A stretch of DNA of 64,000 nt. Origin: Phascolomyces articulosus. Taxonomy: Eukaryota > Mucoromycota > Mucoromycetes > Mucorales > Lichtheimiaceae. The notes below the pieces were generated by a model. It saw only the letters and a program-made list of their open reading frames with translations, made no database searches and was not told the origin of the DNA. Below, in pieces: positions 1-64,000 of the stretch. Numbering within the stretch: position 1 is the stretch's first letter; each line of letters opens with the position of its first letter. The stretch lies in the NCBI GenBank assembly GCA_025677815.1, contig JAIXMP010000046.1, positions 124,001 to 188,000 on the forward strand, read 5' to 3'. A program made the position numbers and the translations under genes.

Positions 1-1054
1 GATTGGTTAGACGTTGATGCATGTACTGCAAGAGGAATCCGGGTTTCAAATACTCCTTCAGCTGTCGATGCAGTTAAGTTTTGTAACAATGGGGAAATAA
101 TGTCATAATCATAAAGAAAAGGTGAATATAAAAAATTAATATATTCAGCATCAATCCAGGCAACAGCAGACACTGCATGTATATTAATTTTAAGCGCTTT
201 CCGTAACTCATCACAAGCTGAACGTAACTTGCGTCAAGGTAGAGCAAAAAAAAAAATGAATACCCGTTATGAAGCTATTAGCTGCCAATTACTAGAAGAG
301 CTTATTTTCTAAATATATATAGGATGTTGGAGACATGGTGTTAGACTTGGTAATGATCCCGAAGGTAAAATCTTAGGTATTTTGGGTCTTGGTGGTATCG
401 GTAAAGCCGTTGCTAAGCGTATGAATGGGTTTGATATGAAGATCCAATATCATAATCGCACAAGACAAGCATCAGAAGGTAGTTTATACCATGACTATAT
501 AATTTTTTTTCATATACATGATACTAATCAGGTAATGTTGTTTTTCAAAGTTGAACACCAATATAATGCGACGTACGTTGATTTTGAAACACTTTTGAAA
601 ACTTCTGATTGTATCTATGTGAGTGTTCCACTCAACAAAACAACATTTCATCTTTTGGATTCTCCTCAATTTGCAATGATGAAGGATGGTGTCATTGTTG
701 TCAATACAGCACGTGGTAAAGTCATTAATGAATCGGCATTAGTGAATGCATTGGAGAATGGCAAGGTTTCAGCCGTTGGACTTGACGTTTTTGAACATGT
801 AAGTGTGCTTATTATCATATAAAAGAGATAGGGAGAAATTTAAACTTTTTTTTTATCTCCCGTAGGAACCTGATGTCATCCATCCAGGTTTGTTAACACA
901 TCCTCACTCAACACTTTTACCTCATATTGGCACCAGTACCAAAGAATCGGAGCATATGATGGAAGTTGTATATTTACGAAATTTTGATGCCGCTTTGACA
1001 AAAGATACTTTGGTGAATCCTATTCCTGAACATAAGCATTTATTTGAACAGTAG
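1..1054 (+). CDS. D-2-hydroxyacid dehydrogenase, glyoxylate/hydroxypyruvate reductase type (5' partial)
   Basis: NAD(P)H-dependent reductase of the D-isomer 2-hydroxyacid dehydrogenase family, probably reducing glyoxylate or hydroxypyruvate. The window opens inside the gene, so the N-terminal substrate domain is missing. Five exons (1-72, 160-238, 323-478, 551-798, 866-1054) keep frame and give 247 residues. The nucleotide-binding glycine loop reads LGLGGIGKAVAKR. The family catalytic residues are visible: Arg in VNTARGKV, Glu in DVFEHEP across the last intron, and His in LLPHIGTSTKE. The end, NPIPEH plus a short tail, is the usual C-terminus. The substrate is inferred from family resemblance; a related phosphoglycerate or formate dehydrogenase is less likely because of the fungal glyoxylate-reductase-like ATADTA and DPEGK segments. 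Confidence 0.88.
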
Positions 1055-1597
1055 TTATTATTATTAAATTTCATCATGGTGCTATGTGACAAACTTATTC
1101 TTACCTATCCTTCACCTAAAATGTATTTATGCAGCCTAGCAATAAAGAACTCCGTAAAAGTTTCTTAGGAAAACGCCAACTAAAATAAACAATCCTGCAG
1201 GTTGGGTGTGGGGGAATTTGTTTCCCGCGGATCGTTAACACACCTTTTGATGGGGACAAATTATATGAAATTGTCTCCAAGAATAATTACAATGTTATTT
1301 AAAATATCATCCAAATGTCTATTTTATTTGCTGCATCCAGCAACGCATTAAAAAAGGGCGTTTAGACGATAACACACAGTTTCGGTCAAGGTTTCTGTTT
1401 CGAATAGCAGGAGTTTTTTTGACACCGAAGAATGGATAAACTAACTTCATTGACGAGTTTATTTGATTTAGAAATCTTAATATTACATTAATATAAATAT
1501 AAATAAATTATACATAATTGTTGCCGATGCATCTAAGTATTGATGTACATTGAACGTAAAAGAAAAAAAAAATAGGCTATATATGGCGTGGTCATCA
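1055..1597. other. Intergenic, convergent 3' regions
   Basis: This 543-bp stretch lies between the 3' ends of the dehydrogenase (plus) and the TFIIS-like gene (minus). I see no coding frame longer than a few dozen codons and no repeat. It holds the 3' untranslated regions of both genes. Confidence 0.6.
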
Positions 1598-2276
1598 TCA
1601 TGGTCGATCTTCGTCTGGATTATCTTGATTTCGATGACGTGGTTGAATATGATCATGAAAAATACAATCGGTGATAGATCGTCTTCGTAAATGTTCTTCT
1701 GCTAACCTTAAATCTGGTTTTGCCATATCATCGGTTGACTAAATGGATTATAAATATTTGAATGAAAACTCCTTTTTTATGAATAACCTTCTTTTAAATA
1801 AGAAAACAACAAGAAGAAGAAATCTTAATTCAAATTTCTATTGATATGTACCATTTGAGCAAATGTCTGAGGAGTGATATCACCTGAAATTACACGTTGT
1901 CTTAATAGGCCATTTTCTTTTAAATTAAATAAATGCGTTCGTAGAGATTCTTTATAATTTTCATCGACTTTGTTTTGATGTGTTTCATATATTTCCTGTT
2001 CAATGGCTTCTGCAACACCTTCTGATATAATTGAGGGGTATGAAAAAAGTGAATGATGAAGATAAGAGAAAGGAATTGATTATTAATAATAGTAGAGGAA
2101 TTAAGGAGCAAAAACAACAACAAACAGATATGTACCATTCGTGCCAAGAACTTGCTGCAGCAATTGAGTACCTAATTATTATTATTTCAATGTTGCTATT
2201 TCATTTCTAGAAAATCTAATGGCTTCGATATGTTGTAATAGAACTTTATTTTACCTTTATTTCGAATAGGATCCAT
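1598..2276 (-). CDS. Minimal TFIIS central-domain (TFIIS-M) protein, 122 aa
   Basis: Four exons (2276-2255, 2171-2136, 2021-1852, 1738-1598) keep frame and encode 122 residues. The sequence follows the TFIIS central domain almost end to end: an initial DPIRNK..QLLQQVL helix, then VAEAIEQEIYE, YKESLRTHLFNLKEN, LLRQRVISGDITPQTFAQM and a DDMAKPDLR helix. In TFIIS this three-helix domain contacts RNA polymerase II. The N-terminal LW/TFIIS-N domain is absent. So is the C-terminal Zn ribbon with its acidic hairpin: after SITDCIFHD the protein ends in a basic/acidic tail. It could modulate transcription without stimulating transcript cleavage, or be a truncated paralogue; role inferred. It starts directly at the domain, and no upstream exon was seen. 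Confidence 0.75.
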
Positions 2277-2516
2277 TATGAATAAGAAGAAAGAAAAAAA
2301 GAAAGGATTAGAACGCATCTCCAAGAAGTGGCATGAAAAGGGAATAATTAACAGGGGACTAGAACAAAAAATTCTACAATCAAATTAGGAAATTTTTCAT
2401 TTGATTGGCCAAGAATCTATTCCTTCAAAACTTCCCTTTCTCCCCTATTTCCTCGCCTTTTTTTTTTTTTTTTTTTTTACCACAACAGCACCGATAAAAA
2501 CACCACGTTTTAGAAA

Positions 2517-2868
2517 ATGTATGCTCCATCACCTACGCAATCAACTTCAACACATTCATCTTCACCATTACAACAAGGTCAACAAGTAGGAATGCAAGGT
2601 GGAAAACCATCTGCAGAATCTATTCCTAATGACATTGGTAAGCCTGATTTATCATTTTGAATCAAGTGAAGGGGTATTGAGATTTAAAAAAAAAATAAGA
2701 AATTAATAACGATAAGGTGTGTGTATGTATACAGCATCTGCATATAAACGCCAAAAGGATGGTCAATTGCTATGGTTTGCAGCGCCACCAACTCATGTGA
2801 TGCCCCTGTCACAACCTACTCATTCAGTTGCTTATCTCAATTGGCTCAATAACAAGAATAAAAACTAA
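2517..2868 (+). CDS. Small Ser/Gln-rich protein with WFAAPP motif
   Basis: Two exons (2517-2637 and 2735-2868) joined by a canonical GTAAGC...ACAG intron give an 84-residue protein. The N-terminal half is Ser/Thr/Gln-rich and probably disordered (TQSTSTHSSSP, QQGQQVGMQGG). The C-terminal half, ASAYKRQKDGQLLWFAAPP followed by SVAYLNWL, looks like a conserved short module. I do not recognise the family. The intron keeps frame and the two halves differ in composition as expected of a real gene. A nuclear, complex-associated role is possible but only a guess. A CT-rich and poly-T leader precedes the ATG. Confidence 0.55.
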
Positions 2869-2970
2869 CTTGCAAAAAACAACATACAACCTCACAAAAA
2901 AAACATCCTTTTCTTTCTTTTTCTCACTCTTTCAACTTTTTTTTTTAAAAAAACAAACCAACCAAACATC

Positions 2971-3279
2971 ATGCTTCCACGTACTACTCTCTTGGTGTCT
3001 TCTTCACGTATCGTATGTCGTCCAATAATGATGACTATTGCAAGTAAACGAACCTATACCATGACACCTTCTGTTCCACAACCAGGTGGTGAATCTAACC
3101 CAACAATCAAAAAAGATGATAATGACATTCATGCTCTTTATAACAAGGATGAGGTTTCTATGCTTGAAATCGATCATCACGATTCAACACAACATCGCTC
3201 ATTATCCAATGGTGCAAATCAATCTGGTGAACCTATTGATTCATTTAGTCCTACTTTTAATACTGTTTTTGACGAGTAA
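2971..3279 (+). CDS. Small probable mitochondrial protein, 102 aa
   Basis: Intronless frame following a long CT-rich leader (about 2905-2960), the context seen before other real genes here. The first 30 residues are free of acidic residues and rich in Arg, Ser and Thr (MLPRTTLLVSSSRIVCRPIM, then SKRTYTM), as in a mitochondrial targeting peptide. The remainder is hydrophilic and acidic, with NKDEVSMLEIDHHDS and a closing SPTFNTVFDE. No enzymatic motif or membrane segment is visible and I do not recognise the family. Only 102 bp separate it from the preceding gene on the same strand. Confidence 0.5.
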   Translation: MLPRTTLLVSSSRIVCRPIMMTIASKRTYTMTPSVPQPGGESNPTIKKDDNDIHALYNKDEVSMLEIDHHDSTQHRSLSNGANQSGEPIDSFSPTFNTVFDE

Positions 3280-3672
3280 AAGAGAACACAATCTTCTCTC
3301 TATCTCTTTGTTTTTTGTATATATTTCCAATTTTTCACACACGCACAAACATATCTAACTTCCCTCCTCAAGATAACTGTTGGTTTTATTATATCATATC
3401 ACACTCACTAATTATCACATTTTTTTATCCTAAAACGTGGGAGTGAATTATGCAAAAATAATATAAATATATCTGAATTTAGTTTTATTTTACCTTATTG
3501 CTTTATAAAAAATATTATTATAATTACACATGATGGTGTTTGTTTTTTTTTTTCGTGAAATGCGAGAGAGAGTACACAAATGAAAAAAAGAGAGGAGGAG
3601 GTGATTATTTATGTATGTATAAAGGAGGAAAAAAAATATTATGTATATAATACAGTGAATGGATGCCGTTTT
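3280..3672. other. Intergenic, convergent 3' regions
   Basis: 393 bp between the 3' ends of the small mitochondrial gene and the lipin gene. It is AT-rich with purine runs near 3555-3640 and no supported coding frame. Confidence 0.6.
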
Positions 3673-6600
3673 TTATATGAAAGGAATACTATCCAAATCC
3701 AATTCATCATCTTCATCATCCATATCAAAAGTAGGCTGTTGATCATCCACTTCTCCTTTACTTCCTGTTCTTGATAATGTAGCTGGGTGATCCAAAAGTT
3801 CTTCTGATAAGGATGATTTACGTGCTGCAAATGTTCTTGATAATACACCACCAAATCCAGTTGTCATTTTATTCATTAAGCTACTTGTGGATGATGTGGA
3901 TGATGGAGCTGGGGACGTTGCATTGTTATTGTTACTGTTGGGTGCTGATAATAAATCGTCTGAAGAAGAATAATGGGGTATAGCATGATATTTTTCATTT
4001 TCTGGTGAAGATGGTGATGGTGGTGAAGCAGATCGTGCACTTTCAGCCGGACTTGTTCTACCACTACGTGATGTGATTACCAACGATGGAGTGGATGTTG
4101 AAAAGTGCCTAGCTCCTAATCTACTTGATAATGGGGTCGATTCACTTATACTATTGTTGGTTGTTGTACTTGATGATCGTGAAGTAAAGCTTCGAAGAAG
4201 TTTACTTCGTTGTTGTCTTTGTTTTTGTGCTTCTGATTCAATAATAGTTTCACTAGGTAATGCACCTGTTGGATCTGGTTTAATAGGTACAGGCTTGGGG
4301 GATACAGGCGGTAAAATAGATACACTACTTCCATGGCTATGAATCTTCATACCATTTGAACCCGGTGTTTTACTATTATTCCCATCCCCTCCTCCATCGC
4401 CACTTGGTGTGGTGCCACCATTGGTGGATGACACAGATGCCTTTGTTGAACTAATGATTGGTAAATCAGGAATATCAATTTCAGGTAGCGGTTGTTTCCA
4501 ATAATTCCAATCATTAAACTCTTCACCTATATTCTTGTTAATTGGAGGAAAAATCTGGTCCACCAAGTCATTTAAATGAATATATGACGATAAAAACCCT
4601 AGCAACAATTCCAGCTTGACATCACCATTTGGATCTATAGTAAAGATTCTAGACGCAGGTACATGGACACTCCGATAAGAAATAGCATCCGTAATACGAT
4701 TACCGAACCCAGCATAAAAAGGTTTTGAATCATCACCAAAAAGGCGTTGAATATCCCTGAGACAAGCCATTTTGAACACTTCGGGTTTTCTCATAATGAC
4801 TTCACGATGAAACGATGTAAAAAGTCGGTCGGGTGACATGATCACAGGACCCGCCGGCAGCTGATGTTTACCGTCTTGTTCCACACGCTTCAAATAATCC
4901 CGCGTATAATCTGCTTGACCAATCGCTCGACTGGTCAAATACAGAATATGATATCCGTTGTTGGTAATATCAGTATAGAGTTTCGCTACCCCCGTATGTG
5001 TCCAATCTTTTCCAATGAAATTAAACACGTGTCCTAAAGCGTCCGATTTGGTAATGGTTCCGTCGATGTCGGATATCACAATTTGTATGTCATGGTCCCA
5101 ATAAAAAATTTGTGCCATGCATATCGCTGTGCCTTGATATTCTGTTGTGACCGAAAATGAAATTGTGTTGGCTCCTTTTTTTAACCCTAGGCACTTTAGT
5201 TGGTCTGACGTTAATCGCAACGTTTTGGCATAGTTTTTATGGGGTGTGGGTGGAACCATCACTGGTTGTTGTTCTTCTAATGTTTGTTTTTGTTGGTCCA
5301 GTGGATGATGTTCATGATGATGATCAGGTGACCAACCTACAGAAGTAGTGGTTGTCGTCGTTGTTAATCGTGTTGTAGTCGTTTTTTCGTTTTTCTCTTC
5401 TTCTCCATCTTTATTCACTCTATTGTCATCATTAGGGCCTGCTGACAGATTATTATTATCCATAGCAGATGTTGGTCCAGTGACAGACGATCGACTCCAC
5501 CATTGCCGCCATCCACGTCCAAATAAATAAGATTCTCGACTATCCGAATCCTGATTATTATCTTGATGAGGACGGTTCTCTTTATCAGGATGACCGCATT
5601 CATTATCGTGTTTGCGCCCTTCTTCTGTTACCTTATCCATTGGTGGTGGCTCATGGAATAAAAAGAGAGAAGTGAATAATGGACCTGTACGTCCTGCTGC
5701 ATAATAACGTCCTTCATATCGGAATACAAGTCGTTGATCGTTGAGTAAATTTGGATTATGAACAAATTTGTCATATGTAATTTGATGCTCGTTAAATAAT
5801 GTAGCGTTGTCTTCTTCCTTGGTCCCAAATGTTGTCAATCCACATAAACTCAATTCAATACGATAAACAACACCAGGTTCCAATTGTAGTTTTTTGGTAC
5901 CTACCATCGAGGTGGAGGATGATCGTGATTTTCTTGTTTGTGTCATCATTGTAGTATTGGTCGTTGTTGCCAATGATGAAGGTGATGATGATTGAGGAGG
6001 TGAAGTTGATTTTCTACGTGTATTGCCCCATCCCCATCCAGTTGTTGTTGTTTCTGTAACTTCCTTTTTTGGTTCTTCCTTCTCTCCTTCCTCTTCCGCC
6101 TCCTTATTGCTGTGATTTTTATCTCCTTGGTGATTATTCTCTAATGGTTGAGGCGAATCAATAAGTTCATCCTGTTGCTGTATATCATGACCGTCGTTAT
6201 GGTGATTAACAAGAACTTTATTTGTTTTATCGTAATGGTTATGACGGTGATGGTGATGATCATTTTCAGTTTTATAGCCAGCAATATCCAAGACAATTGA
6301 TTCATGTTCTGCATTCTTTTGTGGTAATGGCTGCTTTTGTTCTTTTTGTTGCAGTTGTTGCTGTTGCGATGCTCGTTTATCATTATGGTTATTAACCTCC
6401 AAGTCAGGCAGTTTATTATAAACAGATGTATGAGTGACATCCATCCATTTACTATTGATATCACCATGGGTAGGTCGGACAATAAACGTTTCTTTAGCAA
6501 TGGTAGTGGATGTCACTGCTTCAGCTGGTTGAACTCGTTCCAATAAGGTAGATCCATCATCCAATGGGTAAGTATCATGATTTGCTATCTTTTTATCATC

Positions 6601-7590
6601 GTCTTGTAACGTCAATTTATCAGTCATATGTTCCAAATGCTGATGATGATGTTTTTGATATGGATCCATTTTAGTCACTACTTTATCCATTTGTTCTTCA
6701 ATAATCATTTTGGGAGATTGTAATTCAGCGGGTATACGTATTTTGTTGATATCATTTGTGGAATTGTTGGGTAGCGCTGTTTCTATGTTGGGTAATTTAT
6801 CTCTTTTGTCTTCTCCGTCTTCACCCTCATCCTCATCAAATTCATCCTTTTCGTCTTGGTCCTTTTTATCTATTATAAATGGTATAAATTTTAATATTTC
6901 TATTTCTATTCCCATCTATCAAACTATATATACCTTTGGATCCTTTGATCTCTGTAGAGGCAGTAGTAGATTGTCCTTTTGATTCACCAATGTCTAAATA
7001 AGGTGGTTCCTAAGAGTATACAATTAAAAATAAACGTCAGAAAATCCCATGAAAATGTAATGAAGAACGATAAACATAAAAGAATCTAAAACGCTTACTT
7101 CACCCGTTTTGGTTTCATCCACTGCCTCCAACAATGGTGAAGTTTGAAATTCTTCGGGTACTTCATGTTCTGTCTCGAAAACAAAAAATGCTTCACCAGC
7201 TTCACCTAATTTCATCACATACGGCACTATTTGATCATTCACTGTGATAACCACCTAAAAAATAAAATTAAATAATATGGAAAAAAAAAGCACAGGTCAA
7301 AGAAACAGAACACATTTCATAATTTATATCCTTTTCGTAAAATATTACAACAATAAATTGACATAATTAAAAAAGAGATATCTCACCTTTTTTTCTTGTG
7401 GCATAAGAAGTGAGAATTTACCAAATCGTACATGAAATGGAGAACAAGCTAATTCACCATCTTGTTGCTCAACTACAACAATATCAACAGCACCGGATAA
7501 AGTAGCCGGGTTTAGTTCGTTATAAATATTTTGTACTGAACTAAAAAAGTTGCTAATGGAGCCCATGTTTAATTTCCCAACAAACGCCAT
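3673..7590 (-). CDS. PAH1: Lipin-type phosphatidate phosphatase (PAP1)
   Basis: Mg2+-dependent phosphatidate phosphatase that makes diacylglycerol for triacylglycerol and phospholipid synthesis, acting at the ER/nuclear membrane. Four exons (7590-7387, 7254-7099, 7009-6934, 6869-3673) keep frame and encode 1210 residues, longer than yeast Pah1 (862). The N-terminal lipin domain is clear (MNSISNFF-like GSISNFFSS, then SPFHVRFGK). The C-terminal lipin/HAD domain carries the catalytic DIDGT at about residues 746-750 followed by TKSDALGH, plus GNRITDAISYR and DVKLELL. Between and after them lie long low-complexity linkers rich in His, Gln, Asn, Thr and Ser, including acidic DDEDDELDLD near the end, likely phosphoregulated in analogy with Pah1. 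The start matches the conserved N-terminus. Confidence 0.95.
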
Positions 7591-7917
7591 TTTGAATTAT
7601 ATTATAACAAGTAAAATAATAAAAGAGAAAGAAAGAAAGAAAAATGGGAGTTAAGAATAGAGAAGTTTTTGGTTATTATATAAGGGGATATAGAGTGACA
7701 AGGAAGGAGGAGTGGTGTCTTGTTGTTGTATGATTATTGCTATCTGTTATAATTGAAAGGATAATAATATTTTGTTAAGAATTATAATAAAGGAATAAAG
7801 GAAAAGGATAAAAGGAAACCTTGCAAAGAAGATCAATATATGAAAACGAAGAAAAGAAGAAAGGATTGAATTGTTTGACAACCAACAAGAAAATAGAAAT
7901 CTAACAAATCCCAAACT
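7591..7917 (-). promoter_or_regulatory. Lipin promoter / EDEM 3' region
   Basis: 327 bp separate the lipin ATG from the stop codon of the upstream EDEM gene on the same strand. AT-rich, with no coding frame. It must hold the lipin promoter and the EDEM 3' untranslated region; no specific element could be assigned. Confidence 0.5.
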
Positions 7918-10900
7918 TTAAAAAACAATAAAATTATGCACGATTTCACCATGCAATTTAATATGTACAGGCTTTTTGTTGCTGATGATTGATCTACTAC
8001 CACTACCAGTATCACTATTATGACTTGTATTACGAATAAAAGACTTGATTAAATCCACCTTGATATTCATTTGATTTTCTTTGGATGCTTCATCAAACGT
8101 GATTATATCAATCCCATCTTCAAGTGAAACTGTCATGCTGGGTATCATTTTGTTGGTAACACTTTCATTCATTGTGTTGTCCGACATGGCTCGGAAGGCT
8201 GTTCCGGAAGTATCATTATTCACAAAAATTACCGCTTTTGCTCCTGCTTCTTGTGCCCATTGCACCTTGGTAGTAAATGTACATCCACCGCGACTTAATA
8301 TTAACACTTTATCTCGTATCTTTTTTCGTTTTTCTTGATTACGATATTGTTCACAACCCAATAATCCTTGTTCATTATTTAAAAAATACACTAATTCCAA
8401 ATTTTTCGTTGCCGTTTGATCATCAATATCAACGTCGTCGTTATCATGGAATGAAGAAGAAAAGCTTGCACCAAATGTTGAAGACATGCCGTAATAGTTA
8501 TTTGATATTGAATCACCATGTACACGTACTTCGATCATACCATCCTCTTCTTGTAGTTGTTTATGTTCATGATCATCTTGTTGATCATTATCACCATGAT
8601 CGAGTTCAATGATAGAGGAAGCATGTTGAAGATAAGGTTCAATGGCATCCATAGTAACTAATAATACGTCATTTTCTAATAATCTACCATTTTGAAAGTG
8701 AAAATGTTTGTTTCATCGAAATGTATTAGAATTGATTACTGTTTATCTGATCTCATAAAAATTGATTGAATGACTTCTTTATGAATGTGTCACGTCATCA
8801 TGCATAGTATACAAGACTATTTATCCTCTTAAAATATTACCTTGTATTCGGATCAACTGTTTTGATTCATTATATTTAATATATACAGTAACATCAATAG
8901 AGAGAATGCCCAAGAAATGAATAATAATAAAAAATTAAAAAAAAAGAAAAAAATTAAGAATGAGTATATAAACTTTACTCTATCATATTCTATCACATAT
9001 ATTTGATGGGGAAAAAAGGATATAATGAAGAGAATAAATAAGTAAAAAATAATAGTACGTAGTAATAATTTTTTTTTCGTGATAGTGATTTATGTATAAT
9101 ATATATGTACAGATGATGTATAGATGTATCTAAAAAAAATGTATAAAAATAACAGAGGAAGAAAAAGGACAACGGATAGACGAAAAAAAGAGAGAGACAA
9201 AAGGGTACTAAAATGGATATGATGTGTGTAATATATGATGAAGATGTTGATGATGAATGGTGTATATAATATAGAAAAACATCAAATTAGAACTAACCTC
9301 GGGTGACTTGAAATCCTCCGCCTGAACGATGAGAACGCTTTGTAATTTCGAGTTTTAATCCTGATAGTGATCTGGACAAAAATCCACCCACTAGTTCAAC
9401 AAATTTTGGGGATTGTCGATGTAATTGATGGGTTCGTACGTCAGTATTAAATGTTAATTCAAACGATTGTTGTTCTTGTTTACGGTATTGTCGTTCTACT
9501 TGAATTGTTTGAGGTGAAATACAGTGACCCTTTGAATGTAACATGTCGGATAAGATGGATGATGTAATAAATGTTTCTTCATCATTGTCTTCATTACTAT
9601 TACTACCAACAATGGCAGCTGCAAAATCGGTTTCCGGACGATAAGGGATTGATGATATGTCTAAATTATGTGGATGTTGAATATAATGGTGATGCTGATG
9701 CTGTTGTAATAATGTGTCGATGTTATGTAAAAGGCACATGCGGTTGTCTATTTTGTTAGGCGTAGATGCTGCTGAGGTGGGTTTTTTCAGATATTGGCCT
9801 GCCAATGGTAAGAAATGTCCCTCTATATAAAAGTGCATAATTAGTAATTTCTAGTCATAAAGTTTGTATTGATTTCGTCATCCATAGTAAATAGAAAAAA
9901 ATTACCAGTTGTAAAAACAAAATTTGAATCTATCTTATTAAACGAATTATCTATATATATATTTCAATGAAATTAATTCTCAACGTATCCCATTACTTTG
10001 TACCTCAATCCCATTTTCCATCTACTTTTTTTAATTGTACCTGTATCAAAAAGGAGGTAAAGATATTTAAGTGTTTCACTTAACAGAAAACTCTCCATCC
10101 GATCTTCCAATCGTCCTGTTCTTACATCCCCAATAGTGGCAAATCCACAAGGTAACCGGGTTCGATTATTCAAATCCTCCAAAACCATTTCTCCAACATG
10201 TAAATAAAAAGGGTCCCTTGTTGCACGATATAAATAATAAGTGGATTCAATAAATTCAGGCCTTAATGGATAAAATCCAATATCTACTGTCTTGCGATAA
10301 AAATCGAATCGTTCTGGTAAAGCATGATAGCGACGCCAAATATTATAAAAAATCAAATGACCCTTGATTGCTGAATCCAAATCACCATAGAGTACTTGTA
10401 ACCCAGGCCAAAAGGAACTAAGACTATCCACCCAAGTAGCCATCAAGGCACCTGAGCTCATATGGACATTACGGTAGAGATATCCTGAAGGATCTCGCAC
10501 ATGTTGCATAATGGCCCTGTAAGCGTCTTCAAACATGTCCAAGTATTCGGCTTCACCAAATAAGACATACGCTTTGAATAAATATTCGAAATAAGAATCA
10601 ATGCCAGCCCCAGTGGAGGAGGCTGTGTGGATCCATTGACCTGTTTGGATATTGATCACATTGCCCAGTAAATCGATATCAGATCGACGATTCCATAATG
10701 CTCTCATTGCTCGTTTAGCCACATCCTAAAATAAAATAACCATAATCCAGTCCATCCTTCTTAAGTAATTCTCTTCTTTCATTTGATGTTTTCCTCCATT
10801 TTCCTTTAGTGATGTATACCTCATAATAAGTGTTGTTTGTCAATCTACTTAATACACCAAATTCTAGGACCAAACTACCAGCTCCTGCAGTACATGTTTC

Positions 10901-12135
10901 AACTGTTTCCGTCCTTTGGACACCATGACGAAGATTCACCTATGATACAAATAATATCGCTCCTCTATGAATAAATAGTTCTTTTTCTATTTACTACTCA
11001 TATCCTTCTTTTTTCTTTTCAAATCTTACCCTTGGATAAGGAATTCCAGTTTTTGTGTATTGAAAAGCAGGAATTAAACGATCCGCCAAATCTTGTGCTA
11101 ATCGTAATAACCCACCGTTATAACCTTTAATTGTATGACCATATGATGGATCAGTTGCAAGAATATGTGCTGATAACTATAATATATAGATATACGAAAA
11201 AAAAACTTTAGTCTTTTTTTATATGCTCCCCTCCCTTATTTTTTCAATATTGATAAATTATTTACCAATCCACCAAGAATACGAATATTTGTTTCAAATA
11301 TTTGAACTCTGTTATCTTGATTAAATGATACATCTCGTAATACTTTATTTACCGCATCTTCAAACATTTCATGTTCTCCCAGAACCTATACATACACATT
11401 AAACTTTAGTATAACTGACCAAACAAGATGGATTATTAATCATTCATTATAATTACCGCAAGTGTGTCCAATGTATCAATGATTGTCAATGAATAATCAC
11501 CAAGAATATCATTAATATTAATATTACCACTATATATATTCAAGTTAACAAAGCTACATACTTTTTTCGTCCATATTCACAAAACTTACGGATTCAGTTT
11601 ATCACTTCCACGACCATTGCATAATATTGGATTTAACTAATTTTTGGGGGCTCCTTTAGTACATTTTCTTTTAGATATGAACCATAGTTCCATAGAATCA
11701 TATTATATATAAATATACCTCATCTTCGGGATAGGCAAGTGTTAAATAATTATTCCAACCATGAAAAAACATTTCCTATTAATGTGTTTAATAAGTTATT
11801 CAGTCCAAACTCAATGTATAATTTGATCCACTTTTCATTAGATAGTGTTACTTTTGTCATATCCCTAATTATCAATACAAACAAACAAAAAAAAATATCA
11901 ATATACATATCAAGAAAACGATTCTTATTCTATTCTTTCTATTGTTGATGAACTTTTTTTTATTTTTGCCATACTTTAGTTCTAATCGTCGTCGTTCTGT
12001 CATTATATAGTTGGAAGTATCAGCAGCAAACAGTCGCTTTGGTTGCTGAACCCATAATAACAAGAAACTTAATAAATAAGTTGCCCAAAAACTTGATGGC
12101 CATCGAACATATTGATTCAATGAAAGCATCAGCAA
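7918..12135 (-). CDS. EDEM-like GH47 alpha-mannosidase with C-terminal PA domain
   Basis: ER lectin/mannosidase that trims N-glycans on misfolded glycoproteins for ER-associated degradation (EDEM/Htm1 family). About 920 residues over roughly a dozen exons. Exon 1 (12135-11975) carries a hydrophobic signal/anchor ([14 protein letters not shown]). A 13-nt microexon (11864-11852) restores frame before [21 protein letters not shown]47 landmarks in order are [65 protein letters not shown] and TTEGHFLPL. After a 617-nt intron, the last exon (8675-7918) holds a protease-associated domain ([27 protein letters not shown]), as in human EDEM3. No KDEL-like end is seen. Exon borders in the middle are approximate. 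Confidence 0.92.
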
Positions 12136-12718
12136 AAAAAAAGAAAAAGAAAAATAAAGGAATTCGCTGAAAGCTTTTTCTCTTTTAAAATCAATGATAT
12201 ATATGGAACAAAAAAAAAAAAAAAGAAAAAGAACAAAAAGAGAGACGCTTCTCCGATGTGTAGCATTTATTAAATGTGTTTATATTACCACGTCATATTG
12301 TAACAAAACTCCTTTCTTCCCTTGCCGATCTTTCTTTTTTTCTGGTTGGGTTACGGATGCATCTACAGAATTTGGAAAGGATAAATATATGTTCATGATA
12401 ATGCAGATATGAACATAATCTTTGTAATACATTTACGAGTGCGCTTTTCCCACTAGATATACATAAGTATACGAATAAGGCGCGTAATCTATTTCACATA
12501 CATTCGTGTTAAGATAAAGTGAGAAAGAAGGATGCGATGAAATTCATCTACATTATTATTATCATATTGACAGGTGTCATCCTTTCATTTTTTTTGTCAT
12601 TGATATTTATACATAATTTATTCACACAGATATTGATATTATATATATATAATAATAATGAGATAAATTCAGGAAGAATGAAGAAAAGAGAGAAAGGAAT
12701 CGGAAGAATAGAATATCA
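12136..12718. other. Intergenic; EDEM promoter side
   Basis: 583 bp between the EDEM start and the stop codon of the GPI-protein gene. AT-rich with short poly-A and poly-T tracts. Small plus-strand frames here (12194-12412, 12519-12773) have simple-sequence composition and no splice partner, so I do not call them. Confidence 0.5.
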
Positions 12719-13222
12719 TCATAGCAACAATAACTTGGTAACCAATATAATGAACAAAGGAACTACAAAATAATGTGTGTTCTTCAATCCATACTTTGAA
12801 GCACCACCTTCTTCTGGATTTGGAGATGCATTGGTTGTTTCTGCAGGTGCAGGTGATGAAGCAATAACTGGTGAAGAGGAAGAGCTGGTAGCAGGGGAAG
12901 AAGCAGAATCTGATGGAACAGAAGCTGTAGGACTTGGACCCGAAGAAGCTGGTGGTGAAATAGCTGAAGTAGGGTCGTCAGCACATACAGCAACTTGACT
13001 TTGTGGGCAACATGCATTTTGAATGGTTTTACAATTGCCATTGCATCGTTCAGGACAATAATTAGGATCATCCACGCCAGGATCCGGACACACTACTTGA
13101 ATGCAAATAACACCTGTAGGTGAAGGATTAGGAGCAAATGGTAAACTAGTTGTTTCAATAGCTCGAGTCAATGACAATAAAAAGCAACTTGTAATGAATA
13201 AAAATAATGTTAATCGATACAT
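12719..13222 (-). CDS. GPI-anchored Cys-rich cell-surface protein
   Basis: Intronless frame of 167 residues with the full plan of a fungal GPI protein. There is an N-terminal signal peptide (YRLTLFLFITSCFLLSL). A compact domain with eight cysteines follows at about residues 38-80 (C at ICI, VVC, YC, ERC, GNC, ACC, VC). Then comes a Ser/Pro/Ala-rich, probably O-mannosylated stalk. The C-terminus is hydrophobic (YFVVPLFIILVTKLLLL), preceded by small residues suitable as omega site (NPEEGGAS). It should reach the plasma membrane or wall. The eight-Cys pattern is not one I can assign; it is not a clear CFEM or hydrophobin arrangement. Confidence 0.8.
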   Translation of the reverse strand: MYRLTLFLFITSCFLLSLTRAIETTSLPFAPNPSPTGVICIQVVCPDPGVDDPNYCPERCNGNCKTIQNACCPQSQVAVCADDPTSAISPPASSGPSPTASVPSDSASSPATSSSSSPVIASSPAPAETTNASPNPEEGGASKYGLKNTHYFVVPLFIILVTKLLLL

Positions 13223-16049
13223 TGTTGAGTATTTGGATAAATGAAAGGAACCGGATTGGATAAAATAAAGAAAAGGAAGAAGAAGTAATAGCTAAGACTA
13301 TATGTTTTTCAATGTACAGAGAGAAAATAAAAGAAGCAAGTCTTGAGAACTTATGAAAAATCGTATGTGCATTGTGTAACTTCTACTTGCCTAAAACTAT
13401 GCCTCTTTTTGGAACAAGTTGCTTATTTCTATAATGAAATATATTTTTTAGACTGCTTTTTTCGTATATTATTTTTGACAAGTTTATGATTTTCGTATGA
13501 CATTCGAAATATGGTAAATTATCACTCATTCACTCCTTTCATTTAACTTGTGTATTCGAAGTTACATATACAGTCATGGCATAATTGGCTGTGTTTGCAT
13601 AACAAAATCATTTTTTAGAGTTTTACTATGAGTACTTGATTCCTTGTACCCAGGCATACGTTGCCCAGGGAACTTCAATGCTTAAAATAGTAATAAACTT
13701 TCAGTAGTTAACATTCTGAAATTTTACTATAGTAAACTGTGTCCATCAGAAGTGATCCACAAGAACTTTGGTCCACTACGTACTGCCATTAAAGTTAAAC
13801 ACAAGATTTGTTGCAAAAGTATTATACTTTTAGTAATAATAATAAAAGTATACAGAAATGAAAATGTTGTAAATATTCAATTCCTTGGCCTTTAGAACAA
13901 ATTGTTGGTTCTGATGTAGCTATCGGTGAGGATTCAAGCCCATGTGACACTCATGGATTAGATTGTCTCACCAGTCTCCTGAATAATGGCACAGTTAAAT
14001 GTACAAATTACCTTTTGTAAAAATGAAGCAATTTTGTACTACCACGTAAAAGTTTTATCAGTAGGCACAAGAGGTGGCAGGTATATGTGAGGACATGAAT
14101 TCGAAGTGCCCGATTCAATTAAAATTACTTTTATTACGGAACAACACTCGTTATTGCTACTGTAATTTCTATATTTTCTATCAAAAACCAATAAGAACAG
14201 TTAGTAGCTCCTTTACAACTCTACGTATATGAGGTATATGTTAAGTATCAATGTGTGGCATTATCCAGTACTTATTTTGTAGTATAGTTTTACATTTCTG
14301 TAGTATTAACAAAATATGAAGCGTATTCAAAATCCCTGAAAAAAACCAGTACTCTTACAGTATCTCCACCGTTGCAACGTTGTCTTTTGATATTAAAATG
14401 AGAGGTATATATATGATTGATACAGTCCTCTATAGGCTCTCAAAGCAAATGGTTTCCCATACTACTGTATTTTAATTAGTAGTTTGGTCCCTCGCTTGAT
14501 AATTTATCTACCACACTTCGGTTTATATACATATTACCTAGGCAAAAGAGGTCTGCTGTTATTTTTCATGCCTAGTGAACGTAAAGCTTGAAAAAGATAT
14601 ATATAATTTAGGGGAGCATTAAAATACAACATATAAATAATAGTATACTCACAAATTCTTTTACAACTATGCACACGTCCCCATTAACCATGGTCTAGGA
14701 TTATTTGAAAAAGAGAATTTATTTTATGCACTAGTATCCAACTTTGACTTTGATTTGCTCTTATTTTTACGTACTTGGCCACTTAAGTACGGAATACAAA
14801 AGGTAATTCATAGTTTACAAAAGTTCTACAAAAGAGAATTTATAAAGAAATTTAATTAACACATGGGTGTAATATTTCTGACTATAACATTGAACTGTAT
14901 TCCAGGCACAGCGGGCCAGTTCAAAGAAGCACCTGTTGACAAAAAATCTTTGGATTTATTCTTTTTTTTAATGTATCAATGCGTATTTTTACCTAGAATG
15001 GAATATAATTTAAAAAGTCAGATGTATGCCATAATTATAAAAACAGAATCTTACTGTTCTTGGAATTGCTTTTAAATCCATTGTCAATTCTTGTTATTTT
15101 TGGAAATTTGTAATACAGCATGCTAGTCATGAATTATCATTTTATGTAATTTATCGTCGTAATGAACTGTGTACGTGTTGTCATAAAAATAGGAACGGTG
15201 GAATATTATACCATTAAGTTTTTGGTTATATTTAGAAAAACATAACCTTATTTACATTTATTGTAGATAAATAGAAAAATATAAAAGTAGGGAGACAGGA
15301 GAAAAAAATTGTATTTTTTTAGTGTGGGCTACAAAACCAGCATCCTAGTAAAAATAATTCTATTCCATCTGATTCTAACCACATTGATATTAAATATATA
15401 CTTTAAGTATACAGTTGATTATTTTGCGACATACATTGAATAAAGAAGGTGGTAAGGTAAGATATGGGAATACAAAACAGTGTCCTATAATTAGTTAAGA
15501 ACCCATCACCCTGCCCTAGATTCGTACGTGTTTGGGAGACTGGTTGAAGCCTTATATTATAGCAGCCAAGGCCAATGGTTTTATAATACTGTATCTTAAC
15601 AGCTTGCTATTATTTGTATTACCCGAGTACAACTATTTTTTTTCAATATTAGATATTACTTATAGAGTTCCATACCTTCCTTTTCTTCAATATTATTCCT
15701 TAATAATATTTTTTTTTAGATATTTCAAACGTATTTACATTTATTGATTAGTAATACACGAAGAGATAACACATTATTAGTATTTATCTTTCATTAAACA
15801 GTTGAAACTAGGAAGGGTCATTTCGTAGCGATCAGTATCCTGGATCACTCTAAGTATACTACAATGACATATTATTAAAATAATAAAATACTAAGCAGCC
15901 CTCTCCCATGCTGTTGTTTGTTATGTTTGTAGCATTAGCCATCCTTTGGTTGTTCGTTATGTATGTGACTTCAGCCACCCTTTAGTAGAATACGGGAAAA
16001 TATAATTTAATTATTGCGATTGGATGCAAACGTCTTCTTGCTGAGCCAC
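13223..16049. other. 2.8-kb gene-free, probably decayed accessory DNA
   Basis: No frame in this stretch can be joined into a believable gene. Scattered short peptide-like segments (for example LGKRGLLLFFMPSERKA near 14538 and GSDVAIGEDSS near 13910) suggest eroded coding or transposon DNA, but none extends. A sequence resembling a Tc1/mariner end (TA-CAGTCATGGCATAATTGG) lies at about 13569-13589 without a visible partner. The 3' part contains the P450 promoter. Confidence 0.45.
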
Positions 16050-16063
16050 CGGCGCTCTGACCG
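16050..16063. promoter_or_regulatory. CGG-N8-CCG inverted triplets upstream of first P450
   Basis: CGG and CCG triplets face each other with 8 nt between, about 48 bp upstream of the TATA box of the P450 gene at 16170. Zn2Cys6 dimers bind such inverted CGG triplets in other fungi. The functional link is inference only, and two GC triplets 8 nt apart can arise by chance. Confidence 0.3.
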
Positions 16064-16110
16064 CCTTTTTTAATACTCATTGGAAACAAAGTTCCTTAGT
16101 CTTCAATTTC

Positions 16111-16118
16111 TATATAAA
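16111..16118 (+). promoter_or_regulatory. TATA box of first P450
   Basis: TATATAAA 52-59 nt before the ATG at 16170. The two paralogous P450 genes carry the same element at nearly the same distance, which supports it. Confidence 0.55.
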
Positions 16119-16169
16119 TATCGCACATCAAATTATGAAAAAGTAGATCGCATTATACAATTATCATTA

Positions 16170-18530
16170 ATGTCACAACAGTTAACAGTATCTAATATAT
16201 ATAATAATAAATTTATTGAACGTTTTCTTGCTCTTATTCGCAATACCACTGGTTTAACTGAGAATGGTACCAAAACTGTGGCAAGTGCTGCTGCCATAGG
16301 AATCATTTTACTTGCTTGGAAACAGATGAAGTCATCTAGAAAACAAGCTGCGTTTGTCGGTATGCCTATACCTAAAGGATCACGCCCTCTTGTCGGTAAT
16401 ATATAGCATCTTTTTTCATAGTCATAAACGTAAATCATCAATTTATTATTGACTCGGTTTATTATGTAAATTTTGTAGGGCACTTACTTGCACTGGGGCC
16501 TAATTTACCGAACACGTTTCACAAGTGGCATCAAGAACTTGGTAAGAAATTGAGAGGAAATGCTTAACAACCAAACATTAACAATATTGATATTGTGTTC
16601 CAGGTCCATTTTTCCGTTTCAAGCTGGGAACTAAGGATATGATTGTTTTGGGAACTCCCGAAATCACTCAAGAATTACTTGGGACACATGGAAAATATAC
16701 TTCGACCAGACCTTCAAATCTTGAATCACATGATTTTGGACAAAACAACACAAGGTAAAAACCATTAGTTGTTTCTTCTTTGATATGTACTTTTCGATAA
16801 CTCATAGCACAAAACATTATACAGAGGAGTTGTAACAGGATTACCTCATGATAAGGCATGGAGTACTTTGCGAAGATTAGGTAACAGTGCCTATTTTATA
16901 TGTTGTTACTTGGTGAACTGGAGGTCAAAAGATAAAATCACTTTGATTATTGACAAAAATTATTTACTATTATTATTTAAAAAACAGTTCTCAATGCCTT
17001 AGGAACTCGAAGTTTAAAAGAAAAAAGTGATGCACTTTGTAAAGAAGCAGATGAATTTGTGAATCAAGTAGCTAATGGAAAGAATGTAAATCCATTGCAG
17101 CCCCTTTTGCGCGTCTCTCTCAATTTTATCCTTCTTACGCTTTTTAGTACTCGAACAACATCAATTCATGATCCTCTATATAAAAATTCAATTCATATCA
17201 TCAGCAGCTTTATGCAACTTACGGACACCAAGAAATTTGCTAGCGTATTTATTCCTATACTCAAAATTTTCGACCCACTTTTTGGTAACAAGAAAAAAGT
17301 TGTGGAGTTCCTCGTATACACATGCAAACCATTCTATGATGATCTAATTGAAAAAGGTCTAAATGCTGATGGAGAAAACTTGATAAAGTCATTAAATGAG
17401 GAATTCAATCATGGAAAGCGTGGATACTACAATAACCTTTACCATCCAATTCGTAAGTTATTGTATTTTTTTGATTGCTTATTATTGCAGTTTCAAAATA
17501 AAAATGACGCCTCCTTGTTTATTGATACAATGTACTCTTTTGGGTTCATATTAAAATAGATGATATGGTAATCGCTGGGACTGACACCACAGCTGTTACC
17601 ATCACATGGGGATTCCTTCAAATTTCTACTAGACCAGACATCCAAAAGAAGATTCAACAAGAAATTGATGCTTTTGTAAGCAAGAACGGCCGAGTACCTT
17701 ATTTCTGGGAGCGAGACGAAGTTCCATTTATGATTGCCACCCAACGGGAATGCTTTCGATTAAGACCTACTACTGAGTTTGCTGTTCCTCATGCAGCTGC
17801 AGAAGACTGTAAGTTATCTTGTTGCACACAAGTCGAGTCCTAATAAATCACAATGATTGATATTTTTCATATTGGTTATATAAGTATGTTCCAATATACA
17901 TATATTTATTCAATATCTGATTCCAGTTTTTATACATATTAATTAGTTGAATGGCGTGGCATGCTTATACCAAAAGACACCTGGATTATGCCTAATATGA
18001 TAGAAGCTCATATAAACCCTGAAAAGTACCCTAATCCAGAAGAATTCAAACCTGAGCGTTTCCTTGACAACACTGATACTATGGGATCTTCGGCCAATCG
18101 TAAAGTAGAGGATCGTGATCAGTTTAATTTTGGATGGGGAAGGTAAAAGAACAAGAATTTTTGATAACCATTATTTACATGCATATCATACAACAATATT
18201 TAACTCAGCTATTTGATTCTTTGTATTGTATATAGACGCGTTTGTGTCGGATCCTACTTGGTACGTATTATTTATATGTAGTTAAGAAAATGTTTAGATA
18301 CATTATCTTTCTAACTCTATTGCTATATGTAATATAATGTGTAGGCTGAAACTCAAATGTTCAATGTTTGGGTCCGGGTTCTCTCAAGATGTGATATTGT
18401 ACCATCATTGGATGAGAAGGGAAATGAGGTCCCAGCAACTTTAGAAACGGTTGAAGCCATATCTGGTCTTACAGTTGTTTCTCCAGCACCATTCGAGATT
18501 CGCTTTGTCCCTCGAAGCAAGAAGCAATAA
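16170..18530 (+). CDS. Cytochrome P450, paralogue 1
   Basis: Membrane-bound haem-thiolate monooxygenase of about 520 residues in nine exons. The ATG begins MSQQLTVSNIYNN, conserved in the other two copies, which decides the start. An N-terminal hydrophobic anchor (AIGIILLAW) precedes the proline region IPKGSRPLVG. P450 landmarks are the I-helix oxygen motif AGTDTT, ExxR as ECFR, PERF, and the haem loop FGWGRRVCVG with Cys ligand; all key residues are present and an intron splits the loop after WGR. It resembles Mucoromycota P450s such as CYP509, but I cannot fix the family. Substrate unknown. It is separated from its two paralogues by 14 kb containing a mariner-type element and the DDE-exonuclease gene. 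Confidence 0.93.
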
Positions 18531-19493
18531 ATTTATTAACTAAGATACTTTGTTATATATCCAATAAATAGATACCTGTACATTTCTATTATATAAAAAT
18601 AAAAGCATAAAGGTTCTATTGTGGCTTTAGCTTACCGCTGAAAGGATCAACCTAACTTATAATTCTGTTGCTAATATTGATAATCACGTTAAACTATACA
18701 TAAACATAACTTCAATATCTATCATACACCAGTTAGTTGATGCTCCATCACAACCTTCCGAACTCGTAGCCAAGATAGACAGCAAAATTAGAGTTTGTAG
18801 CTACTGAGTAATAAATAGAAGTAGCAGTGAATGTGCTTATTACACAAATTTATTACTTGCTATATCTATAAAGAATATGAATTGTTTGGTGATAGTATAA
18901 TATGTTACTTTTTTCTATGCTAATAACAATAATAATATTGTGTGTGGCCGCTGTAGGAAGTGAAGCATCCATATGCCACTGCCAGGTACCTATTGGATGG
19001 AAGGCTATATTCTCAGGTAACTGTCCGAAAGGATGTACTAAACATGTAACCTTTGTTAAGTAGGAATTATCTTTTGTTAATATTTAGTTTTTTTAGGTGT
19101 TTTACAAGCATATTCGTGAATACCTTTTTCTACAGTGTTAAATAAATTATTCTATCTATTTCCAGGCTTTTGACACATATTTTACATAAACAATATATGG
19201 TTTATCATTTTTATAGAGTTCAACATATTTCCATTAGTTACATTCTTACATTCTTGTTTTTATAATAATTTTGGCGTCATGGAATAAGGAATAATATAAT
19301 AATAAGAGACAATCTCGTATAAACACATTATAAATCGATCTACCTTGTTGTACTACGTACTATTCATGAATGATTAATAAATGGCAAGTAGTTATGACTA
19401 AAAAAATATTTTTCTCTTCTTTTATAAATTCACACGTAGACAGCCATGTTAAACCCTGATAATGTAGATATTGTAATAATAAAATATCTTGAC
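18531..19493. other. Intergenic, no gene seen
   Basis: AT-rich DNA after the first P450. It contains the P450 3' region and a more GC-rich patch at about 18945-19045 that does not form a sustained frame. Nothing further supported. Confidence 0.5.
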
Positions 19494-19495
19494 TA

Positions 19496-20751
19496 CAGTC
19501 AACCTTCGGTTTTTGCAATCTGTGGTATGGATAAGAATAGACAGATGGATTAATGACAAAGAGGGAAACAGAAGAAGTCTTGTGAGAATCGATATAGATT
19601 TATTATGATAAATAAAGATGATAATAAAGTAGAGATCGTTATATTCTAGTTTTACAAGTACAGTATTTATATGTTTTCTTATCCATGCCACTTAATCGTT
19701 GATCATAATGGTTTGTTATTATTACATTTGTTTGATATTACGGATATATATTACAGGTAATATTCATGGTGATATAACACGACATGAGGAGATATAATTA
19801 TATTTGTTATATATATATATTTGTTGACCATTAGTCTATGGATAAATATTATTACTTTTACACTCTTACTCGTACAATGAGAAGGTATGGTAGTGTTTGT
19901 GTATTATTTGATAATTATTGTATGTAGGATATTATTATACCAGGATCATTATTATTATATTAATATGTTATTGTATTATTATTGGAATGAGGATTATGTG
20001 AGACAACCGATATTATTTATTTATATTATTATTTATTTATTTATTTGTGATACCTCCATGTAGTAGTATTGGTTATTATATCTGTGAAAAGAAGTGTGGA
20101 TATGTAGATATTTCACACAATCCCGGTATGTACAAATTCTACACTTTTTGCACCAAACCTTTGGAAATATGATAATAACTTAATAAATTTGCAACTTGCA
20201 ACTTGCAATCTCATTCTTAGCGGTTGCATTTTATTGGGAGAATTTTACACCAGATAATAGTAACAGATGTGCATTTCATTACAGGTTGCATCTTATCTAA
20301 TTAGGCGTATATAACTATTTGGATAATATATTTTGTATTGATGATATATATTAAAACAATCATCAAGTGTAACATGTCATTATGTGACATTCAGGTTTCA
20401 AAAAAAATATTAATAATAATCGATTTTATTCATAGCTATATCGCCTCACTACATGTGTATTATTACGGTATAATATTTGGCTGTAAATTTGTATACAGTA
20501 TTATTTGAATTATCGGTATACTATAATGAAGTATACCTTGAGTAATACTACCAGGAAAATTACATGAACTAATAATCATATTACTTGACAATATGATAAA
20601 AGAGGTGCAATTGTCTGTAGTATAATATATATTTTCCAAATATACTTGAGGAGGTATAGTATAGTAGTATGTATTCCCGAAATTTGCAAACTCCCGTTAA
20701 CTACATCACTTTTAGTGGAATTTCTAACTTGCAAAAACCGGGAGTTGACTG
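19496..20751. mobile_element. Non-autonomous Tc1/mariner-type element, 1256 bp
   Basis: The ends form terminal inverted repeats. The left starts CAGTCAACCTTCGGTTTTTG and the reverse complement of the right starts CAGTCAACTCCCGGTTTTTG; 20 of the first 23 positions match. Both ends are flanked by TA (19494-19495 and 20752-20753), the target duplication of Tc1/mariner elements. The interior is AT-rich without a transposase frame, so it would depend on an enzyme in trans. The right end has an extra subterminal inverted motif (AAACTCCCGTTAAC) about 60 bp inside. Confidence 0.7.
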
Positions 20752-20753
20752 TA

Positions 20754-21744
20754 TGTTCTCATCGACGAGCAACGAAATATATATATACATGAGAAAGTGA
20801 TTTTGTTTTCTCTATAAAAAAACACATAGGTATAGATTGAAATTATTGTATGGCATTTAGTGCATGGTGGTGATGACAAAACGTTTATCTCAACGTGAGT
20901 GTGTATTACGAGTACGAGTGGTGTAGGAATGGTTATAGGGATGGTTGGGGTATTGGGTGGTTGTGATGATGGAGTGTGTTTATGCGGTTTATGCAGTTTA
21001 TGCGGGGAAGGGGTTGTCGTATTCTACATAATAAAATAACTCCATGATAAAACATATATCATATAAGGGCTCAGCCCAAAGAACATGTCCAAATAAGGAA
21101 ACCCAAATCCTTCAATTTTAAAAAGGAAATTAAGTCAAATCGCATAACGATGTACTACACAATAAAATCTAAAAGAAAGGATCAAAGGGTGCGCCATATT
21201 CTTGCACTCGATCCTATGGATCCCATATTTCTATCATCCTCATAAAAGAAATAATTATACAAGAAGGACCCGAATCCGTTATACATAATACGTAATAACC
21301 CACTAAGCCCTCATCCATCATAGGATAGAAAAAGTATAAATAAGCCATTGTGAAAGTAATTGTAAAAAGCCCTTTAATCAACTTTTTATTTCCATTTGGA
21401 ACTCTCATAATAAACCTTTAAGAAAGTCTCAAAGGATTCATACCGTCCATTTTCTATTTTTTGATATAAAAATCTACCAAATTCCACAGGGGTGAAATAT
21501 TAGGCCCAGGTACCATAGCTGTGCCCGAAGGAATTAATTTTTTTTGAAAATTGGCCGAAGCGAAGCTGAAGCCAATTTTTAATTAAAATTCTACTATTAT
21601 GAAGCAATATGATGGTTTTTATTAAGAAAAAAAGAAGATAGATATAATATATGATCAAAAATATAATAGTTGTATGTAGTATCAATAATTGTGAAGTATA
21701 AGTTGATGGAAAAATGTTCAGGTTGGTCGTTTTAGAAATTATAT
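20754..21744. other. 3' flank of the DDE-exonuclease gene
   Basis: No gene seen. A minus-strand frame at 21408-21214 shows no recognisable feature and is not called. I searched this flank for a terminal inverted repeat matching the other side of the gene (26.6-27.0 kb) and found none by eye. Confidence 0.4.
21547..21579. repeat. 9-bp stem hairpin
   Basis: AAAATTGGC (21547-21555) and GCCAATTTT (21571-21579) are perfect inverted repeats around a 15-nt loop containing GAAGC repeats. It sits about 165 bp beyond the stop codon of the DDE-exonuclease gene and could lie in its 3' untranslated region. Function unknown. Confidence 0.5.
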
Positions 21745-24700
21745 TCATTGGTTATTATTAGATTTCAAAAGAGGGCATGTTCCTCGTCCTGTTCTGCCAA
21801 TGCATGAATTACTTCGACATGTTTTACAATGTCTGACACGTGTTGGTGCATGTAAACCATTAGAGGCATTGGTACTTGAATAAGGAGCAGTGTATGTTAA
21901 AGGAAGTGGCGGATAAAGCAATTGATGCGGTAGAAGTGGGCTATAAAGTATTGTTGAGGACATTGGCTGTTGGATAGTATTTGCTGTATGACTACTTATT
22001 GTTTCGTTTGAAGGCGGTGCGACAATGGAGTCAATGTGCTCAGTATTATCAGTTTCTTTTTCAATTTGCGATGATGGTGTTGATGATGATGTAGCATTTT
22101 CCTGATCAATAATAGCTTCAATTCGAGGTATTTTAAGAGCTGCAGGAGTTTGGGCTTCTGGAATATTATGCTTTCTTGTTGAAGAGCGTAAACTCTGCTG
22201 CAAAATTTCTAACTGTTCTTTATAGCTATTCTTTGTAATACATATATTCTGATACTCACACCATTTGCTGTGGTAACTGTGTAAATGCTCCGGTGCTTTA
22301 TAAAAAATGGTCTTTCCGTCGACAAAAGCTGACCATAATTTTGCGAACCTGTCAAAATCAGGTTGTTGATTACGTTGGGTTTGTTGAAGAAAATGTTGTC
22401 GAATTAATGAATCATATTTGTTGCGCTCAACTTGTGTTTGTACAGGAATTATAGCATGGGCAGCCCCTTGGCGTTGAGCCATAAATTTATATTGTGCTCC
22501 AGGTGTATGTGCTGTTGAACCATGTAATATGACCAATGTAGCTAAATCAAAGGAAGACGTACGGCATCTTGCGGATGCTATTGAGCTATTTGCCGAAGGA
22601 ATGTTATATAGATCCATAAGTGGTTTGGGTAGAGTGGAAATACCAAAACTTTCGTCAGAAGAAGCAAGGTGAATAGCATATTTATGTACTCCAGGTTCAT
22701 CATAAACAGCTGGTAATCCAAGTTGCAGGCGTAAATCATTTATATGTTGAGTGAGCCATGGCTCATAATGTCCTTTGTGAATTTTTCCATATCTATTCAT
22801 TGTTCCGACCTAAAACATCGTAATAGTAAATTAGTTTTATAGTCATTTTTAGTCATTATTATATTCATAAAATAACATACATCAATGTTATGGCGCAAAC
22901 GATAATCTGCAAGGACGCCATCAGCTAATGCCGGACTAGCACCAAAAGACCCAAACTTCCGAATTACATTCTGATGGATGCCTCCCTCAAGTGAATTGGT
23001 TCCTCGACAACAGCGATACAATGAGAGCCCATCTCGATCTTGTCCCATTTTAAAATAGAATGAATAACCAGGAGGATCTGAAACGTGGCCTTCATGAATC
23101 GATGATAGCACATTTTTAGACTTCTTCCATGCTTCATTATCAAATAATGGACGTCCTGTTCTTGCACATTTCAAAGGACCATATGTTTCAAACAAATTTT
23201 TTATAATAGGATACAAGACTTCTGGTGGTGGAACAGCTCCTATAGGACATATATTGTTTAATATCATTATCAACATTTTTATATTACCAAGATATACTTT
23301 AGTTGCAACAACTTCTACTTACGTTTCACACGACGAAAGATCCACCTTGGATTTTTTAGTAGTTTTTCATCCCATGTTGTTTCGTACCGTGTTAAAACTG
23401 CTTCAACCTTTTTCTTATCATCTTCATCTACAACAAAAAGTGCATCACGTAGCTTTCGTGAAAAATCGTTTGCAAGCCCATGTCTACGTGGTACTTTAAT
23501 CTGATCCATGAGATGAAAAACATCTTTTAGTACTCTTGAGCGGATGAATTCACTAGGTGAATGTTCAGGGAGGGAGGAGAATTGTTGATTTCCATATTCT
23601 CTGCTTTCCGTTTGTATTTGTGATGAGTTTGGATCTTGATGAGGCGTTGGTTCGTTATCTTGAAGGATGGACGTGATATTTTCATTGCTACTGTAATCAT
23701 CATCTTCATCATTCACTTGTTCATTTCCATACATTTCTAGGTATTTTTTTTTGTTTAATTAACCATTTTATCATAATAAACATAGAAATATATTAAATAG
23801 CTATACAGAACATACCTATTGTAGATATATCAACATTATTCGATTGTTCACTGTTATCAGTTTCTTCAACAGTATTTTGAGAATTATTTTGGATATTAAC
23901 AGAATGTGATGTGCGTAAATCGGATAATCTGGCAACTATTTCAAATGGGACTTGACCGTATTCAGAAAGAGGTTTTCCATCTCTATCCACTGCGTTCGGA
24001 ACTAAGACCTGTTTTATGTTGATTATAACCTGTGTCTTGGTTAACTTTTTATTATCAAATCTATCTCGTTGGCAGCTTATTTCTCCATAAGCAGCGGGCA
24101 GAACCATAGACCAAGGATGATAAGATATGGACGTCCCTATTTCATTTGATAAATATCAGAATGAAAGTACTGCAAAGAATACAAAATTGAAATGAATTTC
24201 CATAACATGCTGCTAATGTATACCTTCATTTACTGGTTTAGTTACTCGTTTTCCTATCACTTCATTCTGTTTCAATTTATGATAAATTTGTAAGCCGGCC
24301 CAGGCATCCAAAGCAGCGTATTCCATTTGTGTATCAGATAAATCACTAGCATCCCAATCACTGAGGCGAACATTATTATCCTTCGGTAAAAACCGTTCTA
24401 AAACTCGAGCGCAAATTTCAGACAAGCTTTTTCTTTGTCTTTCAATAGCTCCACGTTCCTTGCAATATAAGGCAACATCATATCCGCCAACACAAGTACC
24501 AGGATCAAGACCAAAGTTTCGTTCAATTTTTTTTAAATCACCTTGTATAGCACGTCCAAACTTGATAATGTTTGAATTAGATAATACCTCTATCAATGGT
24601 TCAGGAAGGACATCCAAATGATGAACACAGTATATATCAACCGTATTGTTATAAGCAATTTGTATTGTGGCAAGCTTTCCTGGTTCACGAGTTACAGGAT

Positions 24701-26586
24701 CAGTAGGCCATTCACAATCAAAGCCGACTACTATTTGCTTTGGTTGAGTAGGCTCTGAAGTACTAGCGATAGGTGTTTTGATAAGATCAAGCAACTCTTG
24801 TGCGGCAGATGCTATACGATCAGTTTCATTTATGCAACGAATTTCTACACTGTCTCCAGGAATTGTTAACTTTGGATAATTGCTATAATCAACGGATTTA
24901 CCGGGTTCAGGATCTGTTACAGGTTGGAGGGCTTCCTTCAATGAAGGAAAAACATTTTCCAGAAAACCCTTGTCGCCTCTTACGTTATCCGTAAAAAAAA
25001 TTTCGGGATGACCATGACCGTAGAAATCGAGCGAGCGTCGTACAGCATTAAAAGCATATTTTAAATGAGAAAGGGATTTTGTTGGAACAAGGTATTGTAA
25101 ACGTACTTCTTCATACTCGTTGAGAATTGTGTATAAAGCAGTAAAAATTGGTGAGCCATCAACTTTTCCAATCAGTTTGATGATTTTGAACGAATGATCT
25201 CCCTTGAGATACTTTGCATCAAGGACCATCATTTGTTTGTCGAGTAAAGGCCTGATTTCTTCCATGTAGTTGGTGTAAAACGATCGAAAGTACTGGGGTG
25301 AAGGTATAAATCCTCCATATCCATTTTTATCGTCGAAATCAGAGAAAGAAGGTAATATATTGCTGCTGTTATTCAAAGTGAAATAATTATCAATTAACGG
25401 GTTTTCGTTTCGATATACAGCTGCAGTAAGGTATTGGAATTCAAGTCTGGCGTGTTTAAGCTTGTGTAGTTCGCGCAATATTTTCTGGAGTCGCTTTGGT
25501 CCGACAGAATTTTGCATGCAAGGTCGTAAAAGATCACCAACTGTTTTTGACACGCCACTTCTGTGTGTTAAGTATCCAGGATATTGACATTGAAGGAATT
25601 TTGGGAGTTGACGAATAATATTTTCATTATTGGCAACCGATGTAAACGTGCAATTACTTTTGTTTTTACATTTATAACGTGATGAAAGAATATAAAAGCA
25701 ACTTGAATAATGAAAAGAGTTAGTAATGTTAACTATATATACAGTAACACATGTCTCACATTATTTTATTAAACTTTCAGATTACTTACTCAGTAAGATC
25801 CACTACGCGACGTGCTTTTTCTACATACCCTGTTGATTTGAGTTCGGATTTACATTTAGGGCATTTCAATACTTTTTTTCCAAATTTTTCCAGTAATAAA
25901 TGAGGAAGCCAAAGAAAAATACGTGGATAATAAAGACTATCCGGGTTCAGATCATGTATTAATGCAAAAAATGGTTCTTTTGGCTGCACCCAAAAGGTTC
26001 CTCTTTTGTATTCGTCTGGATATTTCTCAAGGACAATGCGCTGATGGATATCATCAAGGTATTTTTGAATTACACCAACTTGTACCTCGGGTTCATCACC
26101 ATTATTATTGGAGGTGTCGTTGTTCGAATCGTTATCGTCTCTCGTGGTTTCATCGACAGTAGCATTAGTATCATAGTCATCCACTGCTTCGCGTGTCCTT
26201 GTAATAATGATATCTTCAGTTCCTTCTTGTCTATCAATATCTTCATCTTCATCTTCATCATCAATATCAATTTCATCAAGCACCTCTTCTCCTTCGATTT
26301 CTTCTTCTTGTGCTGGCATCATGGTGTCAAAGATTATTTCCCCAAGGGGTACTTGATCATCCAACGGCAATGCTGTTGTTTCTTGTTGTATATGTGCTAT
26401 CGAGGTGTCATGTTTCTCGCTGGCAGATGAGTTTGATGAAGATGGAACATTGTTACTATTGACCGTGTTAAACGATAATTTTTTTTGTTTTTGATCAACT
26501 TTTTTAGGTCTCCCAGCATTGTGTCCTTGGGCGTTCTTTTGGCCAGAAGGTCGACCTCTTTTTTTAAAGTTGAGATTCCCTTCCAT
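21745..26586 (-). CDS. DDE transposase-like protein with nested DEDDy 3'-5' exonuclease
   Basis: Six exons (26586-25790, 25701-24224, 24136-23816, 23736-23323, 23239-22881, 22809-21745) keep frame and encode 1477 residues. In order: AT-hook-like KKRGRPSG and NAGRPKK; an acidic Asp/Glu/Asn-rich stretch; a conserved IFLWLPHLL segment with a zinc-ribbon-like CPKCKSEL...YKCKNKSNC split by intron 1 (resembles the DUF6729 region); LPKFLQCQYPGYLTHRSG; first Asp in MMVLDAKYLKGD; second Asp in IFFTDNVRGD; a WRN/RNase D-like exonuclease with FDCEW, KFGRAIQGDL and YAALDAWAG; Glu in RGTNSLEGGIH; and a terminal Cys motif CKTCRSNSC..GRGTC. All DEDD plus Tyr and the presumed DDE residues are present. No terminal repeats seen. 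It may be a transposon gene or a host gene derived from one. Confidence 0.85.
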
Positions 26587-27715
26587 CGAGAAAAAGAATT
26601 CAAGAGTATTCTGTACGTTTGAATGTAGTCGAATGTAGGTGAATTGAGTTGAATGGGACCGAGTAAAATAGTGGTGGGAAAGAAAAGATGAAACACTTGA
26701 TCTTATTTCTCACAATAGACAAGAAGAAATACATTTTATAATGCATTATGCAGGCACACACAACCTTTCGCTCTCTGAAAAATGTATTACACATATATAG
26801 ACTCCAGGCATAGAAACAGATTTTATTAAATCGAGATTTTATTGGCCAAAACCATTAAATTTATTAACTTTTTCTCTGATTGGCTCAAGTAGGCACATCC
26901 ATGTTATATTAAAAAGTCGGAGGGGGAATTTTTGACACGAAATGAGACTAAATGAAGCGAAACGAAATGACGGTTGAGTAGAATGATTGAGGTGAGTAAC
27001 TGATGTTAAAGGTTGGTGGTGTGGGTTGGTTATTATTACTATTAGTTAGAGATGTATTATTTTCAAAATGTGAGCACTGTATAAAAAAGGAGATTTCGTC
27101 TGGTATCTTTTCATTCCGCAATGGTGGTACAAGATGTCAAACAAGAAGAAAAAAAGAGTTGATTGTCATTTTTCTTTTTTCACTTTCGCTTTCCCACTTT
27201 CCCACTTTCTCACTTTTTGTTTCAATCATTTTTTTCCAACGCATCATTTTTTATATATATACCAAATTACAGCCTCATTTCGAAACGATGGTTCCCAATA
27301 ATGTTATATTCCAATAGTTCATGTAAGAGTATATAGATAGATAGATAGATAGATAAATATTTATAAATATGACTGACGACTAAAAAAAAATCCGCCTTCT
27401 TTCTTTTTTCTACATAGACACTACATAGATATTCTTTATATCACTTTGTTCTTTTTAATCGATCCATCGACTCAGCGATTCATCGATGATTGAAACGATT
27501 AGCAGGAGGAGGTAAAAGAAGCGTTTCAAGATTTCTGTTAGTTTCTATACGTGAATAGAAATACGCAACAGAGGGTGAGAGAGACAAAATCTTGAGTGGC
27601 ATACATTTACGGTGAAAAAATTCCTTTTTTTTTCGTCCATCTATATATTACATCATATTATTATTGAAGAGCCGATGGTCACTATCGTTGTTACTGCAGA
27701 TGGTACCCGATCCAT
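26587..27715. other. 5' flank of the DDE-exonuclease gene and spacer
   Basis: Contains the promoter side of the DDE-exonuclease gene. At 27175-27300 a pyrimidine-rich tract with CCCACTTT repeats leads to an ATG at 27289, which looks like a gene leader, but the frame stops after nine codons and I could not find a convincing first exon. A (GATA)n tract lies at about 27331-27354. Confidence 0.4.
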
Positions 27716-28186
27716 ATGGAAACTTTAGATATGCAAACAAAGGCCATCTATGTACTTGAAACGTAAGTTTTATTTATATTTGTCTGTGACAGATTTTCAA
27801 ACAAAGACTTATCAATATCACCATTGTCATGATACACTGTTACTGACTTTCCTATTCTTATATTTTATTATTCGTGATGATCACCAATTTTTCGCTACCA
27901 AGAATGATTTCAACTAACAGATTTTTGTGTAAGTGACAAATGTGCTCGTTATGATTGGCATCGGATGGTATTATGGGTAAAATAGGGAGACGGTGGGAGA
28001 GACATTTTTTTATTTATATTTATATTTTTGTTATATAGACCCATTATTACAGTTGCTACTATAGCAATAGTAAGAGCCGATGTGTTTATGAATATTGTTA
28101 ATTATGTATTACAAGAGGATGTTGTGACACTTGAAACAGGAAACGATCTTTTGGAAAATGAAAGTTTTGTTATTTATTTGCAGTAA
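27716..28186 (+). CDS. Possible small spliced gene, function unknown
   Basis: Two exons (27716-27762 and 28039-28186) joined by a GTAAGT...TATATAG intron keep frame and give 64 residues. The translation looks protein-like rather than random: HMETLDMQTKAIYVLET before the junction and PIITVATIAIVRADVFMNIV after it, with a hydrophobic segment in the second exon. The frame also extends upstream of the ATG to an acceptor-like AAG at 27669 through a Cys-rich segment (HYRCYCRWYP), so a 5' exon may be missing. I do not recognise the family. It could also be a gene fragment. Confidence 0.3.
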
Positions 28187-30237
28187 GTAGAATATATAAA
28201 TAGAATGTTTTTGTTACATAGTAATAAAGCTTATTGAACTCGATGAAATGATACATACCTTGTCTTCCACAATAAGTAAGGCGGTTACTTTGACATTTTT
28301 TAAATGAGACGAGTATTTTGACAGGATGGTGACGGGATACGTATATTAGATGGACATGACCCCATTCTTTAATAATATATAATTTTCCATCTTTTTTTAT
28401 TGACGCCATATGACAGTATCAAAATAATACCAAAAACATAGTATATAAGACTACCCTTTTCATAACCACTTCGTATATAATATATGGTAACGTTGCACTT
28501 GTTTTTTTATTGACAAGGTCTGTTGCGCATCCGGAAGTGTTTTGAAAAAAAAAGTGGATCAAGAAAGAAAAAGTGGATTAGGATTAAAAGATCAATCTTT
28601 TAATAAAGACTTTTAACATGAAACTAATGTGTTATCAAATCACTTTTTTTTTTTAAAAAAAAAGTCCAAGACAATAAAAGACTTTATTATTATGATTGCT
28701 ATTGTGATTAAGTTCTAACTTGACTAATGGACAGTGCTTGCAAGGCTGCAAGGCTGTTTGGATCGTTTCTTGCTCGTTCTTGGCTTGGCTTGCTTGTATG
28801 AACGGTTCCTAACATAATAATAATAATAATAATATCTGTCAAATGGCTCCATTTCCCTCCATTTCCACCACCTCCATTTCCCTCCTCCATTTCCATTTCC
28901 TCCACCTCCACCTTTAAACCCTTTCACCTCTAAACCTTGTCTTCCCACAGGCTAATAGCGAATACATTGCTCGAAAACAATCAGTGCAATACAATGTTTC
29001 AACCTTCACCCCAAGGAATTCCTAGAAGATCTCTGCATCCACACTGCATGCAGCTGGTTGATTCGAAAGCAAGCTCTACATTTCACGATAAGAAGAGTCC
29101 AGTAAAGCGGGACGAGGAAAAGAGAGAAAGAAAAAAAAAAGTGTCCACCATATAATTTTTTTTCTGAACACCAGAAGTAACGGAGTTTGTTACCTCATTT
29201 TTGTTACTGCTGTGGCAATGGCCAATCAAGAGGTCACTTTCTAAAAATTATTACCACGTAAAAACTAACATAGCTTTATTAACATAGAGTGCTCATAATA
29301 CCTTCAAATCGAAGAAAGCATATATTTTATCGTTTATACGATTTATTATATATATAATCTTTTTATACGTATTGCGCAATATATTTTATTTAGTCATAGT
29401 ACCATTATTATTACCTATAATATATACAAGCTTCTTTACAAAAACTATTATTACTGTAGAAAATTAAACCCAAAAAAACCTAAACTCCTAACCGAAAAAC
29501 ACGAATTCGTGTTTTCGGAACATTTTATATCCGGGTCTCAAAAAAAACACAAAATCGTGTTTATTATAGCTTTTGTGTACTTAATTATTCTCAAATTCGT
29601 GTTTTTCACTTGGTAGAGTTCATGAGTAGTTGTTAGATGAAAATGACGATAACAATGATATATACTGTAGTAGTTATATTGAAGCGTAATCAGATTGATA
29701 TCGAAATTTTCTGAATATTTATCTTCACGGTTTAGCCAAGAGAATTTTGAATAAGTAGATGGTTTATTAGAAAAAAATCAATGATGAACACTAATATTGA
29801 TCTTCAGTATATATTTGTTATTTATGCCAGTTATGTCAATTTTTGAGGAGCGTTTGAAACTGTTATTAAAGGCTATAAATAAATATTAAGTGCAACTTCC
29901 TGTTAGTGTTAACTGCACAAGTCAATAAAAATTGTGCAATGTCATAAAAGTATCAAAAATATAGTCCTCATTAAATATATCCCATTTTGCTATAATCCAA
30001 CAAGATAATAAATATAATATGTATAAAACAGAAACTGTACTTTAGTGATCACATAAAAATATATGGTTCATAAACCCAGAATAGATATATATATATACAA
30101 AATGAAATCTAAAAGGTATAATGATTTGAAAAGTGGTGCATTGATAAAGGCTGCGTTGATTGTGGGTATGTCGATGTAATTTATGCTACTCCATATGAAT
30201 GTGTTATTTGGCTATTTAGTATTGTCGTCAAATGTGT
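28187..30237. other. 2-kb spacer with simple sequences
   Basis: No gene supported. It holds an AATAAT tract (28815-28833), a strand-asymmetric TCC-rich tract (28845-28905) whose antisense gives long poly-Gly frames, a T9/A9 run near 28645, and a palindrome cluster at 29492-29604. A minus-strand frame starting at 28409 (MASIKKDGKLYIIKEW) reads protein-like for about 50 codons to a possible donor but has no partner exon. Confidence 0.45.
29492..29604. repeat. Palindrome and repeated TCGTGTTT motif
   Basis: A 27-nt near-perfect palindrome centred on AACACGAATTCGTGTT (29492-29518) is followed by two further TCGTGTTT copies at 29555-29562 and 29597-29604. The middle one forms its own small hairpin AAACAC/GTGTTT. 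The spacing of the TCGTGTTT units is about 47 and 42 nt. Confidence 0.55.
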
Positions 30238-32594
30238 CTATAAAACGTCATGAGCTTGTTGTCTAAGCAGGCTTTCCAACAATACTTGATTCAGATTTGT
30301 ATCTGGTACGCTAGATTGGCTTGAACTTTGTTGTTGTCTATTGGTCATTGCGCCATCGTAAGAATCGAACGACTGTCGTTGTCTAAATGTAAGTGCCACC
30401 TCTTGATTCATACTGTTATAGAATGTACTTTCGACCGTTCTTTGCATCCCCCTTCTGGCGGTCTCTTCTTCTGATAACTGGTTGGCAAGTTCGTTCAATA
30501 CGATTGCGTTCTTTGTTTGATTCACGATATCATCCCTTTGATATAATGCGGCACAACGGGCCAAGTTTTGACGAGCTCGCAAACGGACAGCATCATCCTC
30601 GTTATTACAATTCTGAAGAAAAATTGTGGCAGCTTGAGCAATCATGCTACAGTAATAATAACAAACGTTTGAATCAGAATTGTTTGTAAATGATAGGGGA
30701 AAATAACATCATTTCGAGCTTTTTAATCGTATCCTTACTAGTCTTTTAAACATGGTACACCCCATACTGGCGACGCTTCTAGAAACTCGATCATGTTGGT
30801 CGCGATAGTATTGCAAACATTCAGCATTTGTAATCGTCCAAAGTCGATCTCGCTTGTTTTTTGTGAAAATAATACCAATGGTCGATATCGAAGCAGTAAT
30901 AAACCATCATAAAGGGTTCGAATAAATCCTAATTTTTAGAGAAAAACTTTAGTACTTGTATTTTTTCTTCAAAACATTGATATGAATTCTCAATATATCT
31001 TTACTCTGTCCATGTTTTCCGGTAAAATTTGGGTCAGGATTTGCTTGCCATGTCATAAGCCTAGTGTCTAAATCAGTAACATCCACTCTGGAAACAGCTT
31101 TGCAGGTATAAAAAGAAGCCAGTACATATCCGATCATCCGCGCCAAAGGAATAATTTCTAAAAATCCAGAATAAATGGGATGTTTTTCGCGGATATCACG
31201 TTCCGTATCTTGCAATAATCTTGGCATCTGCCCACTCAAATACATATCAGTCACTGGATCAACTTCTGGCTCGGCTTCATATTCTGATGGGATAGAAACA
31301 TCGAAATCTTCATCTTTGACAGCATATGGTCTTCCGGAAGATGCAGCGGAAATTTTGTCCAAGGCATAAAGTATGTAAGCTGTCCTTCGTCGTACTTGGA
31401 TTTCGCTGTTAGGAAGATTCTGATGAGAATCACAATGGAGTTCCAAATCTTGACCCTAATTCATGAGTTATTTTAAGTAAATTGGCAATAACCTGTGGAA
31501 TCTTCATAATATAAAATATAATGATTGAATAAAGCATACCATACGAATGGCCGCCCCAAGCAGAAGCCTAATATTCAACAATAAGGTTTACAACAGCTAT
31601 AGTGAGTTACTATTGTCATTAGAAACGACCGTATATAATTTCAATAAACTCACCAGTTAGTGGAAGATCCTTCATTATTATCAGAATTTGGAGCAAGTAA
31701 TGACATCAATATTAACACTTGAACTGTTGTTAGGCTGGAACGTTTATATGCTTTATTCATCACTTGCATTGCTTTCTCTCGTAAATTTCTTCCTGCTGTA
31801 CGTGTCACTGAAAACTCATGCCGTGGCAGAAATTGTGATCCTACTGCACATACTGCATAAAATAGATTTTCATCCACGGGATGTGGGTATTCGTAATAAT
31901 ACTGTATAAGGAAAGAGCGCTTATCAACGATTGCACAGTTGGGGTGAAGCATATCAAAGTATCTGATAATATCAAATGATGATGGAAATTAGCATAATAA
32001 ACAATAACGAAACATGTTTGCCGAAGATATGGAACATTTTATTTACCCGATAATCATACGTTCTGCTAGTTCTGGAGTTAGGTTCGGTATTTCCTTTATT
32101 AGTTCATTACATGATCGACGTAAAGGAATGAGGGATGTATTATTGTACTGCTGCAGTACTGATGCCGGTCGTAATTCGATGATATCAACAGCAGTGGTAG
32201 GATCACTGTCCACTGTTGTAGTTCCTACTGTTTGTGTTGATATGGTGGTAGCTGTGGTTGATGGTCTCGTATTTTTTGTTCGTTCCTCTTGCAAAAGTTG
32301 TTGGAGAAGTTTCACTTGTCTTTCAAGTGATTCTGTATATTGTTTTGTCGGTGGTCCCGTTTTTTTTGGCTTGGCGAGAAACTGGCATTCTATTCCTGTC
32401 TTTCGACATTGGCTACATTTATTATTATAGATTGAATCACATCGTACTTTTCGTTTTCGACAATTATCGCAACTTCGTTTAATAATATCTGATTTTGTCT
32501 TTTTTGAGTTAGTAGATTTAGTATCTACTTTGAATTTTGTAATGCGTTGGGTTCGCATGGGCAATTGCGATACTATCGAAGTTGATTCTTCCAT
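30238..32594 (-). CDS. Zn2Cys6 transcription factor, paralogue 1
   Basis: Nuclear fungal zinc-cluster regulator. Six exons (32594-32047, 31962-31654, 31567-31540, 31455-31005, 30928-30739, 30646-30238) keep frame and encode 644 residues. The DNA-binding cluster CDNCRKRKVRCD...CSQCRKTGIEC lies near residues 42-71 and is followed by a short coiled coil (SLERQVKLLQQLLQEE). Exon 2 onward forms the fungal-specific transcription factor domain (YFDMLHPNCAIVDKRSF, RRRTAYILYALDK, LLLLRYRPLVLF). The C-terminus is Gln/Ser-rich. The gene is divergent from P450 paralogue 2 with only 263 bp between the ATGs, so it is a natural candidate for that gene's regulator. An acceptor and donor choice in exon 4 was set by homology with the second copy. 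Confidence 0.93.
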
Positions 32595-32607
32595 TGATGA
32601 GGAAAAG

Positions 32608-32632
32608 ACCCGGTTAAACTTTTGGACCGGGT
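32608..32632. promoter_or_regulatory. Inverted site ACCCGGT-N11-ACCGGGT
   Basis: A perfect 7-bp inverted repeat with an 11-nt spacer, giving CGG-N13-CCG. It starts 14 bp upstream of the regulator ATG. Inverted CGG triplets are the known target of Zn2Cys6 homodimers, so this could be an autoregulatory site. The longer perfect arms make chance less likely than for bare triplets. Confidence 0.5.
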
Positions 32633-32771
32633 TGAAAAAAGTGGTTAGAAGAATAAAAGAAAAAATATAAGTGGTGTAACTTTCGCTTTATTCCTTTTTG
32701 TTTCGTAGTATACCCCACTCACGTAAACAAAAAAAAAGTTACCCACGGATGGCTTATTACGATTGGTTGAT

Positions 32772-32788
32772 CGGGGGAGGTTCCACCG
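32772..32788. promoter_or_regulatory. CGG-N11-CCG (Gal4-type spacing)
   Basis: CGG at 32772-32774 and CCG at 32786-32788 are separated by exactly 11 nt, the spacing recognised by Gal4. The site ends 12 bp before the TATA box of P450 paralogue 2. Binding by the adjacent zinc-cluster factor is inferred. Confidence 0.45.
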
Positions 32789-32800
32789 ACAGCAATTTCA

Positions 32801-32808
32801 TATATAAA
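32801..32808 (+). promoter_or_regulatory. TATA box of second P450
   Basis: TATATAAA 50-57 nt upstream of the ATG at 32858, at a position equivalent to that in the two paralogues. Confidence 0.55.
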
Positions 32809-32857
32809 GCATCAAAAACACGTTTTACAAACTCTTTTGCAAAAGAACAATTAACGA

Positions 32858-35390
32858 ATGCCAATGTCACAGCAATTAACCATATCCAATCTATACAATA
32901 ACAAGCTTGTTGAACGTTATCTTGCATGGATCCGAGACGTCACTGGATTATCCCAAGAAGCAACAACGGTAGCTGCAGCAGCTGCAGCCATTACAGCTTT
33001 CTTATGTACAACAACTTTTACTTGGCAATATTTTTCATCAAAACAACCAGCGACGTTTGCTAATATTCCAACCCCCAAAGGAGCTCGTCCATTTGTCGGT
33101 AATATGCTAGAGGATCATTAATGGAAAATGGGGAGGGGACAATGAATAAGGACAGTGTTACAAAGATATGTGAAGCTGACAGTGTGATACAACTTCTTTC
33201 AGGCCATTTGTTTGCCATCGGACGTAATCGTGCTGTTACATTTCATGAGTGGCACAAGGAACTAGGTAAATTTGGATCAGAGGCGAAGGGTTTGGGTGGA
33301 GTGAACGGCTGTTTAATTATCCGATACAGAATATTTTAATTTTGTTTTTTATTTCTCTGTTTAAGGTCCTATTTTCTATTTCCGGATGGGAATGAAAAAA
33401 ATGATTGTGCTTGCTGATCCCGATATGACCCACGAATTACTGTCAACAATGGGAAGACTTACTTCCGATAGACCTGATGTCACTCTTCGTCATGACTTTG
33501 GTGAAAAAGATAACAGGTGACAATTTACTATTATATGACATAATTTACTACCCTGTATAATCCCAATTACTTCTTAAATCTTACACTATCTTTATATCAA
33601 AAGAGGAATTGTTTTAGGTCAACCACATGATAAGAGCTATAGCGTCTTGAGAAAATCAGGTAAGTCAATTTTTTGTTCTCCCCATCTAGCATTATTCATT
33701 TTAATTTTATTACTAACAGCAGCTTCAAAATCTATATATTTATATAGCTCTTAATGCTTTAGGACCCAAGAAACTCAAAGAAGCTAGCCCTATTCTTTGC
33801 AAAGAAGCAGATGAATTTGTTAATATCGTTGCCACAGGAGAAAACGTTGAACCGTTACCCAATGTTTTGCGTGTCTCCCTTAACTTTGTTCTCCTGACCG
33901 TGTTTAATGTGCGTGCAACTTCAATCCAAGATCCTCTTTACAAAGAAGCCATCAGTATTATCAACACGTCAATGTCATTCACACATTTCAAAAATACTGC
34001 TGGTCAATTTATTCCAGTATTGAAAGTCCTTGACCCAATTATGGGTATCAAAAGAAAAACTATTGATTACCATGAAAATATAATCCGGCCATTTTACCTC
34101 GACCTTATCGAAACAGCTCTTAATGATGATGGACCTAATATGACAAAAGATTTGAATGAGGAAATGAATAACGGAAGGAAAGGATACTATAACAACTTGC
34201 TCTCAACTATTCGTAAGCATATTTTAACATTTAATATTACTACCCATTATTTACACATTGGAGTACAATTATTGATAATAACTTTTGTTTATTTATGTGT
34301 AGATGATATCATATTAGCTGGAACTGATACTACAGCCGGTAACTATTAAGAATTTAAGCGTTATTCACTTCACTTAGTATACGTACCATGTTTATTAACG
34401 ATTCAGTTATTTATTTAACATGATTACAAATATAGTTACAATTTCATGGGGATTCTTACAAATTTCAACCAAGCCTGATGTACAAAAGAAAATTCAACAA
34501 GAAATTGATGCATTTGTTGCAAAGAACGGTCGTATTCCATATTTCTGGGAACGTGATGAAGTACCCTACATGATTGCAACCCAAAGAGAATGCATGAGAC
34601 TTAGACCCACGACAGAATTTGGCGTTACACATGCAACAGCTGAAGAATGTAAGTAGCGTGAATATAAAAAAAAGTATATTCCAGAGGCCCATGTTATGTG
34701 AAAATGTTATGTTGATATGCGTCATGCAATATTAATATAATATTACTGGGAAAACCTATGGAAAATTGGTAAAATTGCATTCTTTCGCTTTTTACTAACC
34801 ACTTATCCTTATAACTATATAGTTGAATGGCGCGGAAGCATAATACCAAAGAACACTTTTATCATGGCCAATATGACTGATGCTCATTTGAATCCTGAAA
34901 AATACCCAAACCCGGAACAATTCATGCCTGAACGCTTCCTAGGCAAGGAAGAAACAATGGCTTCTTCTGCCAATCGAAAAGTTGAGCATAGAGATCAATT
35001 TAACTTTGGATGGGGCCGGTAAGAATATTTACTCTATTGAAGCTTTATTGTGAATTAAGTATATATACTGATTTTTTACTCTATATTTATATATTATTAG
35101 CCGTGTTTGTGTTGGTACTCATTTAGTAAGTGTTATTTTACCCAATAGCTAACAAGAAGAACATATGTGAAATATATAATGATGGATACTAATAGCCTTT
35201 TTAATAGGCTGAAACACAAATGTTTAATGTATGGGTGAGAGTTTTACATAGATGTGACATTAAACCGGCCTTGGATAAGAACGGAAATGAAGTTCCTGAA
35301 TCATTAGAAACCGTTCCTCCACTCTCAGGTCCAGTTGTTGTATCACCTTCTCCATTCAAACTTCGATTTGTACCTCGAAACAATGTGTAA
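32858..35390 (+). CDS. Cytochrome P450, paralogue 2
   Basis: Haem-thiolate monooxygenase, about 520 residues in ten exons, closely related to the copies at 16170 and 36772. The first ATG (32858) gives MPMSQQL; an ATG six bases later (32864) would match the MSQQL start of paralogue 1, so either may be used. Anchor segment ITAFLCTTTF is followed by IPTPKGARPFVG. Conserved sites are AGTDTT (I-helix), ECMR (ExxR), PERF, and FGWGR-RVCVG with Cys ligand. An extra intron (about 34338-34435) falls directly after the AGTDTTA codons and is absent in both paralogues. Substrate unknown. It lies divergent from the Zn2Cys6 regulator 1 and directly upstream of paralogue 3. Confidence 0.93.
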
Positions 35391-35474
35391 TTTTTAAACA
35401 TTTTTTTTTGTTTTTATAAATAAAATTTATATACGTAATTTAGAATATTCCTAATAATACCTCATATCCTGTTT

Positions 35475-36000
35475 TATGACAAGAGGTGAGTTAAACGAAT
35501 CATGCTAGTATTAGTAGCAGCACGGCAAATATAGCTTTTTTCTAATGATTATACGTTATGGTCAAAAGAAAATATGATAACTTCAAAACGCAAAGCAAAG
35601 TTGATCCACATCGCTCCATACTATTGATGAAGACACATTTTTCTGGCAGGATGTAGAACATGCCTATTTTTCGAGAAGATCATGATACAAAACATTCTTA
35701 GTTTTAGGTTTCTGTCGCTTCAGTTGTATATATCAAACTACAAGAAAAATAAATGAATGAATGTTCTTTGTAAGTTATAACGTACCTTTGCAAGATTGCT
35801 TCCCTAAGCATAAAAATACCTTAGAATTTTATAAAGTTTTAATAAATACATCTCTGCTCTGAAAACTATAAAAAAGATTCTAATATCAATCAAAGTACAT
35901 TATCTTTCGAGAGAAGAATTGAAAAGTGGAATTACATTGTAATATTGCTACTGTTTACAGAAAAGTAAACAAGTAATCAATCATTCAACGTGGCTAACTG
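35475..36000. repeat. Left arm of ~530-bp inverted repeat flanking P450 3
   Basis: This segment reappears, in reverse complement and nearly identical, at about 39190-39731. Matching runs include TATGACAAGAGGTGAG at the outer end and GTTTACAGAAAAGTAAAC near the inner end. The copies differ by an 11-nt indel and scattered substitutions. It begins just beyond the 3' untranslated region of P450 2. Confidence 0.85.
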
Positions 36001-36001
36001 C

Positions 36002-36145
36002 TAGTAGTAGAAGTACCCTGCTTATGGCAAAATAACAACCACATCATGTGACACAGATTCTGTCTTACCTGTCAAGCGAACCTGTATATATAACTAAAGC
36101 AATGTCGAGACATTAATGTCATATAAGCAAATATTGTTAATATAC
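36002..36145. repeat. 144-bp direct repeat, copy A
   Basis: Adjoins the inner end of the left inverted-repeat arm and recurs in the same orientation and with the same length at 39732-39875. Shared runs include ATCATGTGACACA and TTCTGTCTTACCTGTCAAG. Confidence 0.8.
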
Positions 36146-36720
36146 AAAATTCTCAAACGCACCATCACCACTTGGGCATCCAAAAAAATAGTACGCAACA
36201 TACACAATATGGATAGTGATAATAGCAGAGCAAATTTTCTGGTTGATGGTTATTTATATTGAAAGTACAATTCCGGTACCTCCATCGTCGTTACTATCTT
36301 TAACTCCAAGTGTTTACATTTAACATTCAATTGATAACAACATGTGATACTATTCTTGTTTTGAATAAAATTATATAAATTATACGCATGGCTATTTGAC
36401 CACTGCAAAAAAATAAAAAGAGGTATGGCTGTGTTAGTTTGTTTTTCTTGATTATAAAGTACTACACTAACAAAACAGGACTCATATGGTACCCAACAAT
36501 GTAAACAAGGACCCGTGTAATAAGTAAAAAACACATGTGCGGCTGACAGCATCAAAGCTTCTTTTAATTTTTACCACGCCAAGTGCTTGTGCCGAGCGAT
36601 TGAAAACAAGCTCTCGAACCAAACATACGCATAAACAAAAGCCACCAAGTAACACAGTGTTGAACTTTAATAACACATGAATTCCTTTACTTGGAATGTA
36701 ATACAAAGGACGACAAAATA
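36146..36720. other. Spacer and upstream region of P450 3
   Basis: No gene seen. Minus-strand frames at 36250-36706 overlap each other and lack splice partners or motifs. The region should contain upstream control sequence of P450 3, but I see no CGG/CCG pair like those at the other two copies. Confidence 0.4.
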
Positions 36721-36730
36721 TATATATAAA
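36721..36730 (+). promoter_or_regulatory. TATA box of third P450
   Basis: TATATATAAA 42-51 nt before the ATG at 36772, matching the position in the two paralogues. Confidence 0.55.
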
Positions 36731-36771
36731 GGATTGTCTTCTGTCTCAAAATATTTGAAAAAATAATAACA

Positions 36772-39109
36772 ATGACATCTCAACAGTTATCTGTATCAAG
36801 TTTTAATAATTTGCTTATTACCTTACTTCGTAACTCTTCCATATATCTTCCCCAAAGCATACCTGCTATTGCTATTATTACGGCTGGAGCAGCAATAATA
36901 CTAACAACAGGAGCTAGTTGGAGATATATTTTATCAAGAAAACAAACTTACTTTTCAACAATACCCACTCCGAAAGGATCGCTCCCTCTTGTTGGTATGA
37001 AATTTTATACCAAATAAAAACGACTGCACGTATCGAAACAGTAATAATTGATACTGAAAATGTTTTTTAGGCCATTTATTTTCACTAGGTCGTAATAGAG
37101 TTGAAACTTTTCATCAATGGCATAAAGAACTAGGTAATTGGGGAGCTCCTATTGACATTTCATCATTTGAACTTTAAATAAGAGTGATTGACTTACACTC
37201 TTCTCATTCACAGGGTCCATTTTTTATTTCCGATTGGGAGTAAAAAAGATGCTGGTGGTTGCTGATCCTTGGGCTGCCCATGAATTACTTGCAACTATGG
37301 GAAAAATAACCTCGAATCGACCTAAAACAACATCTCGTCCAATGTTTGGAGATGTAAGGTAATACTTACTATCTCAATATTTCTTATAAATATTTACCAC
37401 TGAGCTATATTATGTATCATGATTATTGTATATGAATAGAGGGATTATATTTGCACAGCCTCATGAAATGACCTGGAGTATTTTACGCAAATCTGGTAAG
37501 ATAAGACCTTAAATTCTTTGTATAGAGAATTAGTAAGCTCATCTAATGTTAACAAAAAAAAAACGTTTGTTTACAAATATTTGTAGCTCTTAACGCCTTG
37601 GGTCCTAGAAAACTCAAAGAGGCTAGCCCCATACTTAACAAAGAAGCAGATGAATTTGTTGAACTCGTCGCAACCGGAGTAAACATTGTGCCACTTCCAT
37701 TGCTCATGCGTTCCTCACTAAATTTTATATTCCTCACTGTATTTAGTGTACGTACAACATCAATTGAAGATCCCATCTACAAGACTGCTATTAGCATTAT
37801 CAACACTTCAATGAAATTTTCTGATTTCAAGAATTTAGCAAGTCAGTTTATCCCACTACTTCGAATATTTGACCCTATTATTGGTATCAAAAAGAAAATA
37901 ATAGCATATCATAAATCCATGACGATACCATTCTATATTGAGCTAATCGAAAGAGCTCTTGACGCTGAAGAGAAAAACATGGTGAAGATACTTAACGATA
38001 AATTGAATCATGGAAAGAGAGGGTATTATGATAACTTAATTGCTACTATTCGTATGTATTTTTATAGCTATCTAGAAGTCATTTTTATTTATAATTCATC
38101 ATAGATTTCTCATCAACATTGATATGTACTTATTTGTTTTTGGTTATTGTATTTCTATGCAACTAGATGATATGGCGGTTGCTGGCACTGACACCACAGC
38201 TGTGACAATGGCTTGGTCGTTTCTTCAGCTTTCAACAAAACTTGAAGTTCAAATGAAGATTCAACATGAAATTGATACTTTTGTAAATAATAATGGTCGA
38301 TTGCCAAATTTTTGGGAACGCAATGAAATGCCATACTTGATCGCTACTCAAAGAGAGTGCATGAGATTAAGACCAACAACTGAATTTGGAGTTATCCATG
38401 CTTCTGCCGAAGATTGTAAGTAATATTTTCAGAATCATTTTTTTAATGGATAAATTATAGAACGTTTTGTTGTACTTATTTTTCATACTTAATATATAAT
38501 TTACTACTATGATAATACATTAGTTGAGTGGCATGGAAGTGTCATACCAAAAGATACTTGGATTATGACAAATATGGCTGACATTCATTCGGATACGGAA
38601 AAGTATCCAGAGCCAGAACAGTTCATACCTGAACGCTTTCTTGGAAGAGAAGAATCGATGACAGCTTCTGCCAATCGAAAAACAGAAGATCGAGACCAAT
38701 TTAATTTTGGATGGGGACGGTACGAAAAGAATCCATCATATTTTCAATTTATCTAATATTATAAAATAGTATTATTATCTTAGTACTAATATAAGATTGG
38801 TATCAATATATTATTATCTTTACAATAGTCGTGTTTGTATAGGCTCACATTTGGTAAGTTAATCTTAAATCAAAGCAATTATTCTAATAGTCAATCAAAT
38901 GATAATTTATATTAATTTATATTAAGGCCGAGACACAAATGTTCAATGTATGGGTGAGAGTTCTACATAGGTGTATTATAAGACCGGCGCTAGATAAAAA
39001 CGGTAACGAAGTTCCGCAATCTCTTCAAACAGTTCCACCTGAAGCAGGTCCTATAGTAGTATCGCCGTCAAAGTTTGAACTTCGATTTGTACCTCGAAAC
39101 AGTGTGTAA
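36772..39109 (+). CDS. Cytochrome P450, paralogue 3
   Basis: Haem-thiolate monooxygenase, about 515 residues in nine exons with the same intron pattern as paralogue 1. Starts MTSQQLSVSS; a hydrophobic anchor (AIAIITAGAAIILTTG) precedes IPTPKGSLPLVG. Conserved sites are AGTDTT, ECMR, PERF and FGWGR-RVCIG with Cys ligand; nothing essential is missing. Its third exon begins with an acceptor that gives LGSIFYF where the others have LGP. Its 3' untranslated region matches that of paralogue 2, so the two arose by tandem duplication. The gene sits between the inverted arms at 35475-36000 and 39190-39731. Substrate unknown. Confidence 0.93.
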
Positions 39110-39189
39110 TTTTTAGATATTTTTTGTTGTTTTTATAAATAAAGTTTATATAATTTAGAATATTCCCTAATAATAGATCCTATTTTGTT

Positions 39190-39731
39190 AGCAGTAGTTG
39201 GCCATATTGAATGATTGATTATAAACTAAATACTTGTTTACTTTTCTGTAAACAGTAGCAATATTACAATGTAATTCCACTTTTCAATTCTTCTCTCGAA
39301 AGATAATGTACTTTGATTGATATTAGAATCTTTTTTATAGTTTTCAGAGCAGAGATGTATTTATTAAAACTTTATAAAATTCTAAGGTATTTTTATGCTT
39401 AGGGAAGCAATCTTGCAAAGGTACGTTATAACTTACAAAGAACATTCATTCATTTATTTTTCTTGTAGTTTGATATATACAACTGAAGCGACAGAAACCT
39501 AAAACTAAGAATGTTTTGTATCATGATCTTCTCGAAAAATAGGCATGTTCTACATCCTGCCAGAAAAATGTGTCTTCATCAATAGTATGGAGCGATGTGG
39601 ATCAACTTTGCTTTGCGTTTTGAAGTTATCATATTTTCTTTTGACCATAACGTATAATCATTAGAAAAAAGCTATATTTGTCATGTTGCTACTAATACTA
39701 GCATGATTCGTTTAACTCACCTCTTGTCATA
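39190..39731. repeat. Right arm of ~530-bp inverted repeat
   Basis: Reverse complement of 35475-36000. Its outer end reads CTCACCTCTTGTCATA and is followed at once by direct repeat copy B. Because the neighbouring 144-bp repeat keeps its orientation while this segment does not, one of the two copies must have been flipped. Confidence 0.85.
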
Positions 39732-39875
39732 TAGTAGTAGAAGTACGCTGCTTACTGCAAAATAGCATCTGCATCATGTGACACAAATTCTGTCTTACCT
39801 GTCAAGAGAACTTATGTATATAACTAAAGTAATATTGAGACATTAGCGTGGTATAAGTAAATGTTGCTAATGTAC
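39732..39875. repeat. 144-bp direct repeat, copy B
   Basis: Same orientation as 36002-36145 and, judged by eye, gapless relative to it with scattered substitutions. Marks the outer limit of the duplicated P450 unit. Confidence 0.8.
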
Positions 39876-39888
39876 GTATGTAAATATG

Positions 39889-39913
39889 ATAATAATAATA
39901 ATAATAATAATAA
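39889..39913. repeat. (AAT)n microsatellite
   Basis: Uninterrupted run of ATA/AAT triplets just past the duplicated P450 unit. Confidence 0.9.
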
Positions 39914-40245
39914 CCATTCCAAACATAAGCAATTAGGATCGTAAGACACTTGTATTTATACTTGGATTTAGTTTGGAATCTTTTCGGTTTTCTATTTTGG
40001 ATACCTTCTGGTTCATTCCGCCCGATCTCCTTCCTGTTCCTTACTAATTTTTCCTTTTAGAGCTCTGTTATTTACTTTCATTGATTTTTTTTCTGATAAT
40101 AAAAATTTAATTTCTTTGTCCACTCAAATTTAGTTACAAAAAAGATGAATCTGAAGATAAGGTATTAATATATGTGGATGGGATGCGATGTAAAGAGATA
40201 AACAAACATGAATTATATGATTATATAATCACTAAATATTGAACA

Positions 40246-40458
40246 GTGTTAATGGATGTGGATTATTTTTCTTCGAATGCAACAGCTGATATGGAGGAGA
40301 TAACAAGTAATAATAATAATATGGTTCGTTCTTTAGATACAACAGTCAATATGGATAATACGCCTAGTTTAACAGGTCATACCGGAAATGAATTTGAATT
40401 CATAATCGACGTAAGCGAAACAAAAGACAGTTGCGTAAGGTTACATTATAGGCGTTAA
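40246..40458 (+). pseudogene. Short Asn/Asp-rich reading frame, possible gene remnant
   Basis: A 70-residue frame (MLMDVDYFSSNATADMEE...) ends in TGNEFEFIIDVSETKDS. The last part faintly resembles the pattern of the NUMOD4-like relic at 42278 (FEVSITGNVGSRL). No continuing exon was found. I list it as a possible N-terminal remnant of the same kind of gene; the identity is uncertain. Confidence 0.25.
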
Positions 40459-41229
40459 ATTGAAAAATGCATTAATATATAAAAATAATATTAAAACATA
40501 TTTATCAATTTAAAAATATATTAGTGTATTCTGATGCGCCAAGCGATCGTTTTATAGAACTACCCAATGAACCCTATATTCCCAGAGAATGAAAGGAGTA
40601 AGTGAATCTCAATTGATTTTACACTTTTACTACTTTCCTAAAAAAATGTTTTTTTTTTGAATAACTAACGTTATTTTACGTAGCAAAAATGCTCTATTAT
40701 TGCTGGGAATCGTCCAAAACAAATCTATATGAGTTGGAAATAACGCTGGCGGGGAAAATATATCAATAACATGATGGAAAATGGTACGAACAAAGACATC
40801 ATGTAGGAACGAAAGGAAGAATCCAGGCTAGAACCAAATTCCTATCAACATCGATACCTACGGTCTATGTTGATATTGCTTATGCATTGGCATTTACATA
40901 TCTTTCTTATAACGATAACTGCATTCTCCATTTTCGTGATCGGGATACTTTAAACCGTGACATACAAAATTTACTTGTGGTTCCTTCCCAAGCAAGAGTT
41001 ACGTAACTACTTTATTCAATATTTGGAGGTACATAATACAAAATAAATCTGTATAAGAAAGAAATAGAGAGAGAAAGATTAGGATAGGTATTTGACAATA
41101 CCGTGTATTATTGTTTAATAGAAGCAATGTCCAGAAACCCGATTTATACCGATTGATTGTCTCAATATCAAATCATATTATGTCGCCAGTTCATATGATA
41201 ACATATACACAACCACAACATTAAAGGCA

Positions 41230-41454
41230 ATGAAACAGGTTCAAGGTAAGCCAAAAAACACGAACTGTATCGAATTTTACCGAAGAATCTATCTGGAGTT
41301 CAACCCGTCCAGGAACAGTCATAACAACAACAAACGAGCATATTTATCACTGTATGCCCATCGAATCATCTACATTGCTTTTAACGGTCAAATCCCATTG
41401 GACTATCACCACGGCCAAAATTTTATAAATTTACCTGGTTCTGCATGGTTATGA
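41230..41454 (+). pseudogene. HNH-nuclease-like fragment
   Basis: A 74-residue frame contains YAHRIIYIAFNGQIPLDYHHG, which follows the pattern of HNH endonucleases (HRLVY.AFNG.IP....H). It is preceded by a Lys/Asn-rich region and breaks off after LPGSAWL where the repeat-rich segment begins. Neither a complete HNH domain nor a start context is visible. It is best read as a fragment of a mobile, homing-endonuclease-like gene, possibly interrupted by the repeats at 41462-42050. Confidence 0.35.
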
Positions 41455-41461
41455 ATTTGTG

Positions 41462-42050
41462 GATTATGAAAAGTCATGGATATCTCTGAATTTCCCCGAA
41501 AAAGTACTATCATGCGTTGTCATGGAAATAAATCTATGAATCTCTATTATAAAAATGAATGGATCTGCATGAAAGTATATGAAAATGAATAGTGTATGAA
41601 AATGAATGAAACTGAATGAATATCCATAGGTATATGAAACTGCATGATTATCCATGAAAAATCCTTACTTACACTTCTTTGTGTAACCATGATACTGGTT
41701 TATAAAGTCTCTTTTTTACTACTTTTCTCATTATTTTGTATAGGCAATGGCCTCAAAAAGAAAAATTTATTATCCAAAGTGCATATCATAATAGAATAAA
41801 AATGGTTTCATCCATGTAGAGATATACTATACCTATATACTATATACTACATCTATAGAGCAAAATACGAATTTTTTTAAAAAAGGGTATGAATCTACAT
41901 GAATCTGCATATAAATAGGTAATGGATATGACTAAATATCTATGATTCTGTATAGATCCATGAATCTCCATGAACTGACACTTTTCATAGAAATTCATGG
42001 CATTAGTGTGATCATGCAGATTCATGGAAATCCATTCATTATTAATGCTC
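41462..42050. repeat. ATGAATC/CATGGAT-rich imperfect inverted-repeat region
   Basis: Dense, imperfect copies of short units such as ATGAATCTCCATG, ATGGATCTGCATG and ATGAAACTGCATG. The left cluster (41470-41665) and right cluster (41885-42050) are partly inverted relative to each other: ATGAATGGATCTGCATGA on the left pairs with the reverse complement of the right. The roughly 220 bp between is AT-rich. It may be a hairpin-type miniature element or an expanded minisatellite. Confidence 0.5.
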
Positions 42051-42277
42051 ATTTTTGCCGTGGTGTATCATGTAGACCACATAAATTCGTGCCCATTGGA
42101 CAACAGTTTAAAGAACTTGAGGGTGCTGAAATTTCCGGAAAATCTCTCACGTGGATTTCAACAAGGCAATATAAACAACCCAATAATTTACATTGCTGAC
42201 TCAGTAGGTCCTTTGGACAACGTTGAACTATCAGAGAAAGCCTCACCTCATAATATGGATAGTGTGGGCAACTCTAT

Positions 42278-42538
42278 GTTTGAAGTGTCCATAACTGGCA
42301 ACGTTGGAAGTAGATTGCACAAAAAGATATTAAAATGATTTGTCGCCTTAATGGATATTTGTCTGTATGGATTAATAATAAGTTTTACGATGACCACAAC
42401 CTGGTTGCATGGGTGTCTATGTTTCCTTCATTCAATTCGAACCTTCTGTATGTAAATTATAATATGAAAGGTGTACTGAAAATGACTTTCACGGACACCA
42501 GCGAACAATCAAAGGCTTTCAAGCGTATTAACATTTAA
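42278..42538 (+). pseudogene. NUMOD4-like relic, frameshifted
   Basis: The frame ending at 42338 reads FEVSITGNVGSRLHKKILK. The overlapping next frame (42335-42538) continues with LNGYLSVWINNKFYDDHNLVAWV. Together they match the NUMOD4 pattern (YEVSN.GRVRS...K.LK...NGYL.V.....HRLVA) seen next to HNH nucleases, but a one-base shift at the TTAAAATG junction breaks it, and the HRLVA histidine position is altered. This indicates a decayed nuclear copy of a homing-nuclease-like gene. Confidence 0.5.
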
Positions 42539-42656
42539 ATTGATCATATCAACAATGATAAATGGGACAACAGTTTATCGAATTTGCAATACGCCTCCCC
42601 ATCTCAAAACATCACAAAGGCAATTGGAAAAAATAAACGCATGCATTATTCCTTAG

Positions 42657-43196
42657 GTGCAGGAAACAAACGAATACACAACATACGAAAGCCTGAAACA
42701 TCTTGCACAGGTATTGGGTAAGAATAAAGTGGTGATGCACAAAGGTGACGCGAGTGATAGCAACAAAAAAATTATGTACAATGGAACAATCAGGGGAGTT
42801 AATCATCATCGAATTGATGTAGTTCGATTGGATATGAATGTAAGTGTATTTTTTTTGTAAGGAAGTGGAAAATATATAAAATTTGCTATATATAATATAG
42901 TTTTTTTTTCGTTATTATTGTTACTAATTTTTCTTTAAAGAATAAGCCATTGTTCAAAAGCTCTTTAACATAACAAATAGCTGAATTACCAACAGAAATA
43001 TGTCAGCAAGTTATCAATAAAAGTAGAATATGTTTCTTACAATCTGATGCTGGAAAAGTATGTGATCCTGAAGTTAACTTATGCAGTTCGAAACGTTTCG
43101 CGAAAACTGGCACATGTATTAGACAACATACATGGGAAGGCAGTCATTATGCAGAACTGCTTTTTACAGCCATTGAAAAACCAAGTATTAATACTA
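42657..43196 (+). pseudogene. Unrecognised coding-like segments, probably decayed
   Basis: An exon-like block after CCTTAG (42657-42839) reads ETNEYTTYESLKHLAQVLG and ends at a GTAAGT donor. A second block (about 42981-43196) reads ELPTEICQQVINKSRICF and continues Cys-rich to a stop. I could not join the two in frame with the acceptors available. They may belong to the same relic as the NUMOD4-like segment just upstream. No function assigned. Confidence 0.3.
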
Positions 43197-43249
43197 TATA
43201 ATGATACACTAAAAAATTGTCATAGTACAAAGAACACTAACTCTTAGTA

Positions 43250-44529
43250 TTACTTTTGGGTTTTTCGCTTAGTCAAGTGAATCTAATACAAACATCTTTA
43301 ACTAGTAATATTTTTAGTACTTGACCAATGAGCATCAGAAAATAAACTTATATCCCTGTATTATTCGCTTTTTTTTTCTTTTATCTTTAAAATAGGGTAT
43401 CGCATTTCTGCTTATTTGCACAGGAAAAACACTGATGTATACAAAACGCAATCTAAAACGTAAGTGCATTGAGCCCTTTTACTCCAGAGAAATAATTGGA
43501 CATTGAAGGAGGAGGAGAGAGAAAGTGAGAAATTTATTCCCTTTAATCAATTTAACTTGTATTGGTACATTTTTCATGACGTTATCCTGCTTACAAAGAT
43601 TCGTTCAGATGTTTATCATTGTGCAAGAGCATGGACTTTGGTCTATTCTTTGTTCTTTCACGAAGCAATGCATTTATATTGTGGTTGATAACACAAGTCT
43701 ACCCAACAACAATTCTCATTTAATCCTCGTTTGTATTCTGAGGAATACAAATATTCCATGCAAAAAAATAAATAAATATTAAAACAAATAGTATATGATT
43801 TTTATATAACTGAACAATGAAATAAGAGAATAGTATATTCTTTTATTATTGAGTTGACCGCTGGTTCTTTTGTTCTTAAGCATTCAGTAAATTATCTATA
43901 TTATTTGTTCCAATAATGAAAGCAGCAAGAAAACAGTCGTAATATCAGTAATAAACGATAGACAACTTCAAATAATAAAATTTCTGGTAATTTCATACTA
44001 TCTATGTTTGAAGTTTGGAGTGATATCAGTTGAAAGCCCTAGCATACTAGCCTGAAAGGCTTTAAGGGTTTCCGCTATTTCCGCCTTAGCGATGGAAAAT
44101 CGCGAAGTCGAAAAGTTCCAACACTGGTGATTTCAAAAAGCTTATAAAATGAGTAGGACGTATTTTGTTGAAAATGGCACCTACAAGGAGGACTGTTCGT
44201 TTTTTTCTTCATGGCATGAACCTCCATTTCGTCCTCTATTTACGTATAAATTTGATCGAAGTACAATGATCTGATAAATTATTCCTGTAAAAATCTATGG
44301 ATTAAAGAATTAAACTAGCATAACCATTATTGTACAAAAAAAATATCTAAGGCTTTACTAATCCTTTTTGTCACCCAATGAATTCAATAAAGTGTGTTTT
44401 CTACACTTCGTGAAAAATAGAATAGAATGTCTTAGTTTATTTTTAGTATCCCGATTCAGCGTTGACTAGATTATAAAACTATCTCCCGTCTATTTCCCAG
44501 TCTCTCGTTTGCCCCAAAAAAATATTGCT
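43250..44529. other. 1.3-kb spacer before regulator 2
   Basis: No supported gene. Overlapping frames at 43503-43782 lack recognisable motifs. The last few hundred bases should include the promoter of the second zinc-cluster gene; I did not find a CGG/CCG pair there. Confidence 0.45.
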
Positions 44530-46775
44530 ATGATCAATAGCTCGACCAATGTACAAAGACTACCACGTATACATAGTACACATATAACAATGCCAACACC
44601 GGACAAAGAATTCGACCATAAAATTAGATTATTGAACGAAACCAGCATTAAGAATGGTAAAAGAAGTTGTGATAACTGCCGAAGGCGGAAAGTACGATGC
44701 GATTCCAACATAAACCACCCATGTAGCAAATGTCGAAAAACAGGAACCTCATGTGAATTCCTGATAATAAAAAAGAAACCCGGGCCTGTGGCAAAAAAAT
44801 ATAAAAACGGTATTGAAAAGCGAGTAAAACAACCAGAAGCTTTACCGACAATTCGAGAACGAGTCAGTAACAAACAAACGATCCATCATCGGGATAATAT
44901 AACTCCATTACCTCAGCCATTAATGCCTATACCACCATGTCAACAAACCAGTACAGCAGTGATCAACCATTCTAATTATAATACACACTTAATACCAACC
45001 AAAGATCTAATAAATAAAATACCTGATTTGACTTTTGAACTTGCAGAACATATTATCCAAGGGTACGGAAAACATTATCAGCACCTTACAGCTAGATCAA
45101 AATACTTTACTGATACCTTTTGCCTTCAATAGCTATTTTAAGTTTGTTCATATCAAAGGTCCAGTACTCCATAAACACTCCTTTCTGACACAATTTTATT
45201 ATGAATATCCGCAACCTCTTGATGAACGACTCTTTTATACTGTATGTGCTATTGGCTGCCAATTTTTGCCTTGGGAAGCAGAATTCAAAGATAATATGAC
45301 CGTAAGGAAAATTGGACGCTCTTTAAGAAAGATGGCAAAGAAGGTCACGGACTTAGCTATCGGACAACAGCCTAGCATAAGTACTGTTCAAGTTCTAGTC
45401 ATGGCATCTATGATGTTCCCTAATGCTACTAATGATGATGAATCTAGTACTAATTTGTATGTATATGTTGTATACTTACAGTGAAGAAAAATGAAAATAT
45501 GACGAATTAATTATTTTTTTTTAATGTTTAAAAAACGCTAATATTATAGATTTATTCTTGATTCGGTAAGGTGAAATAAATTTCATTTTTTTAAAACTAT
45601 TTTACAGCCATAATAACAGCCTGTCCATATTGTGTTAATTCTGCGTTCTATAGGCGATACGTATGGTATGTTCACTTTCTTTTTGTTCGTATGTAGTAAT
45701 TGACTCAAATTAAATAATTCTATAATCAGAGTCAAGATTTGGGATTATACTCTGGATCTAGCCAGGAACAAAATTTATCAGCAAATGAAATCCAAATACG
45801 ACGACGTATACCATATGCGATTCATACATTGGATAGGCTCTCAGCAGCTGCAAGGGGGAAACAGTTTATGATAAAGGAAGAAGATCTCATCAATGTCGAA
45901 ATTCCATCGCCATACGAACTTGAAGCAGAAAGCATTTATATGATTAATGTTCATCGAATGGATCCAATACCAAAAATTCTGAAGGAAACAGAAACTGATA
46001 TAAGAGATAACATTCCAATTTACGCCGGATTTATACAAATGATATCTTTGTCCCGTATGGTGGGTGATGTACTCTTATCACTATATCTTCCCAGGGGTTC
46101 ACAACTATCTGATCCTTCATCAATTAATAATCTGGATATGGCGATTACTAAATGGCAATCGAGTGTTTTATCGGATATCCACAATAAATCAGTGATAACA
46201 AATATCAGAAGAGGTAATTGTAAAAAAGCAAAGGAAAGAGGGATGTGAAAGAAAATATGCTCAATATATATGTGATTGTATTTACTAAATTACCTCTTGA
46301 GAATTAAGATGTTCTGGTTATACTGTATAATGTTATATTACTCCTTCGTTATCGACCATTGGTGTTTGCCAAACAATTTTCTGACCACAGCAATGAAGGC
46401 ACATGCGATTTAATGAACTTTTGTACGAAAGCTGCGATGAATATTATTGAGCAATTTGAATCAGATGGTGTCTTGGGACTACCTTGTATGACAGACTAGT
46501 GAGTACAACAATATATGGTATATTGAAACATAGTTTGGTATAAAAAATACTTACAGATGATTACATTATTTTTTTATAACTATAGTATGGTTGGTGAAGC
46601 TGCAAGTATCTTTATACAGGATTGTCATAGTCAAGATCCTATAGTGCGATCACAAGCTCGTAAAAATTTGTTACGATGTGCTGCTTTACTTTTGCGGGAT
46701 GAAGCTGTTAGCCACTCACAAAATGCCAAAGTCCTTAGACAGTTAACGGAGCAAATGGCTGGAGAGATGGAGTAA
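44530..46775 (+). CDS. Zn2Cys6 transcription factor, paralogue 2
   Basis: Six exons (44530-45062, 45133-45460, 45654-45665, 45730-46213, 46309-46498, 46586-46775) keep frame and encode 578 residues. Zinc cluster CDNCRRRKVRCD...CSKCRKTGTSC, then the fungal-specific domain (YFKFVHIKGPVLHKHSF, RRRIPYAIHTLDRL, ILLLRYRPLVFAKQ). It is a clear paralogue of the gene at 30238-32594: exon 5 is 190 nt in both. Two differences stand out. Exon 3 is only 12 nt here against 28 nt in paralogue 1, because the homologous stretch is out of frame and a later acceptor must be used. The Gln/Ser-rich C-terminal tail is missing. It may be functional or beginning to decay. Confidence 0.85.
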
Positions 46776-46819
46776 AAGCAAATCCAGAAAATGTAGTATA
46801 ATTAGAGTCCGCGACATTA

Positions 46820-47600
46820 ATTGGTGGCAAAAACTCAGGCCGAAAAGTTAGTCTTAATAAAAAAAAAAACTGCAGGACGTGATCTGTGACTTTTGACACA
46901 TATATTTTTGAATTGCTGATGTTTTGAGCGTTTTAATTGTACCTTTTTCATATGACAACTACATCTCCAATTTCGAGCAATACACCAAGTCAATTTAGCA
47001 TTGATCATTAGGAAGCCATTAAGCAGATTCATCGTACTTTATGTGTGGAAATCTCGGTGGAAAGATACAAATCAGCCTTAGGAGCCCGCAAGCTACTTGC
47101 TACGTTTGCTGGTATCTCAACTGGGTCAGCAGGAAAGGCTATTCAACTCTGTAAGACTGATGAGGAGAAGGTGATTGCATCATAGCTTGGTCGGCCAAAG
47201 AAGGAAATTTCACGACAGGAATACTATCTTATACGTACGTGAATATATTGATGAACGCAATGCAAAAGGCAAAAATACTTCAGTGGAGACACAAAAGCAA
47301 GTCTTCTTGAAGATTTAGATGTATGGAAAAAGTCATTTGATGTAGTCAATTTTTGAAAAAACCAAGTAAGAAAAAAATCAATTACTGAAATACGTGAAAG
47401 ATGCTCGGCCTTTGTTAATGAAATAACTCACGAAGAAGTTCCACAAGGATCATCAATCAACAACGACAACAACAGTAGCAACGATAATAATAGTGGCAGT
47501 AATAGCATCAGCAATGATAATAGTGACAGTAAATAATAATAGTAACGTTAGCAATAATGACCAAGGAGGCAGCAGTAGTAGCGATTCTTGTCCACTCGCT
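46820..47600 (+). pseudogene. Decayed Tc1/mariner-type transposase region
   Basis: A sequence like a Tc1-type end (GGTGGCAAAAACTCAGGCCG) at about 46823 is followed by fragments in shifting frames that resemble a transposase N-terminal helix-turn-helix region: KLLATFAGISTGSAGKAIQL, DEEKVIAS, LGRPKKEISRQEYYL and YVREYIDERNAKGKNTS. Stops and frameshifts interrupt it throughout. An Asn/Ser repeat tract (47455-47590) follows. No intact enzyme remains. Confidence 0.45.
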
Positions 47601-47768
47601 CCGTATATTATAAAAATCATTGGAGCCAATGAAATGTTTCAGTGATACAAATAGACAATCTTTTCACAACATTCATCGTTTGTTATCGATAAAGATCTTC
47701 AGGAAGTGATGGCAACGGGCAATATTTTGTTTTTGGCTTCTAATGATCACAGCGATCTTAAATAATCA

Positions 47769-48272
47769 GTGTTTGGATTACAAAATTTGGATATAATGTG
47801 CAACGAGATGTCTGAAAGCGTACAGATGACTAACAATAATGACAATGAGGATTTATTCAGCATCATTGAATTCATAGATGTCATAAAAATTGTCAGTAAT
47901 GTTGGTGTGCAAAAGAAAAACATTAGAGCAGCAAAGTTGGAATTACTGTAACTGGCTGCGTCGATGGGTGGTAGCAGTAAAGCAAGTGTCGTCGAAGGAT
48001 TTGCCAATCTGTAAGTTTTGTTATAGGGCACTTGTATGCGTGATTGTGTGCGTGTGTGATTTATTACTTTCTGCTATTAGCTATTACTCTTTAAATCTGT
48101 ACATTAGATTAACAAAGTTGCCAAAGGTGGAGATTCTGAACAAGGGCAAATCAGGAGAAATCGAGTTACAATCCATATATTATGATCCTCTGTTATCTGA
48201 ACTTATTGCAGATCAAGATAAAACATTGCGTTACGGTGGCGAAATAAGTCTATCGATGACGAGAATAGGGTA
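47769..48272 (+). pseudogene. Unrecognised coding relic
   Basis: Broken frames read DLFSIIEFIDVIKIVSNVGV, QKKNIRAAKLELL and, further on, LQSIYYDPLLSELIADQDK. The last piece resembles a segment I associate with repeated, transposon-linked proteins in Mucorales, but I cannot name the family. A stop and a frame change separate the pieces. Confidence 0.3.
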
Positions 48273-49702
48273 AAATTTATATTTATTAGTGTGGAAGACT
48301 GGCTTGACCTGGACCTATAAGCATATGGTCGCTTTATTGCGGTACTCCGTGGTAGAATTATGTATGAATAAAAGATTATATGGCATCAGCTGAACACCCC
48401 CCCCTTAGGAGGAACGTCCAGTCTTGTAATATACATACATTTCTATCTGATTATATCTCTTTATCATCACTCTTCCCTTCAATATTCATTTATAGTATAC
48501 TGCCATTATAATATATGCCAATTAAAAAGGCCCATATATACCACACCATTACTAAAACAAATTAAGTATATACCCATTGTTCTGAAAGAGAACCATAATT
48601 AAAAAACGTTTCTTTCTTTTATTTTATTTTTTTACTGTTAAATTACCTTTTCTAACTTGAATATGGTCAAAGTCAAATGTAGAGAATATTTAGTAAACAG
48701 TATATATTTTTATTAAAATAGACAAAAGAAGCTAATACTTAAAGCGAATAGTACTGTAGTGATAGTATAAGAGAGTATAATACTGACAATTACCTGGTTA
48801 AATAAAAGATGAAACTAGTTACATTTGTACCACGCGAATTTCCAAGCTATTTGAAAATAGATAATTACCTCTAAAACAGGTAATAGGAAGATGTATATTA
48901 ATAACAAATAATAATATCTTATCGCAGGTCTTCTTTGCCTCAGAGCAAACTTAACATTCTATCGTTATAAAATAAATAAGTGAAAAAAATAACACTCCAA
49001 TATTAAACGCTTCATTATAATTGTAGCAGCTGTTTAATATTGTTTATGGCAACACATTTTCTTTATTATTATTATTATTTATGACAGGACATTATTTTAA
49101 AGTGAAACAACAGACAACCCGGGTGGGGAAAAAGAAAAGTTAGTGTCTGTTCCCGAACAGGTTGCATGCAGATCTTGTAACAAAAGACTGTGTAACTCAA
49201 ATGACCCCAGTCATCGTAATTATTATTAGTTATATTCAATATTATGAATTTGATTAGGGATATTTTGCCTCAAAGGTAATTATATAGCCAATGGATGGGT
49301 GTTCAATTTATAAGGTCCCTTAAATCTGTAAAAGGGGTAGAACAGAAAGGTAAATTTATAATAATAAAAGTAATAAAAGGAGCCAAGAAGTGCCTGAATT
49401 TATATTCAGCAAAAGACACACATAACCCAAATTTAGTGCTTGTTTTTTCTTTAAAAAAAAAAAAAAAACTTCTATATTCATGGTTTAACGTTTTTTATTC
49501 TTTTCATTTTTCTTTCTTTTAATCCTCTCCAAACAATAATAATAGTGTGAATTACACACTCTCACACACTATTATTTATAATTGACCTCTCTTTTCTTTT
49601 TCTTTTCTTGGTCCGTCGGTCAATCGTTTTGTTTCATTTGGTTTTTTTTTTTTGTCTATTTCCCGTTTTTCCTTCTCAATCCAATATATCAAAAAGTCAA
49701 CC
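48273..49702. other. 1.4-kb spacer and ADAM promoter
   Basis: No gene supported. An 8-bp inverted pair AAGACTGG (48295-48302) / CCAGTCTT (48418-48425) brackets about 115 bp with a C8 tract. CT-rich DNA from 49590 to 49680 leads into the ADAM start codon. Confidence 0.5.
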
Positions 49703-52700
49703 ATGATCGTGATGCGATTTTTAATAATTTTATTACTGTTGGCCAACATTCGAGAAATCAGCAGTATGTATTTTTTAAAGAAATCCTCGAGAAAATGAGA
49801 TCAAATGACAATTCAAAAACTAAATGATTTATTCTACAAATATATTTCTATTTATTATCAAAAAAGGTCACTCGATGGCAGCCGAACGAATATCTCGAAT
49901 AGAAACATTAAATGATCCAACACTATCGATTCATAATAATATTCAACAACCCACGACAACAACAAAAACAACCATTATACGACATAGTGATACATTTACA
50001 TTACGATTTAATGCATTTGATACATTTATCAATTTACATTTAATACCCAATCTGGATTTGTTTCATCCAGATGCAACCTTATTAATCTATGGAAAAAATC
50101 AACATAATGACGATGACGACGATATTATGATAGAAGAAGAAAAACCATTACATCCACATGAACATAGAATATATAAAGGCGATGCAAAAGCGGATGATGG
50201 GTCTACCGGATGGGCGAGAATTATTATTCGAGATGATGACGAGTAAATAACGATATTCCAACTTTTTTTTAATCAACAACGTTTTTTTTTTAACTAACAA
50301 GCCCTAAACACAAAATTCTTTTTTAATGCGTCCTGGCAATGATTGCATGAATTAGGCATACATACCCATATCCTTTATTTGAAGGAGCTTTCATGCTTGG
50401 ATCTGACATATATCATATAAAAACAACCACCAATTTCCATCTCAGTAAACGCAACGACGACCCATTCCCATCCAATACCAATTCCCCTATGGTAATTTAT
50501 CGTGATTCTGATATTCAACAAAAACAAAAAAACCGTCACCTAGTATCTCGAGCTCCTGAACATGATGATGATTTCATGTGTGCCATGGAAGAAATGCAAT
50601 TTAATCAAAAGTTGACTGGTATACGAAATAGTTCATCTACTCCATCGCCCGGCAGCGCTCCATTAGGAACAGCGCTGGATGGAATGACAGGTGTATTAGG
50701 CGATAAAAATCAACATCATGCATCTTCGACTCACCATTTAGAAAAACGATTTAGTTCGTTGAGTGGATGTCCAAGTACACGAAAAATTGCTTATATGGGA
50801 GCCGTGGCGGACTGTACCTATGTACAATCTTATGGCAGTATTCGATTCGCACGATTACAAATCATGAATGATTGGAATGTCGCTTCCGCTGTCTATGAAC
50901 GAACATTCAATATTTCATTGGGTCTTATTTACGTACAAATGTCACAACCGGATTGTCCAAGACACCCACGATCACAACAAAATTGGAATCAAGAATGTTC
51001 AGCGTTTTATACCATTAATGATCGATTATCCGATTTTAGTTTATGGCGTGGTAAAAGAGGAGATGATGGTGCTGCATTGTGGCATTTAATGACAAAGTGT
51101 TCGTAAGTGATCTTCCTTGTTCTAGATTAAATCAATATTTATGCAGAAAGTGAAGATAAAGGGATAAAGGTTTAACATGGGAGGATGATCAATATTTATA
51201 TAGAACGGGTGTCAAAGTAGGAATAGCCTGGTTAAGTCAGTTATGTGAATCTCAAGTTTCACAACAAATTGAAGGTATTATATATACAGGATGGATTTGA
51301 TAAGAGAGCCGCATGTGTTACTGTATTAAAGCAAAAACTAACGGTATTGGCATTGTAGAAAATGGTGCGTCTGAATGGGTATCTGGTACAGGTGTATCAT
51401 CTATTACTCGCGATGAATGGAAAGTAGTAGCTCATGAAATAGGTCATGGATTTGGTATGGAAACAATTAAATAACAAAAAAAAAGATGGAGAATGAAACA
51501 AGAATAGAGGTGCTTATGATGTTAGTTTATTAGGAGCTATCCATGATTGTACTGCACAGACTTGTCCATGCTCACCGTCTGGATGTAGTTGCTGTCCTTT
51601 GAGTGATACCAAATGTAGTGCGGGTGACACCTACCTCATGAACCCAACAAGTAATGTCACCAGTGAAGATTTTAGTCCGTGCTCTATCTCTGATATTTGT
51701 GGGTCCTTTCCGAATATTGGTTATTGCCTACAATGTAAATGTCATTATTTTCTCAAACATCTCATTTCAATTTTTGTTTGCTATTTGTTATGGTTTATGA
51801 TTGGAGAACGTTAAAAGAAAAAAAAAATAACTAACAAGTTTATTCTATTCACACGCTAATGTTTTATTTATTTGTTTGTTGATTAGCACCCGATTTACGT
51901 GATACGACATCTTTTACCATGTGTGGTAATGGAATTTTAGAACCTGGAGAAGAATGTGATTCAGGATTAACTGATAGTGCTTGCTGTCATGCAAGTACTT
52001 GTAAACTTAAACAAGGAGCCGTTTGCGAGTAAGTTCATTTATTATTATTATTGTTATTATTTATAATTATAAACATAACATCATTTATTTATAAAAAGAT
52101 AATAATAAAATCACAAAACACATCTGCAAAAAAAAAACCCAAATTCTTTTATATTTATCTTGTTTTTATTTATTTATTTTATTTATTTATTTATTTTTTT
52201 ATAGTGACTATAGTCAACAATGCTGTCTCAACTGCACGGTGGCTCCTTCTACCGCCATGTGTCGCCCTGCAGTATCGGAGTGTGATATTCCGGAATACTG
52301 TACAGGGGAATCCTTATCCTGTCCTAAAGATGAATATCAGGAGAACGGATCTCTTTGTGCCAATGGTACGATGAAATGTGCCTCTGGCGTATGTACATCT
52401 CGTGATGAACAATGTATTGCTCGTGGTATGCGACTTGGCGTCACTGAAGAGTGTTCGTTTCAAAAAGATTCGTGTCAAATTAGTTGTGCCGATCCTATGG
52501 ACCCAGGGAATTGTCTCGTGTTAAGTGGCGTCTTTCTGGATGGAACAGAATGTGGTTTAGCTAGTTTATGTGAAAAAGGATCTTGTGTTAGTACTGGTGC
52601 ATGTAAGTCTTTTTCTTCTATTCTCTATATATGGATGAACAAAGAAGAAGAACTTTAGAAAAGAAGTTGTTTATTTATTGATTATTTTTATTTTATAGTG

Positions 52701-53708
52701 AACACATTGAAAGCATGGGTGGCGCAAAACAAAAAGATAGCTATTCCTGTTTTTCTTTTTGGTAGTTTGATTGTCTTGGGATTATTAGGGTGGCTTGCGT
52801 GGTTTCTTATATCCCGTCATCGTCGAAATCGTCTTGCTTCTAAAGATAAAGATTCTAGACCTTCATCTATTGCTAATAGCAGTAGTTATCGAATGGATGA
52901 TATGGGAGGGAATGGTGGTGGTGGGGAAAGAGGGCATCGACAACAACCAGATCTTATTGATACAGCGATAACGATACGAAGAACGTTACAACAACCCCAA
53001 AGCGTGGGTTTTCATCACCATGATAATAATAGTAACAATAATATAACCCAAGGAGGAGGGTTGACTCACAATAACAATAGTACCATTACGAGTAGTAGTA
53101 ATGTTACCACAGCTATCACAGCAAACAACAATAATTTAGTAGATACATCCTCCTCATTACCTGATAATCATAATAGCGATAGTAATTTATGGTTACCAAC
53201 AACAGCAACAACATCTTTATCCTCCTCACTCCCAAACAATAGCAATAATAATAACACCGAAAATAATAATAATATATTACGACGCGATGATAGTACAGTA
53301 GCATGGAGTTCTTATAGTAATTATTATCCCTCTACAACAACAACAACTATAGATACCCATCCTTCTTCCATCACATCATCCAATCATCGTCGTCATCCAT
53401 CAGAAGGAGGCAATACTAATTATAATACAAATAATAACGATAATAATAGTAATAATTATCATTTATCATCATCGTTACACCATCATTCAACTGAAACAAC
53501 CAACAATATCAACAAAAACAACAACGATTACAAAGATGCATCGTTACACGGATCGACTAGTACTGCTCGGCGTATTATTGGATTCCATCAAGGAAAACAA
53601 CAACAGCCTCATGAAATGTCATTATTTGACACAAATGATATGATTGTTGACGTATCTATAGCATCTGAAGGTCAACGCCATCGAAGGGCAAAATCTACAG
53701 GTGCTTAA
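49703..53708 (+). CDS. ADAM metalloprotease (membrane-anchored, with disintegrin domain)
   Basis: Type I membrane zinc protease of the adamalysin/reprolysin family, about 1,050 residues in roughly nine exons. Signal peptide MIVMRFLIILLLLANIR; prodomain to about 50750 (FEGAFMLGSDIYHIK is typical), ending near a dibasic-like LEKRF; catalytic domain with HEIGHGFGAIHDC, complete HExxHxxGxxH, formed across an intron (acceptor at TTTATTAG before GAGCTATCC), and a Met-turn-like YLMNPTS; disintegrin domain CGNGILEPGEECDSG with CDIPEYCTG; Cys-rich region; one transmembrane helix (IPVFLFGSLIVLGLLGWLAW); and a basic stop-transfer. A 300-residue Asn/Thr/His-rich cytoplasmic tail follows. Fission yeast Mde10 (spore-wall development) is the known relative; role here inferred. 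Confidence 0.93.
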
Positions 53709-54334
53709 TATAATATATCTTTCATTTTGTAAATAGATCTATATTTTTATTTGTAATACCCCCTTGCTTCTTCTCTACTATTACTATATACTCCATATAT
53801 TCATCATCATTAAAAAGAAAAGTAGAATCTTGTTAATATATAAATGATGATAGTACATATTGAAATAATGGCTTGGTAGTTTCACGTTTCATGGATATTT
53901 AATATAAAAAAGAAAATGCCACTCTTTTGCTGAAAATAGTAAGTTTCGGATAGTATTTTTTCTGATTAACCGATTGTGTGTGAGTGTGCCTTGGATTATT
54001 AAGTGTGAGTTTATAATAAGTTTAAATGTAATAGGATGATGTTATTATTTGTGCAAACATAAGGGCAACAAATCCCATAAACAAAAATTTCCATTCAACA
54101 AAAAACTTCAAACTCTTTTTTTTTCTCCTTCTCCGTTTTTTCTTTTTCTTTTTTTCTTTTTCTTTTCCTTTTTATTTTTTTCATATCTGCAAAAAAAAGG
54201 TATATTTATTACTACTATTACTACTTCTTTACCATTCATTATCTTCCATCTTCATCATCTTCCTCTTATGATTAGTATGGATATTCTCACGCATATTTCT
54301 AATTATATATATATGTATATTTATATAATAGATT
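53709..54334. other. ADAM 3' region and SSN6/CYC8 promoter
   Basis: 626 bp without a supported gene. A T/C-rich tract at 54113-54185 resembles the leaders of other genes in the window and probably belongs to the SSN6/CYC8 promoter or 5' leader. Confidence 0.5.
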
Positions 54335-56944
54335 ATGTCCGTATCTGATCGACTTACAGCCATCAATGAACAAACTTGGATAACGTTAGGTATTTTAGTA
54401 AAAAAAAATTAGAATCCTCTTTTTTTTCAATAAAAAGACAAGTTTCTTATAATAACACACTTTTTTTTTCACATCACATCACATACATACCACTTTTTAT
54501 AAATGATGATATTAATTTAATATATCATAAAAAAGGGAATTTGGCGGAAATGATGATGGACTGTACACGCGCCATGACCTTTTACAAGTCTGCACTTAAA
54601 CATAATGCAAGTTCAGTAAACGCGTTATTCCATATTGCATCCTTATATCGAAGTCAAGATCAATTTGAAAGAGCTGTCAAATACTTCAAACGTATTTTAG
54701 CCATTCAAGATACTAATGGTGACGTATGGAGTGCTTTAGGTCATTGTCATTTAATGATGGAGGCTTTACAGGATGCATATTATGCTTACCAGCAAGCTTT
54801 GAAATATTTGGAAAATCCAAAGGTAAATCCTCATCTCCTATTCTTGTTCTTCTCCCCCTCTCTTCATAAACTTCTTTCTTTCCCCACACTGTAAAAACTG
54901 CAAGTTGTAATATATATATATATACAGTGTGTGAGTGTGTGATACCCACATGGTGCATATTCGGGTAACCTTTTTTTTTTATGTACACGTAGTTTGTACA
55001 CCACATATATATTTATATATTTATGACAACTTCTCCCTCATTTTCAACCCCTATATATGTATATATATAGGACCCGAAACTTTGGTATGGTATTGGTATA
55101 TTATATGATCGATATGGATCGTTGGAACATGCGGAAGAAGCCTTTTCAGCCGTGATTCGTATGGATCCACATTTTGAAAAAGTCAATGAAATTTATTTTC
55201 GATTAGGCATCATTTATAAACAACAACAAAAATATGATCTCAGTTTACAATGTTTTCGATCCATTTTAAATAACCCACCTAGACCATTGACTGAAGTCGA
55301 TATATGGTATCAAACGGGTCATGTCTATGAACAACAACATGAATGTGAACGCGCCAAAGAAGCCTATGAACGTGTTTTGGCGGAAAAACCGGATGATGCC
55401 AAGGTGCTACAGCAATATGGTTGGTTATTTTATCAAAAGGACACCACTTTCACAAGTAAACCTCACGCCATTGAATATTTGACAAGGTCACTCAAGGCAG
55501 ATAGTAATGATGCACAATCTTGGTACTTTTTGGGTCGTTGTTACATTGCAGAAAATAATTATAATAAAGCGTATGAAGCATACCAACAAGCGGTTTATCG
55601 GGATGCTCGGAATCCGGCGTTTTGGTGCTCCATCGGTGTTTTGTACTACAAAATTAATCAGGTAAAGAAGAAGGTTGAAGAAAGGGTGGGTGGGAAGATT
55701 GGGGAGGAGTTTCCTTTTTTTATTTAAGGTTCATAAATAAATAATGACACCATCATACTTATATGATTCATATCGTAGCATCATGATGCTTTGGACGCTT
55801 ATAATCGTGCCATCCGAATAAACGCCGGTATGAGTGAAGTTTGGCTTAATTTGGGAATTTTATATGAATCTAGTACAAATCAAGTTCAAGATGCTTTGGA
55901 TGCGTATAAACGTGCCGTGGAATTGGATCCAAATAATAAATTGATTCGACAACATATTGAAAGTTTACGAATGGGACAGCATAGATCTACAAATAGGTAT
56001 AATTATTATATAAAAGAAGTAGGAATGAGATGAGTTCTATCATTTTTACTGAATTATTGTTTATTATATGCATATATATTAGTCAACCAACAGAGACACC
56101 CATTCCTCAAGATGTCACCAATCCATATCAATATCAAAGTAGTCGTGGAGCATCTACTTCACCACCCCCTCCTGTTGCTGCTAATACGACCGGTTCTGAT
56201 CATCCACAACAACAACAACCATCTTTATTTGCGAGTGGCGGTTCACCTCATCCATACCCTGCTCCTCCTCCTCCAACTTCTTCTGTTTCATCTTCTCAAC
56301 AACCTCATTATATTTCAGATGAAAAGCGACGTCCACCTATGAATAGTCAAAGAACAGTACCAGAAATGCAAGTAAGAGAAAGGCCAGAAGATGAACGTCA
56401 CCATACACCTGCATCAACAAGATGGTCTCCACCCCCAGCTTTGACTTTGCCTACACCTTCTCAACCATCAAGTAATCATACAAATAGTACCACTCCAATG
56501 GGAGCAAAAAAATCATCACCCATGTCAACAACCACACCTATACCAACAACTGAATTTACAGTGAAACGAGAGGAAAGACCTTCCACAGTAGAAACAGCAA
56601 CACCTCTTGCATCAGGAGGAGGTTCACCAAAACGAAAACGTATGTCATTTTCAAAAGAGGATGAAGAAGAAAATCAAAGTAATAAACGATCGCCTGTTGT
56701 TCTATATCATCACAAACAACAACAGGGTACAAAGGGCGCTCCACCAACATCTACAACTGCTACTACTACTACTACTTCAACTTCATCATCTACGACTGCT
56801 ACTTCAACTACTTCGCCTTCTAAAAACACAAGTACTACCCTTCCTCCTGTAACGACTACCAAACCATCTACACCCTCCCCACCAAATACACCAACGACAG
56901 TGGCAATGAACAATCATCCAACATCCGTTGCTCCAACAGCGTAG
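54335..56944 (+). CDS. CYC8: General transcriptional co-repressor SSN6/CYC8 (TPR protein)
   Basis: Scaffold of the Tup1-Cyc8 co-repressor, recruited by DNA-binding proteins in the nucleus. About 670 residues in five exons. The N-terminal two thirds are tandem TPR repeats, with family-diagnostic runs GHCHLMMEALQDAYYAYQQA, LWYGIGILYDRYGSLEHAEE, DPHFEKVNEIYFRLGIIYK, RNPAFWCSIGVLYYKINQ and EVWLNLGILYESS. The C-terminal third is Pro/Thr/Ser/Gln-rich and disordered, with a basic nuclear-localisation-like SPKRKRM. Introns join in frame (for example TLG at the first junction, RSTNSQ at the last). The ATG follows ATAG, so an extra upstream exon cannot be fully excluded. Glucose and developmental repression is the known family role. 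Confidence 0.93.
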
Positions 56945-57235
56945 TTGATCATCATTCTCTTGTATACACACCCACCCACACATACACAATTCTTTGTTAT
57001 TTTCTTTTTGTTTTTTGACCATCTTTCATCACTTTGTATATTTTTTCTTTCTTTTGATTTGTATATTGTTGTCGTTTGTAAATCCATTGGACATGGTTAT
57101 TTTAAAAAATTGGAATGGATGATGGGATATTTGAGATATTTGAGGGTAAATAAAGTTTGGTTTCTTTTTTTTTTTACATCTACACATTTGGAAAATAATA
57201 ATATATATAAAAGAAATACTATTATACTATTTTCA
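56945..57235. other. Convergent 3' regions
   Basis: Short AT-rich spacer between the stop codons of SSN6/CYC8 and the FYVE-armadillo gene. No gene seen. Confidence 0.6.
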
Positions 57236-60045
57236 TTATATATCATTTTCTTGTTCTTGTTCTTGGATATGAATGCTATTATTATTATTCTTTTTCTTGT
57301 TTTTTTTCTTGTTTTTCTTTTTTGTCGTTGTGGTGGTTGTCGTATTATTAGGTTGTTCATCATGATCATCATTTTCGATAGTTTCACTACTATCACCACC
57401 ACCATTACCACCCCTATGATCCGCACCGCTACTCTCCATATCACAACCGTTGGCTTTATCTTGGATGCTTTGGGCACGTTTAAGGGTATCCGAATCCTGA
57501 CTTTCTTCCAAAATCCGTAATATAAATTCATGTGCTTCTTTAAATAATTCTCGCCATCGTTCACTGTCTGATACTTTATAATTGTATACTATGAGTTACC
57601 TTTTTCTTTTAAAAATATAGAGCTTCAATAAGAAAAAAAATATTTTACCTTGAGAGCTTAAGTTATCAATTGCACGTACAATATGACGTTGGATATCCGG
57701 TGTAGCATTGGCACTTTGACCCATAGCAAGTAAGGTAGGAAGAACATTATAAGAGTGTCGTGTATTGCTACTACCATTCTTATTGTTGCTATCATTGCCA
57801 TTGGATGGTATTGAATAATTAAGCATGACAGCATTATTTTCACCTATAAAAACAAAGTAAACATAATGAATTAGAAACACGCCCTATCCACACAATTCCT
57901 GTATATCCATACCATAGAGAGCAAAATTTGCCAAACAACGAGCAACATGACGTTGAACTTCATTATGACTGGGCAATGCAGCAGGAACATTACAAATATA
58001 CTTGAGCAAGTGAGGTTGCGATATTAAATTACTTTGTGATTCATCTATAAGCATTTTATCGAAGCGTTAGCTGATCCAAATGTACTATGATATTTTTTTA
58101 AAAAAAAATCCTGAAAAATAGAATAAACATACTGTTTGTTGCAAAGTTTGCCAATGCACAACAGGCATGAGAAACAGCTGAGGGATTCATTGGATTATAT
58201 TGATCCTCATCCACATCATTTCTTGATAAAAAATAACTTAAATCTTGTTTTCGTTGTTTTTTATCCTTTTCTTGAACCTCGTGGTATTGTGGTAATAAGG
58301 CAATAATGGAGACTAATGCACGGGCCACGTCGCCTCCTAATAAAGCGGGTTTGTACTTGTCTAATTATAATTATAAAGTTTAATATCGATGAGCACGCAC
58401 ACACATTTATAGATAGATAGACAGGTTGATGGGGGATGGTACCCAAAAAATAAAATAGAAAAATTACCGTTACGCAATGAAAGATAAGCAATTGTTTTAG
58501 CCATATATTTTCGTACTTCACCATTTGTTGACCGTAATAGATAAGCAAATTTATCCGTGCCTCTTATCAATTCAATAACACTAGGTTGATTCGATACAGA
58601 AGCACTGATGGCAGATACAGCTTTGGCGGCCAGACTTTGAATAATTCGAATACGATCCTTTAGTTGTTCTGCAATCTCTTCTGCTGTGATCTCTTCATCT
58701 TCTTCCGTTTCTTGATTATTTCCGTTTTCATTTTGTTGTTCATTAGTTGTTGTTGTCTCCTCTTGTCCATCTTCCTCCTGCTGCTGTTGTTGTTGTTCAT
58801 TATCTTCTATTGATCCATTTTCCACAATTTGTTCCTGTAATTGTCGTTCCACAGCAGGGTCATACGCTGCCAATGTCAATAACGTATATAATACCCCATC
58901 ATCAATAATATTGGATTGACTAAGTATACCCGCACGCGATAATTGATAAAAGACATGTGTACAGTTAATAATAATTTCAAGAATAATTTCTTGTGATGCT
59001 GGTGTGATTTCTTCTGCTGGTTGTTGTTGTTGAACAGTGGATAAAGAGGAAGACTTTTTCTTTTTTCGAGTATTGGTATCATAATAAACATAAAATTCAA
59101 TCAAATGTAAAAGAGGTGGTAATGCCCATTTGGTAATAATGACAGGTCGTATGGATTCTTTTTCAGCCAAAATGGCAAGAATGGTAGTTGTTAAATGATG
59201 GATTTGTACACTGGTGGAAGAACGACATAACCAAATTAATGCATCGATACCACCATACATCACCACATTTTGTAAATCATGTTCTAAAGAGAAAGCCATA
59301 CATCTTCACCCATCAGTATATATTATCCCCACCAATTTTTTTTTGCCGTCTCCGCTTAGAAAAATATGAAATATTTTTTTTACCATCATCTTTTTCGATT
59401 AATTCCAAAAGGCCTCGTGTGCCATGAATCTATATATTTTTTTGGGGTTTATTTTTTATAACCCCATCATCTTATCAGCCTATTTGTACTTTTTTTTCCT
59501 TTATAATTTTCAGTTGATATAATTTACCTGAGTCGATAATCCATGATCATCATCAATAGCATATGTAACTAAATAAGCGACTTCGAAACATCCTTTACAA
59601 ACACGAACAGGTTTGGATCCATACCCTAGTTGAGGTAAAGGAACACTTTTCGAAGAACATTCATGACAAAATATATTTCCACTACAAATAAAAAGTATAT
59701 CATGTCAAAGACGATCCGGGATTTAGCATAAATAACAATTTCAATCTAATTCATTTCATAATGCGTCCCACTGATTTTTTTTTTCCTTACCAATGCCTAC
59801 AGTGATGCTGCGGATATTATTTTATACAATAAAAAAAAAGAAACACTTGTGAGTTTATTTTGCAAAAAAAAAAAAAAAAAAAAAAAACGACAGACAGATT
59901 TTGACATTATAAATAGATATGTATTTACCCTTCGTCGTAATGGACCGAACGCAGCATTGCAAGAAATACAATGGGTTACATCAATATCATTGACCCATAC
60001 AGGTCGAGGAAGTAAAAATGTTTGACGGTCATCGAGTTGTTGCAT
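57236..60045 (-). CDS. FYVE zinc-finger protein with armadillo-type repeats
   Basis: Predicted PI3P-binding endosomal or vacuolar protein, about 680 residues in roughly nine exons. The FYVE domain comes first and is spread over three exons: WVNDIDVTHC with the WxxD motif, RRRHHCRHCG (the R(R/K)HHCRxCG signature, partly in a 17-nt exon at about 59808-59792), FCHECSSKSVPL and RVCKGCF. Then come helical armadillo-like repeats: LQNVVMYGGIDALIWLC, KFAYLLRSTNGEVRKYMAKT, SHACCALANFATN, VQRHVARCLANFALY and PDIQRHIVRAIDNLS. An acidic Gln/Glu linker (about 58830-58690) interrupts them. The tail is Asn/Thr/Lys-rich. The start is the ATG just before QQLDDRQTF. I know no named fungal protein with this exact plan; a Vac8-like adaptor role is a guess. 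Confidence 0.82.
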
Positions 60046-60874
60046 AATCTTTTGATAGGGGAGAGGGGACGGAAAGAAAGAAGAAAGTTCAAAAATCAAA
60101 GTCTTTTTTGGAGCGTCTATATCTATGATATTACCCCTCAAAAAGGCCAGGTATCTATAGGCAACAAGGTCAGCAGGTCTGATCCTCCTGCCTATCATAA
60201 AATGATTATGCATTATTTTCCAATAGATGAGTCACACAACGAGTTGGTCAGTTAAATTCCGATCAATAATAGGTTTTTGTTTTCGATGGCGTTTAACTTT
60301 TGGCTTAGCCTTTCATCAAATGTTAAGAAAGTATTCAGGAAAAGATGAAGAAAAAGAAAGGATGGGGTAAAAATACTTCTTTCAAGGTTATTGATTGTTA
60401 TTTAATTATTATATTATATCACTTTTTTCGGTCAGTCAACAAAAGAGTAAAGTCCACCTTACTATTTTGGCATGTGATAATGAAAACAACAAAAAATATA
60501 GTAAGAACAGTAATGAAGTCTAAAATTGTTTTTCTATATAAATATTCAATCATTATGGAGTATTGGAAATTACTTTGTCTACAAAGATTGCAAATGATAA
60601 TCATCACTAGTGCCAGTTTAAGCATATCAGCATCATCATTATAATAATGAAATTTTTTGTTATATTAAAACTAGTGTAATGGATTCGATGACGAAATAAA
60701 TGCATAAAAATTTCCATTTCGAGATGCGAGCTGACAAGTTTTGTTACATAATATTATACAATATATATTTGAATAATCACCTCCCAATAAACCAATCACT
60801 CCATTATTATAATAAAAGTAAACAATCTATTAATTTTCTCATAAAATAGTGTACAAAATGTATTATTAGATCGT
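60046..60874. other. Intergenic
   Basis: 829 bp between the FYVE-armadillo start and the BRL1 stop codon, both on the minus strand. AT-rich; frames at 60345-60644 and 60022-60255 show no motif and are not called. Contains the FYVE-armadillo promoter. Confidence 0.5.
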
Positions 60875-62408
60875 TTAACTCCATGCAATTTGCTTCCTTT
60901 CTTCAGAAGATGTAATGTAACCACCCGGTGGAGAATTTGGATTATGAGGTGATAGTGAAGGTGATGTTATTGTTTTTACAACAGGTGTATAAGTCCGCGT
61001 CCACAGTGTTAATATGATGATAGTTAAGATGAAAAACTATTTTATAAAGGATAGTGATTAGCCGCTCCATATTATAAAACCTATTGGGTTTATTCTCTCT
61101 CTTTTCTGAAACATGTTATTTACCATTGTTCGTATTGAGATTTTATCGATAAAGCCATTAATGATATCCGCCAGTGTTTCAGCCACAGCTCTTGTCCTTT
61201 AAAACAGAAAAATATAACATATCAGTATTTGGTTTCCATGGTTTCATTATTTCTAATTGTACTATGATGTCTTACGTTCCAATCCACATTGGTCGATACA
61301 AACATTGCTGCCACTGCCTACATAATTCATCCATTGCTGGTACACGTGTTGATGGGTCGCATCGATTGCTGGCATATTCCATTTGACAATTTAAAAATTC
61401 ATCTAGTCGATCTAAAAGTTAAAAACCATTTTAGAAAAAATATATATTTATAACTATTTGATTCGTGCCAATCCTTGTTAAGATTTTTTCCCTCCTCTAT
61501 CCATTAGTTACCTGATTCAAATGTTTCCAATTTCAAATTCACATCCCTTTTTAAAGCAAGAGCAAACTGAATGCCAACATAGATAGCCATTGTAAACCAT
61601 GCCAGGTCACACCCCATTCGAATAAAACTAGTGAAAAAAAAAAAAAAAAAACGAGTGCTAGTTAGTTCACGCTATCCATTTTGCTGCTTTTTTTTTTTTA
61701 CAATGTCTACTGCTTTGCAGTATCAATAATAAAAGAACGGTGATACCTGGATGCAACAAACAGAATATGTTCTCGATAAGTGTATTCAGGAACATGTGAT
61801 GGAGGGTATATATGTTGATGCAAATGTGGTTGATGTATAGATGGAATGGCGTGTTGTTCGTTGGATTGAATAGGTGAATCGTTGTGATCGCTGTGATCGT
61901 TGTTTTCTGTGTTCGTGCTTGTGGATGTTGAAGTAACAGTAGTCGTAGGAGGTGTGGATGGAGAAGAAGATAATAAGGTGTCTTGTGATGTCTATTTTTT
62001 ATATAAAATCAATCAGAAAAATGTCAAAAAACTATTGATGGTAAAATAGAAAAAATAAACTTACGACAAGATCTTCTGTTTGTGTTTCACGATGTATTTG
62101 TTCAATAGGTTCTTTTTGTTCATTCAGATTAATTCCACCAAGATCATTGGATACATTATTCAGTTCTAAAGTGCTTTGTTGGTGATCTATTGATGGTGAC
62201 GGCGATGTAATCGGATGATCGATCATTTCTACAATAATAATAATAATGTTATAAGATACATGAATATATTTTTGGTGTGATCCATAAAGAACAAAGTTAG
62301 TGCATTACCTTGATCTTTAGGTGGCGGATCAAAAGAATTATATAAAAAAGGTTGATATTGATATTCGAATTCCATGGGACCTTCTTGCGAACGATTAAAG
62401 AATGTCAT
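60875..62408 (-). CDS. BRL1/BRR6-type nuclear envelope protein
   Basis: Integral membrane protein of the nuclear envelope/ER in the BRR6/BRL1 family, which supports nuclear pore assembly and lipid homeostasis. About 330 residues in some seven exons. The N-terminal part is Ser/Thr/His-rich and disordered. It is followed by a membrane segment (MGCDLAWFTMAIYVGIQFAL), the lumenal domain with the four-cysteine pattern CQMEYASNRC...LCRQWQQC (two disulfides in the family), an amphipathic stretch ETLADIINGFIDKISIRTM, and a second membrane helix (FFILTIIILTLW). The tail is TSSEERKQIAWS. I chose the ATG giving MTFFNRSQ; an upstream in-frame ATG (62453) would add a Phe-rich stretch. Confidence 0.85.
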
Positions 62409-63100
62409 TATGATATATACAAATTTGTTGAAAAAAAAAAAAGTAGATCGCAAAGAGCAAAAGCTGTGAAGAAAGGCATATTTTTTGCTTCTCCGGCTGC
62501 ATTACTAGTTACACAAAAGCCTTAGGATTTTCGTTAAAAAGGTACCATAACGTCGTGTAATAGTGTCAACACATAAGATAACAAATCCAAATCTTAGATT
62601 ACCATGAAAAAACTAGGGTATTTATTAGATTAAATATCTATGAATATTATTTCCATGGTTATAGATAATATGGGATGATTTGAATGTGGAGGACTTTTTG
62701 CATTAAAAATTAATAAAAAACCACAAATAGTTTTAATGCTGTTTATATTATTATTATTTTATTTTTCATTAAGAATTATTCATATAAAGATGCACAACTA
62801 AGACAACTGAAAACAAACAATAATAAGTGCACGTTATAATGAATCAGCTGCATATAGTGTTTTAATAAAAGGGAAAATGAACAGATCAAAAAAAAGTACT
62901 TAATTATATTAAGAAGATAAATAACAGCATTAAAGGTCGTACGAAACAAGGTGTGTGCACACGCAGAGCGACTGTCTTTTTTTTTCTGGTACCTTATTTC
63001 ACTTTTTACTTTATATTTTGACCCTATCTCCTGTATCTTCTTCTTTTTCTCTTTTTCTACTCCTCCCTTGTCGAACCCGATTCCCTCCCCTCTCCCACTT
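62409..63100. other. Divergent promoter region
   Basis: 692 bp between the BRL1/BRR6 start (minus) and the peptidase-like gene (plus). No gene supported. A pyrimidine-rich tract from 63030 to 63100 leads directly into the ATG at 63101. Confidence 0.55.
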
Positions 63101-64000
63101 ATGTCCAAAGGTTATACATGGGATCAGATTCGAAGCCAAGTGAGATCTTTTAGAGCCAGGACTCAAAGTGCATTCCCTTTTCATGCTTTAACTACAATTA
63201 AGGACTTTTATTTTGATGCTACTCATGACAAGGTGTATTTTTTATCCAACATCCAAAATATCGACGGCACCATGAGTCGTTACTTAACCTTATATGAGGT
63301 TGACTATGGTTCTTCAGAAACATTAACTCCTGAACCACCTATACCCCAACAACAGTTACGTAAGTATACCACCGTGGGAGAAGTTTAGAGAGTTGAAGAA
63401 TTATGCAAAAATGCTAAATCGCGTTTTCTTTGTAGCATCACAGAATGAACACCCATATTTGACATGGCTATGCAAATTTCCTACAGCAGAATGGTCTCCT
63501 GTATTTACAAAATATACCACTGCTTCGATCCATGACGACGACGTATTTTCCCCATCCTCTTCTTCCTCTGATCTTGGTAATGGGGATGGTAGAACGTTAC
63601 ATGCAATCCAAGGCATTTCACATTATCAAATGGTTGGCAATCAAGTCCTTTTTTCATTCAATGGTGGAGTTTATCTTGGTGATGTTGGACGTGTAAGTTT
63701 TTTAGCAGTCTTTTTTTTTAGAAGGGAAGTGTAGAGATACAACCATTTTGAATTATGCAAAAATTACGATGGATGGTACTTATGACTAAAAGCGGATGAA
63801 TTATTATGTGGTTTTTTTTTTGACGGGGTGTTAAAAAAATATGTAGATTTCGTCATTGATCCCATATGTTGAGCAACAAAAACTACATGATCCTGCTATA
63901 TTTTTATTACAGTCAACACAGCAATCGGATTCACCACCATCACCTCATAATGGTATGACAATTGATCCCCCATCACCAAAACATCAAGCTTTGAAACAAC
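63101..64000 (+). CDS. Probable DPP8/9-like prolyl dipeptidase, N-terminal part (3' partial)
   Basis: Three exons are visible (63101-63374, about 63437-63690, from about 63847). The first two join at QLP-SQNEHPYLTW and the third starts ISSLIPYVEQQ. The translation looks like the beginning of a beta-propeller peptidase: KGYTWDQIRSQVRSFRART, DKVYFLSNI, then GISHYQMVGNQVLFSFNG and LHDPAIFLLQ. The last pieces resemble the DPP8/9 segment with GITSYDF and DP..PAFFSF. The catalytic Ser-Asp-His domain would lie beyond the window, so the assignment rests on propeller similarity only. A Ser/Asp-rich insert (HDDDVFSPSSSSSD) is present. Confidence 0.5.

Follow-up and report, generated by a model that had tools for sequence, protein, structure and literature searches.

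The Dada transposons were the subject of a 2013 paper that is reportedly by Kojima and Jurka. According to the available portions of that paper (PMC3706591), the Dada elements of the mushroom Laccaria bicolor and the brown alga Ectocarpus siliculosus carry a DEDDy exonuclease located between the second Asp of the DDE transposase and the DxxH motif, and it was proposed that this exonuclease trims 3' ends during transposition, the same idea that a sequence-only reading of the locus described below had put forward. The same portions give a length range of 4666-10979 bp for Dada and describe MuDR, hAT, P and Kolobok as distantly similar to it. Canonical Dada elements, known from fish and Perkinsus, are described in the excerpted text of PMC3706591 and PMC8869645 as having 6-7 bp target duplications (with 8 bp left open for Dada-U1) and no terminal inverted repeats, and as targeting U6, U1, 5S or tRNA genes, with a few copies residing inside other transposons (hAT) or flanked by unlike sequences on either side. 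The DDE transposon KolobokD likewise encodes an exonuclease of the DEDD superfamily, with 3' ends as its presumed substrate; however, this enzyme is of the DEDDh type (similar to TREX and ERI1), the transposon belongs to another superfamily, and the portions available of the paper (PMC9587614) contain no description of nesting in the catalytic core. The further matches in our literature search pertain, as far as the accessible text goes, to other transposons (PMC9587614, PMC12730594, PMC3985635, PMC6431247). No title on a fungal Dada was found among the matches listed, and the apparent novelty of the ends and target reported here rests on those listings.

The window analyzed here, a stretch of 64,000 nucleotides from Phascolomyces articulosus (Mucorales; contig JAIXMP010000046.1, positions 124,001 to 188,000), very probably contains an autonomous cut-and-paste DNA transposon encoding a Dada-type DDE transposase with a WRN-like exonuclease of the DEDDy type placed after the second Asp and before DxxH (Table 1). 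The arrangement of an exonuclease within a DDE transposase has been known since 2013, whereas the termini and landing sites of this element differ from those of the published Dada, as described in the portions of the literature available. Testing GT..AG pairs inside narrow stretches placed around each intron yielded five introns and six exons (21745-26586, minus strand) that join into 1477 residues with the frame intact and no stop, which bears out the exon structure anticipated in the sequence-only reading. Two intron combinations remain open (1477 and 1476 aa), and both encode the same domains. Exon 2 (24224-25701) encompasses residues 266-758, in which lie the entire exonuclease, both Asp motifs and a portion of the zinc ribbon; because the first two Asp and the exonuclease are encoded inside this single uninterrupted exon, their linkage is not a splicing artefact.

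A Pfam search with the 1477-aa protein at E<=1 produced two matches, to DUF6729 (residues 198-361, E 4e-18) and to a 3'-5' exonuclease (residues 580-744, E 4.4e-18), and nothing else. Thus, among the domains expected from the initial inspection, these two were recovered, but no transposase model, MULE or other DDE, was matched at this threshold; likewise, the expected AT-hooks are represented by the AT-hook-like motifs GRPSG and GRPKK in the sequence but not by a Pfam AT-hook match at E<=1. The motifs FFTDN, FDCEW, QGDL, YAALDAW and TNSLEGG are all found in the protein. The first catalytic Asp had been assigned to VLDAKY, which is wrong by seven residues. In an alignment of 31 relatives and the window protein, with counts given over the rows that have a residue at the site, Asp occupies the D427 position of VLDAKY in 10 of 31 rows (window protein counted), the others having G, S, T or P, versus 29 of 30 rows (window protein again counted) for D434 of KGDHSFK. 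Judging from this conservation, the first catalytic residue of the predicted DDE set is D434, not D427. D504 is Asp in all 30 rows and E1088 is Glu in all 28, and the D937 and H940 residues of the DxxH motif, which had escaped notice previously, are retained in 31 of 31 rows. The best solved-structure match of the family profile (4e-44) is the exonuclease domain of WRN (PDB 2e6l, 2fbt), which corresponds to the nested lobe; in its own protein, this domain is joined to a helicase, not to a transposase. The sequence evidence agrees with the proposal of a DDE transposase in which a complete exonuclease separates the second Asp from the Glu. A relationship to the KDZ (Kyakuja-Dileera-Zisupton) transposases was considered and rejected: PF18758 gave no match at E<=1 in the window protein and is not among the 25 families listed for the 31 relatives. 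A literature search for Kyakuja together with an exonuclease found no paper.

Table 1 Features of the predicted transposon in the window (positions in the 64,000-nucleotide window)
Feature	Position	Strand	Basis or remark
Transposase gene	25790-26586, 24224-25701, 23816-24136, 23323-23736, 22881-23239, 21745-22809	-	Six exons, 1477 aa
Entire element in window, 5405 bp common to five copies	21503..26907	-	Copy comparison; without first 7 bp at 26907 end
Terminal inverted repeat, downstream end	21503..21525	.	+ strand reads GGCCCAGGTACCATAGCTGTGCC; repeat comparison
Upstream terminal inverted repeat, shortened to 16 of its 23 bp	26892..26907	.	Copy comparison
Two AT-hook-like motifs (GRPSG, GRPKK)	26500..26556	-	Sequence; no Pfam AT-hook match at E<=1
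DUF6729 zinc-ribbon domain, residues 198-361, Cys 242, 245, 277, 283	25416..25995	-	First intron interrupts domain
Predicted first catalytic Asp, D434 of KGDHSFK	25197..25199	-	Conservation in relatives
Predicted second catalytic Asp, D504 of FFTDN	24987..24989	-	Conservation in relatives
Nested DEDDy 3'-5' exonuclease, residues 580-744; D594, E596, D654, Y727, D731	24267..24761	-	Pfam, alignment, profile
DxxH motif, D937 and H940 of KDVFHLM	23513..23524	-	Conservation in relatives
Predicted catalytic Glu, E1088 of RGTNSLEGG	22986..22988	-	Conservation in relatives
C-terminal Cys cluster C-x2-C-x4-C-x8-C, residues 1451-1468	21775..21828	-	Sequence

The mobile unit (5405 bp, 21503-26907) is wider than the gene (21745-26586) and has inverted repeats at its ends. 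The 47-Mb genome harbors five copies that are 98.3-99.8% identical when aligned together; in BLAST comparisons with the window element, copies C23, C1, C75 and C46 show 98.6-99.8% identity. The same two boundaries are present in all five, with an internal gap near one end in C46, and such common boundaries in five near-identical copies are more than chance. The four other copies begin with GGTGGGG ahead of the common part, 7 bp that are missing from the window copy at its 26907 end. In another copy, whose terminal inverted repeats are full-length, the two repeats agree at 16 of 23 positions, a value reached in none of 100000 one-end shuffles. Among the six copies with both ends (the window copy and L009-L013), perfect 8-bp target duplications flank L010 (CAAGAAAC) and L013 (CGTTTTTT), and L012 has an 8-bp duplication with a single mismatch; no 8-bp duplication was found at the window copy, which is truncated at one end, or at L009 and L011, whose flanks differ between one end and the other. 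An open gene is present in two of the five near-identical copies (window and L009); in the other three it is broken by frameshifts, a stop or the loss of a splice site. As judged from this copy comparison, the element has spread recently in multiple copies.

The sequence-only reading had regarded the exonuclease as an unusual insertion. However, the available text of PMC3706591 places the exonuclease of the mushroom and brown alga Dada at exactly the same position, so the architecture is already published and not new; moreover, an exonuclease lobe of at least 100 residues is present at the same place in 126 of the 137 relatives that we aligned altogether, after a second search with P0006 from which the best 120 of 186 matches were used. 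Among the hosts named for the relatives are Mucorales, Agaricomycetes, Rhodotorula and the aphelid Amoeboaphelidium; in the last of these, the insert consists of the exonuclease and little else (261 residues, 192 of these in the exonuclease part). Residue counts were made on the 96 relatives that remained after 41 of the 137, gapped at any of the nine sites checked, were set aside: D/D/E is intact in 93 of the 96, DEDYD in 86 and both sets in 85, and the 11 exceptions include P0011 and P0012, which retain the transposase D/D/E and have lost exonuclease residues. Three Apophysomyces proteins, known as gene models alone and each gapped elsewhere too, are without the lobe. The median identity of the relatives to the window protein is 0.33 for the exonuclease and 0.46-0.47 for the two DDE parts.

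A search with a profile of 13 relatives additionally retrieved a sturgeon protein, P0138 (E 4.7e-44; the record is flagged as unverified contamination), which has no exonuclease. The distance from the second acidic motif to DxxH is 27 residues in P0138 versus 433 in the window protein, so that P0138 shows the core without the insert. Dada presence has been reported in Acipenseriformes. The spacing of 68 between the first and second acidic residues and the C-x2-C-x9-H-x8-C end of P0138 are those of Dada-U6_DR as given in the excerpted text of PMC3706591, and its N-terminal C-x4-C...C-x2-C corresponds to the published Dada form with a middle that is two residues shorter; unlike in the published Dada, the first Asp is replaced by Asn in P0138, and 193 residues instead of 176 separate the second Asp from the Glu. 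The Dada-type assignment of the window protein is thus an indirect one, made through these published spacings and descriptions with P0138 as the link.

Compared with the exonuclease-bearing Dada of Laccaria and Ectocarpus, as characterized in the portions available, the window element has the same DDE triad, with DxxH positioned after the second D and before the E (D434, D504, D937xxH940, E1088), an N-terminal CCCC zinc finger (C242, C245, C277, C283, in a spacing unlike that of Dada-U6_DR), the DEDDy exonuclease between the second D and DxxH with every catalytic residue retained, introns, and a length of 5405 bp that falls inside the published range. In contrast to these elements as described, it has inverted repeats, 8-bp duplications and no RNA-gene target found in the loci searched, and instead of the C-terminal CCHC zinc finger of Dada its protein has a C-x2-C-x4-C-x8-C cluster (CCCC). 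The termini of the Laccaria and Ectocarpus elements may share the inverted repeats and 8-bp duplications. Canonical Dada elements have the same transposase layout and also prefer a multicopy target, but an exonuclease is reported for none of them in the text available, and they have no inverted repeats (these match at 16/23 positions here), duplications of 6-7 bp (8 bp here, among the six copies with both ends) and small-RNA-gene targets. Given the inverted repeats, the 8-bp duplications, the failure to find an RNA-gene target and the CCCC cluster, we file the transposase as Dada-type and do not call the element a canonical Dada.

Selection on the gene was gauged by dN/dS between the window copy and two diverged copies, L013 and L014, which have 4 and 1 stops, respectively, among the compared codons (stop codons were skipped). 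For the exonuclease, the values were 0.11 (L013) and 0.10 (L014); in the same order, the first DDE part gave 0.075 and 0.068, the DxxH-to-Glu part 0.077 and 0.069, and the disordered N-terminus 0.32 and 0.26. By this measure, the exonuclease is under purifying selection and is kept nearly as strictly as the transposase core. Comparisons with L018, L021 and L015, all of which carry stops, were computed too and are not relied on: L018 is without the exonuclease, L021 yields no exonuclease value, and L015 shows dN/dS >1 for the DDE and exonuclease parts at dS near 0.01.

An 8-bp duplication could suit the MULE superfamily as well, and by eye MULE proteins of the same genome look similar in the D-x-S/T-F/Y-K motif at the first Asp and in having TD...FP...C/DxxH in this order; furthermore, weak MULE matches were obtained for one of the 31 relatives (E 0.14) and for P0139 (0.022), a protein reached by the family profile at 5e-10. 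It is nevertheless improbable that we are dealing with a highly divergent MULE (Mutator-like) element whose exonuclease was acquired independently of Dada, because no significant match was found, and a profile comparison against the MULE transposases of this genome aligned only a short piece at the second Asp, and that weakly (probability 5%). In the control comparisons MULE scored best and DDE_3, KDZ and the exonuclease lower, a weak control in that the KDZ and DDE_3 profiles held 3 and 4 sequences. The position of the exonuclease, the DxxH motif and the zinc-finger layout agree with the published Dada and, since distant MuDR similarity is stated for Dada in the same excerpts (PMC3706591), MULE-like traits do not separate MULE from Dada. 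As a side observation, the weak similarity at the second Asp is consistent with the distant MuDR-Dada relationship and proves nothing.

It is also unlikely, if somewhat less so, that the exonuclease is no longer an enzyme, with the lobe serving only as a structural brace of the transposase or for DNA binding. The loss of exonuclease residues from P0011 and P0012, which retain D/D/E, and the absence of the lobe from the three Apophysomyces proteins and the sturgeon protein would fit such a lobe; against this stand the retention of all five residues in 86 of the 96 relatives, the purifying selection on the lobe, and the gaps elsewhere in the three Apophysomyces gene models. That the locus is a host gene, such as a repair nuclease, or an annotation fusion of two genes hardly seems credible: two intact and three broken copies are what domestication could leave, but copies at different sites have common boundaries, inverted repeats and duplications, both Asp and the exonuclease are in one exon, and the same domain order is found in proteins of many fungi.

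For the Dada-type cut-and-paste transposon that we favor, the properties of the respective families suggest that the zinc ribbon and AT-hooks would bind the element ends, that D434, D504 and E1088 would cut both ends and then join the 3'-OH to a staggered target, and that gap filling would yield the 8-bp duplications; besides the family, the observed duplications themselves speak for this cut-and-paste scheme. In DDE enzymes, the element's own 3' ends must remain intact for joining, and the exonuclease therefore most likely acts on flanking 3' ends or on leftover flank after an inexact cut. It would strip flanking nucleotides from the 3' ends made by the cut, whether these belong to the donor flank or to flank left on the element, and the trimming would ready the ends for joining or repair, a scheme close to the 2013 Dada proposal. 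We give this predicted role of the exonuclease, the removal of flanking nucleotides in preparation for joining or repair, slightly less than an even chance. Given that some relatives are without the lobe or its active site, the exonuclease seems to be of help without being indispensable.

The arrangement becomes testable with this fungal element, which is intact and recently active and has defined ends as well as 8-bp duplications; natural relatives with a lost or altered exonuclease, along with a preferred site that has empty copies in the same genome, aid such testing. With this material, the question why a DDE transposase holds a 3'-5' exonuclease in its core becomes open to a simple excision assay. 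The analysis further hints at a function for Pfam DUF6729; under that name, no paper was found in our literature search.

The preferred site emerged from 18 junctions between element and flank, namely both ends of six copies and one end of six others (L020 and L021, with ends missing, were excluded). Seven of the 18 share a single position, CCCC-AAAAAAAT-GG, in which the A-run varies: both ends of L009 (one altered), together with L011, L014, L015, L018 and L019. This shared position is within the inverted repeat of a second element of ~5 kb; its matches to Transposase_21 and DUF4218 are weak and each below the cut-off, so that EnSpm-like is a tentative name for it. With the remaining 11 junctions elsewhere, the CCCC-AAAAAAAT-GG site is a preference and not a rule. 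A 17-base piece of the EnSpm-like inverted repeat occurs at 18 genome sites (<=1 mismatch), 4 of which adjoin the Dada-type element. As to small RNA genes as targets, no tRNAs were found in 12 loci and the window (ARAGORN, bacterial code), and the 12 loci gave no Rfam match at the gathering score.

At C23, the Dada-type element has EnSpm-like inverted repeats on either side, an arrangement that would be best explained by two insertions followed by recombination. One could speculate, although we consider it rather doubtful, that the fungal exonuclease-bearing Dada-type lineage switched its entire integration style, with inverted repeats and 8-bp duplications replacing sub-terminal repeats and duplications of 6-7 bp, and with the multicopy target moving from a small RNA gene to CCCC-AAAAAAAT-GG, a single fixed site within another transposon's inverted repeats; a copy in each repeat would then allow recombination to enclose the element, as at C23, and the exonuclease may have been part of the change. 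The 73-bp inverted flanks at C23 were also considered as a hairpin target, a possibility that was rejected: they are the inverted repeats of the separate element.

A second, tentatively EnSpm-like transposon has been hit repeatedly by the Dada-type element, always at one position within its inverted repeats, as seen in the flanks of six copies (L009, L011, L014, L015, L018 and L019), and the L009 copy is bracketed by both of these repeats, one on each side. Unoccupied versions of this target site are found at L050, L051 and L052. The 5' flanks of the copies at L010 and L011, which lie on different contigs, have 2.2 kb in common at 99.7% identity; despite this, their 3' flanks are unlike, an arrangement attributable to recombination, translocation or an assembly effect.

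The same genome carries a diverged second family with this transposase type (L053, C39:354900-361000), whose encoded protein, P0004, shows about 42% identity over its main stretch. Among other relatives, P0011, P0012, P0112, P0092 and P0135 keep an exonuclease-like lobe with changed active-site residues. The Apophysomyces gene models P0006, P0032 and P0033 possess DUF6729 and the DDE core and lack the exonuclease, and the junction at which it is absent differs among all three; P0032 is additionally fused to further Pfam domains (SH3).

Elsewhere in the window, the Lipin frame is an ordinary host gene.

Other open frames in the window
Feature	Window position	Strand	Basis
1080-aa open frame, Lipin (LNS2) domains	3676-6915	minus	domain matches
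Open frame, reprolysin-like metallopeptidase match	50351-51103	plus	domain match
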